Shown one piece after another: positions 1 to 64,000 of a stretch of 64,000 bases of DNA. Position 1 is the stretch's first letter, and each line of letters starts with the position of its first letter. The position numbers were made by a program, and so were the translations under genes. The DNA comes from an uncultured Faecalicatena sp. (GTDB taxonomy: Bacteria; Bacillota; Clostridia; Lachnospirales; Lachnospiraceae). The stretch covers positions 62,001-126,000 of the forward strand of contig CAOKHZ010000009.1 in assembly GCA_948468385.1 (NCBI GenBank). Direction: 5' to 3'. The notes beneath the pieces were generated by a model. That model had not been told where the DNA came from. It made no database searches and saw only the letters and a list, made by a program, of their open reading frames with translations.

Positions 1-602
1 TTGAAAGCAGAAGCATTGTAAAAACAAGGGATAAATACATAGGGCAATTTTAACAAAATGGAATTACGATCGTTCTGCTTGAAACAAGTACGGAAGCATT
101 TCACAAATTCCCGCATGACTATGTCCATTATGCCAGACAAGAGACAAACACGGGACTGGACATTGATTTTTTGCAAGAATACATCTTAATCCCACTAGAC
201 ATTTTCCGCCAAAACTTATACAATAAGGGTATCGGAAACCAGTTGGACGCGTGGCTTACGTTCCTTGGCGTGGATGACGTGGGGTGGATTGAGAGACTCA
301 TTCAACAATATTCCGAGTTCATCCCATTGTACAAGGACGTATATACGCTCTGTATGAACACGGAGAACATTATGGGCATTTTTTCAGAGGAATTAAAAAT
401 ATTGGACAGAAACACGACGTTGCTTATGATTGACGAAATGCAGGAAAAGATTAATGCGCAAGAAAACATAATACGTCAGAAAGATGAGGCGTTATTGCGG
501 GACAAAGATGCATTACGCCAAAAAGATGAGGCTCTCAGCCAAAAGGATGAAGAGATTCTCCGGCTTCGAAGACTTCTTGACATGAAGAACGAGAAGGATT
601 AA
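1..602 (+). pseudogene. Rpn/PD-(D/E)XK transposase-family gene, 3' part, with nonsense codon
   Basis: The frame is open from the window edge to a TAA at 600-602 but carries an in-frame TAA at 51-53. The coding sense continues on both sides of that stop: the residues before it (KTRDKYIGQF) and after it (QNGITIVLLETSTEAF) read as one protein. The C-terminal half has a segment like LDRNTTLLMIDEMQ followed by a charged coiled coil with the repeated unit RQKDEAL. That ending is typical of Rpn-type recombination-promoting nucleases or PDDEXK transposases of Lachnospiraceae. The catalytic domain would lie upstream of the window. A fragment could restart at the TTG at 171, giving 143 residues, but I see no good ribosome site there. 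The family call rests on remembered C-terminal style, so it is moderate; the interruption is seen directly. Confidence 0.5.
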
Positions 603-691
603 AGATGCGTTTTGAAATTTGACGAACTTTTTGTTGTCATTCTTTTCTTCTTATGCTAATATGAAGTGGAAATGAAATGCAGGAACAAAAG

Positions 692-845
692 GGTACTATT
701 CACGGGGCTGTGCGCTTCTACGCTCCCGCTCCGGTTCGTGCTAAGCGTGTGCCACCGGCACACAGCACCGCCGCACGGCCTCCGTCCGATAAAGTGATGG
801 TGCCGAATACCGTTACTATCGCGGCCGCAGGCCGTAAATAGTAAC
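692..845. repeat. Palindrome-rich intergenic element with terminal inverted repeats
   Basis: The stretch between the decayed transposase gene and jetA is bounded by GGTACTATT (692-700) and AATAGTAAC (837-845), near-perfect inverted repeats. Inside are a perfect hairpin, GTGTGCC-ACC-GGCACAC (747-763), and a terminal hairpin, GTTACTAT (812-819) with ATAGTAAC (838-845), enclosing CGGCC-GCA-GGCCG. It has no credible open frame. It resembles a REP or MITE-like extragenic element. The jetA promoter must lie within or just after it. Confidence 0.5.
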
Positions 846-885
846 AACAGTATAAGAGTAAAAAGAATCAACGGGGAATCTAAGG

Positions 886-2382
886 ATGCATGTGACGGAA
901 AAGCTGACCAGGCCGCTTACGGAAGCCAGGTATTTGAATGCGGATAATGTGGACCGGTATCGGAGCATTATGCGCATTTTTTATGAGAATTATGAGAAAT
1001 TGAAGTACTGGATGTATCAGGAGGAGGTCTATGCTCTGATGGTGCAAGACCCCTATTTTGCGGAGTATCGGATGGAGCAGTGCCAGCAGGATTTGACGGC
1101 CTTGGTCGAGTGGCGGAATTTGAGCACGATTCAGGACACGAGGAAGGTGTCATCCATCGAGGAGTTTAAGAACAAGAAGTTCCGTTACCAGATGTCGCCA
1201 TATAGTGTGGAGATTGAGCGCCTCGTGCTACGTTTGGAAAATTTGTTTGTCGAGGGCGCGTCATTGGAACCGACGCTTTTGGAGCGGATTCGGCGCAGCG
1301 TGGAGCGATTCGGCGAAATGTCTAAGGAGGGCGACGTTGGCGCGGTTTATACGTGGTGGAATGATTTGAATAATGATTTTATCCGGCTGAACCAGAATTA
1401 TCAGGATTACATGCGCGACTTAAATAGCGTGAAGGCCGAGGAAATGATGCGGACGAAGGAATTTCTCGTGTTTAAGGACAAGTTGGTGGAATATTTGCGC
1501 GGGTTCATCAAGGGGCTGCAGCGAAACGTCGGCGTGATAGAGGAGACGTTGCGGCTTTTGGACGAGGGGGTCTTGGCGCGGTCACTTGCCAAGGTGAACG
1601 AGTACGAGTTTTCCATTCCGAGGATGGACGTGGAAGTCTCCTTGCAAATGATTGAGGAGAAGACGCGGGGGCGTTACCAGAGCATTTACGATTGGTTCGT
1701 GGCGGAAAACGGCCGGGAGAACGAGGCGGGGAAATTGTTTGACGCCACCAACGAGATTATCCGCCGGATTACCCGTTATGCCACGCAATTGAGCGAGAAG
1801 AACGCGCTAGGGGCGAACCGGCGGGAGGAGTACCGCAAGGTGGCGGAATTATTTTTGAAGTGCGAGGACATTGCCGAGGCGCATCGGATGTCGGCCATGG
1901 TGTTCGGCCTGGAGCGGCCGTTTCATTTGAAAGGGGACATGCCGCGCGAGACGGACAGCATGAACAAGGGCGTGTATGACGAGGCGGCGTGTGAATATGT
2001 CTTAAAGCCGAGGATTCGCGCGTATCGGGAGAAGTCGCGGCGCAGTTCGGTCAAGGATGCCAGCAGGGAGAAGGAGGAGACGCGCAGGCAAATGCTTTCG
2101 CGCTTAAAGGAAGACCGCACAAAAATCGGGCAGTTGGAGAAGAACGGGCGGATTGATTTTGACGCGCTTCCGGTGATTGAGCCGCGCGTGCGGGAGATTT
2201 TATTGAAATGGCTTTCTGACGCGCTTGAGAGCGCGGACTATGCGTCACGTACCGATGACGGGCGGGAATACGTGCTCGACATGGCGCACGCGAACGAGCG
2301 GTGCGTCGTGCGCTGCGAGGACGGCAATTTCACAATGCCGCGGCTTGGCATCGTATTTCGGGAAGGTCAGGGACAAGAATGA
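886..2382 (+). CDS. jetA: Wadjet type II subunit JetA (DUF2397 / TIGR02677)
   Basis: The 498-residue protein is the first gene of a four-gene operon and matches the size and style of TIGR02677. In type II Wadjet this protein is the kleisin-like subunit (MksF equivalent). It bridges the SMC heads of JetC and helps assemble the DNA-extruding motor that detects small circular DNA. It is soluble, highly charged and largely helical, with an N-terminal winged-helix-like region and a basic segment near residues 385-420. The ATG at 886 follows a weak GGGGAA site. JetB begins about 40 bases downstream. The family assignment comes from context plus remembered family features; no alignment was run. Confidence 0.85.
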   Translation: MHVTEKLTRPLTEARYLNADNVDRYRSIMRIFYENYEKLKYWMYQEEVYALMVQDPYFAEYRMEQCQQDLTALVEWRNLSTIQDTRKVSSIEEFKNKKFRYQMSPYSVEIERLVLRLENLFVEGASLEPTLLERIRRSVERFGEMSKEGDVGAVYTWWNDLNNDFIRLNQNYQDYMRDLNSVKAEEMMRTKEFLVFKDKLVEYLRGFIKGLQRNVGVIEETLRLLDEGVLARSLAKVNEYEFSIPRMDVEVSLQMIEEKTRGRYQSIYDWFVAENGRENEAGKLFDATNEIIRRITRYATQLSEKNALGANRREEYRKVAELFLKCEDIAEAHRMSAMVFGLERPFHLKGDMPRETDSMNKGVYDEAACEYVLKPRIRAYREKSRRSSVKDASREKEETRRQMLSRLKEDRTKIGQLEKNGRIDFDALPVIEPRVREILLKWLSDALESADYASRTDDGREYVLDMAHANERCVVRCEDGNFTMPRLGIVFREGQGQE

Positions 2383-2426
2383 TGGGCGATGCATCGCGCG
2401 TGTTTTTGGAAAGGTGAATGTATTTT

Positions 2427-3542
2427 ATGAAAGAGTTAGAAGCATTGCTGGACCGGCGGTGGGTCTTGAAGTCGCAGGACAAGGAGTTGTATTACCAGGT
2501 ACGGGATTCCATCGGTGACATCCGCCGTTTCGCGACGGACAAGATGGGCTGCCAGGTGATAGAAAATTCGCTCCTGGTCAAACTGGAGAAGATACCCGCC
2601 ATTCCAGAGGCGTTCATGGGCGTCATGGAGTTTACGTCGCGGGAGGAATACGCGTTCCTCTGTATTTTGCTGATGTTTTTGGAGGACAAGGATGCCCAGG
2701 AGCAGTTCATCCTCTCGCAATTGACGGAATATATTGCCGCCAACATGCCGGGCGGCGCGCCGGACTGGACGATTTACACGAACCGCCGGAGGCTGGTGAA
2801 GGTGCTGCGCTATGCGGCCGCGCAGGGGATTTTGCAGGTGACGGACGGCAGCGACGACGTGTTCATGGACGAGCGGTCGGGCGAAGTCTTGTATGAAAAT
2901 ACCGGGGCTTCCAGGTATTTCATGCGCAATTTTTCACGGGACGTCATGGGATACGCGAAGCCGGAGGATTTTCGGGAAAGTGAATGGTTCGAGATGGACG
3001 AGGACAAGGGAATCGTAAGGCGGCACAGGGTGTACAAGCGGTTGATGTTTTCCGTCGGGATGTACCGCGGGGGCGGCGCGGAGGAGGATTTCGAGTATTT
3101 GAAATATTATGGGCGGCGGCTTGCCGAGGATTTGGAGCGCGAGTTTGACTGTCAGGTGCATATCCACAAGGGAAGCGCGTTTCTCATGATGGGCGACGAT
3201 TGCCACATGGGGATGGCGTTTCCGGGAAATAACGTGTTGTCCGACATTATTTTGCTCGCCTGCGCGAAGATTCGAAAAAACGTGGAAGAGGGAACGTGGC
3301 AGACGAGGACGGACGGTACGGTTTTCGTGGAACGGGTGGAATTTGAGCGGATGCTCAAGGTGGTAAAGAAGGAGAGCGGCGCTGGATTTACGAAAAATTA
3401 TCGGGAAATGCCGGAAGGCGAGTTCGTGAGGGAAGTGACGGAGGCGATGGAACGCTGGATGTTCATCGGACGGGAGGATGAGAGGATTATCATTTACCCG
3501 GCGGCGGGCAAGGTGGCGGGACGTTATCCGGAGGATTTTTAG
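2427..3542 (+). CDS. jetB: Wadjet type II subunit JetB (DUF2398 / TIGR02678)
   Basis: A 371-residue protein, counting from the ATG at 2427 because AAGGTG at 2411-2416 gives it proper spacing. An in-frame ATG at 2418 would add three residues but sits too close to that site. It corresponds to the MksE-like (KITE) winged-helix subunit of type II Wadjet, which binds the JetA kleisin. Visible features are the N-terminal KELEALLDRRWVLKSQDKEL helix and the FMRNFSRDV and HRVYKRL segments typical of TIGR02678. It lies between jetA and jetC with only 17 bases before jetC, so co-translation as one complex is likely. Confidence 0.85.
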   Translation: MKELEALLDRRWVLKSQDKELYYQVRDSIGDIRRFATDKMGCQVIENSLLVKLEKIPAIPEAFMGVMEFTSREEYAFLCILLMFLEDKDAQEQFILSQLTEYIAANMPGGAPDWTIYTNRRRLVKVLRYAAAQGILQVTDGSDDVFMDERSGEVLYENTGASRYFMRNFSRDVMGYAKPEDFRESEWFEMDEDKGIVRRHRVYKRLMFSVGMYRGGGAEEDFEYLKYYGRRLAEDLEREFDCQVHIHKGSAFLMMGDDCHMGMAFPGNNVLSDIILLACAKIRKNVEEGTWQTRTDGTVFVERVEFERMLKVVKKESGAGFTKNYREMPEGEFVREVTEAMERWMFIGREDERIIIYPAAGKVAGRYPEDF

Positions 3543-3559
3543 AAGGGAGATTGGTATAG

Positions 3560-6500
3560 ATGGGCAGCAGGTGGCAGGCGAACAAAATTGGCCTTGTGAA
3601 TTTTTGGTATTATGACGAGCAGGAGTTTCCCTTTGTAAAGGGACGGATGCTCCTTCGCGGGTCGAACGGTTCGGGAAAGTCGGTGACGATGCAAAGCGTG
3701 GTGCCGCTTCTTTTGGATGGCAACATGAGCCCGGAACGGCTCGACCCGTTTGGTTCGCGCGACCGGAAAATGAGCAGCTACTTGCTGGAGGACGACGACG
3801 GGCGCGAGGAGCGCACGGGGTATCTTTATTTGGAATTCAAACGGCAGGAGAGCGAGACCTATTTGACCGTCGGCATGGGAATCCGGGCCAGGCGGGGCAA
3901 GCCGCTCGACAAATGGTATTTCAGCCTGACGGACGGCAGACGGGTCGGCAAGGATTTTTTCTTGTACAAGGAGACGGACGAGAAGGTCACGCTTTCGAAG
4001 AAAGAGTTAGAATACCGGGTCGCGACCGGCGGACGGACGTTTGACCGGCAGGCGGATTACATGGAATACGTGAATAGGCAGATTTTCGGGTTTGAGACCG
4101 TGGACGAATACAAGGAAATGATTGATTTGCTGATTCAATTGCGCACGCCCAAATTGTCAAAGGATTTTAAGCCGTCGGTCATCAACGACATTTTGAGCGA
4201 CTCGCTGCAGCCCTTGTCGGACGAGGATTTGCGTCCGATGTCCGAGGCCATTGAAAATATGGATGCGATGAACCTGAATTTGAAAGCCAGGCAGGAGGGG
4301 CGGCAGGCGGCGGAGAAGATTAACCGGGCATTTGACAAGTATAACCGATTGACGTTGTACGAGAAGGCCGCCCGTTATGAGGAAAATGAGAAGAGATTGG
4401 CGGAGCTTTCGAAGGAGGAGAAGGAGCGGGGGCGGCAGCTTCGTGAGTGCGAGGAGCGCGTGCAGTGGCTGGCAAGGGAAGAGGAAACGCTAAATGCCAA
4501 GAAGGGCGCGATGGAGAAGGAGCGGGAGTCATTAAGCAAGAGTGACGCGGTCGCGTTGAAGGAAAAAGAAGTGGAACTGGCGGAGCGGATTGAAAAAGAT
4601 GAAAGGAGCGCGGCGGAGAAGGAACGGCAGTTGGCCGCGAAGCAGGAGCAGTACGTGGAACTTTCGTCCAGGCAGAAGGAGGAGCAGGAAAGGGAATATC
4701 AAAAGGAGCAGGGACTTCGCGCGTTGTTGGAGGAAATGCAGGACGAGGCGGACGACATGGCTTTTGAGGAGCATGCGTTTTTCAGCGCGGAGTTATTGCA
4801 GGATTTGCAAAAACCGTTTTTATTCGGGACGCATCAGGCACAAATGGAAAAGACTCGGGCAGGGATTGAAAAGGGTCTGGAAGTATTGAGGGAGGCCGAC
4901 GCCTGCAGGCGGCAGGTGGAGGACTTGTTGCAGAAGCATGAGCGGCAGCAACAGAAAACGGGCGAGGCCGAGCGGCGCGCCGGGGAATTGGAAGCCGTCA
5001 TGGCGCAGGTGCAAAATGAGTGGAAAGAGGCTCTTTATAGTTGGAGCGGCAGAAATCAGGAATTGGCGCTTTCGAAGGAATTGTTGAAAAGCTTGTCGCG
5101 GTTTGTGGAAGAATACGATGAAAATTCGGACTATGCGGCCGTCAGGCAGCCGGTGGCGGACGTGTGGATTGAGAAAAAGGGGAAGTTATCGGCCGACGGA
5201 CAAAAAATCCAGTCGCGAATTCAGGAATTGTGTCTGGAAAAGGAGGAGCAGGAGCGAGAGCTTGCGGAGTGGGAAAATCATAGGGAGCCGGAGCCGCCGC
5301 GCGACGAGGCGGTGCAAAGAAATCGTGCGCGGCTGCGCGACAAAAACATTCCCTATCAGGAGTTTTACAAGGTCATCGAGTTCGGGGAAGGTTTGGACAA
5401 GACGGCTTGTGACCGCATTGAGGAAGCGTTTTTGCGCATGGGGCTTTTGGATGCCCTCGTGATAGAGGAGCAGTATCGGGAGCAGGTTTTGGCGTTGGAC
5501 CAAGGGTGTTGCGACAAGTATTTGTTCGTGCAAAAGACGCACGCCGAAAAAAGCGTGTTGGACGTGTTGGATTTGAACGACTCGGTCAATGACATTTTTT
5601 TCAACCAGAGGATTACCGGTATTTTGCAAAATATTGCCTACGATAGTGACGGGACGACCGCAGTCTCGTCTGCCGGGACATATCAGATTGGCGTGATCAG
5701 CGGAACGATCAGCGGCGAGCATGAGGCCGGTTTTTTGGGGACGCGCGCTCGCGAGCAAAATCGTCTGGCCAGGATTGCCGCTTGCAGGGAGGCTCTGGAA
5801 ACCATTGGGCAGGAACTGGCGCGGATGCAAGGGGAGGCGGAGGAAATCGGGCGGCGGCAGGCTCTTCTGGCCGAGGAATATGCCGCGCTTCCGCGGGAGG
5901 ATGATTTGCGCGAGGCGTGCCGGATGTTGTCCGGGGCGCGGCTTTTCGTGCAGCGCATGAAAGAGGAAGAGGTACGCCTGGAGGCGGAATTGCGTGAGAA
6001 AAACGAGGTCTTGCGTGAAATGAGAAAGGAAGCGTTGCAGATTGCCGAGGGTCTCTATCTGGATTGCAATTACGAAACGTTTTTGCGCGCGGCCAAGGCG
6101 GCGGGAAATTATGGGCAGCACTTTTACCAATTAAAATCCGAGCACGAGCTTTATGTGCAGATCGTGGGACACATCGCGGAACTTTCCGGGCGCATGGAAG
6201 ACTTGGATTTGGACATGGATCAGATTCGGGCGGACATGCGGGCCGTTGAGTCGAATTTGAAAAAGGGACGAGAGGAATATGCGTCCGTGCAGGAGCAGTT
6301 GAAACTGACGGATTATGAGCAGATTCGTGAGCGGTTGGACATTTGCATAAGGTGGCTGGGCGTGTACCCGCAAAAAGTCGGGCAGTGCGCGGCGGAAAAA
6401 GGACAAAAAGAGGAGCAGATCCGCACGATTACGGCATTGATGGAGCAGGGCGCGGGGCGGATGGAGGAATATCGGCGCAGGAGCGTGCGTTTGCAGAAAT

Positions 6501-7708
6501 GCTACGAGTCCGAGGCGGCGCTGGGGTACGTGGAATTGCCGGGGAATGAAGGCACAAAAGGGCGGGAAACGCGGGACGTTTCCGCTCCGAAGGTGGGTGA
6601 CGCGGCGGCGGTGCGGGCGTTTTTGGCCGTGGATTGCCAGGAACTGGACAAGGAGGCCGTCATTCGGGACTTGAACAAGGTTTATTTTGAAAATCGTGGA
6701 TTTTTGAATGATTATCAGTTGACGCAGACGGAGCGGTTTACGGAGTTGGACGAGGAGGCGCGGCCAGGTGACGCGACGGCCAGGCGTCTGGACATTGGCG
6801 CGAGGTACCAGGGCGTGCGGATTCCGTTTCAGAATCTGCTCGGGCATCTGGAGGAAGAGATTGCGGAATTGCAGGAATTGATTAAGGCGGGTGACCGGGA
6901 ATTGTTCGAGGACATTTTGGCAAATACGGTGAGCCGCAAGATTCGCGGAAAAATTAACAGTTCCAACACATGGGTGGAGAAAATGAACGGGTTGATGCAA
7001 GCCATGAACACGTCGAGCGGCCTGAAGCTGAGCCTGCGCTGGCGCAGCAAGACGGCGGAGCATGAGGATCAGCTTGACACGCGGGAGTTGGTGGACTTGC
7101 TGAAAAAGGATTACCGTTTGATGCGGGAGGACGAGGCGGCCAAATTGTCCCTGCATTTTCGCTCGAAGGTGGAGGAGGCAAGACGGCACGCCAAGGACAG
7201 CGGCGGGATGGTGTCATTTTACCAGGTGATGAAGGAGACGTTGGATTATCGAAGGTGGTTCGAGTTCCAGCTATTTTCCCAGAAGATCGGGGAGCGGCAG
7301 AAGGAATTGACGAACAGCGTGTTCGGGACGTTTAGCGGCGGTGAAAAGGCGATGTCGATGTACGTGCCGCTGTTTTCGGCGGTGGTGGCCAAGTACAAGG
7401 GAGGAAATGCGGATGCCCCGCGCCTGATTTCGTTGGACGAGGCCTTCGCCGGGGTGGACAATAAAAATATTCGTGACATGTTCCGTCTAATGACGGAGTT
7501 CGAGTTTGACTTCATCATCAATTCACAAGTGTTATGGGGTGATTGCGACACGTTGGACGCGTTGGCCATTTACCAGCTTTTACGCCCGGAAAATGCCAAG
7601 TTTGTGACCGTGATGCCGTATCTTTGGAATGGACGCGCGAAGGAAATGCTGGAAAATGAGGCGCAGATGGAGGAACGGGCGGCCACGGCGCAAGTGGCGG
7701 GCAAATAG
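3560..7708 (+). CDS. jetC: Wadjet type II SMC-like ATPase JetC (TIGR02680)
   Basis: A 1382-residue SMC/Rad50-like ATPase, the motor of the Wadjet complex, which extrudes DNA loops to recognise small plasmids. The Walker A motif GSNGSGKS is at residues 34-41. The ABC signature FSGGEKA begins near residue 1258, and the Walker B segment LISLDEAFAG has D1293 and catalytic E1294. Between them lie two long charged coiled-coil arms (about 230-500 and 690-950) around a central hinge-like region. Length and order fit TIGR02680. The ribosome site AGAAGGGAG precedes the ATG at 3560. All ATPase motifs are intact, so the subunit should be active. Confidence 0.9.
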   Translation: MGSRWQANKIGLVNFWYYDEQEFPFVKGRMLLRGSNGSGKSVTMQSVVPLLLDGNMSPERLDPFGSRDRKMSSYLLEDDDGREERTGYLYLEFKRQESETYLTVGMGIRARRGKPLDKWYFSLTDGRRVGKDFFLYKETDEKVTLSKKELEYRVATGGRTFDRQADYMEYVNRQIFGFETVDEYKEMIDLLIQLRTPKLSKDFKPSVINDILSDSLQPLSDEDLRPMSEAIENMDAMNLNLKARQEGRQAAEKINRAFDKYNRLTLYEKAARYEENEKRLAELSKEEKERGRQLRECEERVQWLAREEETLNAKKGAMEKERESLSKSDAVALKEKEVELAERIEKDERSAAEKERQLAAKQEQYVELSSRQKEEQEREYQKEQGLRALLEEMQDEADDMAFEEHAFFSAELLQDLQKPFLFGTHQAQMEKTRAGIEKGLEVLREADACRRQVEDLLQKHERQQQKTGEAERRAGELEAVMAQVQNEWKEALYSWSGRNQELALSKELLKSLSRFVEEYDENSDYAAVRQPVADVWIEKKGKLSADGQKIQSRIQELCLEKEEQERELAEWENHREPEPPRDEAVQRNRARLRDKNIPYQEFYKVIEFGEGLDKTACDRIEEAFLRMGLLDALVIEEQYREQVLALDQGCCDKYLFVQKTHAEKSVLDVLDLNDSVNDIFFNQRITGILQNIAYDSDGTTAVSSAGTYQIGVISGTISGEHEAGFLGTRAREQNRLARIAACREALETIGQELARMQGEAEEIGRRQALLAEEYAALPREDDLREACRMLSGARLFVQRMKEEEVRLEAELREKNEVLREMRKEALQIAEGLYLDCNYETFLRAAKAAGNYGQHFYQLKSEHELYVQIVGHIAELSGRMEDLDLDMDQIRADMRAVESNLKKGREEYASVQEQLKLTDYEQIRERLDICIRWLGVYPQKVGQCAAEKGQKEEQIRTITALMEQGAGRMEEYRRRSVRLQKCYESEAALGYVELPGNEGTKGRETRDVSAPKVGDAAAVRAFLAVDCQELDKEAVIRDLNKVYFENRGFLNDYQLTQTERFTELDEEARPGDATARRLDIGARYQGVRIPFQNLLGHLEEEIAELQELIKAGDRELFEDILANTVSRKIRGKINSSNTWVEKMNGLMQAMNTSSGLKLSLRWRSKTAEHEDQLDTRELVDLLKKDYRLMREDEAAKLSLHFRSKVEEARRHAKDSGGMVSFYQVMKETLDYRRWFEFQLFSQKIGERQKELTNSVFGTFSGGEKAMSMYVPLFSAVVAKYKGGNADAPRLISLDEAFAGVDNKNIRDMFRLMTEFEFDFIINSQVLWGDCDTLDALAIYQLLRPENAKFVTVMPYLWNGRAKEMLENEAQMEERAATAQVAGK

Positions 7709-7717
7709 ACGAAGGAG

Positions 7718-7739
7718 CGGGCGGCCGGGAACCCGCCCG
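7718..7739 (+). other. Hairpin between jetC and jetD
   Basis: CGGGCGG (7718-7724) pairs with CCGCCCG (7733-7739) around an eight-base loop in the 61-base gap between jetC and jetD. No T-run follows, so it is not a classic terminator. It could lower or stabilise jetD expression relative to jetABC. Confidence 0.45.
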
Positions 7740-7769
7740 TGGGCGATAAAGTAAATCAGGAGGTCTGAG

Positions 7770-9113
7770 ATGGACAAGCGAACTCAACTGGGAAAGGAAT
7801 GCGTCGAATATTTTCGTGGAAATCGTGTTTTTGACCGTTTGCTTCGCGGGTTCCGGGAAAAATATGCCTCTTATGGGTATTTTGCGGGAACGGTGGTCTT
7901 GCGCGGGGTGTCCGCGGAGGAGCTGGAATCCTTGGAAGGCTTTTTCCAGAAGAGTTTTCATGGGCAGAAATCGGTGTCCGTCAGCGCGTCTCAATTTGAA
8001 AGGATGTTGAAGAATAGCCGTTTTGGGGAAATTTCTCCAAGAGAGGTACTGGAGTCGTATTTCCAGGAGGAAATGGCAGGAAAGAAGGAGTTAAAAGAGG
8101 CGCGGGAATTAGAGGAAAGGCGGCGTTGGCGGCAGACGTGCGAAGAATTGGCAAGGTGTTATGAGAAAACGCCGGCAGCGGCGTGGATAGAGGAAATGGT
8201 GCACGAGAAGGGGAGTTGCTTTCCATACGTGTGGAAACGTTGCCGGGAGGATGTAAGGAATGATTTTGAAAATGTGAAACGCGGTTTGACGGATGGATGT
8301 AAAATGCGGGCCACGTTGGAACTTGGCGCGCGGATTCTCAACGCATTTCCCTATCGGCGGGAGGGCGTGGAATATTTGGCCGTTTTTGCCGCCATGCTTA
8401 CGGGGAATCCCCACGCGTTTGACGACGGGACGCGGGACGGACAACTTTTGTGGCAGTTGGTGCGGTGGAACCATGAGCGGGACGACGAGGAAGCACCGAT
8501 ATTTCCCGCCTTGCAGAAGAATCGTCTGTATCTGGCGGCGGGGATTTTGCGTGATGACGTTTCGAATGACGTGATGCTTTCGGGCATTCTTGCATATGGC
8601 CCGGATGAAAAATCCCATGCGGGCATGGCAGGCTTTTTGGCGGAGGGGGAGATGGTGCGCGTGCCGCTGTCGGTGATTGCCAAGTGGAGGCGGGTGGCCT
8701 GCCCGCGAAACGAGATTTATATCGTGGAAAATCCTTCCGTGTATGCGATGCTCTGCGGGCGGGAAAAGAGCGGAAGGGCATTCATGTGCATGAACGGGCA
8801 GCCTCGGTTAAGTGCGGTGCTGATGCTTGACCTATTGGCGGTGTCAGGAATCAAGGTGTATTATGGGGGCGATTTTGACCCGGAGGGGCTTTTAATTGCC
8901 TGGAAAATAAAGAGATATTATAAAGGGGCGCTTGCATATTGGCACATGTCCGTGGAAGATTATGAAAAAAGTAAGTCGGGGAAAAGGATTTCCCCGAGAC
9001 GGATGAAAATGCTGGGACGAATCAAGGATGTCGAGCTGCGGGAAACCGTGGAGGCGGTTCGGCGTGCGGGCGTGGCTGGATACCAGGAAAATATATGGGA
9101 GGCGTATCGGTGA
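7770..9113 (+). CDS. jetD: Wadjet type II nuclease JetD (DUF3323/DUF2399, TIGR02679)
   Basis: A 447-residue protein, the Toprim-like nuclease (MksG/topo VI-A related) that cuts plasmid DNA once the JetABC motor has stalled on a small circle. The C-terminal DUF2399 part carries the Toprim acidic residues: E320 in IVENPSV, and D368 and D370 in YYGGDFDPEG. The N-terminal half is the DUF3323-like arm. AGGAGGTCTGAG precedes the ATG at 7770. It is the last gene of the operon. Its end converges with the leftward gene that ends at 9172, with no obvious terminator between them. Confidence 0.88.
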   Translation: MDKRTQLGKECVEYFRGNRVFDRLLRGFREKYASYGYFAGTVVLRGVSAEELESLEGFFQKSFHGQKSVSVSASQFERMLKNSRFGEISPREVLESYFQEEMAGKKELKEARELEERRRWRQTCEELARCYEKTPAAAWIEEMVHEKGSCFPYVWKRCREDVRNDFENVKRGLTDGCKMRATLELGARILNAFPYRREGVEYLAVFAAMLTGNPHAFDDGTRDGQLLWQLVRWNHERDDEEAPIFPALQKNRLYLAAGILRDDVSNDVMLSGILAYGPDEKSHAGMAGFLAEGEMVRVPLSVIAKWRRVACPRNEIYIVENPSVYAMLCGREKSGRAFMCMNGQPRLSAVLMLDLLAVSGIKVYYGGDFDPEGLLIAWKIKRYYKGALAYWHMSVEDYEKSKSGKRISPRRMKMLGRIKDVELRETVEAVRRAGVAGYQENIWEAYR

Positions 9114-9171
9114 ATTTAATCAACGACGATATCCTCCAGTTCCTTTTCATAGATGTTACGCAGTATTCGTT

Positions 9172-10620
9172 TTATTCTCCGCGAATTTGTTTTGCGTACG
9201 TTGACCATGTGTAGCTTAAGATATACTGCGTTTGCAAGTCCGCATCGACCACGAGGGCGGCGTTTGTTTCATCCAGTAAATGCTGTCCCACGAGACAATG
9301 CTGCGGTGATACATGGAGCATGCGTATGGTTTCCAACGCATTGCATCCCGCGAAGGCGTAGTCGTCGATGGCACGAATGTTTTCTTGTATCGTGACGACG
9401 CGCAAGACGGTATTGCCGGCGAAAACGTCGGCAGGAAGCCGGTTGAGCGGATAACCGTCCATATCGGCGGGAATCGTCAGTTCTTCCCGTCCCAGTCCTT
9501 CTTCACTCAGACCCGTCAGGATGGCCGCGCCGTCCTTGATTTCCCAAGTGAAACAGTTTTTATCCGTGTCGTTTTCTTGAGAAGCGGAATCCGCAACTGA
9601 ATTGTCACCAGGAGCGTTAAAGCCACCGCTTGGCGATGGCATCTGCGGCAAGGCGATCCGTGTGGGCGTGCTATCGCCAAGCGCCGTCTTGATTGCGCGA
9701 ATCAAATTGCGGGTGTAGACGATTTTCCCGCTATTATTTAAATGAAAATTGGTGTCGTAAAACCAGCCGGACTCCATCACGCAGTCGTGGGGGTTTCCAA
9801 TAATCTGGCAATGGAGGCGAGATTGCAGGTAATCATAGTATGCGTCAATATCGGCATCATTTGCAACGGCCAAATCATTGATCGGACAAAAATAATACCA
9901 GACGGTGGCACCGCGCCGCGACAGCGTGTCCACGTATTGGTTTAGCCTTTTTATGAAATCGTCCGACAATACGTCCTCGTCAAAGCGAATGGGCGTGTTC
10001 GCGTCATATCCGTCAGGCATGATATTGGCGGAACAGGCGGAAAGGTCGATGTCGCCATATTCATTAAAGGAACTGCGCCGGTAGACGTTGTCTGGTTGTG
10101 GGGATTGACCGGAAAGCACGTAAGAGCATTTTCGGGCGGCAAAATAGGGAAACTGTCCCAGCATGGAATTCAGGCAATCCCTATCGAGCTTGAAAAGCAA
10201 ATGGAACGCGCCGTCCGCGCCCTGCCACATATATTCGCCGCTAAAATGACAACTGAGCGTTTGCGGGTCTTGTTCCGGCATGACAACCACGATGTCGCCC
10301 TCGCGCACGTCCGGCGCGGACAAATCTAGCATGGCCGTCGTGCCGAGTGCCGCGTACATTCCGAAATTGACGGCCTTTTGATTGGGGAACGCTTCTTCGA
10401 CCAGCGTGCTGTCGATGCCGAACGCCGCCCCGCTGCCGCCGACGAAAATAATGCGGTTTCCCTCCGTCTTATTCAGACGGTCACATTTGTACTTTAATTC
10501 GCCCATGAAGCTTTCCTCGTACTGCGGGGGCAGAAAAAAGGCGCAGAAACACAACGCCAGCGGCAAGAGCAGCAGAAGGAGCGAGGTTGTGAAAATGAGG
10601 AGTCTTTGGTTGAGTTTCAT
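9172..10620 (-). CDS. Membrane-anchored SGNH-like protein with C-terminal leucine-rich repeat
   Basis: A 482-residue extracellular protein tethered by one N-terminal membrane segment (about residues 8-30). An SGNH/AlgX-DltD-like domain follows. S63 lies in VGGSGAAFG (block I) and a late segment, FYDTNFHLNNSG, carries the Asp/His usually seen in block V. After a low-complexity linker, the C-terminus has one BspA-type leucine-rich repeat (residues about 395-450). Proteins of this kind usually work with MBOAT acyltransferases to put acyl groups on surface polysaccharides, and an MBOAT gene lies 73 bases upstream in the same operon. The acceptor glycan cannot be deduced. The LRR fusion suggests surface adhesion or protein contact. 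Confidence 0.7.
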   Translation of the reverse strand: MKLNQRLLIFTTSLLLLLLPLALCFCAFFLPPQYEESFMGELKYKCDRLNKTEGNRIIFVGGSGAAFGIDSTLVEEAFPNQKAVNFGMYAALGTTAMLDLSAPDVREGDIVVVMPEQDPQTLSCHFSGEYMWQGADGAFHLLFKLDRDCLNSMLGQFPYFAARKCSYVLSGQSPQPDNVYRRSSFNEYGDIDLSACSANIMPDGYDANTPIRFDEDVLSDDFIKRLNQYVDTLSRRGATVWYYFCPINDLAVANDADIDAYYDYLQSRLHCQIIGNPHDCVMESGWFYDTNFHLNNSGKIVYTRNLIRAIKTALGDSTPTRIALPQMPSPSGGFNAPGDNSVADSASQENDTDKNCFTWEIKDGAAILTGLSEEGLGREELTIPADMDGYPLNRLPADVFAGNTVLRVVTIQENIRAIDDYAFAGCNALETIRMLHVSPQHCLVGQHLLDETNAALVVDADLQTQYILSYTWSTYAKQIRGE

Positions 10621-10693
10621 GGGTGGATTTATCCTTTCATTAAATTAAAGTGCAATATGGATTGTTCCGCTGCAAGTAATTTTCAGATGGTAA

Positions 10694-12316
10694 TCAAAAC
10701 TGAAAATATAAAAATGTCCCGGCCGCGTTTTGTGATAATAGCATTAGCCACGCGACGATGATGGTCAAAATCAAGTAAAAAATGACGGCGGTCTGCAGGA
10801 GGTAGGTTTTCTTTTGGCGAAGCGCGTTTCGCGCGTCGTGCATCTTGTTCTTTTCCAATTTTTCCAGTAATTTGAATATAAGCAATATGAGCACGGTTTG
10901 TCCCAAGTCAAGCGGCGTTATCTGCATTAGGTTGATGGTGGCCGTGATGCCGTTTATGTTCCAGCCATTTCCCAAGTGTGAAACCATCGTGAGAGCGTCG
11001 GATACGGTCTGCGCCCGGAAAAAAATCCAGGCAAAGCAGACGAGGATCAGAGTCCAAAGTCTGCGGGCGAGCCGTGTAATGGATTTGCCTCCGTGCCAAA
11101 AAGTCGTGCGTTTGTCGTCGCTATTGGTTTTGTGTGAACCGATGGCGCTTCCCCTTGTTTTATGCAAATTGGATGCGACATGTGTCACATGACGCGTAAT
11201 GAATTTGCGGTAGAGGATGTCGGCCGTCAAGTACGTTCCATGGATGCATCCCCATAGAACGTAATGCCACGCCGCTCCATGCCACAGTCCGCTGATGAAA
11301 AATACGACGAGCACGTTGCATATTTGCCGCCAAATACCCTTGCGGCTGCCGCCAAGCGGAATATAAATATAATCAGTGAACCAGCTCGTCAGGCTTAAAT
11401 GCCACCGATGCCAGAATTCGCGGATGCTGCCCGCCAAATATGGACGGTCGAAATTTTTCATCAGGCGGATGCCGAGCATCCCGGCGACTCCTGCCGCAAT
11501 GTCGCAATAACCGGAAAAATCACAGTAAATTTGTATTGCGAAGAGGCAGGCGGCCAACGCGACTCCCGGCCCTTGTACGAGTTCGGGCGCGGCAAAGGAG
11601 GCATCCACAAAGCGGGCAAGATAATCCGCCACGACCAGCTTCTTGAAAAATCCGATTAGCATTTGGAAAAATCCGGGAAGCAGGTTTTCCGGATAAAATG
11701 CATTTTCTTGTTTTAATTGCGGCAATAGGTTGCCGGGGCGTTCGATTGGTCCGGCGACAAGCTGCGGAAAAAAGGAGACGTAGAGCGCGTAGTAGCCAAA
11801 GTGCGTCTCGTGTGTCAGCTTCTTTCGGTAGATGTCGATAACGTAGGATAACGTTTGGAACGTGTAAAACGAGATTCCTGCCGGCAGCAGAATGTCCCTT
11901 GAGAGGTCTACGGATCTGCCCCGCAAGGAAGCCGAGGATTCTTTGGCAATAAGCCCGAAAACGGAATCAACGATTTGCCCAAAAAAGCCCATGTATTTAA
12001 AAAAGAAAAGGCAGGCGAGCGGGGCGGCGATGCCAAGCGCCAGCCAAAAACGTTTGTTAGCCTGAAAATGCTTGAATGCCGCCGAATTGGTGACCCGCAT
12101 TGCGTCGTCCGTTTGTACCGCCGTGATTTTTCCCGCGCAGAACCATGAGACGAAAGTCGCCCCGAAAAGCAGCAGCCCGACCCATGGAGTGTGGCGCATA
12201 TAGAAAAAATAGCTTGCCGCGAGCAAAAGCAGCCAGCGAAAACGCGCGGGCGAAAGGCGGCAGAGCAGGAGCACGGCGGGAAGGAACAGTAAAAAGTCCG
12301 GTGAAGTAAAGCTCAT
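10694..12316 (-). CDS. MBOAT-family membrane O-acyltransferase (AlgI/PatA/DltB-like)
   Basis: A 540-residue polytopic membrane protein beginning SPDFLLFLPAVLLL and containing the MBOAT hallmarks: YFSFFPQL-like (YVSFFPQLVAGPIERP), FWHRWHLSLTSWF and the catalytic-histidine segment SGLWHGAAWHYVLWG. It would carry acyl groups, probably acetyl, across the membrane for transfer to a surface glycan. Its ATG overlaps the stop of the 58-residue ORF by four bases (ATGA), so translation is coupled. The SGNH protein just downstream is its likely partner. A variable loop near residues 375-405 between conserved helices is long and polar. Confidence 0.88.
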   Translation of the reverse strand: MSFTSPDFLLFLPAVLLLCRLSPARFRWLLLLAASYFFYMRHTPWVGLLLFGATFVSWFCAGKITAVQTDDAMRVTNSAAFKHFQANKRFWLALGIAAPLACLFFFKYMGFFGQIVDSVFGLIAKESSASLRGRSVDLSRDILLPAGISFYTFQTLSYVIDIYRKKLTHETHFGYYALYVSFFPQLVAGPIERPGNLLPQLKQENAFYPENLLPGFFQMLIGFFKKLVVADYLARFVDASFAAPELVQGPGVALAACLFAIQIYCDFSGYCDIAAGVAGMLGIRLMKNFDRPYLAGSIREFWHRWHLSLTSWFTDYIYIPLGGSRKGIWRQICNVLVVFFISGLWHGAAWHYVLWGCIHGTYLTADILYRKFITRHVTHVASNLHKTRGSAIGSHKTNSDDKRTTFWHGGKSITRLARRLWTLILVCFAWIFFRAQTVSDALTMVSHLGNGWNINGITATINLMQITPLDLGQTVLILLIFKLLEKLEKNKMHDARNALRQKKTYLLQTAVIFYLILTIIVAWLMLLSQNAAGTFLYFQF

Positions 12317-12489
12317 TTTTCAGTCTCCTTTTTCTGGCACAAAAATGCAATCAGGTATCCGGCGAGGAGCACGAGCAGGGGAGTCAATAATTCTTGCAAG
12401 GTCGCTCCCATGACGAGTGCCGCGAAAAGTCCGGTCACGACAAGGAGTGCAATGAAAAATGTGGCAAGGGCAAATATTTTATGCTTCAT
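12313..12489 (-). CDS. 58-residue hydrophobic membrane peptide coupled to the MBOAT gene
   Basis: A small ORF with a strong AGGAGGT ribosome site seven bases before the ATG. The product begins MKHKIFALATFFIALLVV and has two hydrophobic helices (about 5-28 and 34-51) with a charged C-terminal tail (QKKETEK). Its TGA overlaps the MBOAT start codon. No family is recognised. DltX-like and other micro-proteins accompany some MBOAT acyltransferases, so a role as an accessory of the transferase is plausible but is inference. Confidence 0.65.
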   Translation of the reverse strand: MKHKIFALATFFIALLVVTGLFAALVMGATLQELLTPLLVLLAGYLIAFLCQKKETEK

Positions 12490-12595
12490 GGTTACCTCCT
12501 GCGGTTTTTTGACGGCGTGTCTGCCGTCGTAGGCGGTTCGCTGGCGGCGTATTGGCCATTGTGTGCGTTATATTGGCGGCAAATTTGTTATTTTC

Positions 12596-14542
12596 TTAAT
12601 TTGCGTCTACGTTTTCCGGTGTATCTCGTTCCATCTGCTTTTGTAAATCGGTTATGATTTGTTTCGTGCGTATCTCGACACCCTCGGTGGAAAGATGGTT
12701 GTCCGTGCCATAAAGGTAGCGACCCGGGTATAGTGAGTCCTCTAGTTCAGAAATCACTGGGACGCAGAGCGTTTCTTGTAAATGGGCATGTAAATTTTCA
12801 AGTTCCGCTTCCGTGCTTTCCTCAGAGATGGCTAGACGGTTGCGTGGCGCGTAGGTAAAATAGACGGTAATACCATTTTGCAGGAAACGGGCATACGTTT
12901 GGTTCAAGGACTCAATAAAGCTGGCAGGGAAGGCGGCAACGGTATATTCCACGCCCAAGCCGTAAATGGGCTCGTCGCTGTCAGAATTTGGACGATACAA
13001 AATATAATCCCCGTATTCATTGTAGCTCTTTGCCGAATCGGCATTTTCGACACTCCCTTGTCCGTTTTCTGCAAGCGGTTTTCCGTCCTCGTCATAATCG
13101 GCGGGGGAGAGGGCGTAGCTTTGCGGCGGCAGGGATTCCTTCGTCTTTAAATAGGAATTAAGTGCCGTGAAAACCAAACCGGTTTCCCGCAAATCCAGCA
13201 AGGCGAGGGTATCATAATTTGCCTCCATCATGCAAAAGAAGGAGGCGTCTAATTCTTTGCGAACGCAAAATTGTCTTTGCGCGGCATCAAATTCCGGGGA
13301 GTGCAGTAAAATGTCTCCCTCCCGCATATTGTCAAAAATCAGCAAAAGCTGCGGGTAAGCATTCGTATAAGCAAAAACGCCCATGTTGACGACCTCATAA
13401 TCGGGAAACGCCTCGTCAATCCTTTCGCTGTCATAGCCAAAACGTGCGGAAGAACCGGAGAAAAGCACGATTTTCTTTTTGTGGCGCAAAGAAACAAGGC
13501 GGTCAAACTTGTCCTGGAACGTCGCATAATAATTCGTGGCGTACACGGGTGCCTCCACTGCGTTTATGTGGAGAGTGGCAAAGTCGGGGCAATCCTTGAA
13601 AGCATAATCGCTCACGTTTATAATGTCGTCGGACAAGTAAAGGGTTTCCAAGTCGGAACCACAAAAGGCATAGGCTGCGACGGTGCGTAACCCGGGCGGC
13701 AAAATGACGGTTTTGGCCGGGCAATTTTGGAAAGCATATTCTTCGATGGAAAGCACCGGGTAACCTCCCAGGCGGGCGGGAATCGTCAGCACGTCGCCGC
13801 CCGCATCCGCAACCGGCAAATATTCTGCATTTTGAAACTTGGTAATGACCGCGCCGTTGCCACGGATTTCAAAGGAAAAAAAGGAGTCGTCCGTCCACTT
13901 GCTCCACTGGGCATACAATGTCAGGCCTTCTTCCCATTCGACGCGGCTGCCAAGGCCCACGGCGGCTCCGTTTCCGTCGGGGGCGGTGTTCCAACCAATC
14001 AGCGTGAAGCCGTCGCGGGAAAACAAGTCAATGCCAATGGACGTGTTGTGGCGTAGCTTGGAGTCAGTGACATTGATGCTTATGGGCATGGACGCGTCTA
14101 AACCGTCCAGACGCGTCCCGCCATTGGCCACATATTGTATTGTTACGGGGGTTTTGTCTGACATGATGGAAACCACGGCGGGGTAAATCACGTCGTGGAT
14201 TGTCAAAGTTGTGCTTGTGCCGTCCATTTGAAGCGTGGATCTGGCAGAATCGGAAAAATCAGTGCCGATAAGCGTGTACCCTTCATTTACACGCAGGGAA
14301 AAAACGGCCGTCCCGCCACGCGGGACGCGCAGGACGGATTCTTTTGCTACAAAAGCCTCATTGTCTTCCAGGACGACCTGGCAAAACGGTTCGTCGTTTT
14401 GCGAGAAATCATAGGCGACTTTTCCACTTTGTGCGCAGGAGACAAGGCATGCCGTGGAAAACATGAAGGATAGAATCGCTATAAAAGAAGCAAAGGTCCT
14501 AAATAATAAACTGTCGGATATTTTCTGATTTATTCTTTTCAT
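12596..14542 (-). CDS. Surface lipoprotein: InlB-type repeat, leucine-rich repeats and SGNH-like domain
   Basis: A 648-residue exported protein. An N-terminal signal sequence ends in a likely lipobox (CLVSC, then AQ). Next come a beta region with a Listeria/Bacteroides (InlB B-type) repeat ending in LTLYAQW (about 150-215), BspA-type LRR units (about 235-320) and an SGNH/AlgX-like domain (about 345-640) with S in LFSGSSARFGYD and a late TDNHLSTEG segment. This is the reverse module order of the 482-residue protein downstream. The block V motif deviates from the expected Asp-x-x-His, so catalysis is uncertain. The gene lies upstream of the small-peptide/MBOAT/SGNH genes and probably belongs to the same surface-acylation locus. 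Confidence 0.65.
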   Translation of the reverse strand: MKRINQKISDSLLFRTFASFIAILSFMFSTACLVSCAQSGKVAYDFSQNDEPFCQVVLEDNEAFVAKESVLRVPRGGTAVFSLRVNEGYTLIGTDFSDSARSTLQMDGTSTTLTIHDVIYPAVVSIMSDKTPVTIQYVANGGTRLDGLDASMPISINVTDSKLRHNTSIGIDLFSRDGFTLIGWNTAPDGNGAAVGLGSRVEWEEGLTLYAQWSKWTDDSFFSFEIRGNGAVITKFQNAEYLPVADAGGDVLTIPARLGGYPVLSIEEYAFQNCPAKTVILPPGLRTVAAYAFCGSDLETLYLSDDIINVSDYAFKDCPDFATLHINAVEAPVYATNYYATFQDKFDRLVSLRHKKKIVLFSGSSARFGYDSERIDEAFPDYEVVNMGVFAYTNAYPQLLLIFDNMREGDILLHSPEFDAAQRQFCVRKELDASFFCMMEANYDTLALLDLRETGLVFTALNSYLKTKESLPPQSYALSPADYDEDGKPLAENGQGSVENADSAKSYNEYGDYILYRPNSDSDEPIYGLGVEYTVAAFPASFIESLNQTYARFLQNGITVYFTYAPRNRLAISEESTEAELENLHAHLQETLCVPVISELEDSLYPGRYLYGTDNHLSTEGVEIRTKQIITDLQKQMERDTPENVDAN

Positions 14543-14647
14543 GCGCCAGCCTCCTTGGTATCACGGACGTACCTTGTCAGTTACTTTTCACATTTCGATT
14601 GGCACTTATTTAGTTTTCAAACCCGAAAAAGTAACATTTTGTACATG

Positions 14648-14691
14648 TTTCGAGGCCGGATATTTATCTGGCTTGTTATCCGGCCTCGAAA
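14648..14691. terminator. Strong 15-bp hairpin after the glycoside operon
   Basis: TTTCGAGGCCGGATA (14648-14662) is perfectly repeated inverted at 14677-14691 around a 14-base loop. It lies between the stop of the leftward 142-residue protein gene (14714) and the start of the next leftward gene (14542). No U-run follows closely on either strand. It may act as a stalling or 3'-protecting structure rather than a classic intrinsic terminator. Confidence 0.5.
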
Positions 14692-14713
14692 TGTCGATGG
14701 CTTGGTTTGTTCG

Positions 14714-15142
14714 TTATGCCGCTTCCTTTGTGACATCGAAGAAGGAGGCCACGATGCTGATGACGGTGGCAATCAGGCACGCCGTGATGCCAATGATTGC
14801 ACTGTTTAAATCGGCCATGTTTTCCGCATTGTTTTCAAACGTGATGATGGCGGCAATGCCATTGACGCGGGCACTTACGAAATTGATGGTGCCGAGCATC
14901 AGCAGTACGGAAGTGGCGACAGGTAAAATGTCGGCCCACATAGGCTGGTTTTTCATTCCGATTACGATCAGGACGATTTGCAGTATGACGGCCGCGATGA
15001 TGCAGCCCGCCACGACCGGGTTGACTCCCAGGTTGGCAAAGTAGGCCGTGTTGCAATTTATCATATAATATATAAATCCAACGACGGTGGCAATGATGGT
15101 AACTAAGTTTACATACAAGCCTGCGCATATTTTTCTTTTCAT
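14714..15142 (-). CDS. Small four-helix membrane protein of unknown function
   Basis: A 142-residue protein with four hydrophobic helices (about 8-28, 42-63, 69-88 and 112-135) and short charged ends (MKRKI start, DVTKEAA end). AGGAGGATTTTG precedes the ATG. It starts 15 bases after the GH3 glucosidase gene, so it is translated from the same operon. I do not recognise a family. Its position suggests a membrane partner of the membrane-anchored glucosidase or of the sugar symporter. Confidence 0.55.
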   Translation of the reverse strand: MKRKICAGLYVNLVTIIATVVGFIYYMINCNTAYFANLGVNPVVAGCIIAAVILQIVLIVIGMKNQPMWADILPVATSVLLMLGTINFVSARVNGIAAIITFENNAENMADLNSAIIGITACLIATVISIVASFFDVTKEAA

Positions 15143-15157
15143 GACAAAATCCTCCTT

Positions 15158-18100
15158 TTACTTACTTTCTTTCTTGGCAGAACGCGCGTACATGACGATG
15201 CCGAGCAGGGTCAGCAGCGCAAAGGCAATCTGCAGTCCAAGAATCAGGTTGTCATACCATGTGTTTACGGTAATCAGGTGCGAGGTCGGGGTATAGCCGT
15301 CCATTGCGTTGGAATTTGCCAGCGCGTATGCCTGGTAGGTCATTGCCTGCTTCAAGGCGGTCAAGAGCCGTGCGTCCTTTCCGACGTTTTCCACGGTCCA
15401 GTAACCGTATTTCTCGGTGATGGCGGCCATCGTGTTGTCGCCGGTGTTGCAGCTCATCGTCACGCCGTTTAGGACGGCTTCTTTCAGGCAAACATAATTT
15501 GCGTCCATGATGAAGTCCTCGCTCATCAGACCCTTGAAGCCCCACTCGCCGCGCAGGATGTTGATCAATAGTCCCGTATGGGAATTGTCGGTGTATACGC
15601 CGATACGGTTGTAAGCGGTCATGACGGCCAACGCGCCTGCGTCTTCAATGACGGCCTGCGTGCCGCGCAATTCGTTTTCACGCGCTTGTTGCTCGGTCAT
15701 GAACACGCTGATTCCGGTACGGTTGATTTCCGTGTCGTTAAATGCCAGATGCTTCGGTGCAATCAACAGCCCGTATTCCAGACCGCCCGCCACGAAGCTT
15801 GCGCCCTGGTAAGCAGTGAGGACGGCATCCTCGGAATAGTACTCATGGTTACGCGCGTTGTATGGGGAACGATGCAGGTTCGTGCCGCAGCCCCAGTAAA
15901 TCGGCAGGTTCGCCCACAAGGAATAGTTGCCCATTATCTGGCCGAATTCTTTTGCCAAATCCTTGTTAAAAGTCTGGGCAATCACGGTTTCGTTGCCCAT
16001 GACGCCCGCCGTGTAGCCCGCGTTCTTGTCATTTGCGTCAATGGCGCACGGGTCGCCCGTCGACGCGTCGGTGTTCGCGTATTGTCCAAGCGGATAAGAG
16101 TAGATGCCGTTCGGCCCGTCGTTTTGTACCGCCTCCGGGGAATGGATGGAGTCGATGGCTTTTGTGCTCGTGCCGCCGAAGCCGGTACGAATCAGGCATT
16201 CTTCCAATGTGATTTGATCCAACAATTTGGCATAGTCTGGATTGTCAATGTCATCGACACCCTTCAAATGTGCCAGTGTCAGTCCATTGTCCGCGCCGAA
16301 GGTGACGGCGGAGGCATCGCCGTTGTCGGCGGAAATCTCATAATTGTCATTGTCCAGAACGGCCAGCATTTCGTCCGTGGCAGTCAAATTCTCGTATGTT
16401 TTCGGGAAGGTTCCCGCCCAGTCGCTGCGGGACATGTAAGTCACCGTGCCAGGCATCCAATAATTCAAATCCATGTCTTCCAACTGGTTTTCCACTGCCG
16501 TGCCGTTTTTGGTGAGGGCGAAGCTTTCGTTGTCAAGCGACTCCAAACTCCATGTCGCGGTCATGGCAGCGTTTCCGGCCTCGGTCATGCCGTCGGATTC
16601 ACTCTTCCCTTGGGCGGAAAGTACGTTGTTGGCCGCTTCGTGCGCGCCGTTACCAAGTGAGAAATAATATGTTCCGGCATCTAAAATGTAGCAGCCCTTT
16701 GTGCCTGCGGCATTGTCAGAAGAACTGTCCCAGCTTGCCATGTACTGCATGTCGGCTTCGATGGTCACGGTTTCGGACGCGCCAGCCTCGAGCACGCCGG
16801 TCTTTCCATAGTCCAGGAGCTGTACGCCGGCCTTTTCAATGCCGTGTTCCTTGTCGTAGCTGGTGTACGGGGTGGAAACGTATAACTGCACCACGTCCTT
16901 GCCTGCCACGTCTCCGGTGTTGGTGACGGTCACTTTGGCGGTGACGGTTTTATTTTCCAGGTCCACGTCCAGACTGTCCAGTTTTTGTTCGAAAGTCGTG
17001 TAACTCAGGCCATATCCGAATGAATAGGACACCTCGTTGTCGTAGCTCCATTCCGTGCCGTTCGTGCTGCCGACTGCCGCGGAGGCGTTGCCTTCTCCGA
17101 GTACGCAGTCCATGTAACGGGTTTCATAATATTTATAACCGATGTAAATGTTTTCGGCTTCCACTTGGACGGAGTTGATGCTGTATGCCGGATCCGCGTT
17201 CGTGTATGGGAAATCCCCGAAATTTTGCGCGGACGGGGCGTTTTTATTGACCACCGCGTAGGTGTCGGTCAAATGTCCGGACGGATTGGCCTCGCCGGAG
17301 AGGATGTCCGCCACACCGTAAAAGCCGTAGCCGCCCGGCAGGCCGATTTGCAACATGGCATCAATGCCGTCGTTGTTTTTTAACTCATCGATTTCCATGG
17401 CGCTCGCGTTGTTCAAAAGGACGATGACCTTTCCACCGTTGGCGTTTTTGCTTTCTATGGCGGCGGCCACGAGATCCCGCTCGTCATCGGAGAGCCCCAG
17501 CGGGTCGGTCTGATTTAAGTTCTGAGACGCGTCCACGCCATCCGTTCCCGGCAGATATGTACGGTTTTCGCCTGCCGCTCGGGCGAGGGTGACGATAATG
17601 ACGTTGTCTTCTTTCAGATTGTCCTTCCAACCGGCATCCGCTTCGTCCATGACGGCCTGCGAAGGTTCCTTGCTGGAAAACGTGTTTCCAATCGCCGGAG
17701 CCGTGATTCTTATAAAAATGGATTTGTTGCCCCAGTTGTCAATTTCCGTCGTGAATTGTGGTTCCAAGGCCTTGTACAAATCCTGCAAATTGCTGTTGAT
17801 TTTGAAGCCTTTTGCGGACAATGCCTGCACGAAGTCAACCGTGTCCGCGTCGGTTCCCACGTTCGGCGTGAGGGAAGACCCCATGTCGCCTCCCATGACC
17901 GGATAATAGCTGGAGAAACCGAGTAAGGACACCTTTTGCGTCTCGTCCGACGTCAGGGGAAGCGCGCCATTGTTTTTCAGCAAGACACTTCCCTCTTCGT
18001 TCATGCGCTCGCCCAGATCCTCAATGGCCTTGACGAGTTCCGTCGTGCTTTCGTAGTCGGATGTGTAGGTATAGACTTCCGAAATGTCTTCGTCGCCGTC

Positions 18101-18265
18101 ATGTACCAGCTTCGTGCTGGATGTTCCGAGGAATTTGTCAATGTCCGTGCGGAACGAATTAACGATGGGGCCGGCCGCCACGGCCAGGGCCAGGATGGAC
18201 GCGGTTAGGGTCGTGACACCGCGCCAGCGGCGCATCGTAGAACGATTGTTTTTTGTTGCTTTCAT
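15158..18265 (-). CDS. Membrane-anchored GH3 beta-glucosidase with permuted domain order
   Basis: A 1035-residue glycoside hydrolase. The order is inverted relative to most GH3 enzymes. After an N-terminal membrane segment (about 15-38) comes the alpha/beta sandwich (GH3 C-type domain, about 60-380, with EEGSVLLKNNGALPL), then an Fn3-like domain (about 395-540), then the TIM-barrel (about 640-985). The barrel contains the substrate motif KHLAFNDTEINR and nucleophile D917 in GLMSEDFIM. A second membrane helix closes the protein (about 1005-1027). This permuted layout is known from Butyrivibrio fibrisolvens and Ruminococcus albus glucosidases. The barrel should lie outside the cell, releasing glucose or a related sugar for the adjacent symporter. 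Confidence 0.88.
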   Translation of the reverse strand: MKATKNNRSTMRRWRGVTTLTASILALAVAAGPIVNSFRTDIDKFLGTSSTKLVHDGDEDISEVYTYTSDYESTTELVKAIEDLGERMNEEGSVLLKNNGALPLTSDETQKVSLLGFSSYYPVMGGDMGSSLTPNVGTDADTVDFVQALSAKGFKINSNLQDLYKALEPQFTTEIDNWGNKSIFIRITAPAIGNTFSSKEPSQAVMDEADAGWKDNLKEDNVIIVTLARAAGENRTYLPGTDGVDASQNLNQTDPLGLSDDERDLVAAAIESKNANGGKVIVLLNNASAMEIDELKNNDGIDAMLQIGLPGGYGFYGVADILSGEANPSGHLTDTYAVVNKNAPSAQNFGDFPYTNADPAYSINSVQVEAENIYIGYKYYETRYMDCVLGEGNASAAVGSTNGTEWSYDNEVSYSFGYGLSYTTFEQKLDSLDVDLENKTVTAKVTVTNTGDVAGKDVVQLYVSTPYTSYDKEHGIEKAGVQLLDYGKTGVLEAGASETVTIEADMQYMASWDSSSDNAAGTKGCYILDAGTYYFSLGNGAHEAANNVLSAQGKSESDGMTEAGNAAMTATWSLESLDNESFALTKNGTAVENQLEDMDLNYWMPGTVTYMSRSDWAGTFPKTYENLTATDEMLAVLDNDNYEISADNGDASAVTFGADNGLTLAHLKGVDDIDNPDYAKLLDQITLEECLIRTGFGGTSTKAIDSIHSPEAVQNDGPNGIYSYPLGQYANTDASTGDPCAIDANDKNAGYTAGVMGNETVIAQTFNKDLAKEFGQIMGNYSLWANLPIYWGCGTNLHRSPYNARNHEYYSEDAVLTAYQGASFVAGGLEYGLLIAPKHLAFNDTEINRTGISVFMTEQQARENELRGTQAVIEDAGALAVMTAYNRIGVYTDNSHTGLLINILRGEWGFKGLMSEDFIMDANYVCLKEAVLNGVTMSCNTGDNTMAAITEKYGYWTVENVGKDARLLTALKQAMTYQAYALANSNAMDGYTPTSHLITVNTWYDNLILGLQIAFALLTLLGIVMYARSAKKESK

Positions 18266-18280
18266 AGTCTTTTACCTCCA

Positions 18281-19849
18281 TTATTTCTTTTTACTTTCTG
18301 CGGCCAATCTCTCGGCCTCTTCCTGCTCGCGTCTTAGCCGTTCCTCGGGCTCGATCCATTCGCCGCCCGCGGCCAGTACCGCGGCCTTTTGGTTTTCCAG
18401 GATTGTCTTGTGGTCTTCGTCGATATGTTTTTCCACCTTCAGGAAGCTCATCAGCACGACGATGATGGCGTAGCATACCAGCTCGATGCCCAGGTAGCAT
18501 ATCACGAGCATCGTCTCCACGCTGCCCGGCTGCGTGGCCAGGCTGGCGTCATAACCGGCGGAGGAGAGCAGCATGTTGATGACGCCGCTTCCCAGTCCGG
18601 TCATGCCGACCATGATGGCTCCATAGACGCTCATCGTGAAGCCGTCCGAGCGGAAGCCGTTTTTCGCTTCCAGGTGGTCAAGCACGTCGGAGAGCAGTGC
18701 CAGCGTCACGTACATGGCTGGGATGGAACCGATTCCCTTCAAAATAATGCCGATGCAGACGATGACGAAGCTGTGGACGTTTAAAAAGCTTACCAGCCCG
18801 CCGATGACGGAAATGGCCAGCCCAAGTACGACCGAGCGTTGCTTGCCGAGTTTGTTGGCAATCGGCCAGGCCAGGATCATGCCGACGGCGGTCGGGATGC
18901 CGCCAATCGCACCCAACAATCCTTGTGCGGTGCCGGGGGAAATGCCCTCGAACACCCATGTGCAGTAGTAGGTCATGGAACCGTTTTTTACCAGGCCGCC
19001 AAACTGGAAGAGCAAAAAGTAAAGAATGATGATCCACCAGTAGTTGTTGCTCGTGCAGGCCTTGATTTGCTCCATCATGGACACTTGTTTTTCCTCGGCC
19101 TCCATTTTCATGGATTCCTCCGTGATGCGTTCGCGGGAGAAATAATATTCAATCAGGATGCCGATTAACGTGGTGACGCACAAAACGACCATGGCGATTT
19201 TCCAGTTGGCATAGCTTGCCGCCGCGTCGATGCCGCCGTCCGCCTTGGGGACGAAGAGGAAGTCGTTTAAAAGCATCGGAATCAGGATGCTTGCGCCGAT
19301 GCCCACCGCCGCCACGCCGGAGGCGTTGGAAAGCGTCGCCAGCAGTCCGCGGTCGTTCGAATTTCTCGTGGAGAGGGCGACCAGAGAGCTGTGTGCCGTG
19401 TAGTAAAACGGGTAGGACACTGCGTAGTACAGATTGTAGGAAATGGCAATCCATGCCATCTGTAACATCGGCGAGGCATCCTTCGGCACGATGAACAAGG
19501 TGACGATGGCGACCATGACAAGCGGCGCGGACAATAAAAGGTACGGGCGCGCCTTGCCTTGCGCGGTGCGTGTCTTGTCTAGCAGGCGGCCGACGAACAA
19601 ATTTCCGATGATGACGAAGATGACGGAAATCATCGGCAGTAGGGCGGAAAACACGCCAAAACGCGTGGCATCGGTCCAGCCCAGGATGTCCGAGTAGTAA
19701 CGGTTTAAGTAGGAACCGAACGTGGCGTTGGAAATCAAGGCGCAGAACGGCCCCAGGAAGTACCCGAGAATCATTTCCGGGGGCTTAACGTTTGCCGAAG
19801 TAATTTTGGTCTTGACAAGCGGGTTGTCAAAAAATTTGCTGAATCTCAT
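18281..19849 (-). CDS. GPH-family (glycoside-pentoside-hexuronide) cation symporter
   Basis: A 522-residue transporter with about twelve membrane helices. The N-terminal region (GYFLGPFCALISNATF) and the loop after helix 2 (GRLLDKTRTAQGKARPY) match the GPH/MelB subfamily of the major facilitator superfamily. A charged cytoplasmic tail ends AERLAAESKKK. It lies between the GH78 and GH3 genes, 15 bases upstream of GH3, and probably imports the sugars or glycosides those enzymes release, with Na+ or H+. The actual substrate cannot be read from the sequence. Confidence 0.85.
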   Translation of the reverse strand: MRFSKFFDNPLVKTKITSANVKPPEMILGYFLGPFCALISNATFGSYLNRYYSDILGWTDATRFGVFSALLPMISVIFVIIGNLFVGRLLDKTRTAQGKARPYLLLSAPLVMVAIVTLFIVPKDASPMLQMAWIAISYNLYYAVSYPFYYTAHSSLVALSTRNSNDRGLLATLSNASGVAAVGIGASILIPMLLNDFLFVPKADGGIDAAASYANWKIAMVVLCVTTLIGILIEYYFSRERITEESMKMEAEEKQVSMMEQIKACTSNNYWWIIILYFLLFQFGGLVKNGSMTYYCTWVFEGISPGTAQGLLGAIGGIPTAVGMILAWPIANKLGKQRSVVLGLAISVIGGLVSFLNVHSFVIVCIGIILKGIGSIPAMYVTLALLSDVLDHLEAKNGFRSDGFTMSVYGAIMVGMTGLGSGVINMLLSSAGYDASLATQPGSVETMLVICYLGIELVCYAIIVVLMSFLKVEKHIDEDHKTILENQKAAVLAAGGEWIEPEERLRREQEEAERLAAESKKK

Positions 19850-19866
19850 AATTTAATGTCCTTTCA

Positions 19867-19934
19867 TTACTGTGAGCACTTGGCATCCGTTTTATGGATG
19901 CCTACGTGCGAACGTAGTTACCCGCAACTTCCTT
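19867..19934. repeat. Short copy of a hairpin repeat (copy 1 of 3)
   Basis: It begins TTACTGTGAGCACTTG and contains two stem-loops: GGCATCC/GGATGCC, and CTACGT-GCGA-ACGTAG with a GNRA-type loop. It matches the first part of the tandem copies at 22619 and 22720, in the same orientation, but lacks their inner GAGG-to-GTAAC section. The 3' end of the leftward GH78 gene runs into it: the stop codon at 19892-19894 lies inside the repeat. Confidence 0.7.
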
Positions 19935-22474
19935 AAAAAATGATATTTTCCACTGTCGCAGGTTTTTTCTTCCCCGTTTGGCATCGTCAGCGTGCAGGTG
20001 CAGCCGACCGGGATCTGGATGTCGATCGTGAAGTTTTCGCCTTCGACCTTCCAGTCGGAAATGATTTCGCCGTAGGGGGTGATGACGCTTCCTCTCGCGC
20101 CCGTCAGCCCGCCGCCCACGAGCGGCTTGATCTGGAATTCCTTGTAGCCGGGCCTGGTGGCCTCGATTCCGGCTATGCGTTGGTAAAGGAACGCCCCGAC
20201 CGCGCCGCTGGCGTAGTGATTGTAGGAAATCATCGTGTCCGTTCCGTCATCCCCTATCGGGCAGACGCCGTTTTCGTCCAGACCGTCCCAACGTTCCCAG
20301 ATGGTCGTCGCCCCGGACTTGACTTCATAAAGCCAGGAAGGACATTTCGTGTTCAAAAGCATTTGAAACGCGGTGTCCGCATGGCCGTTGTCCGCCAGTG
20401 CGAAGAGGATGTAGGGAGTGCCGGGAAATCCCGTGCCGATGCAGTAATCATTTTTCTTTACCATTTCGGCCAAGTTGGCGGCGGCTTTTTTTTGCGCCTC
20501 GTCCGAAAACATTTTAAATTGCAGGGGCAGGACGTAGGCCGTCTGGAACTCCTCCTTCATCTTGCCGTTTCCGTCGGTGAATACAGAACAATAGGCATCG
20601 GCCACGTGGTCACTTAATTCCTTGTAATAGGAGGCATCCTGGCTTTCTCCGAGAATCTCGGCCGCCTTGGCGGTCAGCGCGCTGGTGTTGCAGAGGCTGG
20701 CGGTCGCCGTCCATTTGCTGCGTTTCTGCCATTGGGACATCTGCGGCACGTCGGGAGCCACCCAGTCGCCAAAGTGGAGGACGGAAGGCGTGTTCCATAT
20801 GTAACGGTTTTTCCCGAAGCTAAGTAACCCGGCCCAGAATTTGCAGGCGTTTACATACTTTTTCATGACGGGGTACATTTTCTGCAAAATACTCACGTCG
20901 CCCCGCGCCTGGTACTCCGCCCATGGAACCATGACGCAGGCGTCGCCCCAGAAGTCGATGGCCATGGCGGGCATGGTGGCCGGGAAGCCGTAGCCCTGCA
21001 CGGGGACGGTGTTCGGGATGCCCCCGGTCGGGAGCTGCTCGGCGGCCACGTCCAAAAGCCATTTTTCAAGGAAACGGCTCATGTCGAAATTGTAGCAGGC
21101 CGTCGGCGAGAATACCGCGATGTCGCCGGTCCATCCCATCCGTTCGTCACGCTGCGGGCAGTCGGTGGGAATGTCCACGAAGTTCGACTTCGCGCCCCAG
21201 CGGATGTTGTTCTGTAATTGGTTCAGCATTTCGTTGGAGCAGGAAAAGCTTCCGGTCTCGGTCACGCTAGAATAGAGGGCGACGGCGGAAATTTTCAAAT
21301 CCTTCTCCTTGATGCCGTTCACGCCGACGTAACGGAATCCCATGTAGGTAAGGCGCGGCTGGTAGGTTTGCGTCCCCCCGCGGCATGTGTAGGTCGCGGT
21401 TGCCTTGGCGGTTCGCAGGAAGGAAACGTTCAAGCTCCCGTCCGGATTTAAAATCTCCGCATGACGCACGGTGACGACCTGCCCTTCTTGGCCGTTTAAT
21501 TCCATCCGCACGACCCCGGCAAAATTCTGGCCGAAATCATAAATCAGAGTTCCATCCGCCAGCGTATTGCATGAAATCGGCGTGAACACCTCGTGTTCTT
21601 GTACCGGGTTCCCATAGTCGGCCAAAAGCTTCGGGGAAATGCGAAGCGTCTCCTTCGCGGCCTTGCGCCAGGTGACATGACTCAAGTCGATGGTGGCATC
21701 GTAGGTTTCCCCGTCGTAAATGTCGGCCATGCGATAGTTGCCGTCCTCGGTCACGTCCCATGTAGAATCGGTGCCGATGATTTCTTCCGTGCCGTCCGCG
21801 TAGGTGATACGAAGTTCACAGAGAAAGGCTTGTCGGTCGCCGTCATGCCGGTTGACTCGCGTGAAGACAAACGACCCGACCGCCCAGCCGCCTGCGACGA
21901 CCGCGAGCAAGGTGGAATTTGGCGAAAGCATTTCCGTCACGTTGTAAACCTGATATTGCATCTGCGACTTGTAGGAGGTGAAGCCAGGGGCAAAATATTG
22001 GCTTCCCACCTTCTGACCGTTCAGGCTCAACTCGTAAATGCCGAGGGCCGTGGCGTACAATTTGGCCGAGGAAATTTCTTTTTTTAGGGAAATCGTCTTG
22101 CGGAAGGTCATGGGAACCGGCGAGACCTTCTTTTCCGTGAAATGGTACGCCGCGTCACTAATCCACTCCGCCTGCCACGGCTCACCCATGCGCCCGGTTT
22201 CAAAGGCGAGTTCCCTGGTCGCGACCTCGCCGTTTGAGTCGGTGACGGCCAGGCGTGCCGTGTACGTGGTGAAAGGCGAAAGAGGCGAACCGCCATATAG
22301 GATGGCGATTTGCTCCGTCGTCTCCACCTGCCAGTCGCCTACGGACAAGGTCGCGCGTGAAAGGGTGGTATGATTTTGATCGCTTGACAAGGAAAATGAA
22401 AAACGAGGCCTGGCCACGTCCGTGACACAGCCGGTTTCTAGATTCTCTACCGAGAATCGTGAAATGGTCAACAT
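19892..22474 (-). CDS. GH78 alpha-L-rhamnosidase (first copy)
   Basis: An 860-residue cytoplasmic-type enzyme with no signal peptide, releasing terminal alpha-L-rhamnose. The N-terminal beta domains (FSVENLETGCVTDVARPRFS start) are typical of bacterial GH78. The (alpha/alpha)6 barrel carries the conserved segment DIPTDCPQRDERMGWTGD and the acidic residues it contains, then TTIWERWDGLDENG and SYNHYASGAVG near the end. The last 14 residues or so (LRKLRVTTFARRHP) are encoded by the hairpin repeat at 19867-19934 and are unlikely to be ancestral. An AGGAGGT site lies eight bases before the ATG. It heads an operon with the symporter and GH3 genes. Confidence 0.9.
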   Translation of the reverse strand: MLTISRFSVENLETGCVTDVARPRFSFSLSSDQNHTTLSRATLSVGDWQVETTEQIAILYGGSPLSPFTTYTARLAVTDSNGEVATRELAFETGRMGEPWQAEWISDAAYHFTEKKVSPVPMTFRKTISLKKEISSAKLYATALGIYELSLNGQKVGSQYFAPGFTSYKSQMQYQVYNVTEMLSPNSTLLAVVAGGWAVGSFVFTRVNRHDGDRQAFLCELRITYADGTEEIIGTDSTWDVTEDGNYRMADIYDGETYDATIDLSHVTWRKAAKETLRISPKLLADYGNPVQEHEVFTPISCNTLADGTLIYDFGQNFAGVVRMELNGQEGQVVTVRHAEILNPDGSLNVSFLRTAKATATYTCRGGTQTYQPRLTYMGFRYVGVNGIKEKDLKISAVALYSSVTETGSFSCSNEMLNQLQNNIRWGAKSNFVDIPTDCPQRDERMGWTGDIAVFSPTACYNFDMSRFLEKWLLDVAAEQLPTGGIPNTVPVQGYGFPATMPAMAIDFWGDACVMVPWAEYQARGDVSILQKMYPVMKKYVNACKFWAGLLSFGKNRYIWNTPSVLHFGDWVAPDVPQMSQWQKRSKWTATASLCNTSALTAKAAEILGESQDASYYKELSDHVADAYCSVFTDGNGKMKEEFQTAYVLPLQFKMFSDEAQKKAAANLAEMVKKNDYCIGTGFPGTPYILFALADNGHADTAFQMLLNTKCPSWLYEVKSGATTIWERWDGLDENGVCPIGDDGTDTMISYNHYASGAVGAFLYQRIAGIEATRPGYKEFQIKPLVGGGLTGARGSVITPYGEIISDWKVEGENFTIDIQIPVGCTCTLTMPNGEEKTCDSGKYHFLRKLRVTTFARRHP

Positions 22475-22482
22475 GATGAAGT

Positions 22483-22573
22483 ACCTCCTATTTCATCTTT
22501 GTGGGAACTATTACGAAAAATCCCCCGCAACAGTCCCTTGCGTTGTGGGAATTATACAAGATGAAAAAGGAGG
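22483..22573 (-). promoter_or_regulatory. Inverted repeat joining the GH78 promoter spacer and its ribosome site
   Basis: The ribosome-site region (plus-strand 22484-22502, starting ACCTCCTATTTCATC) is repeated inverted at 22555-22573, with about 18 of 20 positions complementary. The distal arm fills the spacer between the -35 and -10 boxes. The proximal arm contains the Shine-Dalgarno of the GH78 gene. A small CGCAA/TTGCG hairpin lies between the arms. Because the distal arm should lie upstream of the transcription start, it looks more like a DNA operator or cruciform than an RNA switch, unless transcription begins further upstream. Confidence 0.55.
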
Positions 22574-22579
22574 TATCAA
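22551..22579 (-). promoter_or_regulatory. Sigma-A type promoter of the GH78 operon
   Basis: Reading leftward, TTGATA (22579-22574) is followed by exactly 17 bases and TATAAT (22556-22551). The predicted start lies around 22543-22545, giving a leader of about 70 bases before the GH78 ATG at 22474. The boxes are close to consensus, so strong basal transcription, checked by a repressor or leader structure, is expected. Confidence 0.7.
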
Positions 22580-22618
22580 GACTCTTTGCACAATCAGTCG
22601 GTTTCGGAGCGTGAACTG

Positions 22619-22719
22619 TTACTGTGAGCACTTGTCATCCGTGCTTTGGATGACTACATGCGAACGTAGTTACCTGCAACTTGGCGAGGTTTTCTCGAGC
22701 CTAGTGCAGCGTAACTTCC
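22619..22719. repeat. 101-bp hairpin repeat (copy 2 of 3)
   Basis: First of two tandem units with a 101-base period. Each has stems TCATCC/GGATGA, CTACxT-GCGA-AxGTAG, and an outer arm GTTACCTGCA (22669 onward) pairing with TGCAGCGTAAC (to 22715). No open frame is evident. It lies between the two-component genes and the GH78 promoter, on the 3' side of the kinase gene. Confidence 0.75.
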
Positions 22720-22820
22720 TTACTATGAGCACTTGTCATCCGTGCTTTGGATGACTACGTGCGAACGTAGTTACCTGCAACTTGGCGAGGTTTCGTACGA
22801 GCCTGGTGCAGCGTAACTTC
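22720..22820. repeat. 101-bp hairpin repeat (copy 3 of 3)
   Basis: Second tandem unit, differing from the 22619 copy at only a few positions. Several of these fall in the GAGG..CGAGCC inner hairpin, whose loop and stem are altered. It ends five bases before the stop codon of the kinase gene, so its hairpins would form in the 3' end of the leftward kinase mRNA and could end or stabilise it. Confidence 0.75.
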
Positions 22821-22824
22821 TTTG

Positions 22825-24159
22825 TTATTCAGCTAGGCCTGCTTCTTCGCGCGGGAAGAGCACTCGTAACTCGAACCATCCGTTTTTCGCGTGGACGCTG
22901 GCCGTGCCGCCGTATTTTTCGGCGGTCTTGTAAATGCTCTTGACTCCAAATCCGTGGTATCTCGTGTCTTTTTTGGACGTGAAAGGAATTCCTTTGGCGA
23001 CGGTCAGTGTTTCCCGGCAGCGGTTCTCAATCCAGATGCAAAGAAAGCCCTTTTGGTAGGAGACGGAAAGGCGAATCAGGCGTTGTTCCGGGTCTTCCAG
23101 TTGGCTTGCGGCTTCGATGGCGTTGTCCAGGGCGTTTCCAAACAGAGAGCTCAAGTCCATGACGTCCATAAAGTCGAGGGCATGACCGTTTGCGACGCAG
23201 GTTAGCTTGATGCCGGCTTTCTGGCAGTGAATGCTCTTCGCCATCAGAATCGTGTCCAGAAAGCGGTTGCCGGTCTTGTTCTGTGTCTCGTAGATGCGGA
23301 TGTCTTGTTCCAGTTGGTCGAGGTGTGAAAGCTGCGTGCTGGAGTCGAATTCATTTCTTAGAATGGAAATTTGATGCTTTAAGTCGTGGTACTTCTGGTT
23401 GACCATGTCGACGGACTCCTGGCTTAGCTTATAATTTTCATATTGAAGGTTCAACATGGAATGCAAGGTGTCGCGCTCCAGGCTGATGAAGGACTCGCAC
23501 AACAAGGCGTGCTGGCTGTAGAGCAGCCCGACTCCTCCAAGGTAAACCATCGTGCGCAACGTATAGGCATCGGCGTAAGTGGACACGGTGAAGGGAAGCT
23601 CCACGGAGGCGAAGCTTAGGCTGCTCACGATGTAAATAAGGAACGCCATGAAAACGGAGCTTGCGCAAGAAATGAGGGAAACTTGCATTTCTTGCAGCTG
23701 CATGCGGTGTTGACGCTCGATAAAGTAAAGTGCCGTATAGAAAATGGCAAAAAAAGGAATAAAAATAAGAAGCTGCACGGACGGTTTCCTCCATATGGGG
23801 GCGAAGAGCGCCAGATAGACGCAAATCTGCCAAATGAGGGAGACGATGAAGCTCCCGAAAATAAAAGAATATGCGCAATAGGTCAGGCAGCTTGCCAGAT
23901 TGGTCTGGCATAAAATCAGAAAAGGAATCAGGGTCAATATGGCAAATGCCAGCATGGTAAGGTTAAAGGCTATCCCGTCAAGGAGGGTGGTGGCCTGCAT
24001 CAAGAGGAAATCTGCAATCAAGAATCCCCACGCGGTAATTGAAAACGCCGCAGGTGTAAAATGTTTTCGGTGCGGGAGGAAATAAATAAAAAGCATGTCA
24101 CACAGCCAGATGGAAAGCGCGTTAAATATGGGCGGGATGTTGGGGAGCTCGTTACTCAT
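22825..24159 (-). CDS. GHKL-type sensor histidine kinase (AgrC/LytS-like)
   Basis: A 444-residue kinase starting at the ATG at 24159, whose ATGA overlaps the regulator's stop. A longer frame upstream is not needed. About six membrane helices fill residues 12-205. A coiled-coil dimerisation helix carries the phospho-acceptor histidine in YHDLKHQISIL. The ATPase domain has the N-box LFGNALDNAIEAA and the G-box GFGVKSIYKTAEKYGG. GHKL kinases of this shape often sense peptides or small extracellular cues. With the LytTR regulator it forms a two-gene operon transcribed leftward. Confidence 0.85.
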   Translation of the reverse strand: MSNELPNIPPIFNALSIWLCDMLFIYFLPHRKHFTPAAFSITAWGFLIADFLLMQATTLLDGIAFNLTMLAFAILTLIPFLILCQTNLASCLTYCAYSFIFGSFIVSLIWQICVYLALFAPIWRKPSVQLLIFIPFFAIFYTALYFIERQHRMQLQEMQVSLISCASSVFMAFLIYIVSSLSFASVELPFTVSTYADAYTLRTMVYLGGVGLLYSQHALLCESFISLERDTLHSMLNLQYENYKLSQESVDMVNQKYHDLKHQISILRNEFDSSTQLSHLDQLEQDIRIYETQNKTGNRFLDTILMAKSIHCQKAGIKLTCVANGHALDFMDVMDLSSLFGNALDNAIEAASQLEDPEQRLIRLSVSYQKGFLCIWIENRCRETLTVAKGIPFTSKKDTRYHGFGVKSIYKTAEKYGGTASVHAKNGWFELRVLFPREEAGLAE

Positions 24160-24866
24160 TTTGACACCTCTTTCAGATAATTGTTCAGCGCGTCTAAAAA
24201 CGCCTTTTTCTTGGCACGGCTGATTTGTACCTCGTAGCTGCCGACGATGGCAAAGTTGCCCTTGAGGCTTTCCACGTGCTCCAGATTGACAAGGTAACAC
24301 TTGTTACAACGGAAAAAACGGTCGTCCACTTGGCGTTCTACGTCGCGGATGGCTCCCGTGGTGGAAAATTCGCCGTCCTTCGTATAGTAAATCAGCGTGT
24401 GGCCTTGTATTTCCACATAATAAATCGCGGAAAGGCGGATTCTTCGCAAGGTTCCCTTTCCGGCAGAAATGCGAAGGAAGGCATCGCCGCGCTTCTGCCT
24501 CCGTTTCAGGGCGCGTTCAAGGCACTGGCTGAACGCATAGTAAGATACGGGCTTCAAAACGTAGTCAAGTGCCTCCACGGCGTAGCCGCGAATGGCGTAC
24601 TGCGGCATGTTGGTAAGGAAGATGATGACGACGCTGCCGTCAATCTCGCGGACGTGCTCCGCTGCAGTCATCCCGTCCATCCTTTCCATCTCGATATCCA
24701 GGAGAATGATGTCGAAAGCGGGCTGGTAGTCTTTGACAAGCTTCTCGCCATCGTCAAAATCGGTGATTTCAAATTTTTCCTTGGAATTTGTTTCGTAGTT
24801 TTTTAAATGCTCCCGCAAGATGCCCCTGTCGTGCGGGTCGTCGTCCACTATGGCGATGCGAATCAT
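24156..24866 (-). CDS. LytTR-family response regulator
   Basis: A 236-residue regulator from the ATG at 24866, which has GGGAGGAAATTTTT in front. The N-terminal receiver domain begins MIRIAIVDDDPHDRG. D57 (ILLDIEMERMDG) is the likely phosphorylation site and YVLKPVS holds the conserved lysine. Residues about 130-236 form a LytTR DNA-binding domain (YYVEIQGHTLIYYT, FFRCNKCYLVNLEHV). Such regulators bind direct repeats about 20 bases apart. I did not find a convincing target in the window. The operon is orphan with respect to any peptide gene. Confidence 0.87.
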   Translation of the reverse strand: MIRIAIVDDDPHDRGILREHLKNYETNSKEKFEITDFDDGEKLVKDYQPAFDIILLDIEMERMDGMTAAEHVREIDGSVVIIFLTNMPQYAIRGYAVEALDYVLKPVSYYAFSQCLERALKRRQKRGDAFLRISAGKGTLRRIRLSAIYYVEIQGHTLIYYTKDGEFSTTGAIRDVERQVDDRFFRCNKCYLVNLEHVESLKGNFAIVGSYEVQISRAKKKAFLDALNNYLKEVSK

Positions 24867-25049
24867 AAAAATTTCCTCCCATGTGCGCTTCATATGTGTG
24901 TCTGGCGTACCAACCGTTTGGGATTTCATTTTGTGCAATGAATTTGATTCTCAAGCGGGCGGTACGTTGGCTTCCCCATGACTTGTCGCATGGAACTTGT
25001 CGCTTACTTCTTATCCTATTATAAAATGGGGGAAATGGCAAGCGTTATC

Positions 25050-25189
25050 TGCCGGACTCCCTTTTTTATGTCATAGGAAACTTCGTTCCCTATGACACAA
25101 AAATCTTCGGGTGATGCGCACTTCGCGCCTAAGGAAATGGCTGCTAACGCAGCCGCGTTCCGGCGCGAGAGTCCGGCAAGCCGGACTCT
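25050..25189. repeat. Palindromic element with TGCCGGACTC ends
   Basis: TGCCGGACTC (25050-25059) and its exact inverse GAGTCCGGCA (25169-25178) bracket about 130 bases. Inside, GTCATAGG/CCTATGAC (25070-25096) makes a hairpin. The right end is itself a perfect 10-bp palindrome, AGAGTCCGGC-AA-GCCGGACTCT (25168-25189), followed by a T-rich run. It may be a small non-coding mobile or REP-type element. The right hairpin could also end rightward read-through. Confidence 0.5.
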
Positions 25190-25195
25190 TTGTTC

Positions 25196-25224
25196 TTGTT
25201 TTTTTTTGAAAGAGGAAGTATAAT
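25196..25224 (+). promoter_or_regulatory. Probable azlC promoter
   Basis: TTGTTT (25196-25201), a 17-base spacer and TATAAT (25219-25224), with a predicted start near 25231. This leaves a leader of about 45 bases before the azlC ATG. The -10 is perfect and the -35 matches three or four consensus positions. Confidence 0.55.
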
Positions 25225-25275
25225 GTGTAAACGGATGAAGAGCAGTACCAGAAAAACGTCAGAAAGAGTGAGAGA

Positions 25276-25977
25276 ATGAATAGTGAATTTCAAAAAGGCT
25301 TGAAGGATGGGATTCCCATCGCGCTGGGCTATCTTTCGGTTAGCTTTAGCGTGGGGATCATGGCGGTATCCGGCGGGCTCTCTGTGTTTCAGGGAGCCTT
25401 GATGAGTTTGACGAACGTGACGAGTGCCGGACAGTTTGCCGGGATTCAGATTATCGCCGTGGGCGGGACGATTTTGGAGTTGATTTTGACGCAGTTCATT
25501 ATCAATCTGCGTTATGCATTGATGAGTCTGTCGCTTTCGCAGAAATTGTCGGAAAAGATGACATTGTGGCAGAGGCTCGTGGTGGCGTTTGCCAATACGG
25601 ACGAGATATTTGCCGTGGCGATGAGCCATCAAAAGAGCCTGACATTTCCCTACATGGTAGGCCTGCAGAGCCTGCCGATACTTGGGTGGACGCTTGGCAC
25701 CATCCTCGGGGCGGTGGCGGGCGGCATTTTGCCAAAATCCTTGGGAAATGCACTGAGCGTGGCGTTATATGGAATGTTTGTCGCGGTGGTGGTTCCGGTG
25801 GCGAAAAAGGTGCGTCCGGTGCTAATCGTGGTTATTATTGCCGCGGCACTAAGTTGTGTAATCTATTATGTTCCGATATTTTCGGGGATTTCGGCGGGGA
25901 TGTCCATCATTATATGTACGGCGGTTGCCGCTGGTTTGGGTGCGGTATTGTTTCCGGTGGAGGAAGAAGGAGAGTAA
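25276..25977 (+). CDS. azlC: AzlC-family branched-chain amino-acid exporter, large subunit
   Basis: A 233-residue membrane protein with about seven to eight helices. It opens with FQKGLKDGIPIALGYLSVSFSVG, the hallmark AzlC start, followed by INLRYALMSLSLS, also conserved. With AzlD it forms a two-part exporter of branched-chain or related amino acids. azlD follows after five bases. The start at 25276 follows a weak GAGTGAGAG site. The preceding promoter and the lack of other partners suggest a simple two-gene operon. Confidence 0.9.
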   Translation: MNSEFQKGLKDGIPIALGYLSVSFSVGIMAVSGGLSVFQGALMSLTNVTSAGQFAGIQIIAVGGTILELILTQFIINLRYALMSLSLSQKLSEKMTLWQRLVVAFANTDEIFAVAMSHQKSLTFPYMVGLQSLPILGWTLGTILGAVAGGILPKSLGNALSVALYGMFVAVVVPVAKKVRPVLIVVIIAAALSCVIYYVPIFSGISAGMSIIICTAVAAGLGAVLFPVEEEGE

Positions 25978-25982
25978 TATTT

Positions 25983-26291
25983 ATGATTTACGTGTATATC
26001 GCGGTGATGGCAATCGTGACGTATCTGATACGGATGATTCCGCTGACCGTGTTTCGCAAGAAAATTGAAAACAAATATATCAAGTCGTTCCTATATTATG
26101 TGCCTTATACTTGTCTGACGGCGATGACGCTCCCGGCGGTGTTTTATGCCACGGGGAGTCTGGCAAGCGCCGCCGCGGGGATGGCCGTGGCGATTATTCT
26201 CGCACTGAAAGAACGCAGCCTGGTGACGGTGGCGGCGGGAGCGTGCGTGACCGTGTTCGTGGCGGAGCAGGTGCTGCATGTGATGGCATAA
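25983..26291 (+). CDS. azlD: AzlD-family small subunit
   Basis: A 102-residue protein from the ATG at 25983, preceded by GAAGGAGAG. It has three to four hydrophobic helices and the AzlD signatures TYLIRMIPL near the N-terminus and YYVPYTCLTAMTLP in the middle. It is the small partner of AzlC and the genes are five bases apart. A longer upstream frame exists but only overlaps azlC out of frame and is not credible. Confidence 0.88.
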   Translation: MIYVYIAVMAIVTYLIRMIPLTVFRKKIENKYIKSFLYYVPYTCLTAMTLPAVFYATGSLASAAAGMAVAIILALKERSLVTVAAGACVTVFVAEQVLHVMA

Positions 26292-26374
26292 GTTCCTAAG
26301 CAGCGATTGTTTGGCCCGCGTTGGCGCGGCGCTGAATTGCAACCCTAAGCAAGGGATGAATGGAGATGATTGTT

Positions 26375-27301
26375 ATGAAAATGATAGATTTTAATGGATA
26401 CGAACAGAATCAAAGAATGTATGGCGGGACTGCCGGGAGGAAAATGGGGATTTGCTATGAGGGGAAAAATTATATCCTGAAATTTCCGGGAAACTTAAAA
26501 GAACAAGGAATGAAAAATATTCGGCTTAGCTATTCTAACAGTCCGGTGTGTGAATTTCTTGGCTCGCAGATCTATCGGATATTGGGATTCGAAGTGCATG
26601 AAACCATTCTTGGCGAGAGAAATGGCAAAGTGGTTGTTGCATGCGGTGATTTTCTGGAAGACGGAGAAATATTATATGAATTTGATAAAATTAAGGTAAC
26701 GTTTGAACCGCATTTTTTAGATTCCAATGGAAATGAGACAAATGGAGTAGGTGTTGATTTATATGAAGTCCTTATGACAATGCAGGAACATCCTTTTTTA
26801 AAGGACATCCAGGGTGTTCAAGAGCATTTTTGGAATATGTTCGTGGTAGATGCATTTCTTGGAAATCCGGACAGAAATAATAGTAATTGGGGAATCATTT
26901 TGGGAAAAGATGGGAGAAAGAAAATTGCGCCAATTTATGATAATGGAAATTGCTTGAATTGTAAATGGGACGAAGAAAAGATGAAGGATGTTTTGGCAGA
27001 TGAAAAAAATGTGGAAATAGAGGCATATAAAGGGCGGAGGTGTATTTTTGAACTAGGCGGGAAAAAGCTAAATCCATATCAGCTTATGGAGAGCATGGAA
27101 TATGAGGAATGTTCGAAAGCCGTGACAAGAGTGGTTCCTAAGATGAAGAACGCGCATACGGAAATCAATGATCTGATAAAAGAAATCCCGGTTTTGTCTG
27201 ATGTGCAGAAAGAATTTTATCGTGCGCTCATAAAATGCAGATATGACAAAGTTTTCATTCCCCTTTATAAAAGAATCATAGAAGAAAAGAGGTGCGGATG
27301 A
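26375..27301 (+). CDS. HipA/CtkA-like serine-threonine kinase
   Basis: A 308-residue kinase-like protein. The ATG at 26375 is preferred because GGAG sits nine bases upstream; an ATG at 26360 would add five residues. HipA-fold motifs are visible: the catalytic-loop equivalent DAFLGNPDRNNSNWG with D166 and N171, and the metal-binding IAPIYDNGNCL with D189. The N-terminal Gly-rich strand and the KFPGNL lysine would bind ATP. It resembles single-chain CtkA-type kinases rather than classical HipA with a HipB partner. A 72-residue protein overlaps its stop by four bases, so the two are co-translated. A toxin-like role is inference. Confidence 0.75.
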   Translation: MKMIDFNGYEQNQRMYGGTAGRKMGICYEGKNYILKFPGNLKEQGMKNIRLSYSNSPVCEFLGSQIYRILGFEVHETILGERNGKVVVACGDFLEDGEILYEFDKIKVTFEPHFLDSNGNETNGVGVDLYEVLMTMQEHPFLKDIQGVQEHFWNMFVVDAFLGNPDRNNSNWGIILGKDGRKKIAPIYDNGNCLNCKWDEEKMKDVLADEKNVEIEAYKGRRCIFELGGKKLNPYQLMESMEYEECSKAVTRVVPKMKNAHTEINDLIKEIPVLSDVQKEFYRALIKCRYDKVFIPLYKRIIEEKRCG

Positions 27302-27516
27302 TGTATATTGACCATACGATTGTGATACCGGAGGATTTTCCAGAGGGACTCAAGAGAGACTTTGCGGAATTGCAGGAATATTATGACGCGGGGGACTGGT
27401 TGCAGTTTGACTTGCTTTTCGAAGCCGTGGAAGCAAGTGTCAAGGCATATTACCTGGCGGGAAAAATCAGCCGCGAGGAGTTAAACCTTGTTTTTCGAAG
27501 GTACGGGATCGCGTAA
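27298..27516 (+). CDS. 72-residue acidic protein coupled to the HipA-like kinase
   Basis: The ATG at 27298 overlaps the kinase stop (ATGA) and is preceded by AAGAGGTG. The product is acidic and helical (PEGLKRDFAELQEYYDAG, then EAVEASVKAYYLAGKISREE) with no DNA-binding motif. It has no recognised family. Tight coupling to a kinase of the HipA fold suggests an antitoxin, adaptor or substrate. Confidence 0.6.
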   Translation: MMYIDHTIVIPEDFPEGLKRDFAELQEYYDAGDWLQFDLLFEAVEASVKAYYLAGKISREELNLVFRRYGIA

Positions 27517-27522
27517 ATCTTT

Positions 27523-27548
27523 GGCACCGTCGAATTTTAGACGGTGCC
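27523..27548. terminator. Bidirectional hairpin terminator
   Basis: GGCACCGTC (27523-27531) pairs with GACGGTGCC (27540-27548). On the plus strand CCGGTTTTT follows closely. It separates the rightward 72-residue gene from the convergent TetR gene, and the TetR stop codon (27537-27539) lies in its loop. Confidence 0.75.
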
Positions 27549-28181
27549 GCCGGTTTTTAAATATAGGATGAATAAATTCAGTAGCTGTTCTACTTGTTGT
27601 TCGACAAGGTGTTCTTCACGTTTAAAACGATAATCCTCCATAAGTCCAATTTGCCGAATGAGGGCAAGGTTTAAGTTCATGATAAAATCAAGTGCCTCTT
27701 CCGTGGAAATGGAGTCGGAAATCAAATTTTGCGATTTTGCTCGTTCTAGCAATTGCTTCAGAAAACCTCTCATCTGCGAGGTATATGCCAAAAACGATGG
27801 CTGTTCCCGGGCAGGGCGGGGCTTGTTGTGCAGGTATGCCTCGAAAAGTGCAAGTAATGTCACGTTTTCTCTCTTTTTAAACACTTCCCGGTAAAGCGCC
27901 CGGTGAAAATCCGAAAAAAGGGTCAGTGGATTGGTGTCGGAGGCGAATCCGGACGGCAAAAGCCTTTGTGCTTCGAGGATGCGTTCCTGCAATGCCAGTG
28001 CGATGTCCTCGCTGTTTTTAAAGTATTTATATAATGTCACCGTGGAAATGTCCAGTTTGCGTGCAAGCTGTTGGATGTTGAAGTCGTCCATTCCTTGTTG
28101 TAAAATCATGTCCCGGGCGGCATCGAGAATTTCGTTTCGCCTTTTTTGGCGTAGTTGTTCAAAATAAGCTGCTTTGTCCAT
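27537..28181 (-). CDS. TetR/AcrR-family transcriptional regulator
   Basis: A 214-residue repressor-type protein. The N-terminal helix-turn-helix is clear: RRNEILDAARDMILQQGM, then IQQLARKLDISTVTLYKYFKN. The C-terminal ligand domain is helical and unlike any family I can name. The gene is monocistronic. Its upstream region carries five 17-bp repeats, each holding a TATAATG on the coding strand, which could be the promoter together with an operator array. The 3' end overlaps the terminator hairpin. The divergent dehydrogenase gene at 28523 is a possible target. Confidence 0.88.
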   Translation of the reverse strand: MDKAAYFEQLRQKRRNEILDAARDMILQQGMDDFNIQQLARKLDISTVTLYKYFKNSEDIALALQERILEAQRLLPSGFASDTNPLTLFSDFHRALYREVFKKRENVTLLALFEAYLHNKPRPAREQPSFLAYTSQMRGFLKQLLERAKSQNLISDSISTEEALDFIMNLNLALIRQIGLMEDYRFKREEHLVEQQVEQLLNLFILYLKTGGTV

Positions 28182-28206
28182 ACTTTTTCACCATCATTAT
28201 AAACTT

Positions 28207-28289
28207 TCTTACATTAATAAAGTCTCTTACATTATAAAGTCTCTGCATTATAAAGTCTCTTGCATTATAGAGTCTCTTGCATTATAAAA
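28207..28289 (-). repeat. Five-copy 17-bp tandem array upstream of the TetR gene
   Basis: Units of TCTCTTGCATTATAAAG (16-17 bases) begin at about 28207, 28223, 28240, 28256 and 28273. On the TetR coding strand each contains TTTATAATG, so perfect or near-perfect -10 boxes recur every 17 bases. It may be an operator array for autoregulation, or replication slippage in a promoter. The rest of the gap up to 28522 holds only the palindrome at 28352-28389. Confidence 0.7.
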
Positions 28290-28351
28290 ATAAATGAATT
28301 GCATTTCTGCTAAAGTATAACAGTTTTTTCTGAATTTGGCAAATGGGGATT

Positions 28352-28389
28352 GTTACAATTCAGCGCGCTAGCGCGGGCCGAATTGTAAC
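28352..28389. repeat. 38-bp palindromic element GTTACAATTC...GAATTGTAAC
   Basis: A perfect 10-bp inverted repeat (28352-28361 with 28380-28389) encloses a GC-rich core, AGCGCGCTAGCGCGGGCC. The outer GTTAC/GTAAC matches the ends of the hairpins at 812-845 and in the 101-bp repeats. No T-run follows. It is probably a REP-like extragenic palindrome. Confidence 0.6.
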
Positions 28390-28522
28390 GGGCAACCTGG
28401 GTCGTGATAAAATAAGACGAATAATGTCAAAAATGTGCTTGCGGAAAAAGGGAAAATCTTTTATATATTGAAAGAGAACGTTGTTCGGAAAAATCAGAGA
28501 TGAAAAGGAAAGGAGAATTTCG

Positions 28523-29629
28523 ATGCCGAAAATTAACAAGGTGGTAACGACTGTCTGGTACAACAAGGAGGACATGCATACGTTACGTTATATTTTCCCC
28601 GACGCGCGGTTCGTGTATGTTGATTTTTACGATAAGGAAAAGTTGGCCGAGGAAGCGAGGGACGCGGACGTGGCCGTCATCATGGGGGACGTGGACGACT
28701 GCCTGCTCGGTGAAAATACGTTGAAATGGATTCATTGTGACCATGCCGGTTTAAACGGTTCCGCGCGTCCGGAGGTGTTTGCCAAGGGTTGCCTCGTGAC
28801 GGGGGCCGCGGGACGTTCTGCCCCGGTGCTTGCCGAGCATTGTATTTATTTCATGATGCAATACTGTTATCATACGAAGGAACTTCTGGCGGCGCAGGAA
28901 GCCTGCCATTGGGGCGTAGAAGGCTCGAATTCGTGGCGTGGGCTTTATGGGCGCACGGCGGGGATCATTGGAATGGGAAATAACGGAAAGATGCTTGCCG
29001 ACCGTTTGCACGCGTTTGGCATGAAAATCATTGCCTATGACAAATACCCGGTTAAGGGCTTCGATTATGTTTCGCGCAAGCTGGTGGCGACGGAAGGGGA
29101 CGGGTTGGACACGCTTCTGGAAGAGTCGGACTTTGTCGTTTTGACCCTTGCACTGACGGACGAGACGCGCCATTTGATGAACGTCGAGGCATTTCGTAAG
29201 ATGAAGAAGGACGCGTTTTTGGTCAACATGGCCAGGGGCGGCATTGTTTGTACTGAGGACTTGATTCGTGCATTGGAAGAAGGCGAAATCGGCGGGGCGG
29301 GTCTGGACGTGTGCGAGGAGGAGCCGCTTAGAGCCGACAGCCCGCTTTGGAAACAAAAGAACGTGTACATTACGCCGCATTGCACGCCGCAAGTGCCGCA
29401 TCGGACGGGACGGAGCCTCGAAATCATCCGGGAAAATGCCCGCAGGTTCGAGGCCGGTGAGCCGATGATGAACCTCTTGCGGCCGGAGATGGCCGTGACG
29501 GGGGACGCGCCGAAAAGCGGCTGGGCGAAATTGATGAATTCAAACGTGCCGAAGGAACAAATCGCGAAGATGGATTTGGAGAAGTTTTTGGGAAAACGCG
29601 GGTGGACATCGCCGGAGGAATGGATGTGA
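28523..29629 (+). CDS. D-isomer-specific 2-hydroxyacid dehydrogenase
   Basis: A 368-residue NAD(P)-dependent oxidoreductase starting at the ATG at 28523, which follows AAGGAGAATTTCG. The Rossmann motif is GIIGMGNNGKMLADRL. Further family marks are VNMARGGIVCTEDL, the catalytic-Glu region AGLDVCEEEPL and the catalytic-His region YITPHCTPQV. The family reduces 2-keto acids or phosphoglycerate-type substrates; the exact one cannot be told. It is monocistronic, closed by a strong terminator, and divergent from the TetR gene. Confidence 0.87.
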   Translation: MPKINKVVTTVWYNKEDMHTLRYIFPDARFVYVDFYDKEKLAEEARDADVAVIMGDVDDCLLGENTLKWIHCDHAGLNGSARPEVFAKGCLVTGAAGRSAPVLAEHCIYFMMQYCYHTKELLAAQEACHWGVEGSNSWRGLYGRTAGIIGMGNNGKMLADRLHAFGMKIIAYDKYPVKGFDYVSRKLVATEGDGLDTLLEESDFVVLTLALTDETRHLMNVEAFRKMKKDAFLVNMARGGIVCTEDLIRALEEGEIGGAGLDVCEEEPLRADSPLWKQKNVYITPHCTPQVPHRTGRSLEIIRENARRFEAGEPMMNLLRPEMAVTGDAPKSGWAKLMNSNVPKEQIAKMDLEKFLGKRGWTSPEEWM

Positions 29630-29685
29630 GGACGCGCCAAACACGTTGGTTTACATGAGTGGTAGTCGTAAGTGAATCATAATAG

Positions 29686-29732
29686 AAAAGGGTGGAAGAA
29701 CAAGGTAAGGGGAGGTTCTTCCGCCCTTTTTT
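29686..29732 (+). terminator. Rho-independent terminator of the dehydrogenase gene
   Basis: AAAAGGGTGGAAGAAC (29686-29701) pairs with GTTCTTCCGCCCTTTT (29715 onward), with one G-T type mismatch, and ends in TTTTTT. Confidence 0.88.
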
Positions 29733-29835
29733 GAGAAAGGTTTTCAGTGGAAAATAAGATTGTGAGATTCAAATATTTCTGGTACAATAGAACCCGCAGG
29801 AAATATTGGTGAAAATAGGTTGGAGGGATTAGGTC

Positions 29836-30603
29836 ATGGATTGGCCCTTGAATTTTATATCGGAGGAAGATTTGGTAAAATGCATGGTGGTGACGATAGA
29901 AAAATATGGCTATGACGAAGTGTTTACTAGAGAAAGAAGAAAATATTTCCATAAGGAAATATTTCGATATGTGGATAATTGTAAAGTTTCGGGAGAAGAG
30001 AAAAAGGCTAATTGGGACATGGTTTATTGGGACAAGAAAGGCGTTGTATTGCCGGATGGGGATGTCGTGCATACGGTATGCGTAGAAATAAAAAATAGTT
30101 ATGATACAATGACTCCGTCGTCAATAAGAAAAACATATATTAGAATGCAGGATCAATTATTAAAAGATGAAGATTCGGCTTGTTTTCTTGTGGAAATTGC
30201 CGCTCGGAAACAGCAAAACATAGAGTGGGGAATTGCTTTAAACGAAAAAACGCTTATATCCCATAAGAGAATAAGACGCGTGAGCCTGGATTGTTTTTAT
30301 GCCATTACGACGGGGGAGGAGTACGCCTTTCGTGTCATGTGCATGGTTCTTCCCGGCGTGATAGAAAAAGTGGTAAAGGGTGGGGGTGAAATTCACATTC
30401 CTCATGACACGGTGTTGCAACAGTTGGAGGAAATCGTTGCTTCGCCAGGGAGGAAAATGGATGACATGTCCATGGCTATTGCCATATACATGCTTGGTTT
30501 TGACTCCTATCTGGGATTTGAAAAACTGATGGAAAATGACGGAAACGAGGCGGGTAAAGAATGTCTGGACAGGATTGGGTCTTATGAAAAAAGAATGGGC
30601 TGA
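29836..30603 (+). CDS. Putative Eco47II-family restriction endonuclease, no adjacent methylase
   Basis: A 255-residue protein with a PD-(D/E)xK-like arrangement: D61 in NWDMVYWD and E84-x-K86 in VCVEIKNSYDTM. The EIKN-x-x-x-TM block and the following SS...AYLVEI-like stretch (CFLVEIAARK) resemble the Eco47II/Sau96I family, which cuts GGNCC. The ATG follows TTGGAGGGATTAGGTC. No cytosine-5 methyltransferase lies beside it. The nearest methylase, at 32488, is of the amino-methyl type and in a different operon. Base composition is more AT-rich than the metabolic genes nearby. The family assignment is from memory of motif style. Confidence 0.5.
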   Translation: MDWPLNFISEEDLVKCMVVTIEKYGYDEVFTRERRKYFHKEIFRYVDNCKVSGEEKKANWDMVYWDKKGVVLPDGDVVHTVCVEIKNSYDTMTPSSIRKTYIRMQDQLLKDEDSACFLVEIAARKQQNIEWGIALNEKTLISHKRIRRVSLDCFYAITTGEEYAFRVMCMVLPGVIEKVVKGGGEIHIPHDTVLQQLEEIVASPGRKMDDMSMAIAIYMLGFDSYLGFEKLMENDGNEAGKECLDRIGSYEKRMG

Positions 30604-30641
30604 AAATCTGGATTTGGAAAGGGATTGTTGGTGCTGCAATT

Positions 30642-30712
30642 TTGGGGAGGAACTCCTCCCCAAAGAAGATTGGCATCTGCACGCGGACGTTAGCGTCCGT
30701 GCATAGGTGCCA
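30642..30712. repeat. Two adjacent perfect palindromes
   Basis: TTGGGGAGGA-AC-TCCTCCCCAA (30642-30663) is followed by a long hairpin, TGGCATCTGCAC...GTGCATAGGTGCCA (30671-30712), whose inner stem is CGGACG-TTAG-CGTCCG. They lie between the convergent endonuclease and DUF2164 genes and may act as a bidirectional 3' structure or be an extragenic palindrome cluster. Confidence 0.55.
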
Positions 30713-30733
30713 GCACGTCTCTGTATACAGTTG

Positions 30734-30997
30734 CTAATCCTCATTTTTATATAGGGCATAATAATCGGCTTCCAAATTGTCCATCATCTGCGCGTGCCAT
30801 CTTTTGGCATCGTCCAATGCCTTGTTGTAAATCAGAGGAGACATTTTTCGTTTAAACAATTCGAGCAACTGCATTTGTTCAATCATTCCGATTTCTTCAC
30901 CTCGCTCGTCTAAGTAAAAGGCTCTGATTTCAGCCTTTAGCTTTTCTTTCTGTTTGTCGGATAATTTGACTTGTAAGATAGAATCTCTGCGTCCCAT
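30734..30997 (-). CDS. DUF2164-family protein
   Basis: An 87-residue protein from the ATG at 30997, which has AGGAGGAACTTTT in front; a longer frame upstream lacks a ribosome site. It carries the family features: LSDKQKEKLKAEIRAFYLDERGEE-type start, EIGMIEQMQLLELFK, and the YNKALDDAKRW motif. Its function is unknown in the family. It is monocistronic and convergent with the restriction endonuclease gene. Confidence 0.7.
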   Translation of the reverse strand: MGRRDSILQVKLSDKQKEKLKAEIRAFYLDERGEEIGMIEQMQLLELFKRKMSPLIYNKALDDAKRWHAQMMDNLEADYYALYKNED

Positions 30998-31190
30998 AAA
31001 AGTTCCTCCTTCATGTACTTTGACAATGGTACTTTCGGATTGCCGCATATCACTGTTGATTGTCATTGTTGCGTGTTACTGGCGAAGTCATGTAACTCGA
31101 TTTCAAATTTATATTGCACTATTTTTCTGATTTCTGAAATAAATTTGAAAATAATACTTTCCTTATTCTAATATTAATGATATACTGAGA

Positions 31191-32330
31191 ATGGATTTTT
31201 CTATTGAGGTATATGAGATGATTCCTTATACGGGAGACTATATTGAGCATGTTGATAAAACCACAAACAGTTTCAAATATTATACATTTACCCCTCATCC
31301 TCTGATGCGCGGAGATATGTATAAAATGGATGATTAACTATCCGATTTGTTGAGTAAGGCACACGGAAATGTTGGATTTTTGGAGGGACTTCTTAAATAT
31401 GCTCCTAATAAAGATACTTTTAGCGAATTGATGTTATTAAAAGAATGCATATATTCCCTGATGATTGACTATGATGGCCCCTCTTTTCAGGATGTACTTG
31501 TCAGTCGAGGGAACGATAAAGGAGATATTGCACGAATCATTAATCTTGAACTGGCTTATAAAGCAGCAATGGATAGGACTACTTCAGCCCCAGATTTAAG
31601 TGAACTTTGCGGAATTGTATTATGCGGTGATACGGATAGTAAGTCAGTTGATATTAGGGATAAGCAGATATTTTTGTTCGGTGTCAGGACGAATCTCAAA
31701 TCTTATAACCCTACAGCCCCTGATGCGGTTTTGCCAGTGTTAGCTGATATTTCTGCTTATTTACACAATGACAAAGACACTGACCCATTGATAAAAGCGG
31801 CTTTAGCTCATTACCAATTTGAAATAATACATCCATTCAAACAATACAACGGTATCGTTGGGCGGATAATAGTTCCGATGGTATTGCGTAATGTTGCTAG
31901 CGAAACATTACCGTTAATATGCTTATCCGAATACTTGCACCATAATAAGAATGAGTATTTTGACTTGCTACGAGCAACGCAGTACAGTGGCGGATATATC
32001 CGATGGATCAAGTTTTTCGTAAATGCCGTAGGTGAAGCTACGAAACGATCAGCTCAGTTACTGATGCAGTGTGAAGATATTGTGGTTAAAGATAGAAATC
32101 AATTAAAAAATATACAATTATTGTCTAAAAAAGTTTGGCTTGTATATGATTATCTTAAGCTCTTTCCTATGACTAGTATTTCCCATGTTGCAAAGCGGTT
32201 GGGATGTTCATTCAATTCAATCTTAAATGCTCTGTGTTAGTTGAGAGAAAATGGCATTGTTACTCAAAAGAGCAATAACATGAGAAATCGTGTTTGGGAG
32301 TATGCTTCACTTGTACATCTTTTATTTTAA
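31191..32330 (+). pseudogene. Fic-domain protein gene, inactivated
   Basis: One continuous reading frame from the ATG at 31191 (MDFSIEVYEMIPYTGDYI) reads through two in-frame stops, TAA near 31335 and TAG at 32238-32240, to a final TAA at 32328-32330. The Fic_N region, the Fic core and a C-terminal winged helix (SISHVAKRLGCSFNSI) are all recognisable. The catalytic motif is eroded: HPFKQYNGIVGR stands where HPFx(D/E)GNGRxxR is expected, with the acidic residue and the first arginine lost. It lies at the left end of the AT-rich block, ahead of the methylase operon. Fic enzymes transfer AMP to proteins; this one cannot. Confidence 0.8.
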
Positions 32331-32487
32331 AAAATCTATATCGGAAATTAATTATAGAGGAATTTAACATTTTGCATAATATTGTAGCAAGGGTGGTTGA
32401 ATATCGAGTCATAGGCCATTTATGTATACTTGTTTTATGGATTGTGTTAGTACTGAATATAGTAGCTAATTGTTTGAAGGGGATATT

Positions 32488-33354
32488 ATGATAATAGAGA
32501 ATACTTTTCCGAATTACAACATACAACAATGGAAAGGAACATGCCAAAATAATGAATGGACATTATTATGTGGGGATGCAGGATTAGCATTACAACAGCT
32601 GGATGATCAGAGTGTCAATTGTATCATTACATCCCCACCATACTATAATTTACGTGATTATGGAGTAAAAGGCCAAATAGGACTTGAGGAAACAGTCAAT
32701 GAATATATAAATGCTTTATCAGCAGTTATGGATCAAGCATATCGGGTTTTGAAGAAAGATGGATTACTGTTTTTAAATCTTGGAGATACTTATTATTCAG
32801 GAAAAGGTGCCTCTCATGGGAAAGATGAAAAAAGTCATAAACGACGATTTGGATTACGTCCGGTCGATAAAAGTGGTGGATTAGGCATAAATGTTTGTAG
32901 GAAGTCAATTATCGGAATTCCATGGCGTGTAGCGATAGAAATGACAACAAGGAATTGGATATTGCGTTCTCCTATTATATGGCATAGAGATAAGGCATTA
33001 CCAGAGTCAGTTAAAGACAGACCGCATCGTAGTTATGAATATATTTTTATGTTTGCAAAAGATAGAAAATATTATTTTAACCGTCAACCACTTATTGATA
33101 AGCAAATTGATGAAGATGTTTGGACTATAATTCCACGGCCTTCTGGGACAAAGATAAACACGGCTCCATATCCAGATGAATTAGTTTCACGTTGTTTGTC
33201 TATTGGCTGTCCAAATGGAGGTACAGTGTTAGACCCTTTTGTGGGAAGTGGTACGACAATGAAAGTTTCTTTAAAAAATGGTTATAATGCGATAGGTATT
33301 GACTTGAGTTATGAGTTTTGTCAATATGTAATAAAAGAGTTGGAGGACTTATAA
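32488..33354 (+). CDS. DNA amino-methyltransferase (N4-cytosine/N6-adenine, beta-type order)
   Basis: A 288-residue enzyme from the ATG at 32488, preceded by GAAGGGGATATT. Motif IV SPPYYNLRDYG is at residues 49-59 and the AdoMet motif DPFVGSGTT at 249-257, i.e. catalytic motif first. The SPPYY-x-LRDY form is common in m4C and some m6A enzymes, so the modified base is open. A central target-recognition part spans about 95-210. It is the first gene of a three-gene operon; the AAA ATPase starts two bases after its stop. It presumably marks self DNA. It belongs to the AT-rich block and has codon use (TTA, ATA, AAT) unlike the flanks. Confidence 0.85.
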   Translation: MIIENTFPNYNIQQWKGTCQNNEWTLLCGDAGLALQQLDDQSVNCIITSPPYYNLRDYGVKGQIGLEETVNEYINALSAVMDQAYRVLKKDGLLFLNLGDTYYSGKGASHGKDEKSHKRRFGLRPVDKSGGLGINVCRKSIIGIPWRVAIEMTTRNWILRSPIIWHRDKALPESVKDRPHRSYEYIFMFAKDRKYYFNRQPLIDKQIDEDVWTIIPRPSGTKINTAPYPDELVSRCLSIGCPNGGTVLDPFVGSGTTMKVSLKNGYNAIGIDLSYEFCQYVIKELEDL

Positions 33355-33356
33355 AT

Positions 33357-35216
33357 ATGTATCTGTCATTAAGTTATATATTAGCTGCTATAAAAAAACT
33401 AAATAATGTTCATCCGTTCATAGGAATTACATTCTTGTCTTGTAAACGAAACCAACTTCCAGTAGGTAAAGCTATTGAATATCCGATGGATCAAAATAAT
33501 AAAAGTTTTATGGACGAAGTTCAAAAGATAATTCCCAATTCAGCATGGTATTATCAGCCGTATAAATCTAATGCTTCTATTAAAAAATGGGTAAAAGAAG
33601 ATTATGCTTCTTCAGGTTTGCAATCAATTAATACCAGGAGTTTTCAAAAGTGTTTTATACATGAAAACAATTCCAAAATTTGGGGATGGGATGAGAACTA
33701 TATTTATGAGATTTCAACAAAAATTATAAAAGGAAAAAAAAGAATCCCATTAATTGATTTGGCGATTTGGTGTTTTAAATTTGAAGAATGGGATAATTCT
33801 TTTACTTTGGATGATATTGTACAAAAGTTTATTTCTGTATTTCAAATAACGGAACAAGAAATAGAGAGTTTGTTCACAACAAATATTAGTGGGTATCCTA
33901 ATTGTTCGGTATTTCAAGATGATGTAGTTGAAGCGTCGTTACTAGCAAGCAATTTAGTAGAGCCGCCTGATGCAAAACCAGATGAAGAGGGCACACTTTC
34001 TTTTTTAGCATTAGATAATGTAGGACCCTCTGACCATATGGAGATGAATTTGGCCTCTCGACTCAATATTATTACAGGAGATAATGGATTAGGAAAGACT
34101 TTTCTTATGGATTGTTCATGGTGGGCTTTAACGGGGACGTGGGCGTCTAATGAAGCAAGACCAAAATATAGTGGAAAGAACTCTAATATAAGGTTTTCTA
34201 TAGCTGGTAAAATGCAACATACTAAAGAAGTTTCTATAAGTTATGATATTCAAAATTTGATATGGAAAAGAAATGAAAAACAACCTACAATTCCTGGGCT
34301 TATTGTTTATGCGTGTGTTGATGGATCTTATGCAGTTTGGGATCCTTCTAAACATTATGGAGTTAATAAAAATTATATTTCTGTTTTTAGTGGTTCTGAG
34401 GTTTGGAATGGTTTAGATGGAAATATTGAAGGTCTAATACGTGATTGGGTAAAATGGCAAAATTCTCCAAAAAAATATCCTTTTAATATACTTACTAATG
34501 TATTATCTGTGTTATCACCTCCTGATATGGGAAAATTAATTCCTGGAGAGCCAATACGAATACCAGAAGATACACGAGAAATTCCTACAATTATTCATCC
34601 ATATGGCATTGTACCAATTACAAATTCATCAGCTGGAATTCGTCGTATTGTAACTTTGGCATATCTGATAGTATGGGCTTGGCATGAACACAAAATTTCA
34701 TCGCAATTCCGAAATATTAAGCCTGATTCAAGAATTGTAATAATGATTGATGAAATAGAAGCTCATTTGCATCCGAAATGGCAACGTACAATATTGCCGG
34801 CTTTAATGGAGGTTCAAAAAGTACTGTCAGAAGAATTGGAAATACAGTTTATTTTATCCACACACTCTCCATTAGTTTTAGCTTCAGCAGAATCTGTTTT
34901 TAGTCAGGAAATAGATAAATTGTTTAATATGAAGTTATCCTCATCTAGTCAAAATGCAATTTTGGAAGAAGTAGATTTTATTAAATACGGTCAAATTAAT
35001 GCTTGGTTAACTTCACCTATTTTCAATTTACGCCAAGCTCGTTCAGAAGAGGCGGAAATGGCAATTGAAGAAGCAAAGGCGTTACAATTGACTGAAAATG
35101 TAGATTATAAGTCAGTCTTTTGTACTCATAAAAAGTTATTAAACTGCTTGGCAGAAAATGATATATTTTGGCCAAGATGGATATATTTTGCCGAACAGCA
35201 CGGGGTAGAAATATGA
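33357..35216 (+). CDS. AAA ATPase with unusual N-terminal domain, methylase-linked
   Basis: A 619-residue protein, starting at the ATG just after the methylase stop. Residues 1 to about 225 form a domain before the P-loop. It has a beta-rich part (FIGITFLSCKRNQLPVGKA) and a WGWDENYIYEI stretch and is not part of ordinary PtuA proteins; a DNA-recognition role is inference. The ATPase part has Walker A GDNGLGKT (241-248), Walker B IVIMIDEIEAHLHPKW (D465, E466) and the H-loop-like FILSTHSPLVL, the layout of OLD/RloC/PtuA-type ABC ATPases. The HNH gene overlaps its stop (ATGA). It likely couples target sensing to nuclease activation. Confidence 0.8.
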   Translation: MYLSLSYILAAIKKLNNVHPFIGITFLSCKRNQLPVGKAIEYPMDQNNKSFMDEVQKIIPNSAWYYQPYKSNASIKKWVKEDYASSGLQSINTRSFQKCFIHENNSKIWGWDENYIYEISTKIIKGKKRIPLIDLAIWCFKFEEWDNSFTLDDIVQKFISVFQITEQEIESLFTTNISGYPNCSVFQDDVVEASLLASNLVEPPDAKPDEEGTLSFLALDNVGPSDHMEMNLASRLNIITGDNGLGKTFLMDCSWWALTGTWASNEARPKYSGKNSNIRFSIAGKMQHTKEVSISYDIQNLIWKRNEKQPTIPGLIVYACVDGSYAVWDPSKHYGVNKNYISVFSGSEVWNGLDGNIEGLIRDWVKWQNSPKKYPFNILTNVLSVLSPPDMGKLIPGEPIRIPEDTREIPTIIHPYGIVPITNSSAGIRRIVTLAYLIVWAWHEHKISSQFRNIKPDSRIVIMIDEIEAHLHPKWQRTILPALMEVQKVLSEELEIQFILSTHSPLVLASAESVFSQEIDKLFNMKLSSSSQNAILEEVDFIKYGQINAWLTSPIFNLRQARSEEAEMAIEEAKALQLTENVDYKSVFCTHKKLLNCLAENDIFWPRWIYFAEQHGVEI

Positions 35217-35842
35217 TACATGTTGATTTACAACCAGAGCCAAATAATTTTAATACTGATGTACGAATACCAGGGAAACGTTTTTTGGCACGGGTTCCTA
35301 ATCCATCAGGCAAACAATGGAAAAATAAGGATTATTGGAAAAAAATTTCTACAGATTTATATGTAGCTTATAACGGAATATGCGCATATACAGGATTTTG
35401 GTTTTCAAAATCAACAGCACCTGTTTCAGTTGATCATTTTTTGCCTAGAAGTAAAGAGCCTGAAAAAGCATACGAATGGAATAATTATCGGTTAACTACG
35501 CAGATTATGAATAGTTATAAGGCTGATAAACTTATTGTAGATCCTTTTGAAATACATAATGGAGATTTTATTCTTGATTTTCCAAGTTGCTTAATAAAAG
35601 CTAATCCCAATTTGCCAAGGGAAAAAGCAGATATAATTCAATCAACAATAGATATATTGAAATTAAATAGCAGCGATGATCAAGTACAAGCTAGATGTGA
35701 TATAATTATAAGTTATGTCAACGAAGAGATTAGCGAGCAATATTTAAAGAAAAGGTATCCTTTCATTGCATACGAGTTGGAGCGACAGAATCTATATGAT
35801 AAAATAAAAGAAATGGTAAGACCATTGCAAGATATTAAATAA
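35213..35842 (+). CDS. HNH endonuclease, partner of the AAA ATPase
   Basis: A 209-residue protein whose ATG at 35213 overlaps the ATPase stop. HNH features are C57-A-Y-T60, then D74-H75 in SVDHFLPRS, N90/N91 in WNNYRL and N100 in MNSYKAD. The final D110-P is as in Septu/retron-linked HNH proteins, though here the zinc knuckle has C-x-x-T instead of C-x-x-C. It probably cuts DNA (or tRNA, as in some Septu) when the ATPase is triggered. AT-rich composition ends abruptly just after its stop codon. Confidence 0.8.
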   Translation: MIHVDLQPEPNNFNTDVRIPGKRFLARVPNPSGKQWKNKDYWKKISTDLYVAYNGICAYTGFWFSKSTAPVSVDHFLPRSKEPEKAYEWNNYRLTTQIMNSYKADKLIVDPFEIHNGDFILDFPSCLIKANPNLPREKADIIQSTIDILKLNSSDDQVQARCDIIISYVNEEISEQYLKKRYPFIAYELERQNLYDKIKEMVRPLQDIK

Positions 35843-35895
35843 AAATTTGTCGTGGGCTTGACATACGGGTGTCGCGTGTCGTGGGTAACATGGTA

Positions 35896-36000
35896 TCACA
35901 ATTTCAATAATCGTTCAAGGTCAAATGATTGCCTCGCCCGATTTCTGCTGCCTAGGGCGTATGGATTTTCAATTTGACCAGTTGATGATTTCGAGATGGT
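35896..36000 (-). pseudogene. Possible remnant of a second sulfatase C-terminus
   Basis: Leftward translation gives GSRNRARQSFDLERLLKL after a GQIE segment. This resembles the sulfatase's own DGKIKYIWYPGSGREQLFDLE. Similarity at DNA level is seen around AGGTCAAAT-ATTGC (35917) versus 36389. It may be a decayed duplicate, but the stretch is short and I am not sure. Confidence 0.25.
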
Positions 36001-36066
36001 GCAGGTGATTAACGGAATCCCCGTTGTGGGAAATCGACATGCTATTGGATAAAGTTGGAAAAGAGT

Positions 36067-36103
36067 TTCCCCATGGTCCGTTGGAAGTCCAAACCATGGG
36101 GAA
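36067..36103. terminator. Hairpin terminator at the end of the sulfatase operon
   Basis: TTCCCCATGG (36067-36076) is repeated inverted at 36094-36103. On the plus strand TGTGTTTTT follows; on the minus strand ACTCTTTTCC follows. It can serve leftward (sulfatase) transcripts and block rightward read-through from the AT-rich block. Confidence 0.65.
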
Positions 36104-36113
36104 TGTGTTTTTA

Positions 36114-37676
36114 TCACCTGAGGTTGTTTTTATAATCCTTCGCGTCCGGGAAGAATGCCGGCCTGTCATAAGCAATCGGCAGATATTCCTTTCGCCGTGT
36201 CTCATATAAGGGTTGCATGTGCGGTTGAATCCGCATCGTCTTCGTGCCGGAGATGAGCCTTCCTTCTTTTACGAAGCCCTCCGGGCGGGCGGACAGCTCT
36301 TTTGCCATTCGATTCCGCCATATTTCAAGCTCCCCGTGCCGGTCGGGTTCTCTTGACAAGTCGCGCAGCTCGCCATAATCATTTTCCAGGTCAAATAATT
36401 GCTCCCTGCCGCTGCCGGGATACCAGATATATTTTATCTTGCCGTCGGTCACGTAGTGGGAACCGGGTTCGTCCATCAAATTCCCTTCGTGCTGCTGTGC
36501 TTCATATCCGCCGTAGCGCATATAATTCAAATGTACGCATTCGCCGTGAATGTATTTTCTAAGGCCGTCCGCTGCGGCTTCCTTACCGCGAAGCAGGTCG
36601 GCCAGATTTTCCCCGTCCACGCTGTCGGGAATCGGCAGTCCGGCCAGTCCTAGAATGGTGGGCATGATGTCGTGCCAGCCCACGGGTTGTTCTAAAACTT
36701 GGGCACCGCGAATGCCCGGGCCGAAGATGAGGAACGGAATATGGACTGCCCCTTGCCAGGAACGGGACTTGTGCATGCAGTAGTGGTCTCCCAGCATTTC
36801 GCCGTGGTCGGAGGTAAATATGACGTATGTGTTCGGCATCCACACCAATCGCTCCAGAATACGGCCAATTTGCACGTCCATGTGGCTGATGCAGCCATAG
36901 TATCCGGCCTGCGCCGTCCGAAGTTCCTCGCCCTGCAAATTTACATAGCAGGATGTGGTGTCACCGTTGCTTATGGGTTTCACGTCATAATCCGCAATAT
37001 ACGGCGCATCGACATGGTTACGGTCATAGTAACGATGAAAATATTCGGCCGGCGGATTGAGCGGCGTGTGCGGCTCCATGTATCCGACGAAAAGCATGAA
37101 CGGCCTGGAAGAATCCCGGGTGTCTAAAAATTCCAACGCGCGGTTCGTGGTCCACGTGGTATGGTGAAAACGTTCTTCGAGTTGGAACGGCGCGGCCACG
37201 CGGGAATTTAACGCGGTGCCGTTTGCCAGGTAGTCGTCGGCATCCCTGGGGAGCTCTTCGTGCAAATAGTGGTAAAAAAAGTCGGCATCCTTCCGGTCAC
37301 TGGTAATATCACCGGGCTTGTAATACTCAAAGCCATAGGGATGCGTGAAGGGATAGGTGTGCATGGTACGGCCGACTAACGCCGTCTGGTATCCTCCGCG
37401 TCCCATTTCCGTCGGGAGCGTCGTCTCAAGCGGGAGATAGGGGATTCCCAGATTGTCCATGACGCCGTGGTGCTCCGCCTTCTGTCCGGTCAGCAGGGAA
37501 AGCCGCTGCGGGATGCAAACGGGGCAGGTGGAATAGGCACTGGTAAATCGGGCTCCCTGATAGGCGATGCTGTCAAGGTTCGGGGTATAAAGCCCCTCCC
37601 GCCGTCCTGAAATTCCGACACAGTCGGCTCGCATCTGGTCGGTATGAATTACGATAAAGTTTGGTCTTCTGTCCAT
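36114..37676 (-). CDS. Type I sulfatase (formylglycine-dependent)
   Basis: A 520-residue arylsulfatase-family enzyme without a signal peptide. D13-Q14 (HTDQMRAD) supplies metal ligands. The CxPxR signature is CIPQR with C54 as the formylglycine precursor. Further metal-site residues lie in YVIFTSDHGEMLGDHY. It removes sulfate from small sulfated sugars. It follows the ABC transporter genes in the same direction, with an 18-bp hairpin in the gap, so it may desulfate the imported sugar. No formylglycine-generating or anaerobic maturase gene is seen in the window; a trans-acting one is needed. Confidence 0.88.
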   Translation of the reverse strand: MDRRPNFIVIHTDQMRADCVGISGRREGLYTPNLDSIAYQGARFTSAYSTCPVCIPQRLSLLTGQKAEHHGVMDNLGIPYLPLETTLPTEMGRGGYQTALVGRTMHTYPFTHPYGFEYYKPGDITSDRKDADFFYHYLHEELPRDADDYLANGTALNSRVAAPFQLEERFHHTTWTTNRALEFLDTRDSSRPFMLFVGYMEPHTPLNPPAEYFHRYYDRNHVDAPYIADYDVKPISNGDTTSCYVNLQGEELRTAQAGYYGCISHMDVQIGRILERLVWMPNTYVIFTSDHGEMLGDHYCMHKSRSWQGAVHIPFLIFGPGIRGAQVLEQPVGWHDIMPTILGLAGLPIPDSVDGENLADLLRGKEAAADGLRKYIHGECVHLNYMRYGGYEAQQHEGNLMDEPGSHYVTDGKIKYIWYPGSGREQLFDLENDYGELRDLSREPDRHGELEIWRNRMAKELSARPEGFVKEGRLISGTKTMRIQPHMQPLYETRRKEYLPIAYDRPAFFPDAKDYKNNLR

Positions 37677-37705
37677 TGATGTTCTCCTTGGGGTTTTTTA
37701 TGTTA

Positions 37706-37763
37706 CGGCATCTTTTGAAAATGGCGTGTCGTCTGGCGGCAATGTCATTTTCGAAAGATGCCG
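37706..37763 (-). other. 18-bp intercistronic hairpin between permease and sulfatase
   Basis: CGGCATCTTTTGAAAATG (37706-37723) is inverted at 37746-37763 with a single wobble. The loop is 22 bases. On the transcript it is followed by UAACAUAAAAAACC, not a U-run, so a processing or protective structure that sets the transporter/sulfatase ratio is more likely than termination. Confidence 0.5.
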
Positions 37764-37793
37764 AATGAAATTTTGTTTTGTACAAAGGCCGTA

Positions 37794-38795
37794 TCAGGCG
37801 GCCGCCAGCTTGCGCTTTTCGGCGATTCTCTTACGAATGTTTTTCTGCTCGATGAATGTCACCAGCATGAATGCCGCCAAAAGCAACATCGTGTTGATAA
37901 CGGAGCTGGTATTGGACTCCACCTGCATGACGGAAAGTCCCTGGTTTAATAAGCGCAGTGCCACCACCGCGGATACCGTACCGACAATCGTATTGGAATA
38001 GAGTGCCAGGATTCGGCCGACCAAAATGGGGGTCAAGGCCGTAAACACCTTTTCCATGGAACCCATGTTCAAGGGCGCCTCCACCGTTCCGATATAAGAG
38101 GCCTCGAAAATGCTCGAAATTCCAATCAGCGCGCCGGCCAGCGCATAGGTAATCACAATATTTTTTTCAATGTCAATCCCCGCATTTGCCGCGATGGAAG
38201 GCGAGGCGGATGCCGCGCGGTAGTTGTAGCCAAACTTGGAATAATTCAGCAAAAAAATCATAAGGGCCACGACCATCACGGTGATTACGATGATGAAGGT
38301 GGAATCCGAGAGCATGGCAAACTCGCTTCTCCCATAGAAATGTACGCCCTCCGGGTATAATTGAAATACGACGCATTCATAAATCAGCATCATGCCAAGG
38401 CTCAGTATCATGGGGGCAATCTTTGTTTTTACGAACATAAAGCCGACCAGGGTTCCGGAAACCGTTCCGAGTGCCATGCAAAGCAGCAAGGTGGGAATGA
38501 CTCCGAGCCCCAGTGCCATTGCCAGATTTCCCCCGATGACGCAGGCAATCAGCCGCTGCGCGCCGAGTGACATGTCAATGCGCCCGGCACCAAGGTTCAG
38601 CGACATGGCAAGGGCGGCACAGATGGCGATGCCACAGTTTTTGACGAAGGTGACCGCGTCCAGCATGTTGCTCATCAAATGCCCGCCGGTCGCGGCCAGG
38701 CAGATGAGTTCCATCACCAGGTACATGGCCGCTGGAGGCAGGAGTACGACTCCTGTTTTCTTCATAAACATAGGTAATTGTTTTTTCATGATCAT
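37794..38795 (-). CDS. ABC sugar permease (RbsC-like), second
   Basis: A 333-residue BPD_transp_2 permease with about eight to ten membrane helices. It carries the family stretch AICAALAMSLNLGAGRIDMSLG and an SGTLVGFMFVKTKIAPMILSLG segment. Its start overlaps the stop of the binding-protein gene (ATGA). It pairs with the 322-residue permease as a heterodimer in a ribose-type importer. Confidence 0.85.
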   Translation of the reverse strand: MIMKKQLPMFMKKTGVVLLPPAAMYLVMELICLAATGGHLMSNMLDAVTFVKNCGIAICAALAMSLNLGAGRIDMSLGAQRLIACVIGGNLAMALGLGVIPTLLLCMALGTVSGTLVGFMFVKTKIAPMILSLGMMLIYECVVFQLYPEGVHFYGRSEFAMLSDSTFIIVITVMVVALMIFLLNYSKFGYNYRAASASPSIAANAGIDIEKNIVITYALAGALIGISSIFEASYIGTVEAPLNMGSMEKVFTALTPILVGRILALYSNTIVGTVSAVVALRLLNQGLSVMQVESNTSSVINTMLLLAAFMLVTFIEQKNIRKRIAEKRKLAAA

Positions 38796-40117
38796 TCATC
38801 CAATCCGTTTCTCTTTAGAACTTCACTGTATTCGCTGGCATCCGCCCAATCTTGTAGCCCCTCGTAATTGATTTCGGGATTCAGGGCATAAATCATTTCC
38901 TTGATGTCATCGACGCGGTAAGTGTAATGTACGCCGTCCGTGTCAATATCCTTTGCCGTCTCGTAGCTTTCCTTGCCGAGGCAAACCCATTTGCGGGTGA
39001 ATAATGTGGCACCGCTTCCGTTTTCCGGCGAGATTTTATCTAGGTCCCCGTTCAGGGAATTGTAAATCAGGGCGAACAAGAGGCCCGCGTTGGAGCTGTT
39101 CGACAAGGATGCCGCGTTCAGTGTGGAGTTGCCCGTAGAATCCTCCGTGTTAAAGCTGTTGAAGGTGGATTCCGAGGGAGCCGTCTCGGTAATCAGCTTG
39201 ATGTCCATGCCAAATGCCCTTTCCACGTTGTCAATCGGGGTCAAGAAATCCGCATAGAGGCCGGCCGTGTCAATTACTACGTCGTATTCCCCGTCCTTCA
39301 AAACGCTGTACATGTCGTCTGTCCGGGTCTGGGAGAGCGGCACGATGCAGATTTTCACGTCTCCGCCCGTGGATATCTTGGTGATGCTGTTGCTTCTTGC
39401 CAGGTCTTCTACGTCCGCGTCATAGGTTAGGTCGTACTTGTCTTTCAATACCTCCAGAACACCGGCCGAGGCGGAAATGTGTCCCACGTTTCCATAGATG
39501 GACGCGCCGGTAAAGAGGACGACGTTGTGGGATTCTCCGTCATCTAAAATATATTCCGTCAATTGGCCGTATGTCTCTTTTTTGGATTCAGGGTTTACGG
39601 TCACGTTTCCGGCAAAATTGTCATAATCGGAAAAATCCGCATCGGAAATGTCCATGTTGATGGCATAGAACATTCCCAGTTCCCGACATTTGGCTAATGC
39701 CGGTTCCACGCCGTCGATATTGGTGGTGGCCAAATCCATGACGGCCTCCGCGCCGCTGTTGTAGGCGTTTTCAATAAAGGAAAGTACCGCGTCCGTATCC
39801 GAAATCGCTTCGGAGAAAATGAATTCCACATTGAATTCCGGCCCGAGGTAGTCCTTGTAATAATTTTGGGTACAGATGTTGGCCGTATTATAATTGGAAA
39901 ATATGACCGCGACGGTATGCTTTTTCAAGCTTTCCGGCTCATCGGCATTTTCGTTTCCATCGCTTGGAGCGTTTGCGTTCCCGCCGCCACTTGTGCCACA
40001 TCCGGATAACAACCCGATGACCAGTAAAAGCACCAGCATCATGCCGCCGATTCTTTTTGCGATGTTACCCGCGTTTTTTCTTACATGTTTCATTTCTTGC
40101 TTCATTTCTTGTTTCAT
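38792..40117 (-). CDS. ABC sugar-binding lipoprotein (periplasmic-binding-protein type 1)
   Basis: A 441-residue lipoprotein from the ATG at 40117, behind AAGGAGGAAAAGAA. Nine-base repeats give an N-terminal MKQEMKQEMK. The lipobox is LLSGC with C40. A Gly/Asn-rich linker precedes the binding domain (HTVAVIFSNYNTANICTQNYY), related to ribose/galactose-type binding proteins but larger. It is likely an external receptor for a sugar. It sits between the two permease genes and overlaps the second. A longer upstream frame overlaps the first permease and is not real. Confidence 0.85.
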   Translation of the reverse strand: MKQEMKQEMKHVRKNAGNIAKRIGGMMLVLLLVIGLLSGCGTSGGGNANAPSDGNENADEPESLKKHTVAVIFSNYNTANICTQNYYKDYLGPEFNVEFIFSEAISDTDAVLSFIENAYNSGAEAVMDLATTNIDGVEPALAKCRELGMFYAINMDISDADFSDYDNFAGNVTVNPESKKETYGQLTEYILDDGESHNVVLFTGASIYGNVGHISASAGVLEVLKDKYDLTYDADVEDLARSNSITKISTGGDVKICIVPLSQTRTDDMYSVLKDGEYDVVIDTAGLYADFLTPIDNVERAFGMDIKLITETAPSESTFNSFNTEDSTGNSTLNAASLSNSSNAGLLFALIYNSLNGDLDKISPENGSGATLFTRKWVCLGKESYETAKDIDTDGVHYTYRVDDIKEMIYALNPEINYEGLQDWADASEYSEVLKRNGLDE

Positions 40118-40137
40118 TTCTTTTCCTCCTTGGTTTG

Positions 40138-41106
40138 TTATATTTCCCGGGCGGGTATTCTGCCCGTACGTTCGATGGACAACGCGATAATTACGATAAA
40201 GCAAATCCCCCGGATGGCCTGGATGATGGTGCTGGAAACACCGACCATCAAAAGGCCGCTGTTTAATACGGATACAAGCAGCGAGCCGATAATCGCGGCG
40301 GAAATTTTTGACTTCGCGCCGCCGCTGACCGGCATGCCGGCCAATACGATTGCCAGCATCACGTCCATGTTTACCGCCGTGTTCGTGGTGGTTCCAATGG
40401 AGCCGCTGCGCATCAGGGTCAGCAAGCCTCCCAGCCCGGCCGCGATTCCGGCGATGACAAACGCCACGAGCAGCATGCGGTTGTAGTGGATGCCGGTCTG
40501 GTTCGCACAATTTTGGCTGGAACCGATGAACTTTAGCTTTCGTCCCAATGCCGTGCCGTTAAAAAGTAACAAGCAGATGACGTAAAATATCACGAAAATA
40601 ATCAGCGGCGCATTGGCGTTTTGCGCGTCGTTTGCGAAAGAATAGGGAACCTTCGCCGAACTTTGTCCGACCAACAATGCTTTTTGGCATGCCATTAAAA
40701 GATTCATCACGATTAGCGTCATCATCATCATATTGACCTTGAAATAAATGCTGAACAGACACGTTGCCGTCATGATTCCTACCGCGACGGCCAGCATGAC
40801 CAGAATCATCAGGACATAGGAGCCCGTCGCATGAAATGCCATGATTCCGATGATTGCCGATACGGCGGACGTACCGCCCATGGCCGTGTTGATATTTCCG
40901 GTACTGAACACGAAAATGGCTCCCGTGCTCAAGATGCTTACAATAAGTGACTGGTTCAAAAGTGTCTTGACGTTTCCCAGGGAAAGAAACCTGCCCCGGG
41001 TCATGGCCGTAAAGACCACGCATAGGAGTACCAGCAGAAAAATCGGCATATATTGTATCAGCCTTGTGACATCCACTTGTTTTTTCGCTTTTGCCTTTTG
41101 TTCCAT
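40138..41106 (-). CDS. ABC sugar permease (RbsC-like), first
   Basis: A 322-residue membrane protein with ten or so helices, typical of BPD_transp_2 (STGNINTAMGGTSAVSAIIG, AGMPVSGGAKSKISAAIIG). It partners the permease at 37794. The binding-protein gene starts 20 bases after its stop. It is preceded by a 116-base gap with hairpins after the ATPase gene. Confidence 0.87.
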   Translation of the reverse strand: MEQKAKAKKQVDVTRLIQYMPIFLLVLLCVVFTAMTRGRFLSLGNVKTLLNQSLIVSILSTGAIFVFSTGNINTAMGGTSAVSAIIGIMAFHATGSYVLMILVMLAVAVGIMTATCLFSIYFKVNMMMMTLIVMNLLMACQKALLVGQSSAKVPYSFANDAQNANAPLIIFVIFYVICLLLFNGTALGRKLKFIGSSQNCANQTGIHYNRMLLVAFVIAGIAAGLGGLLTLMRSGSIGTTTNTAVNMDVMLAIVLAGMPVSGGAKSKISAAIIGSLLVSVLNSGLLMVGVSSTIIQAIRGICFIVIIALSIERTGRIPAREI

Positions 41107-41155
41107 TTCTTTTCCTTTTCCCCTTTCTCTTTGGCGTTCTATTTTTGCCCGGCCG

Positions 41156-41222
41156 CAATACCCCGTAATTTGCCGTGGGGAATCGCACTACCGCGGGCAT
41201 CGCCTTCGGGCGATATGCCGGG
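41156..41222. other. Intercistronic hairpins between ATPase and permease genes
   Basis: A short stem CCCCG/CGGGG is followed by a TTCG-capped hairpin, ATCGCC-TTCG-GGCGAT, extended by GGC/GCC with a two-base bulge (about 41196-41220). The leftward transcript carries it between the ATPase and permease. It may be an mRNA-stability structure. Confidence 0.35.
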
Positions 41223-42728
41223 TTAGATGATGTATTCGATTACATCTTTTTCTGTTATATTTTTACTGCGCAGGTGGTCGAACTCCGCGGAGATTTTCCC
41301 GTCCTTCATAATGAGGATGCGGTCGCTCATTCCCAACAGCTCCGGTAATTCTTCGCTGATGAGCAAAATAGATTTTCCGGTCTTTTTGATTTCGTAAATC
41401 AGGCGGTACATTTCTGCCTTTACGCCAATGTCCACGCCACGGGTCGGGCAGTCCAAGACCAGTACGTCCGTGTCTTTTGCAATCCATTTTCCGAACACGA
41501 CCTTTTGCTTGTTACCACCGGAGAGTGCCCGTACTTCTTGCCTTTCGGACTGGCATTTGATTCGCAGCGAGTCAATTTGCTCCTGCACGTAACGCCGCTC
41601 CTTTTTTCGGGAAATGAATGGCGCCGTTCCCAGGTTCTTTTGATATCCGGTGCTGGAAATGTTGTCGTATATGGAGGCGCCAAGGGCCAGGGATTCTTTG
41701 TCCCTGTCTTTGGACGTATATCCGATTCCGTTCTTTACGGCCTCCGCCGAATTTCGAATGATTTTGCCGTCGATTCGCACTTCTCCGGAGCATATCGTCG
41801 CCAGGCCGAACACGGTTCTTCCCAGCTCGTGCATGCCGCACTGGGAAAGCCCGCCGATGCCCAGAATTTCTCCCTTATGCAGTGTCATGGAGAAATTTGT
41901 CAGTCCGCCCAGCGTGGTGACGCGGTCTACGACAAGCTTCGCTTCGTCAAGATAGCCGTCCTTGTCAGTGCGGTAATAAGAGCCGCTTATTTCCCGGCCA
42001 ATCATCAGCTCCCGAATTTTGTTTTCGTCAAATTTGGACTTCTCCATGTTTTGAATCAGCTCCCCGTCCTTCAATATGGTCAACGTGTCGCAGTATTCTA
42101 TTAATTCGTCCAAATCATGGGAAATCAAAAGCACGGCTTTTCCCTCGGCCGCCAGTTTGCGTATCAGGCGATATAAAATGTCCCTGCCGCTTTGGGAGAG
42201 CACGGTGGTCGTTTCGTCCACGATGAAGATGTCCGGGTTAAAACGAATGGCCTTGGCGATTTCTACCAGCTTGCGGTCCTGCATGTTCAGCGTATAAGTC
42301 ATGGCGGCGGCATGGATATCGCTGGCACCGATTCCGTCCAGTGCCTCCTGTGCTGCTTTTGTCATGGCGGCCCGGTCAATAATTCCGTTTTTGCGAAACA
42401 ACGTTTCTTGTCCTAGGAATAAGTTTTCCGCCACGGTTAACCGTTCTATCGTTCCCGCTTCCTGGACGATGATGCCGATATTGTTTTCTTGCGCGTGCAG
42501 GACGCTCTTTGGCTCCCAGGGCTTTTCGCGCAAGGTCATGGTACCGGCGGAGGGCCTATGGATTCCGGCGATGATGGCGGTGAGCGTGGACTTCCCGGAA
42601 CCGTTTTCTCCAATCAGCCCCCGAATCTCTCCGCCGTACACGGACAAATCTACGTTTTTTAGGGCTTTTGTGATTCCGAAATCTTTGGAAATTCCATGGC
42701 ATTGCAGTATTGATTTTTTTCCTTCCAT
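41223..42728 (-). CDS. Dual-domain ABC sugar ATPase (RbsA/MglA-like)
   Basis: A 501-residue protein from the ATG at 42728 (GAGGAAAAAAGT in front). NBD1 has a good Walker A, GENGSGKS (40-47), but VDETTTVL at Walker B and a weak signature (LNMQDRK). NBD2 has a degenerate P-loop region (GGLSQCGMHELG), a good LSGGNKQKVVFGKW signature and, at Walker B, VLDCPTRGVDIG. There cysteine stands where the catalytic glutamate is expected. It energises the two permeases and the sugar-binding lipoprotein. It is the first gene of the operon, divergent from the AraC regulator. Confidence 0.85.
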   Translation of the reverse strand: MEGKKSILQCHGISKDFGITKALKNVDLSVYGGEIRGLIGENGSGKSTLTAIIAGIHRPSAGTMTLREKPWEPKSVLHAQENNIGIIVQEAGTIERLTVAENLFLGQETLFRKNGIIDRAAMTKAAQEALDGIGASDIHAAAMTYTLNMQDRKLVEIAKAIRFNPDIFIVDETTTVLSQSGRDILYRLIRKLAAEGKAVLLISHDLDELIEYCDTLTILKDGELIQNMEKSKFDENKIRELMIGREISGSYYRTDKDGYLDEAKLVVDRVTTLGGLTNFSMTLHKGEILGIGGLSQCGMHELGRTVFGLATICSGEVRIDGKIIRNSAEAVKNGIGYTSKDRDKESLALGASIYDNISSTGYQKNLGTAPFISRKKERRYVQEQIDSLRIKCQSERQEVRALSGGNKQKVVFGKWIAKDTDVLVLDCPTRGVDIGVKAEMYRLIYEIKKTGKSILLISEELPELLGMSDRILIMKDGKISAEFDHLRSKNITEKDVIEYII

Positions 42729-42960
42729 ACTTTTTTCCTCTTTGTTTTTTTGTAGTGATTTTGACAAAGTGTACAATTTTTATTGGAAATTTTACTTCTG
42801 TTTGTTCATAATAGCATTCTTTTTGATGACGTGCTGTTATAAAAGTATGAAAACTATTATACAATTGCCTTGTTTTGAAAATACGCAACAATGTAATTGA
42901 AATAGCAATGATATAATAGTAAAATGTAAAGAAAGGAAAAGCCAAAGGAGGAAGGGACGT
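42729..42960. promoter_or_regulatory. Divergent control region between ABC operon and AraC gene
   Basis: The AT-rich gap has a TATAAT upstream of the AraC gene (42910-42917 region) and leftward candidates TTGTAT-17-TATAAC for the ABC operon. The AraC-type protein encoded next to it probably binds here; no clear repeat half-sites were resolved. Confidence 0.35.
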
Positions 42961-44208
42961 ATGAATGTTTCAAACTTGCAGGTTGAAAACAAATATGAAT
43001 TTTTTGCCGAATTGCTTTCCAGCTGTACGAATTTATCTTATATGTGTCTGGATGCGGATTTTTTGCTTGTATATTCGAATGCAACGGATTCTGTATCCCT
43101 GCAACGTCTGTTTTTTATGGATGCTTGCTGTAAGGAGTATTTGTGCTCTCTTGCGGCGGACTTCCGGGAACTTTTGATGCTGACTACCGGCCGGGTTTTT
43201 AAGTGGATGATTGTGTGTTCGGGAGAAAATGAGAAAAGCCGCTATTATCATGTAATCGGCCCGATGATGGAGACGGATTATCATTATCAAAACGCGGAAA
43301 AAATTTTGCAGGGTACCTGGTTGTCGCGGGAGGATTTTTTGACGTTGAGCCAATATATCAACACATTGCCCATCATGTCCCCGATTAATTTTTATCAGTA
43401 CGGGATGATGTTATATTATTGCGTGAATGGAAAGAAAACCTCCTTAAGTGACATTGTGTATTATGAGTCTTCCGACCCGCTGCCTTTTGATGAGGCCAAA
43501 GAAGAACTGGTGGTGCTGGAAAAGGCCGCAGAGCAGGGAAATCGGCCATCCTGGGTTATGGAGGAGCGGAAAATGCGCTACTTGGAGGAGGGAAATTTGA
43601 AATTTTTTGAGGATTTTCATGCACTTTCCTCCGTCGACATTCACTTCCAGTATGCCAATGACGATTTGTTTCATCAGACGAAGATCAATATCATCATTTC
43701 AACGGCACTGTGTTGCCGGGCGGCGATGCGCGGCGGCCTTGCCCCGGAAATCGCTTATCCCTTAAGCGGCTTGTATATCCGCAGCGCGGATCATGCCACG
43801 AACCATTCGGAATTGCAAAAAATTCACAATACGATGTTAAAAGATTTTTCCCAGCGCGTGCACAAGCACAAGCTGAAGCAAGGAATGTCTTTGCAGGTCA
43901 AGCTTTGCCATGATTATATTCAGATGCATGTTACCGATTCGCTGGATTTGGACACGCTTGCGGATGCCGTAGGGTATTCCAAGTATTATCTTTGCCACAA
44001 GTTTCAGGAGGAAACCGGCATGACGATTCAAAAGTACATTCACCAGGAACGGATGGAATACGCCAAGCAGCAGCTGCGCCTGACGAAGGAAAACGTTCAG
44101 GATATCAGCGACCGATTGCATTACTGCAATCCAAGTCATTTTTCTTCCCGCTTCCGGGCGTACACGGGAATGACGCCGAAGGAGTATAGGGAAAAGAATA
44201 TCCAATAG
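42961..44208 (+). CDS. AraC-family transcriptional regulator
   Basis: A 415-residue activator. The C-terminal two-HTH domain is plain: LDLDTLADAVGYSKYYLCHKF, then VQDISDRLHYCNPSHFSSRF and GMTPKEYREKN. The long N-terminal sensing domain (1 to about 300) is a type common in Clostridia with no recognised ligand. It is divergent from the ribose-type ABC/sulfatase operon, which it probably activates. AAAGGAGGAAGGGACGT precedes the ATG. Confidence 0.88.
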   Translation: MNVSNLQVENKYEFFAELLSSCTNLSYMCLDADFLLVYSNATDSVSLQRLFFMDACCKEYLCSLAADFRELLMLTTGRVFKWMIVCSGENEKSRYYHVIGPMMETDYHYQNAEKILQGTWLSREDFLTLSQYINTLPIMSPINFYQYGMMLYYCVNGKKTSLSDIVYYESSDPLPFDEAKEELVVLEKAAEQGNRPSWVMEERKMRYLEEGNLKFFEDFHALSSVDIHFQYANDDLFHQTKINIIISTALCCRAAMRGGLAPEIAYPLSGLYIRSADHATNHSELQKIHNTMLKDFSQRVHKHKLKQGMSLQVKLCHDYIQMHVTDSLDLDTLADAVGYSKYYLCHKFQEETGMTIQKYIHQERMEYAKQQLRLTKENVQDISDRLHYCNPSHFSSRFRAYTGMTPKEYREKNIQ

Positions 44209-44300
44209 GTGTCGGCTTCGGATAAATGGAAAAAATTCATTGCGTATCAGGCGTTTTTTGGACACAATGATAATAGTCGTTGAAGCTGGAGGAAAAGCGG

Positions 44301-45584
44301 ATGTATTTTGAAAAAATAGAAATCGAAAATTTCAGGTCAATAGTAAGTATGGAATTAAATTTCAAGCCGGGAGTGAATTTGCTTATAGGTGACAATGGGG
44401 TGGGGAAAACCTCTATATTGGATGCAATTGTCATTGCGTTGGGTGGCTATCTAAATGGGGTAAACGGAGTTTCCGCGAAAAATATTGTCATGGCAGATGT
44501 AAGGCTTAATACAGTGAATGTGGGAAGTGTGTCTACGAGTATCCAATATCATACGCCGGTAAGAATAGGTTGTGAATTGAACGTGGACAATCAGATTTAT
44601 AAATGGGAGAGGATTCGCGAGGATGAATCGCCTAGGCGAAATACGAAAATCGTTAAAAGGGACGGAGATATTTCAAGATATGCGAAAGAGATTACCAACG
44701 ACGTTGCACAAGAGCTACCGGTTTTCAGTTATCAGAGCTCTGTTCGTGCATCACAAACCCGGCGGGGGGATTTTGGCGCGAAAATGAAGAAAAAGATGGA
44801 TGACAGAAGGTGCGGATATTTAGGGTGCTTGGATTCTGTTCTTGATTTGAAGCGGGTAAAAGAATGGTGCTATGAGATGCAGAGAGTTGAGTTCGAACAA
44901 GAAAAAAAGATAGCGGAGTATGAGCAATTTAAAGAAATCGTAGGTACCGTCATGCAATGGATGAGCGAACTGAAAGAAGCTCCGAAAGTGTATTATTCAA
45001 GACAACATCGAGATATTGTTTATGCGGAGAAAAATGAGGTGTTGCCCATATCGTGTCTGAGTGCGGGGTATCAGTCGGTATTGTGGATGGTAATGGATAT
45101 TGCCTATCGCCTGGCCACCCTGAATCCGGGAAAAATGAATTTAAATGAAAGCAAAGGCGTGGTTCTGATTGACGAAGTGGATATGCATTTGCATCCAAAG
45201 TGGCAGTGGAATGTGATTAAGACTTTGGAAAAAACGTTTCCGAATATTCAGTTCATTATTGCGACGTATTCTCCCATAATTATTTCTTCATGTAAAAGGG
45301 GAAATTTGATTTTGATTGATGGTGAGCAAAAAGTAACTTATTTAAAAAATGCGTATGGTTATTCGGTTAATGATGTTCTTGAATTATGTCAGGGGAGTTC
45401 GGACGTTTTGAAAAATATCAAAGTGACGAGGGAAAAAATTGACGTCGCGATAGCGGAAAATGATTTTGATAAAGCGATCCGTCTTTTGGAGAACATGATT
45501 GAGGAATATGGACTGGACAATACGGAAGTCATAAAGGCAAAAACGGAATTGGATATGGAGAAGTTCTTGGAAGAGGAAATATGA
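44301..45584 (+). CDS. AAA/ABC-type ATPase of a Septu-like pair (PtuA-like)
   Basis: A 427-residue ATPase from the ATG at 44301; GGAGG lies nine bases upstream. A nearby in-frame TTG at 44280 is unlikely as the start. Walker A is GDNGVGKT (30-37). Walker B is GVVLIDEVDMHLHPKW with D291 and E292. FIIATYSPIIISS follows as the switch region. This is the compact layout of PtuA or retron-effector ATPases. The HNH gene follows after one base but is interrupted, so the ATPase may now be without its nuclease. Composition is more AT-rich than the transporter genes on either side. Confidence 0.8.
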   Translation: MYFEKIEIENFRSIVSMELNFKPGVNLLIGDNGVGKTSILDAIVIALGGYLNGVNGVSAKNIVMADVRLNTVNVGSVSTSIQYHTPVRIGCELNVDNQIYKWERIREDESPRRNTKIVKRDGDISRYAKEITNDVAQELPVFSYQSSVRASQTRRGDFGAKMKKKMDDRRCGYLGCLDSVLDLKRVKEWCYEMQRVEFEQEKKIAEYEQFKEIVGTVMQWMSELKEAPKVYYSRQHRDIVYAEKNEVLPISCLSAGYQSVLWMVMDIAYRLATLNPGKMNLNESKGVVLIDEVDMHLHPKWQWNVIKTLEKTFPNIQFIIATYSPIIISSCKRGNLILIDGEQKVTYLKNAYGYSVNDVLELCQGSSDVLKNIKVTREKIDVAIAENDFDKAIRLLENMIEEYGLDNTEVIKAKTELDMEKFLEEEI

Positions 45585-45585
45585 C

Positions 45586-46335
45586 ATGATATACATTAGC
45601 AAACAAAAACCAGATAAAGAAATTTTGGATAAAATTGCGGAAATAAAAAATTCTTCAGAATGGAAGCGGGCGGAAAATGGAGATACAAAAGCAATACGTC
45701 AATGTTTTGACAACTTGCCGAAAGCGCATATCAGGAAAAGAATATTGCAGGAATAGCATTGTCTATGTGCATATTGTATGCGGCGAATCAATGATAATCC
45801 GCTTTACACAACGATAGAACACTGGTTTCCGCTTAGTAAGGATAAAGAACGGGCATTGGACTATAACAATATGATTGGAGTCTGTAGAGGGGGCGCATCT
45901 TCTGATGATGTGGCAGAGGGGAATAAACGTGAATTATGTTGCGATGCTTATAAAGGCGACGAAGAAATTACAATAAATCCGTTAAACCCGGCACATATGA
46001 AATTGACTAAATATACAAAGGACGGGGTGATATATACGTCCAATCCTAAATTGGACGAGGACATAAAAGAGAGGTTACGATTAAATGGCGTGTTTCATTC
46101 TGACGGGAGCTTTAAATGTGATACGACAACGGGATTGGTGAAAGGCCGCAGAGATGCATATCAGAAGAGCAGGATGATTATCGAGGTGCTTGATCGAAAA
46201 AGAAAGTTAACGTCAGCTGCTGTCAGGAAACAAATCGATAAGATGGAACAAGCGGAAATGAGGGAAGAATTTGTCGGTGTTGTTGTTTTCTTTTTGGAAA
46301 GAAAGTACAAATCATTGGTGAGTCAAGGAAAATAG
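45586..46335 (+). pseudogene. HNH nuclease (TIGR02646/PtuB-like) interrupted by one amber codon
   Basis: The ATG at 45586 opens a frame that reads 56 residues (MIYISKQKPDKEIL...KRILQE) to a TAG at 45754-45756. It then continues in the same frame with HCLCAYCMRRI, the zinc/HNH core, to a TAA at 46333-46335. The stop sits where related proteins have Gln or another residue (CAG to TAG). The core shows C-A-Y-C, the IEHWFPLS acid-His pair, and ELCCDAYKGD. Apart from the stop, the roughly 249-residue protein looks whole. The frame could be rescued by amber suppression or by re-initiation. It pairs with the ATPase immediately upstream. Confidence 0.8.
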
Positions 46336-46355
46336 GATGAAAAAAGTGATTTCCC

Positions 46356-46413
46356 TTGCATTTACTTTAAAATAGTGTTAATATAGCATTAATACAATTA
46401 ACGGTGCGTTAAT
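46356..46413 (+). promoter_or_regulatory. Promoter and palindromic operator of the esterase gene
   Basis: TTGCAT (46356-46361), 17 bases, TAATAT (46379-46384), then a palindrome, ATTAAC-GGTGC-GTTAAT (46397-46413), over the likely start. The same layout is repeated at 63107-63164. The neighbouring LacI protein is a candidate binder. Confidence 0.65.
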
Positions 46414-46498
46414 ACATAAATGGCATTCTTGGTAAAGGAATGAAGAGACGGGCTGGCTTATGTGGGAATGTCTTGTACGGCGCGCAGAAGGAGGAGCT

Positions 46499-48076
46499 AT
46501 GTTACAGACGGCGGAGATTTTTCAAAGTGGAATGATGTTGCAGCGGGAGAAGCCGATTACCGTGTGGGGGACGGCAAAGCCAAACGCACAAGTGACGGTG
46601 GAGATTCAAGGGCAGAGCGCGCAGGCGAAAGCGGATGAGAGCGGGGCGTGGAGCGTGTCCGTTCCGGCACTTGTGGCATCGGCATCAGAGACGATGACGG
46701 TCAAGGCGGGAGACGAGGCACTCGTGTACGAGGACGTGGCGGTCGGCGAGGTGTGGCTGGCCGGCGGGCAGTCGAACATGGAATTCGCGATGCGCTATGA
46801 GAAGCATAAGGCGGAAGCACTTGAGAATTGTGAGGATGCCCGGGTTCGTTTTTATGACGTGCCGGAGGTTTGCTATGACGGCCAGCGCGAGGAGTTCGAC
46901 TATAGCCGGATGGCCGTTTGGCGCAAGGCGACGAAAGAGGATTTGGATTATTTCAGTGCCGTTGGATATTATTTCCAGAAAGAGTTGGAGAAGACGTTGG
47001 ACGTGCCGGTAGGTATCGTCGGATGTAACTGGGGCGGCACGACGGCCAGCGTGTGGATGTCAAGGGAGACGTTGGAGCGCGTGGGCGAGCCGTGGATACG
47101 GTGGTTCGAGCAGAAATGCGAGGGGCGCGACATGGAGGCGTATTGGAAGGAGCAGCATGGTAATCCGACGAACGACCAGGGGAATCCGTTCAACCAGTTT
47201 TCGGAAATGATTATGCCGAGGACGCTGAGTGACGAGGAAGTGAAACGGTTTTTTGGCGCCATGCAAGCCAACGCGCCGGAGGGCGTCGATATCGCGGAAA
47301 TAATGGCGAACATGTTAGATGCCAAGACGTTTCCAAGCTGCCTTTACGAGCACATGGTAAAGACGATTGCGCCTTACGGGGTTCGCGGCATCCTTTGGTA
47401 TCAGGGGGAAAGTGATGATGACGTGCCGGGCATGAATGTTTTGTATAAGGACATGCTGACGGGCGTGATTGGTGATTGGCGGGCATTGTGGGGCGAGGAA
47501 TTGCCGTTCTTGTTCGTGCAGCTTCCGGGTTATGAAAGATGGCTTATGAATACGCAGAAGAATCATTATCCGGTGATTCGCAAGTGTCAGGAAGACGTGG
47601 CGAAGACGGTCAAAGGCACGCACCTTTGCTCCATCGCCGACGTGGGTGAGGAGTTTGACATCCATCCGAAGGATAAGAAGACGGTCGGGGAGCGTTTGTC
47701 CTTGTTGGCAAGGCATTACGTGTATGGAGAGGATATTTTGTGCGACGCGCCGGTGGCGAAGGAGGCCGTGCGGGATGGCAGGCAAATCACGATTACGTTT
47801 GAAAATGCCGGAGCCGGATTACATATCAAGGATGAGGAATTGTCCGCGATGCGGGTCATGGTGGAAGACGGGTCTGCATTTTTCAACGGGGAAGATGAAG
47901 CGGAGGCGGAAGGAGTCACGTTTACGGCAAAGGTGGACGGCGACAAGTTGGTGCTGACGTTGAAGGAGGAAACGGATAAAAAGGTGAAGGTGGCGTTTGC
48001 CAGAACGAGCTGGTATCTGGTGAATTTGTACAATGAGGCGGACATACCGGCGATACCGTTTGAATTTGTACTGTGA
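46499..48076 (+). CDS. Sialate-O-acetylesterase-like SGNH esterase
   Basis: A 526-residue carbohydrate esterase, starting after AGGAGGAGCT at the ATG 46499. An N-terminal beta domain precedes the SGNH fold. S92 lies in AGGQSNMEF. WYQGESDDD is the later family motif. D387 and H389 in DIHPKDK complete the triad. A C-terminal beta domain follows. The family removes O-acetyl groups from sugars such as sialate or hemicellulose sugars. There is no signal peptide, so it acts on imported substrate. A truncated copy of residues 167-284 lies at 63191-63526. Confidence 0.85.
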   Translation: MLQTAEIFQSGMMLQREKPITVWGTAKPNAQVTVEIQGQSAQAKADESGAWSVSVPALVASASETMTVKAGDEALVYEDVAVGEVWLAGGQSNMEFAMRYEKHKAEALENCEDARVRFYDVPEVCYDGQREEFDYSRMAVWRKATKEDLDYFSAVGYYFQKELEKTLDVPVGIVGCNWGGTTASVWMSRETLERVGEPWIRWFEQKCEGRDMEAYWKEQHGNPTNDQGNPFNQFSEMIMPRTLSDEEVKRFFGAMQANAPEGVDIAEIMANMLDAKTFPSCLYEHMVKTIAPYGVRGILWYQGESDDDVPGMNVLYKDMLTGVIGDWRALWGEELPFLFVQLPGYERWLMNTQKNHYPVIRKCQEDVAKTVKGTHLCSIADVGEEFDIHPKDKKTVGERLSLLARHYVYGEDILCDAPVAKEAVRDGRQITITFENAGAGLHIKDEELSAMRVMVEDGSAFFNGEDEAEAEGVTFTAKVDGDKLVLTLKEETDKKVKVAFARTSWYLVNLYNEADIPAIPFEFVL

Positions 48077-48122
48077 CAAGATTTATCTCAGTCGGAGAAG
48101 ACTGTTTCGCCGAATGAAAAGG

Positions 48123-48163
48123 TGCCGCATCAAACCGGTTTAAAGCGAGGGTTTGGTGCGGCA
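48123..48163 (+). terminator. Hairpin terminator after the esterase gene
   Basis: TGCCGCATCAAACC (48123-48136) pairs with GGTTTGGTGCGGCA (48150-48163) with one wobble, followed by TTTCC. It sits between the convergent esterase and LacI genes. Confidence 0.6.
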
Positions 48164-48204
48164 TTTCCTATGGTGCGCCCTAACGGCGCGCGTTTCGTGG
48201 CAAT

Positions 48205-49215
48205 TTACACACTGTTTCGCTTCAGCAGCGTGGTTCTTATTTCAATATTGTAGGTCAGGGTGTCCCGTTCCGTGATGAGCTGGACGAGGCGGCCAACCGC
48301 CGTTTTTCCCATAAAGTGGGTCGGCGCGTTGATGGTGGTTAGCGTCGGCGTGACGAACTCACAGAGCGGCAGGTCGCCAAACCCGATTACGGCGATATCC
48401 TCCGGGATACGGTATCCGCACTCCTTCAGGGCGGTAATCGCGCCGATGGCAATTAAGTCGTTGTCCGCGAAATAGCATGGCGCGGGCTCTTCCCCGGATT
48501 CAAGGATTTCCTTCATGTCGGCATAGGCACCCTCCTGGGACGGGGAGAGGGCATGGACCACACAGCGTGCCCGGGACATGCCATTGGTTCGAATCGCCTT
48601 GTAAAACCCCTCAGAGCGCTCCTGAAAATTGTGGGTGGGATAACTGGAGCACAAGTAACCGGGCTGTGTCTTTCGCTTGGAAATCAGGTGGCTCGTGGCG
48701 AGGAAGGCACCCTGGGCGTTGTTGATTTTGACACAATCATAGTCCAACATTTCAAAATAAGAGTCGAGAATGACAATCGGCAGTTCAAAATCTGAAAAAT
48801 AGGAAATGGAGGTGTCGTCCATTTCAGTGGCCAGAAGGATGATGCCGGAAAATTGAGAGGTCTTTATATTGTATAACTGTTCTTCTAAATCTTCATCTTC
48901 GTATACGTATCGGATTACGAGGTCGTAATGTTCCCTTTTACAACCAATGCTTACGCCGTTGGACAAGGCAGAAAAGAAAGCGGTGTCGTTTCGGATGACG
49001 GTGCCGCTTTTGTGATAAATGACGAAACAAATCGTTCCTTGGGGAACGGTGCTGGAAACTGCCTTTTTCTGAAAATCATAGCCATATTTATGTGCGGCTT
49101 CCAATACTCTCTTTCGCGTGGTCGTGCTAACTCCTGGTTTATTATTAAGTACGATGGAGATGGCAGCTTCAGATAAATTAAGTTTCGCGGCGAGCTCTTT
49201 TGCTGTGATTGACAT
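48205..49215 (-). CDS. LacI-family transcriptional repressor
   Basis: A 336-residue regulator. The N-terminal HTH is ITAKELAAKLNLSEAAISIVLN and the hinge KRVLEAAHKYGYDFQ. The ligand domain has the usual DDTSISYFSDFELPIVILDSYF and DIAVIGFGDLPLCEFVTPTLTTI. The ATG follows AGGAGGAAAATT. It should sense a sugar and control the flanking esterase/ABC genes. Two AGATTTACTAAA operator arms sit over its own promoter, suggesting autoregulation. Confidence 0.88.
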   Translation of the reverse strand: MSITAKELAAKLNLSEAAISIVLNNKPGVSTTTRKRVLEAAHKYGYDFQKKAVSSTVPQGTICFVIYHKSGTVIRNDTAFFSALSNGVSIGCKREHYDLVIRYVYEDEDLEEQLYNIKTSQFSGIILLATEMDDTSISYFSDFELPIVILDSYFEMLDYDCVKINNAQGAFLATSHLISKRKTQPGYLCSSYPTHNFQERSEGFYKAIRTNGMSRARCVVHALSPSQEGAYADMKEILESGEEPAPCYFADNDLIAIGAITALKECGYRIPEDIAVIGFGDLPLCEFVTPTLTTINAPTHFMGKTAVGRLVQLITERDTLTYNIEIRTTLLKRNSV

Positions 49216-49282
49216 AATTTTCCTCCTAAAAAACGAAATTTTTTGTGTAAAATGTAAAAATATAAACTGCTAAAACAAGAGG

Positions 49283-49333
49283 AGATTTACTAAAAGTTGA
49301 GATTAGTATATCAAATTTAGTAAATCTAGTCAA
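49283..49333 (-). promoter_or_regulatory. lacI-type promoter with paired operator arms
   Basis: Leftward -35 TTGACT (49333-49328), a 17-base spacer and -10 TATACT (49310-49305). AGATTTACTAAA (49283-49294) and its exact inverse TTTAGTAAATCT (49316-49327) stand 33 bases apart start to start; the second lies inside the spacer and the first just past the start site. This fits a repressor dimer or looped pair acting on lacI and perhaps the divergent esterase gene at 49430. Confidence 0.65.
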
Positions 49334-49429
49334 TAAATACTTAATTAAATATTCTAATTTAGAAGAAAAGGATTTAATATGGGACATACCAAGACAAGAG
49401 GAGAAGAAAGGCGGGTGAGGAGCTAAGAT

Positions 49430-50434
49430 ATGAGTGTGAAGATTGAGCGTTCGACATATTTTAAAGACGTTTTGAAAATGCCGGGGCTTTCGGGCAGGGA
49501 ATACATGGTGGGTCTGCCGGACGGGATGCCGGGAATCGATTTGGAAAAAATGACGTTGAAGGAAATCGGCGATGTCGCCGGATGGGATGCCGATTCCATG
49601 GCGGACGGACTTACATATCTTATGGAAAAAGCATCGGCGGAAAACATTTTTTATGATTATTGGGACGAGGAAGAACGGCGGCAGCATCCGGAAAAGAGAG
49701 AGACCGGCCTGGCAGTGTTTCTGACCGGGGAAAAAAGCAAGTTCATCATCCTCGTTGCGGGCGGCGGTTATAGGATGGTTTGTTCTCTGGTAGAATCATA
49801 TCCTTATGTGAAGCGGCTGAATGAAATGGGATATTCCGTGTTCGTACTGAAATATCGGACGTATCCATATGCGGCGATGCCCGGACCGATTGAGGATTTG
49901 GCCAGGGCGGTATCGTATATTACAAGCCACGCAGGGCAATTTAATGTTGAGGCAACAAACTATGCCCTTTGCGGTGCCTCGGCGGGGGGACATCTGGCGG
50001 CAGCCTTTGGGACAAAAAGCCTGGGGTACCAAAAATATGGAGTCGAAAAACCATCGTGCTTGTTTTTGGCTTATCCGTTCATCAGCTATATGGACATAGG
50101 GCGGACAGATACGGTGAACCGCATGCTGGAGCGGGCGTTTGGAGAACGAATGCATGATGAGGATTTGTGGAGGCAGTATTCCATCGAGGAACAAGTGGAC
50201 GAGCAGTACCCGCCCGTATTCCTCTGGCAATGCGTGGGAGACCCGGTGGTGCCGTCGTCTCATTCCAGAATGATGGCGGAGGCGTTGAAAGAGAAACAGA
50301 TCCCTTGTCAATATGAGCCGGTGGAAGGCAATGTCCACGGCTGGGGAGTGGCGGATCACACGTCGGCACAAGGATGGCTTTTGCGGGCAGTAAGGTTTTG
50401 GGAACAATGCGCACGGGATGGGGGTGGAAAATAA
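49430..50434 (+). CDS. Alpha/beta-hydrolase esterase (BD-FAE/Aes-like)
   Basis: A 334-residue cytoplasmic esterase. The oxyanion strand is VAGGGYRM. The nucleophile S184 lies in GASAGGHLAA. The late His is in GNVHGWGVAD. This is the family of acetyl, feruloyl and lipid-type esterases often found in glycan loci. It is divergent from lacI and leads the ABC transporter operon, which starts 69 bases after its stop. Confidence 0.8.
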   Translation: MSVKIERSTYFKDVLKMPGLSGREYMVGLPDGMPGIDLEKMTLKEIGDVAGWDADSMADGLTYLMEKASAENIFYDYWDEEERRQHPEKRETGLAVFLTGEKSKFIILVAGGGYRMVCSLVESYPYVKRLNEMGYSVFVLKYRTYPYAAMPGPIEDLARAVSYITSHAGQFNVEATNYALCGASAGGHLAAAFGTKSLGYQKYGVEKPSCLFLAYPFISYMDIGRTDTVNRMLERAFGERMHDEDLWRQYSIEEQVDEQYPPVFLWQCVGDPVVPSSHSRMMAEALKEKQIPCQYEPVEGNVHGWGVADHTSAQGWLLRAVRFWEQCARDGGGK

Positions 50435-50503
50435 AAGCGCGCGAAAAAGATATACAAAAGAAAGCTAAAAATGAAAAAGTGAGAATCAAAGGAGAATGGA
50501 AAA

Positions 50504-52132
50504 ATGAAAAAGAGATTAATGGCAATCTTGTTGACGGTTGCATTGATGTGCAGCATGCTCGCGGGCTGCGGAAGCGACGCGGGTGACGAAGGAAAAGTGG
50601 GAGAAGACGGCGAAAAATTAAAGGAAATAACGCTTGTGAACACGACGCAGGATTATGACGGCTCGCCGTTCGCGGGCGTGAGCTGGCTTAGGCTGCTCAC
50701 GAGATGGATGACGCATGGAACGTTATTTGGCGCGTTCCCCGGGGCGACCCTGGATGAGTTGCAACCCAGGATTGCCAAGTCCATCACGATGGTGGACGAG
50801 GTGACGGCGGAGATAGAACTGTTTGACTATGTCACGGACAGTGCAGGAAACAAGATTGACGCGCATGACGTGGTATTTTCCTATGAGACGGCGGCCACGT
50901 CGGGAAACTTCAGCCCGAAGCTGTTAGGCTCCATCGCGTCGATTGAGGCGACGGGCGACTATACGCTGAGGCTTACCGCGGCAAATAAAAGTAAAGGGAC
51001 GATGGAATTGATTGTCACCAACATACCGATTACCAGCCAGGAATGGTATGAGGGCGCAGACGAGTCGGAAAGAACGATGAATCCGGCGGTAACGGGTCCG
51101 TATAAGATTCGCTCCTTTACGTCGGGCGGAACCATCGTATTCGAGAAAGTGGAAAACTTCTGGCAGACAGATGAATCGATGAAAGCGGACATCGACAAGC
51201 AGCCGTTGGATGTTATTAACGCGGTCGTGATTACTGAGGGATCACAGAGGGTAATCGCCCTTGAAAATCAGGAAGTAGACGTTTCCTTTGTTGACACGTC
51301 GGACATTCACCGTTTCCTGAACGATGACGGTACGGCCGCAGATGGTTGGATGGTCAAGGCCATTCAGGATATGCCGCAGCTTTTGTTCTTTAACGGTTCG
51401 GAGAATTCCGTGTTTAAGGATAACGAGGAACTTCGCCAGGCGATTGCCTACGCGATTGACTCCCAGGCGGTTCGCCTCGGCGGGGGAGTGCCGGATGGAA
51501 TCGGGGAAAACGTGAGAACCGTCGGCAACTCGACGTTGGGCGGTTATAATACACAATGGGATGAGGAAGACTACTATGATTATGACCCGGAGAAGGCAAA
51601 AGAACTGCTTGCCAAGGCGGGGTACGAACCGGGGGAATTGACGCTTAAAGTGATGACACTTACAAATTCGGGCATAACTTCGGCAGCCGCGGTCGTACAG
51701 AGCAATTTGAGTGACGTGGGAATTAATATGGAAATCAATTCTTATGACCAGGCCTTGTTTAACACATATATGTATGATTCCACGCAGTGGGACATGATGA
51801 TATACGCCGTGCCGAGCCAGAACGGTTTGATTACGGATTTGTGGCTGAACGCGTTTGACGCGAGGTCGTTTGAGCAGGGGACGATGAACTTTGTGGAGGA
51901 CGAGCATTTGCAGGAGCTTTTGGTGGCGGCCTCGGAGGAGTTCACGGAAGAGAGCATTGATGCGTTCCATTATTACTTAAAAGACCAGGCATATGTGATC
52001 GGGCTTTATAATTCCGTGCAGTACTATGCCGCGCAGGACGGCGTGGAAGAGATGGGGCTGGACGGGATGCAGGCCGCGGTGCCGACGCTGTACAAGCTTG
52101 CGGATGATTATGAAACGGTGGTAAGTCAATAA
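50504..52132 (+). CDS. ABC oligopeptide/glycan-type binding lipoprotein (SBP family 5)
   Basis: A 542-residue lipoprotein: the signal peptide ends in LAGC with C22, then an acidic linker. The body matches family 5 (DppA/OppA-like): PFAGVSWLRLLTRWM, ARSFEQGTM and a C-terminal receptor lobe. In glycan loci such binding proteins often take oligosaccharides. The ATG follows AAAGGAGAATGGAAAA. It is followed by a 10-bp hairpin and the permease genes. Confidence 0.85.
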   Translation: MKKRLMAILLTVALMCSMLAGCGSDAGDEGKVGEDGEKLKEITLVNTTQDYDGSPFAGVSWLRLLTRWMTHGTLFGAFPGATLDELQPRIAKSITMVDEVTAEIELFDYVTDSAGNKIDAHDVVFSYETAATSGNFSPKLLGSIASIEATGDYTLRLTAANKSKGTMELIVTNIPITSQEWYEGADESERTMNPAVTGPYKIRSFTSGGTIVFEKVENFWQTDESMKADIDKQPLDVINAVVITEGSQRVIALENQEVDVSFVDTSDIHRFLNDDGTAADGWMVKAIQDMPQLLFFNGSENSVFKDNEELRQAIAYAIDSQAVRLGGGVPDGIGENVRTVGNSTLGGYNTQWDEEDYYDYDPEKAKELLAKAGYEPGELTLKVMTLTNSGITSAAAVVQSNLSDVGINMEINSYDQALFNTYMYDSTQWDMMIYAVPSQNGLITDLWLNAFDARSFEQGTMNFVEDEHLQELLVAASEEFTEESIDAFHYYLKDQAYVIGLYNSVQYYAAQDGVEEMGLDGMQAAVPTLYKLADDYETVVSQ

Positions 52133-52155
52133 TCAGAATGAAAATAGGAATAAAT

Positions 52156-52191
52156 GCATTATCGGTTGAGGCAAGAACGGGCCGATAATGC
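52156..52191 (+). other. Intercistronic hairpin after the binding-protein gene
   Basis: GCATTATCGG (52156-52165) pairs with CCGATAATGC (52182-52191), followed by GTTTGTTCT. Such structures commonly keep binding-protein mRNA more abundant than the downstream permease message. Confidence 0.55.
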
Positions 52192-52212
52192 GTTTGTTCT
52201 GGAGGTAGACTT

Positions 52213-53184
52213 ATGATTAAATATATTTTAAAAAGAATCGTGTTGATAATACCGATTTTATTGGCAGTGGGCATTATGATTTTTACCCTGATGTATTTCG
52301 TTCCCGGCGACCCGGTTTCCATCGCCTTGGGAAATAGCGCGACACAAGAGGAAATCGAAGCCATCAAGACCAGCAAGGGTTTGAACGACCCATACATGGT
52401 TCAGCTGGGGCGGTATCTCGGGAACCTCGTGTTTCATCTCGACATGGGAACGTCTTATAAGACCAACATGCCGGTGAGCATGGAGCTTTTGAGCCGCTTC
52501 CCGAATACGATGAAGATAGCGCTTTCCAGTATCGTGCTGACGATGCTCATCGGAATTCCGATTGGCATACGTGCCGCGATCAAGGCCAATACGTTCGAGG
52601 ATCGTTTGTCTATGTTCGTTTCCCTGCTGGGTACGGCACTCCCCAATTTCTGGATGGCGTTATTATTGATATTGTTGTTTTCCGTCACGCTGAAATGGTT
52701 TCCGTCAAACGGCGACAAATCGTGGAAATATTTCGTGTTGCCGGCGATTTCCAATTCGATTGGCAGTATCGCCATGATCGCACGTCAGACCAGAGCCAGC
52801 ATGCTGGAGGTCATTCGATCAGATTACGTGGTGACTGCCAGGGCCAAGGGCGTGCCGGAGCGGAAGGTTATTTTGGGACATGCGCTTCCGAACGCGTTGA
52901 TTCCGATTATCACGGTCTGCGGAGGGAGCTTCGGCATGTTGCTTGGCGGGGCGATTATAACGGAGTCGGTATTCTCCATTTCCGGAATCGGCACCTACCT
53001 GCTGACCGGCATTAACTCCCGCGATTACAATGTCGTACAAGGATCCGTTTTATACATTGCCGCGACATTTGCAGTTTTGATGTTGATTATCGACGTGCTG
53101 TACGCGTACGTGGATCCCAGGATCAAGGCGCAGTACGTCCAGAGCGGCAGAAAGGGGAAGGAAAATGGCAAAAAAGACAAATAA
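52213..53184 (+). CDS. ABC permease, DppB-like
   Basis: A 323-residue membrane protein with about six helices, beginning MIKYILKRIVLIIPILLAVG. The EAA loop is RAKGVPERKVILGHALPNALIPI and MEVIRSD-like LEVIRSDYVVTARAKG is conserved. It overlaps the following permease gene by 20 bases. TCTGGAGGTAGACTT precedes the ATG. Confidence 0.9.
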   Translation: MIKYILKRIVLIIPILLAVGIMIFTLMYFVPGDPVSIALGNSATQEEIEAIKTSKGLNDPYMVQLGRYLGNLVFHLDMGTSYKTNMPVSMELLSRFPNTMKIALSSIVLTMLIGIPIGIRAAIKANTFEDRLSMFVSLLGTALPNFWMALLLILLFSVTLKWFPSNGDKSWKYFVLPAISNSIGSIAMIARQTRASMLEVIRSDYVVTARAKGVPERKVILGHALPNALIPIITVCGGSFGMLLGGAIITESVFSISGIGTYLLTGINSRDYNVVQGSVLYIAATFAVLMLIIDVLYAYVDPRIKAQYVQSGRKGKENGKKDK

Positions 53185-54046
53185 ATCCAGCACGGCGGGA
53201 TTGAAGCCGGGTTCGTTGAAATATGTGTGGAGCAAGGTGTCGCATAATGCCGGGGCGATGGGCGGACTTGTCATTATTTGCGCGATTATCATCTTGTCAG
53301 CGCTGATTCCATTTATCAGTCCTTATGATTATTCGGCGATTGACATGTCAAATATGTACGCGCTTCCGAGCATGCAGCACCTCTTTGGCTGTGACGAGTT
53401 GGGGCGTGACATCATGACGCGCGTGCTGTATGGTGCAAGGTATACGCTTAGCATCGGATTTTTCTCGGTTTTGATTTCTGCCACGGGTGGAATCATATTG
53501 GGCGCGCTGTCCGGATACTTTGGCGGCCTGGTGGATACCGCGATTATGCGCTTTTTGGACATTTTTCAGGCATTTCCGCAGATTCTGCTGGCAATCGCGT
53601 TGTCGGCGGTGTTCGGCAGCGGGCTTGACAAATGTATACTGGCTCTTGGACTGGCCGGAATGCCCAATTTCGCGAGAATGATGCGGGCGAACATCCTTGG
53701 CATCCGGGGGGCAGAGTACATTGAGGCGGCGGCCTCCATCAATTGCACCAAGGTAAGGATTATTTTGAAACATATCATTCCCAATGCGTTTTCGCCGTTA
53801 ATCGTACAGATTGCGATGTCGATAGCGGCGGCCGGACTGCAGGCGTCGTCACTTAGCTTCGTAGGCCTTGGCATCCAGGCTCCGGAACCGGAGTGGGGCG
53901 CGATGCTTGCCGCGGGCAGGAACTTCATGCGGGATTATCCGCACTTGGTCATCGTGCCGGGCCTCTTTATCATGGCTACGGTTATGAGTTTTAACCTGAT
54001 TGGGGACGCGATTCGAGATGCACTTGATCCAAAATTGAAAGATTGA
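53165..54046 (+). CDS. ABC permease, DppC-like
   Basis: A 293-residue membrane protein. It has the DppC-type PSMQHLFGCDELGRDIMTRVLYGAR and the EAA loop EAAASINCTKVRIILKHIIPN. Its start lies 20 bases inside the previous gene, behind GGGGAAGGAAA. It is a partner of the 52213 permease in the same importer. Confidence 0.9.
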   Translation: MAKKTNKSSTAGLKPGSLKYVWSKVSHNAGAMGGLVIICAIIILSALIPFISPYDYSAIDMSNMYALPSMQHLFGCDELGRDIMTRVLYGARYTLSIGFFSVLISATGGIILGALSGYFGGLVDTAIMRFLDIFQAFPQILLAIALSAVFGSGLDKCILALGLAGMPNFARMMRANILGIRGAEYIEAAASINCTKVRIILKHIIPNAFSPLIVQIAMSIAAAGLQASSLSFVGLGIQAPEPEWGAMLAAGRNFMRDYPHLVIVPGLFIMATVMSFNLIGDAIRDALDPKLKD

Positions 54047-54058
54047 CAGGTGATAAAC

Positions 54059-55036
54059 ATGCAAAATCAAACGGAAAAATTTTTAAATGTAAATAATCTG
54101 GTGGTGGAATATCATTCCGCGGGCGCGGCGGTTCACGCGGTAAATGACGTGTCATTTTCCCTGGAGGCGGGAAGCTCGCTGGGACTGGTGGGTGAGACCG
54201 GGGCGGGAAAGACGACGATTGCCAAGACCATCATGCGGATTCTCCCCGACCACGCCGTATCCAAGGTCGAGGGCGAGGTGAAGTTCGCCGGGCAGGACAT
54301 CATGCGGCTTTCCGACAAGGAAATGGCTTCCATCCGGGGAAAGGATATGTCGATGATCTTCCAGGATCCCATGACGGCGTTAAATCCGGTGAAGACGGTA
54401 GTTTCGCAGGTGGCGGAGTCGATTGTGCTGCACCAGAAGCTAAGCAAGCAGGAATCCATCTCCAAGGCGATAAAAATGTTGGAGATGGTGGGAATTGCCG
54501 CGGATCGGGTAAATGAATACCCGCACCAGTTTTCGGGCGGCATGAAGCAGCGTGCCGTAATCGCCATTGCCATTGCATGCTCCCCGCAGCTTTTGATTGC
54601 GGACGAGCCGACCACGGCACTGGACGTTACAATACAGGCGCAGGTGCTGGAACTGATTGCCAGCCTGCGCAAGGAAATTGGAATGGCGATGATTCTGATT
54701 ACGCATGATTTGGGCATTGTGGCCGAGGCGTGTGACAACGTGGCGGTCGTATATGCGGGACAAATCGTGGAGATGGGCAGCAAAGAGGATATTTTCCTGC
54801 GGACGGCGCATCCCTATACGAAGGGCTTGTTTGCCGCACTGCCGGACTTGAAGGGAAAGACGAGAAAGCTGGTGCCGATCGAGGGGCTTCCGCCGGATCC
54901 GACCAATTTGCCGAAGGGCTGCGCGTTTAGCCCGAGATGTCCGTACGCCGACGAGGGATGCCGGGAACGGGCGATAGACATGACCGAGATTGCCGGGGGA
55001 CATCTGTGTCGTTGTAGAAAAATTGAGAGAAAGTAG
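54059..55036 (+). CDS. ABC ATPase, DppD-like
   Basis: A 325-residue ATPase from the ATG at 54059, chosen because AGGTGA at 54048 spaces well to it; a GTG at 54050 is also possible. Walker A is GETGAGKT. The signature is FSGGMKQR and Walker B LLIADEPTTALDV. The C-terminal oligopeptide-type extension has the cysteine cluster GCAFSPRCPYADEGC. Confidence 0.88.
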   Translation: MQNQTEKFLNVNNLVVEYHSAGAAVHAVNDVSFSLEAGSSLGLVGETGAGKTTIAKTIMRILPDHAVSKVEGEVKFAGQDIMRLSDKEMASIRGKDMSMIFQDPMTALNPVKTVVSQVAESIVLHQKLSKQESISKAIKMLEMVGIAADRVNEYPHQFSGGMKQRAVIAIAIACSPQLLIADEPTTALDVTIQAQVLELIASLRKEIGMAMILITHDLGIVAEACDNVAVVYAGQIVEMGSKEDIFLRTAHPYTKGLFAALPDLKGKTRKLVPIEGLPPDPTNLPKGCAFSPRCPYADEGCRERAIDMTEIAGGHLCRCRKIERK

Positions 55037-55044
55037 GTGGCAAA

Positions 55045-56004
55045 ATGTCAGCACTTGTGGAGGTTAAAAATCTGAAAACATATTTCTCGTCGGGACGGGG
55101 AACCGTGCACGCGGTGGATGATGTTTCGTTTTCCATCGAAAAAGGAAAGACCGTCGGCCTTGTCGGGGAATCAGGATGCGGGAAAAGCACGCTGGGAAGA
55201 ACCATCATACATCTGACGAACAGCACCGGCGGACAAATATTGTACGAGGGGGAGGATATCACGCACCCGAACCGTAAGGAATTGCGTGCGCTGCGGGAGA
55301 AAATGCAGATTATTTTCCAGGATCCGTTTTCTTCGTTGAATCCGAGACTTACGATACAAGAAACGATACAGGAGCCGCTAAAGCTTTCCAAACGGTATGA
55401 TAAGCAGACAATCGAGAAGGAGACGAACCGTCTCATGGAGCTCGTGGGGATCGAGGAGCGGCTTAGGAATTCCTACCCGCACGAGTTGGACGGAGGAAGA
55501 AGGCAGCGTGTCGGCATTGCGCGGGCGTTGGCGTTAAATCCGCAGTTCGTCGTCTGTGACGAGCCGGTTTCCGCGCTGGACGTGTCCATCCAGGCGCAGA
55601 TTTTGAACCTGCTGATTGAACTGCAGGAGGAAATCGGCCTGACCTATTTGTTTATCACGCATGACTTGTCCGTGGTGCGGCACATTTCAGACACGATTTG
55701 CGTCATGTATTTGGGGCAGATGGTGGAAACCGCGCCGACGGAGGAATTTTTTGAAAAGCAGTACCATCCGTATTCAAAGGCATTGCTGTCCGCAATCCCG
55801 ACGACGGATTTGCAGAAGGACAAAAAGCGGATTATCTTGAAAGGGGAAATTACTTCCGCGATTAACCCGCAGCCAGGATGCCGTTTCGCGTCGAGATGCA
55901 TTTATGCCGACGAACGATGCAAGCAGCCGGTGAAGTTGGAGGAACTGGGAGAGGGACATTTTGTCGCTTGCCACAGGGCGAAGGAAGTAAACGGGATGGC
56001 ATGA
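55045..56004 (+). CDS. ABC ATPase, DppF-like
   Basis: A 319-residue ATPase: Walker A GESGCGKS, Walker [14 protein letters not shown] and the Cys extension [15 protein letters not shown]. The signature loop reads LDGGRRQR instead of LSGGQRQR, a variant seen in some clostridial DppF proteins. It is the last subunit of the five-gene importer and is followed by a palindrome. Confidence 0.88.
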
Positions 56005-56006
56005 CG

Positions 56007-56030
56007 GGGGTCAAAAACATTTTTGACCCC
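56007..56030. other. Perfect palindrome after the ABC operon
   Basis: GGGGTCAAAAA-CA-TTTTTGACCCC (56007-56030) immediately follows the ABC ATPase stop. It has no further T-run beyond ACCTTT, but the A5/T5 arms make it behave like a weak bidirectional terminator. Confidence 0.5.
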
Positions 56031-56064
56031 ACCTTTACATAGAAGGAATGGCAGGGAAAAGCGT

Positions 56065-56640
56065 ATGAACGGAATGCAGAGATTTTCGGAAGAGTATATG
56101 GCGGTCAAGGTGCCCGCGAACAATAAGCGGGGCTTCAAGGTGAAGTATGTTTATGGCGGGCCGCTGTACAAGTGGGATTTGACGGAAGAGGAAGTGGGCG
56201 GCCTGAAATGGAAGGCGGCGCTTTTTCTTCTCGCGGACGTTTGTGTGTTTTTTATGGCGGCACTCATCAGGTCGTGGATGAATGCGCGGCTTTGGGTGGC
56301 GGTGCCGGGAACGCTGTCTTTGATTCCGTTGATTTACGAATTGATAGGGACGGTATCCGTCTGTGTGTCCAAGAGAGAATTTACGGAGGATGCCCGCAAC
56401 GATTGTCAAATCAAGTTGAAATATAGTCTCGTGATACGGTGCGCCTTGCTGTTGGTTACCTTTGCGGCGGCCGTATATTATCTGGTGCTTTTGGGGGCGG
56501 AGGCGAGCGCGGTTTTGATTACCTTGCTTCTGCTTCTGGATGGCGCGGTCGTGTTTCTTTATTATCGGATGATAAAAAAACTTCCATTTTATAGCGTGAA
56601 AAACATGGCGAGGGAGAAATACAAGGACTCGATTATTTGA
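56065..56640 (+). CDS. Four-helix membrane protein of unknown function
   Basis: A 191-residue protein from the ATG at 56065 (GGCAGGGAAAAGCGT in front). A soluble N-terminal part of about 55 residues ends in YGGPLYKWDLTEEE. Four hydrophobic segments follow (about 55-75, 82-103, 125-148 and 150-168), with a basic tail. No family is recognised. Its place between an importer and a KdgT permease suggests an accessory role in sugar transport or envelope sensing. Confidence 0.55.
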   Translation: MNGMQRFSEEYMAVKVPANNKRGFKVKYVYGGPLYKWDLTEEEVGGLKWKAALFLLADVCVFFMAALIRSWMNARLWVAVPGTLSLIPLIYELIGTVSVCVSKREFTEDARNDCQIKLKYSLVIRCALLLVTFAAAVYYLVLLGAEASAVLITLLLLLDGAVVFLYYRMIKKLPFYSVKNMAREKYKDSII

Positions 56641-56695
56641 GTGCGAGGAAATCGTAGTAAAGAATCGAACATAGAAATTTTGGAGGAATTTTGCG

Positions 56696-57697
56696 GTGGG
56701 TGATGTGAAAAACAAAAGTTACCGGTTTAGTTTTTATGACGGAATTTTCAAAAAAATTCCGGGAGGATCCATGATTTTGCCGCTCTTGCTGGCGGCGTTG
56801 CTCAATACGTTGTTTCCCGATTTGTTTGGAAGCCTGGGCGGGATGACGACGGCGATGTTTTCCGGAAGCGCGATGTGTCTGTCGGGAATCGTGTTGTTCG
56901 CGGTGGGAACCTCGCTAGACTTGAAAAAAATCAGCCAGGTCGCCAGAAGGGGGCTTCCCTTGTTCGCGGCCAAGATTTTGATTGATTTTGCGGCCGGGAT
57001 TATTTATGTCAGATTGTTTGGAATGGATGGAATATTTGGAATTAGCGCGGTGGCGTTCGTCTGTGCGATTTGTGCCTGCAACCCGGGCATTTACAGCGGC
57101 CTGATGCAGGACTACGGCGACGAGACGGATCTTGCGATTTCCGCAATCGTGAATATAGCGGCACTGCCGTTCTGGCCGCTTTTGGTGCTTTCGTCCACGG
57201 GGGCGGGGACGTTTCCCTGGAAGGACGTAATATCCGCACTGGTGCCGCTGCTGCTGGGCGTGCTTTGTGGGATGCTTGATTCAAACCTGAAAAAGGTCAT
57301 GATGCCGGTTTTGCCGATTTCCATGCCGTTCATGGGAATCGCGTTCGGTTCGGGGTTAAACCTTGTGACGGCGGTCAGGGCGGGCGTTTCTGGCATAGTC
57401 CTGGCGGTGCTCTATATCGCGATAAACGGTGTCGTCTTGTTTGCCGTTGACCGCTTGATTTGTAAGCGGCCGGGCTATTGTGGAATTTCGTGGGTGAGCG
57501 TCACGGGAATCAGCATGGTGGCTCCGACTATGCTGGGGGCAACCTATGCCGGTTATGTAGAACCCACGGTGCCCCAGCTGATGCTCACGCTTATTTTGTC
57601 GTCGCTTGTCACGGGCAGGCTGACAAAGGAAGTCGTGAAACGGTGGGGTTCTCCGAAATGCCCGAAAGAACAAGGAGAGGGAATGGGAGCATTATGA
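56696..57697 (+). CDS. KdgT-like 2-keto-3-deoxygluconate permease
   Basis: A 333-residue membrane transporter starting with GTG at 56696 after TGGAGGAATTTTGCG. It has about ten helices. Family stretches include SGIVLFAVGTSLDLKKI, NPGIYSGLMQDYGDE and SVTGISMVAPTMLGATYA. KdgT proteins take up 2-keto-3-deoxygluconate or related uronates with H+. The start of the GH78 gene overlaps its stop by four bases, so pectin/rhamnogalacturonan breakdown is a natural setting. Confidence 0.82.
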   Translation: MGDVKNKSYRFSFYDGIFKKIPGGSMILPLLLAALLNTLFPDLFGSLGGMTTAMFSGSAMCLSGIVLFAVGTSLDLKKISQVARRGLPLFAAKILIDFAAGIIYVRLFGMDGIFGISAVAFVCAICACNPGIYSGLMQDYGDETDLAISAIVNIAALPFWPLLVLSSTGAGTFPWKDVISALVPLLLGVLCGMLDSNLKKVMMPVLPISMPFMGIAFGSGLNLVTAVRAGVSGIVLAVLYIAINGVVLFAVDRLICKRPGYCGISWVSVTGISMVAPTMLGATYAGYVEPTVPQLMLTLILSSLVTGRLTKEVVKRWGSPKCPKEQGEGMGAL

Positions 57698-60516
57698 AGA
57701 TAACGCATTTGAAAATAAATCATTTGGTCAATCCATTGGGATACGATCTGGAAAGGCCGACGATTTCCTACGTGGTGGAAGAAACGCGGGCCAAACGGCA
57801 GGTGAAGGCACGGGTGATGGTTTCTTTGTCGGAATCGTTTGAGGACATGGTCTACGATAGCGGGGAATCTGAAGACATCACAAGCACCGCTTTTGAGCTA
57901 CCCATCCAGACGGAGCCGGAAACACGGTATTACTGGAAGGTGCGCGTCTGGGCGGATAACGGGGACGCGGCCGAGAGCGGTGCGGCGTGGTTTGAGACCC
58001 CGAGGCCGGACAAGTGGCAGGCGGACTGGATTACGCCTGACGTTTCGAAGGAGATGCAGGTCTCGCTGCTTCGGCGGGTGACGATTCGAAAACCGGTAAA
58101 GCGAGCCAGAATGTACATGACGGGGCTCGGACTTTATGAACTATATCTGAATGGGGAAAAACAAGGGGAGGAGTTTTTGCTCCCTGGTTTTTGTGCGTAT
58201 GACAGTTGGATTCCGTACCAGACCTTTGACGTAGGGTTAAAGGAAGGAGACAATGAAATCGAGGTTCTTCTGGGAGATGGCTGGTACAAGGGCTGTTTCG
58301 GGCTACGCAAAAAGAAGGAAAATTATGGGGAACGTCTGGCGTGTATCGGGGAACTACACATCTGGTACGCGGATGGAACCCGGGAAGTCGTGGCGACGGA
58401 CACGTCCTGGGAGGCGAAGAAAAGTAAAATCGTGGCAAGCGGCATTTATTCCGGGGAAGTCTATGACGCGCGGCTTTATGACGAGGAGCGTTATCCCGTG
58501 AAAGGAATCAGTTTGGACAAAGATAAACTGGCACCTCGATTGAATCCGCCAATCAAGGTGCAGGAAGAAATCACGCCGGTCGAAGTGATTCATACGCCGG
58601 CCGGGGAGACGGTTCTGGACATGGGACAGAACATGGTCGGCTGGCTGGCGTTTTTTTGCCGGGCGAAGGAGGGGACGAGGTTTTGCTTCCAGTTTGGGGA
58701 AATCCTGCAGGACGGGAACTTCTACCGGGAAAATTTGCGGGACGCCAGGGCGGAATTTGTTTACGTCGCGGGCAAGACGCCCCGGGAGGTACGGCAGCAT
58801 TTTACATTTTACGGTTTTCGTTATGTGAAAATCTCCGGCTGGGAGAACGAGGAGGATTTGACGGATTTTAGAGGGCTCGTCCTTTATTCGGACATGGAGG
58901 AAATCGGTTGGATGGAAACTTCGGATTCCCTGGTAAATCAGTTGATTCACAACGTGAAATGGGGACAAAAGGGAAATTTCCTCGATGTGCCCACGGATTG
59001 CCCGCAGCGTGACGAACGGTATGGATGGACGGGCGACGCGCAGGTGTTCTGCGGCACGGCATGCTTTAACATGGATACCTATGCCTTCTATACGAAATAT
59101 GGGAAGGACTTGTACCTTGAGCAAAAAAAACTGGGCGGAAACGTGCCGAACGTGGTGCCGGTGGCAAATTATCCCGGAGCCGGTTCCGCCGCATGGGGCG
59201 ATGCCGCCGCGATTATCCCGTGGAACGTGTATTTGCATTATGGAGATAAGGGTATTTTGCTTCGGCAGTACGACAGCATGAAGGCGTGGGTGGATTATAT
59301 AAAGGCGGAGGATGAAAAGTACGGTAAAAAGCGTTTGTGGCAAAGCGGCTTCCACCTTGCCGACTGGCTGGCTCTTGACGGAAAGGTGAAGGACGGGAGG
59401 TTCGGGGCCACGGATCCGTTTTTGATTTCTTCGGCATATTACTATTATTCGGCGAGTATCGTCGCCAAGGCGGCGAACGTCATCGGAAAGGCGGAGGACG
59501 CGGCATATTACGGCCGGTTGGCAGGGGAGGTTCGATTGGCGTTTATCCGGGAATATTTTACGCCCGCAGGGCATTTGTGCGTGGATACGATGACGGCGTA
59601 CGTGCTGGTGCTGTATATGGGGCTGACACCGGAGTTCGCCTATGAGCGTACCTGCGCGGGATTGTTGGAGCAGCTAAAGAAGAATCAATATCATCTGAAT
59701 ACTGGGTTTGTCGGAACCACGTATTTGTGCCGTGCGCTGTCCGAAAATAATATGAACGACCTGGCGTACCATTTGTTGTTGGAAAAGGGCTTTCCGGGCT
59801 GGCTGTACGCGGTTTTGCTGGGGGCGACGACGATATGGGAGCGGTGGAATTCCGTGCTGCCGGACGGAAAGATGAATGAGACGGGAATGAACTCGCTCAA
59901 TCATTACGCCAACGGCTCCGTCATGGAGTGGATGTACCGGAACGTGGCCGGCATTCAGCCGTCGGAGGAGGGCGCGGGATTCAAACGTTTTACCATCGCG
60001 CCCATGCCGGATTATCAGATTTCGTGGGTGAAGGCCTCGCTTCGCTCCGCCAGCGGCAGGATAAAAAGTGAATGGTCGATCGAGGAAGGCCGATTGAAGT
60101 TTGCATTTGAGATCCCGTTTGACACGAGGGCGGTGCTCGTGCTTCCGGATGTCGATTTGGAAACGATTCAGGAATCGGTGAACGGCCGGGAGGGCGTTGT
60201 GCAGATCAGGCAGGCGGGGAAAAACGTGGAGATGGAAGTGGAGGCGGGAAGCTATGCGTTTGAGTATGAGCCGTCCGCGCCGTATCGGAAGGTGTACAGC
60301 ATTGATTCGCCGCTGGAGGAACTGATGGAAAATGAGTCGACCCTAAAAGTGCTCGAAGAACATTATTTTCAATATTATAAAGGGCTGTCATTTGACAAGC
60401 TGCCGTTTCGTCAGGAACTTTATGCGCTCGATGAATTCATGAACGTGCCGTTTACCCATCTGCCTTACGAACAGCAGGAAGAGCTGGATGCGAAGCTGCG
60501 CGAGGTTACGGCGTAA
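57694..60516 (+). CDS. GH78 alpha-L-rhamnosidase (second copy)
   Basis: A 940-residue enzyme from the ATG at 57694, coupled by ATGA to the KdgT gene. A longer frame upstream is only overlap. Conserved segments are DVPTDCPQRDERYGWTGD, GATTIWERWNSV and SLNHYANGSV. Beyond the usual GH78 end is an extra C-terminal piece of about 75 residues (from SAPYRKVYSID) that is acidic and helical and of unknown role. It is cytoplasmic. It differs from the first GH78 at 19892, implying separate rhamnoside substrates. Confidence 0.9.
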   Translation: MKITHLKINHLVNPLGYDLERPTISYVVEETRAKRQVKARVMVSLSESFEDMVYDSGESEDITSTAFELPIQTEPETRYYWKVRVWADNGDAAESGAAWFETPRPDKWQADWITPDVSKEMQVSLLRRVTIRKPVKRARMYMTGLGLYELYLNGEKQGEEFLLPGFCAYDSWIPYQTFDVGLKEGDNEIEVLLGDGWYKGCFGLRKKKENYGERLACIGELHIWYADGTREVVATDTSWEAKKSKIVASGIYSGEVYDARLYDEERYPVKGISLDKDKLAPRLNPPIKVQEEITPVEVIHTPAGETVLDMGQNMVGWLAFFCRAKEGTRFCFQFGEILQDGNFYRENLRDARAEFVYVAGKTPREVRQHFTFYGFRYVKISGWENEEDLTDFRGLVLYSDMEEIGWMETSDSLVNQLIHNVKWGQKGNFLDVPTDCPQRDERYGWTGDAQVFCGTACFNMDTYAFYTKYGKDLYLEQKKLGGNVPNVVPVANYPGAGSAAWGDAAAIIPWNVYLHYGDKGILLRQYDSMKAWVDYIKAEDEKYGKKRLWQSGFHLADWLALDGKVKDGRFGATDPFLISSAYYYYSASIVAKAANVIGKAEDAAYYGRLAGEVRLAFIREYFTPAGHLCVDTMTAYVLVLYMGLTPEFAYERTCAGLLEQLKKNQYHLNTGFVGTTYLCRALSENNMNDLAYHLLLEKGFPGWLYAVLLGATTIWERWNSVLPDGKMNETGMNSLNHYANGSVMEWMYRNVAGIQPSEEGAGFKRFTIAPMPDYQISWVKASLRSASGRIKSEWSIEEGRLKFAFEIPFDTRAVLVLPDVDLETIQESVNGREGVVQIRQAGKNVEMEVEAGSYAFEYEPSAPYRKVYSIDSPLEELMENESTLKVLEEHYFQYYKGLSFDKLPFRQELYALDEFMNVPFTHLPYEQQEELDAKLREVTA

Positions 60517-60562
60517 AGTGTGAAAGGACATACATAACAAGGATGAAAATCAGGAGGTAGAG

Positions 60563-63088
60563 ATGAAGAGAACGAAGCTAAACAGAGACTGGTCATTTAT
60601 GGAGGGAGAGCCTTCTGGTGCCATGGAGGCACCAAAGGAGGCGAGGATGGTTCATCTGCCCCATGATTTTATGATTGAAGCGGACGTGGACGCGCGGGCG
60701 AAGGGCGGCAGCGGAGTCGGATTTTATCCGGGCGGGGCAGGCTCTTATAGAAAGACCTTGGAGCTTTCCCGGGAGGATTTGATGGACGTGATGGCACTGG
60801 AATTTGAGGGGTGCTTCGGACTGACAAAGGTATTGGTCAATGGCTATCCGGCGGGCGGGCATCATTATGGATATACGCCGTTTATCGTTGACATCCGACC
60901 GTATGTAAAAATCGGAACCAACAAGATTACGGTCATCGTACATAATGACGCGGAACCGAACAGCCGTTGGTATTCCGGCGCGGGCCTTTATCGCGGCGTG
61001 AATCTGTTGACGGCGCGGAAGCTGCACATTGACCATGACGGCATTTTCGTGCAGACGGAGCAGATTGTAGGGAACGGTGCGGTCATTCGTGCGGAGGTGA
61101 CGTTGTGCGGAAAAAAGCGGGAGGAAAAGGACAAAGACGAAGTCCTGCTGGAATTTACGTGCCGCGACAAGGAGTCGGGACACGTCGTTGCCAGGGGGCG
61201 GCAGCGGGCGTGCCTGACCGAGGAAAAGACCATGACCGTGACGCAGAAATTCACGATAGAAAATGCGCGGCTGTGGAGTCCGGACAATCCCGTCCTCTAT
61301 GAGATGCAGGTGGAGCTTTATAGAAATCCAGATATGGAAGAAAATGGCGGGATGAAGGAAAATCTGGATGCCGGAGAACTGGCAAAGACGAAGGACTTGG
61401 CAAAGATAGGAGAGCCGGTGGATGCGGACGCGGTGACGTTTGGCATTCGGACGGTTTCAGTGGACGCGGTGCACGGCTTTGTGCTGAACGGGAAAAGCAT
61501 GAAGCTGAAAGGTGGCTGCATTCACCACGATCATGGAATTTTGGGGGCGAAATCGTTTCGGGACGCGGAGTACCGCAAGGTTTTGCTTCATAAGAAAAAT
61601 GGATACAATGCCCTGCGTCTGTCCCACAATCCCCAATCATCCGCCCTGCTTGCCGCTTGCGACGAGCTGGGGATTATCGTGATGGACGAGGCGTTTGACG
61701 TTTGGAACATGGAAAAGAACGCGTTTGATTTCAGCCTTTTCTTTGCCGGCGAATGGCAGCAGGAGCTACGCTCTATGTTGCTTCGCGACCGCAATCATCC
61801 TTGTGTCTGCTTCTGGTCCATCGGAAACGAGGTGTCCGAGCAAGGCGGACTGTCGCAAGGATACAAGGTGTCCTCGAGGCTGGCAAAATTTGTCAGAAAA
61901 TATGATACCACCCGCCCGGTTTGCGGGGCGCTTTGCTCCTTCTTCAAGGGTTTGAATGATGAGGACGCGGAGCAGTTTTGGAATACGCTGGCCGAGGAAC
62001 TGGAGGCCAACGGCGGCAGTCTGGTCAACCTGGACAGTGCGTTCGGCAAAAAGGTCTGGCCGCAGTATACGGCTCCGTTTGTCAAGGATTGGGACGTGGT
62101 GGGTTACAATTACCTGAGTTATCATTACGAGAGCAGCCATGAGATGTTCCCGGAAAGGGTGATTTGTGCCACGGAAAGCAAGCCGGGAAGATTTGAGGAA
62201 TATTGGGGATACGTGGAAAAATTGCCGTACTTAATCGGTGATTTTTTGTGGACGAGCCAGGACTACATCGGGGAGGCGGGGATTGGAAGGAGCGTCTATC
62301 TGACGGAGGAAGAGGCGCAAAAGGGAATGTCTCGGGAAATTCCCTATCCATACCGGCTTTCGCAGGCGGGTGATTTTGACCTTTGCGGAAATGTGAGGGC
62401 GCAAGGAGCCTACCACCAGATTATCTGGGGGTCTGACAAGACTTATATTTTCAGCCACAATCCGGCCAATTATGACAAGGTGGAGGTAATCGGCCGTTAT
62501 GGATGGCGTGAAGGGGGAAATCACTGGACCTGGCCGGGGCAGGAACGAAATCCGGTCAAGGTGGAAGTATATTCTGCCGCGGAGGAAGTGGAATTGTGGC
62601 TGAACGGGAAATGCCTGGGAAGGAAAAATGCGGGCAAGGAAAATCATAGGAAGGCGGAGTTTGAATTGACTTACGAGCCGGGCATCTTGGAGGCGGTCAG
62701 CTACACGGGCGGGAGCGAGGTGTCCCGCGACAAGGTTGAGACCGTGGGCGCGCCGGCGGGAATTCGCATTACCATGGAGAAAGAGAGTCTTTGTGCCGAT
62801 GGTGAGAGCCTGGCCTATGGAATAGTAGAAATTGTGGATGACGAGGGCAGGTACGTGCCGACGGCACCAGATACAAAGGCCGTGGCGACCGTTACCAAAG
62901 CCGCGTCCCTGGCGGGATTTGGCACGGGTCAGGCGGCCACGGAAGAAAATTATACGGCGGGATGCTTTACATCATATGAAGGCAGGTGGCAAATCATCGT
63001 CCGCGGGGGATATGAGCCGGGCGAGGCGGAAATCGTGGTGGAGACAGAGACGTTTGGCAAGGCGGAAACGAAATTGGTAGTAAAATAA
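60563..63088 (+). CDS. GH2-family glycoside hydrolase (beta-galactosidase-like)
   Basis: An 841-residue enzyme. The N-terminal sugar-binding domain starts LNRDWSFMEGEPSG, an Ig-like domain follows, and the TIM barrel holds acid/base E423 in SIGNEVSEQGG and nucleophile E538 in VICATESKPG. The C-terminal domain is DUF4982-like. AGGAGGTAG precedes the ATG. Beta-galactosidase or beta-glucuronidase is the likely activity. It sits 46 bases after the GH78 gene and probably works with it on galactose/rhamnose-containing glycans. Confidence 0.88.
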   Translation: MKRTKLNRDWSFMEGEPSGAMEAPKEARMVHLPHDFMIEADVDARAKGGSGVGFYPGGAGSYRKTLELSREDLMDVMALEFEGCFGLTKVLVNGYPAGGHHYGYTPFIVDIRPYVKIGTNKITVIVHNDAEPNSRWYSGAGLYRGVNLLTARKLHIDHDGIFVQTEQIVGNGAVIRAEVTLCGKKREEKDKDEVLLEFTCRDKESGHVVARGRQRACLTEEKTMTVTQKFTIENARLWSPDNPVLYEMQVELYRNPDMEENGGMKENLDAGELAKTKDLAKIGEPVDADAVTFGIRTVSVDAVHGFVLNGKSMKLKGGCIHHDHGILGAKSFRDAEYRKVLLHKKNGYNALRLSHNPQSSALLAACDELGIIVMDEAFDVWNMEKNAFDFSLFFAGEWQQELRSMLLRDRNHPCVCFWSIGNEVSEQGGLSQGYKVSSRLAKFVRKYDTTRPVCGALCSFFKGLNDEDAEQFWNTLAEELEANGGSLVNLDSAFGKKVWPQYTAPFVKDWDVVGYNYLSYHYESSHEMFPERVICATESKPGRFEEYWGYVEKLPYLIGDFLWTSQDYIGEAGIGRSVYLTEEEAQKGMSREIPYPYRLSQAGDFDLCGNVRAQGAYHQIIWGSDKTYIFSHNPANYDKVEVIGRYGWREGGNHWTWPGQERNPVKVEVYSAAEEVELWLNGKCLGRKNAGKENHRKAEFELTYEPGILEAVSYTGGSEVSRDKVETVGAPAGIRITMEKESLCADGESLAYGIVEIVDDEGRYVPTAPDTKAVATVTKAASLAGFGTGQAATEENYTAGCFTSYEGRWQIIVRGGYEPGEAEIVVETETFGKAETKLVVK

Positions 63089-63106
63089 AAATGATGGTTT
63101 TTCTGC

Positions 63107-63164
63107 TTGCATATTTTCACACATGGTATTAATATAGAATTAATACAATTAATGGTGCGTTAAT
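63107..63164 (+). promoter_or_regulatory. Second copy of the esterase-type promoter and operator
   Basis: TTGCAT (63107-63112), 17 bases, TAATAT (63130-63135) and the palindrome ATTAAT-GGTGC-GTTAAT (63148-63164). The spacer sequence differs, but boxes, spacing and operator match those at 46356-46413. It drives the truncated esterase fragment and then the partial acetyl-esterase gene. Confidence 0.65.
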
Positions 63165-63190
63165 AGAAAGCGGGGAAAGGAGGACGGACG

Positions 63191-63577
63191 CTGAATGTAC
63201 CGGTAGGAATTGTAGGATGTAATTGGGACGGCACGACGGCCAGCGCGTGGATGTCGAGGGAGACGCTCGAGCATGTGGGCGCGCTGTGGATACAGTGCTT
63301 TGAGCAGAGGCGCAAGGGTCGTGTCATGGAGAAGTACTGGGAAGAGCAGCACAAGAATCCGCGGAATGACCGGGGAAATCCATTTGACTCATTTTCGGAG
63401 ATGCTTATGCCGTGCACGTTAAGTGATGAGGAAATCCAGCAGATACGAGACAGTATGCCGGATGGTTATGAAGAGATGATGGCAAACATGCTGGACGTGA
63501 AGACATTTCCGGGATGCTTGTACGAGGAGGTAGAAGAATATGAAAACAGAAGTAATTATGTTAAACGAGGAACGTAA
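63191..63577 (+). pseudogene. Internal fragment of the sialate-O-acetylesterase gene
   Basis: From 63191 (LNVPVGIVGCNWDGTTAS) to 63526 (ending CLYE) the frame matches residues 167-284 of the enzyme at 46499. Both ends are gone: the SGNH catalytic Ser and the Asp/His are missing. AAAGGAGG lies seven bases ahead of CTG at 63191, and an internal ATG is at 63251. After CLYE the frame runs on through the next gene's ribosome site to a stop at 63577. It is a deletion remnant, not an active esterase. Confidence 0.75.
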
Positions 63578-64000
63578 TGTCAGTCTGACGACGTATCTGC
63601 AGCAGGTGGGCGGGGAGTTTGGCAGCATCCCGAAGCGCCCGGCAATTCTGGTTTTGCCCGGCGGCGGCTACAAGATGTGTTCTGACCGTGAGGCGGAGCC
63701 GATTGTGATGCCGTATTTGAAGGCGGGCTACCAGGCGTTTATCCTGCGCTATTCCCTGGGGGCGAACGCGGCCTGGCCGAATCCGCTGAATGATTATGAC
63801 CAGGCGATGGCGTTGATTCGTAAGAACGCGGACGAGTGGGGAATCTACGCGGACAAGGTGGCGGTGATTGGATTTTCCGCCGGCGGCCATCTGGCGGCGA
63901 GTGCGGCGACCATGTCGGTGAACCGCCCGGATGCGGCCATTTTGGGCTATGCGGTCATCAATGAAGAGAACGCGAAGATTTGGGAACCGAGTGCGCCGGA
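63540..64000 (+). CDS. Alpha/beta-hydrolase acetyl-esterase, 5' part, cut by window edge
   Basis: The ATG at 63540 follows GAGGAGGTAGAAGAAT. About 153 codons are visible. PAILVLPGGGYKMC is the oxyanion region and GFSAGGHLAA holds the nucleophile Ser. The family is acetyl-xylan/feruloyl-type esterases (BD-FAE). The remainder lies beyond 64000. It is expressed from the promoter at 63107. The first coding bases overlap the end of the esterase fragment. Confidence 0.82.
   Translation, partial: MKTEVIMLNEERNVSLTTYLQQVGGEFGSIPKRPAILVLPGGGYKMCSDREAEPIVMPYLKAGYQAFILRYSLGANAAWPNPLNDYDQAMALIRKNADEWGIYADKVAVIGFSAGGHLAASAATMSVNRPDAAILGYAVINEENAKIWEPSAP

Follow-up and report, generated by a model that had tools for sequence, protein, structure and literature searches.

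A DNA methyltransferase linked to a long-form Septu PtuAB pair, a possible restriction-modification-like variant of Septu

A window of 64,000 nucleotides from an uncultured Faecalicatena sp. (contig CAOKHZ010000009.1, positions 62,001 to 126,000) contained, at 32488–35842, a tightly coupled trio of genes for an SPPY-type DNA methyltransferase, a PtuA-like ATPase and a PtuB-like HNH nuclease, as was confirmed from the reading frames, motifs and profile matches. The reading of the trio as a variant of Septu that works like a restriction-modification system is based on observation of the three genes and their order, on their recurrence and joint inheritance in other genomes, and on the homology of the methylase and of the N-terminal domain of PtuA to those of McrBC-type methylase operons. 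This reading was given a probability of roughly one half. The methylase and the N-terminal domain may form a writer-reader specificity module common to two engines, and a module of that kind would make the operon in the window a restriction-modification-like Septu.

Organisation of the operon and its genomic site

The methyltransferase gene (32488–33354, plus strand, 288 residues) starts at ATG 32488 and encodes the TSPPY motif first and DPFVGSGTT last. A gap of 2 bases separates its stop codon from the start of the gene for the long-form PtuA ATPase (33357–35216, plus strand, 619 residues, ATG 33357), ahead of which a GGAGG sequence lies inside the 3′ end of the methylase gene. The ATPase gene shares an ATGA overlap at 35213 with the gene for the PtuB-like HNH nuclease (35213–35842, plus strand, 209 residues, ATG 35213). 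The reading frames and translations thus agreed with the tight coupling described in the original prediction. A chance cluster was ruled out, since other phyla carry the genes in conserved order and with full-length reading frames.

The methylase matched Pfam N6_N4_Mtase (1.6e-42) and the PADLOC model PDLC03387 (6.3e-81). Among 11 matches to PDB sequences the highest was a putative modification methylase (2zie, 5e-17), followed by a DNA cytosine-N4 methyltransferase (8s9n, 1.1e-12), with adenine methylases weaker. The SPPY motif is by rule associated with N4-cytosine methylation, and the predicted product is probably N4-methylcytosine. Transfer of a recognition site from a methylase beside a Cfr9I-annotated gene was rejected, as 40% identity is too distant.

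The Walker motifs of the ATPase, GDNGLGKT (241–248) and DE (465–466), were intact as predicted and the same in all 10 relatives aligned, while D74, H75, N91 and N100 of the HNH protein were invariant in 9 of 9. The ATPase matched Pfam AAA_21 (2.9e-16) and, across residues 1–619, the PADLOC PtuA model PDLC00270 (4.1e-244). Its AF2 model (pLDDT 84.6, pTM 0.65) retrieved Septu or retron PtuA-complex entries at ranks 1–49 of a Foldseek search of the PDB, with TM scores by query of 0.31–0.39. The HNH protein had no match in Pfam and matched the PADLOC PtuB model PDLC00348 (2.9e-65). The active-site motifs of Septu type I are present in both proteins, for which an anti-phage role is putative. No relative of the ATPase was found in phage records at E 1e-10.

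The P-loop starts at residue 241 and is therefore preceded by 240 residues, of which approximately 210 form an extra N-terminal domain (residues ~1–211, 33357–33989, plus strand), the proposed site reader. An extra stretch had been predicted correctly, but at about 225 residues; its absence from ordinary PtuA holds for most PtuA models, whereas the long PtuA model of PADLOC includes it. The domain gave no credible match in Pfam and no usable match among PDB sequences, and its own AF2 model (pLDDT 86.9, pTM 0.86) matched no PDB fold (best E 2.0). The profile and structural comparisons that had been proposed for it were blank in Pfam and the PDB; profile comparison showed homology to the N-terminal domains of McrB-like proteins. 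A tblastn search of plasmids with three N-domains gave no matches, and IMG/VR scans with the N-domain and the McrB-like protein of viral locus L026 gave no contigs beyond those already collected.

The region at 31–36 kb of the window has a GC content of 32–37%, compared to mostly 43–57% elsewhere, in line with the AT-rich block first noted. The left neighbour of the trio is a SoFic-type Fic gene (31347–32240, plus strand; PDLC03963, 3.3e-48) that in-frame stops break up when it is compared with an intact 372-residue copy (L155) in a same-genus genome; it is decayed, as had been claimed. A RhuM-family gene of the same-genus genome G1960 appears to occupy the place of 32324–35823, although the match is suggestive only: in L156 the Fic match stops at window position 32313, RhuM is next, and similarity returns over 50 bases (86%) at 35824–35873. 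The stretch 30631–36024 is absent from a further same-genus genome (G1955), in which the flanks are contiguous (left 80% identical up to 30630, right 97% identical from 36025), and this difference is either an insertion in this DNA or a deletion in G1955. The trio occupies a variable cassette site among same-genus genomes, consistent with the mobile setting that had been envisaged.

Recurrence and co-inheritance of the trio

Of the 24 full-length long-form loci, 12 had a methylase adjacent to PtuA, directly upstream in each; none of the 22 short-form loci had one. Two loci with a broken ATPase (L013 and L104) lie outside the 24, and L022 and L117, absent from the core tree, are counted in the 22; the core tree has three long branches (L019, L017, L012). 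L022 and L023 resemble copies of one element. The 12 methylase-bearing loci come from Bacillota, the phyla of an Acidobacteriota MAG and an Anabaena MAG, and two IMG/VR contigs, many of the comparison genomes being MAGs. PtuB followed PtuA whole in 9 and cut by the contig end in 2 (L012, L101), and in L019 its position lies beyond the contig.

In the methylase tree the 13 PtuA-linked methylases formed one clade with support of 98/95, counting that of L104 despite its broken ATPase; the tree used 14 hand-chosen loci of the 36 viral loci L026–L061, 12 as viral rows and L026 and L027 as McrBC-linked. Distances between methylases, calculated without L101 (a near-copy of L102) and L104 (partial), correlated with those of the N-domain (r 0.86, 11 loci), the ATPase core (r 0.94, 11 loci) and PtuB (r 0.90, 9 loci), with permutation p values of 0.0001–0.0002. 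No independent-trial p value is given for the association, because methylase and long form co-occur on single-origin clades. The neighbourhood survey called for originally thus returned the same gene order, and sequence comparison supports the trio as a recurrent, co-inherited unit.

The other 12 long-form loci comprised 9 without a methylase, 2 with a remnant only and 1 that could not be judged. PtuA was full length in all 11 methylase-less or remnant loci and PtuB in 9 of them (partial in L020 and L096). No close intact methylase was found elsewhere in any of 4 spirochaete genomes; 7 other genomes whose locus lacks the methylase gave none in 2, matches of 63–85 bits in 3 and of 204–227 bits in 2, compared to 420–451 bits for linked methylases. 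Unlinked genes in related genomes had been named as evidence against the trio; linkage stood in half of the full-length long-form loci, but the methylase is not obligatory. Full-length PtuAB pairs without a methylase count against a strict restriction-modification reading, since restriction without the matching methylase would be expected to damage the host.

The many loci without a methylase, together with a related solitary methylase in viral contig L028, would also suit a hitchhiking solitary enzyme beside an ordinary Septu pair. This explanation is improbable given the adjacency across phyla, the single clade, the correlated divergence and the remnants left in place.

McrBC-type relatives and evolution of the N-terminal domain

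The nearest methylases outside PtuA loci adjoin McrBC-type genes. Relatives of the methylase are carried by 79 plasmid records, of which 7 were viewed: in the 4 most identical (45.7–47.7%) the methylase gene precedes an AAA_5 McrB-like gene and one more gene, which matched Pfam McrBC in 3 of 4, and in the remaining 3 (~40%) no such pair follows. The McrB-like protein of L026 matched an N-domain model built without it (86.5 bits, E 1.1e-25) as well as PDLC00270 (5.7e-22). Alignment of the N-domains of L140 and L027 with the PtuA N-domain using hhalign gave a probability of 95.3 (E 2.3e-8, 166 columns) compared to 0.5 and 0.1 for two unrelated alignments; homology was weaker for L138, L139 and L141 (probability 72, 82 columns). 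Because L026 was used to build the McrB-like and McrC-like models, the scores it obtained with them carry no weight; its third protein had only a sub-threshold match to Pfam McrBC (0.028), and the third protein of L140 had none. In the best cases the McrB-like N-domains are, by these alignments, homologous to that of PtuA. The proposal of a Septu-like restriction-modification hybrid is strengthened by these operons, in which a methylase of the same family accompanies a homologous N-domain, while its joint function is one that we still infer.

In the available text of the cited papers, LlaJI is an McrBC-like system with its own methylases, in which specificity resides solely in the McrB-like subunit R1 (PMC1459862), and R1 recognises an unmodified site (PMC12707154). 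LlaJI reads DNA through a B3 domain, and SRA, YTH or EVE domains serve other McrB proteins, several of them reading modified DNA (PMC12707154). The N-terminal domain of E. coli McrB reads methylated DNA in the sources available, and by analogy the PtuA N-domain could read a methylated site, with the methylase activating PtuAB or controlling operon expression rather than protecting. This is very unlikely, as a resident methylase would make the host genome a target, and LlaJI, which McrBC-type operons carrying a methylase of their own resemble, is described as acting on an unmodified site. The lack of a PDB fold match for the N-domain counts against the preferred restriction-modification-like reading, whereas the McrB-type readers described are B3, SRA, YTH or EVE domains.

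Six cyanobacterial-type copies with no methylase seen gave a dN of 0.154 for the N-domain compared to 0.0145 for the core, and protein-distance ratios (N-domain/core) of 3.5–14 in 14 of 15 pairs; the six include L011, with only 143 bases upstream and a best methylase homologue of 70 bits in its genome. The other two methylase-less pairs listed had ratios of 1.0 and 2.0. A hypervariable N-domain on a near-constant core, seen in this one methylase-less lineage, might fit a recognition domain. It would also suit an N-domain that senses some other fast-changing feature of the invader, such as a phage protein or structure, with the methylase a losable accessory that limits self-activation or controls the operon, and the persistence of methylase-less long-form PtuAB in several lineages points the same way. 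This alternative is nevertheless less probable than the restriction-modification-like reading, because a distinct engine, of McrBC type, is found with the same pairing of N-domain and methylase family, and because methylase-bearing pairs keep the N-domain in step with the core (ratios 1.0–1.9 in 13 of 13 listed, those of 66 with a core distance < 0.36), although mostly at larger core distances.

Proposed mechanism and relation to known systems

In the preferred restriction-modification-like reading, the methylase would mark a specific host DNA site, probably as N4-methylcytosine, and the PtuA N-domain would read that site when unmethylated. The PtuA ATPase oligomer would then license or deliver the PtuB HNH nuclease, which would cut invading DNA, or tRNA as reported for some PtuAB; in the available literature PtuAB substrates vary, retron-Eco7 degrading tRNA-Tyr. 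We infer the DNA reading, the methylation protection, the cleavage target and any phage phenotype. It is conceivable, at somewhat less than even odds, that a portable writer and reader moved between the unrelated McrBC and PtuAB engines, making PtuAB a methylation-sensitive restriction enzyme, and that an N-domain freed by loss of the methylase can turn hypervariable, with alleles swapping on a constant engine.

The original prediction regarded the trio as a system that could not be named. The ATPase and HNH protein match the PADLOC Septu PtuA1 and PtuB1 models, so the pair is already catalogued as Septu. Septu type I likewise has a PtuA-family ATPase (here PDLC00270 and the Foldseek PtuA complexes) and an adjacent PtuB-family HNH protein (here PDLC00348, with the ATGA overlap), but the trio in the window adds the methylase and the ~210-residue N-domain. 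No amino-methylase linked to Septu was found in the available defence-system listings or literature, and the Septu associates given in the available text of the PADLOC paper, a reverse transcriptase and the three-gene Hma (helicase, m5C methyltransferase and ATPase), do not include this type.

Retron I-A/Septu type II, as available descriptions have it, also uses PtuA and PtuB, as effectors, but the gene upstream of ptuA in the window encodes a methylase and not a reverse transcriptase, and no reverse transcriptase was present among the six open reading frames around ptuA that were family-searched. The NCBIfam retron models scored 77 bits for PtuA (cut-off 500) and 42 bits for PtuB (cut-off 150). 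Like the trio, the methylation-associated defence system (MADS) combines a methylase with an AAA ATPase, but the ATPase of the trio scored only 22.3 bits with MAD3 NF047739 (cut-off 420). Retron, MADS and NCBIfam restrict_AAA identities were rejected on scores far below their cut-offs.

LlaJI-type systems, from the partial accounts available, similarly combine a methylase, an NTPase that holds specificity and a separate nuclease, and the window shares its methylase family and N-domain homology with the McrBC-type operons found here. The engine of LlaJI is an McrB-type NTPase with a PD-(D/E)XK nuclease, whereas that of the window is a PtuA ATPase with an HNH nuclease; LlaJI has two 5mC methylases and a B3 reader, whereas the window has one amino-methylase and an N-domain that matched no PDB fold. 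As in McrBC-like restriction-modification systems, the methylase and putative restriction genes are linked, in one operon in the window and side by side in the 12 methylase-bearing loci, but an McrB-type NTPase and McrC-type nuclease are absent from the trio. For a recognition site shared by methylase and restriction subunit, the homologous domain is a candidate reader.

In the available literature the substrates of Septu are nicked DNA and tRNA-Tyr and the trigger of the retron is loss of msDNA; no sequence-specific trigger for Septu was found in that literature. If the N-domain reads the site of the linked methylase, this branch of Septu would gain a trigger open to direct test (an unmethylated motif), and its ATPase-HNH engine would count among the restriction engines. 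The exchange of recognition parts noted within the McrBC family in the accessible text of a review (PMC12707154) would then reach an engine unrelated to McrBC, and methylase-linked Septu could explain how a Septu engine tells foreign from own DNA.

Family assignment and genomic setting

The three genes lie on the forward strand of the window, where the open reading frames agree with the original prediction in position and spacing. A methylase gene (32488–33354; Pfam N6_N4_Mtase 1.6e-42, PADLOC MTase_II 6.3e-81) is followed after a 2-base gap by an ATPase gene (33357–35216; Pfam AAA_21 2.9e-16), which overlaps an HNH gene (35213–35842) by ATGA. The PADLOC PtuA model PDLC00270 spans ATPase residues 1–619 (4.1e-244) and the PtuB model PDLC00348 spans residues 1–196 of the HNH protein (2.9e-65), for which a Pfam search gave no match. 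Because both models match, the ATPase-HNH pair is assigned by PADLOC to Septu type I. The additional N-terminal ~210 residues of the ATPase (N-domain; present in long-form PtuA, absent from short-form PtuA, the remainder being the core) are already contained in the PADLOC PtuA model, and are unremarked in the accessible part of PADLOC 2021. The NCBIfam retron-type models were not reached by the ATPase (PtuA, 77 against a cut-off of 500 bits) or the HNH protein (PtuB, 42 against 150 bits). The suggestion that the system could not be named therefore fails for the ATPase-HNH pair but stands for its linkage to a methylase: no description of a methylase-linked Septu was found in the accessible text of the open PMC literature, which includes PADLOC 2021, retron-Eco7, Septu EcB88, a 2026 review, LlaJI, Bacillus cereus group defences and a restriction review, with most subscription papers and preprints outside this scope.

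What occupies this cassette site varies among same-genus genomes, and the adjoining Fic gene of the window is decayed, as expected from the predicted mobile setting. In G1955 (assembly 74% complete, 500 contigs) the match to window 29944–30630 runs directly into the match to 36025–36420, and since these flanks are contiguous the block between 30630 and 36025 was either inserted in the window or deleted in G1955. Two further genomes, G1958 and G1960, carry a Fic gene and then a RhuM-type gene in place of the trio (the RhuM Pfam assignment comes from the G1960 copy only, and the Fic gene of G1960 is itself split); in G1960 a 50-base match to the window resumes at 35824. An Eco47II-type restriction endonuclease gene lies at 29836–30603 on the forward strand (PF09553, 3.4e-40); none of the neighbouring ORFs searched is a cognate methylase, and the gene is kept beside a DUF2164 gene in same-genus G1962. 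A ~45-bp repeat at ~28350–28395 has more copies in the same genome and most of all in G1962; some copies match both strands at one place, and it looks like a dispersed palindromic element.

Distribution and co-inheritance of long-form PtuA and methylase

Long-form PtuA was rare across the taxon samples searched, each of which contains its centre genome. It was present in 1/397 genomes from the family to which the window belongs (E 1e-30) and, at E 1e-40 in the remaining samples, in 2/398 genomes of its phylum (2 more carry short forms), 1/3 in the order of G439, 2/345 in the order of G401 (one broken), 1/276 in the phylum of spirochaete G397 (plus one short form), 6/247 in the phylum of Acidobacteriota MAG G406 and 6/291 in the phylum of Anabaena MAG G405 (any form, 13/291). 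Scanning genome contigs yielded 10 loci, in one of which the ATPase is broken; IMG/VR yielded 8, of which three are long forms.

The three-gene order recurs at some of the loci. An adjacent upstream methylase in the same direction was found at 12 of the 24 full-length long-form loci, counting L007, whose methylase is cut by the contig end; two (L008 and L009) retain only a remnant, nine have no adjacent methylase and L011 could not be judged as its upstream sequence is too short. None of the 22 short-form loci has an adjacent methylase, one having a distant homologue 3.8 kb off on the opposite strand. In the spirochaete MAG locus L009 (470–3853) the remnant directly follows a 1128-residue open frame that by eye resembles a type IIG restriction-modification enzyme. 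On a cyanobacterial plasmid (L014, 4413–7847) a short-form PtuAB is preceded by a SLOG-family gene, possibly a different partner.

The core tree splits 24 long forms from 20 short forms (support 100/99). Its methylase-bearing rows include the long-branched L019, L101–L103 and L012. A simple reading is therefore a single gain with several losses, the core tree alone being silent on gain versus loss. In the methylase tree all 13 PtuA-linked methylases fall into a single clade (98/95). Pairwise methylase distances correlated with those of the N-domain (0.86, 11 loci), the core (0.94, 11 loci) and PtuB (0.90, 9 loci), which shows shared history, not contact.

Structure and variation of the N-domain

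The AlphaFold2 model of the full-length ATPase (pLDDT 84.6, pTM 0.65) was compared with the PDB using Foldseek, and ranks 1–49 were all Septu or retron PtuA complex entries, with TM-scores by query of 0.31–0.39. The N-domain modelled alone (pLDDT 86.9, pTM 0.86) matched no PDB fold (best E 2.0) and had no credible Pfam match.

Six cyanobacterial-type long-form copies with no methylase seen (four genomes of the Anabaena MAG's phylum, an Anabaena MAG and one IMG/VR contig) have cores 96–98% identical and variable N-domains, with dN of 0.154 in the N-domain vs 0.0145 in the core and dS of 0.32 vs 0.096. The N/core protein-distance ratio was 3.5–14 in 14 of the 15 pairs; the remaining pair, L020/L096, gave 1.0 and has an N-domain allele in common. 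The raised dS suggests that N-domain alleles have been exchanged. Beside the same cores PtuB differs by 11–36% protein distance (L094–L097, L011 and L020), the L020 and L096 copies being partial, and it varies independently of the N-domain alleles. Methylase-bearing pairs gave ratios of 1.0–1.9 in the 13 of 66 with core distance <0.36, mostly at larger core distance, and methylase-less pairs elsewhere gave 1.0 and 2.0 (one spirochaete and one Acidobacteriota-phylum pair). The variability fits a recognition domain free to change after methylase loss; a hypervariable N-domain on a near-constant core also fits an N-domain that senses something other than the methylase's site. What weighs most against a strict restriction-modification model is that 9 loci have full-length PtuA and PtuB beside an absent or decayed methylase.

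McrBC-type relatives and the LlaJI parallel

Relatives of the methylase occur in 79 plasmid records, of which 7 were viewed. The four closest (45.7–47.7% identity) each have an AAA ATPase and then one more gene after them; the ATPase is AAA_5, McrB type, in 4/4 and the protein after it matches Pfam McrBC in 3/4. The other three, at ~40% identity, had no McrBC-type setting, their neighbours being, respectively, a gene annotated Cfr9I, a hypothetical gene, and HTH and DUF721 genes. A methylase of the trio's family also occurs on viral contigs L026 and L027, together with an AAA_5 protein and a third protein whose resemblance to McrC is only weak. In L026 the McrB-like protein has an N-terminal part that scored 86.5 bits against an N-domain model built without L026, and that matched the PADLOC PtuA model over residues 3–180 (5.7e-22). 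A joint alignment of L027 and the McrB-like L140 matched the N-domain profile with a probability of 95.3 over 166 columns, while two control alignments gave 0.5 and 0.1; the McrB-like L138, L139 and L141 were weaker (72). McrB-like relatives on other plasmids match L140 chiefly from residue 254 onward, and therefore N-domains change while the motor stays. On viral contig L028 a methylase (4989–5807) that groups with the McrBC-linked methylases lies near a gene resembling a primase by eye, and is possibly self-protection against such systems.

In LlaJI the McrB-like R1 is the sole specificity subunit (PMC1459862), a precedent for the role proposed for the N-domain, and the unmodified site is recognised through a B3 domain (PMC12707154). 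The N-domain has no such fold match, therefore the parallel is one of architecture and not of shared fold. In our reading the methylase would act as writer and the N-domain as reader, a single module that would serve two engines, McrBC-type and PtuAB.
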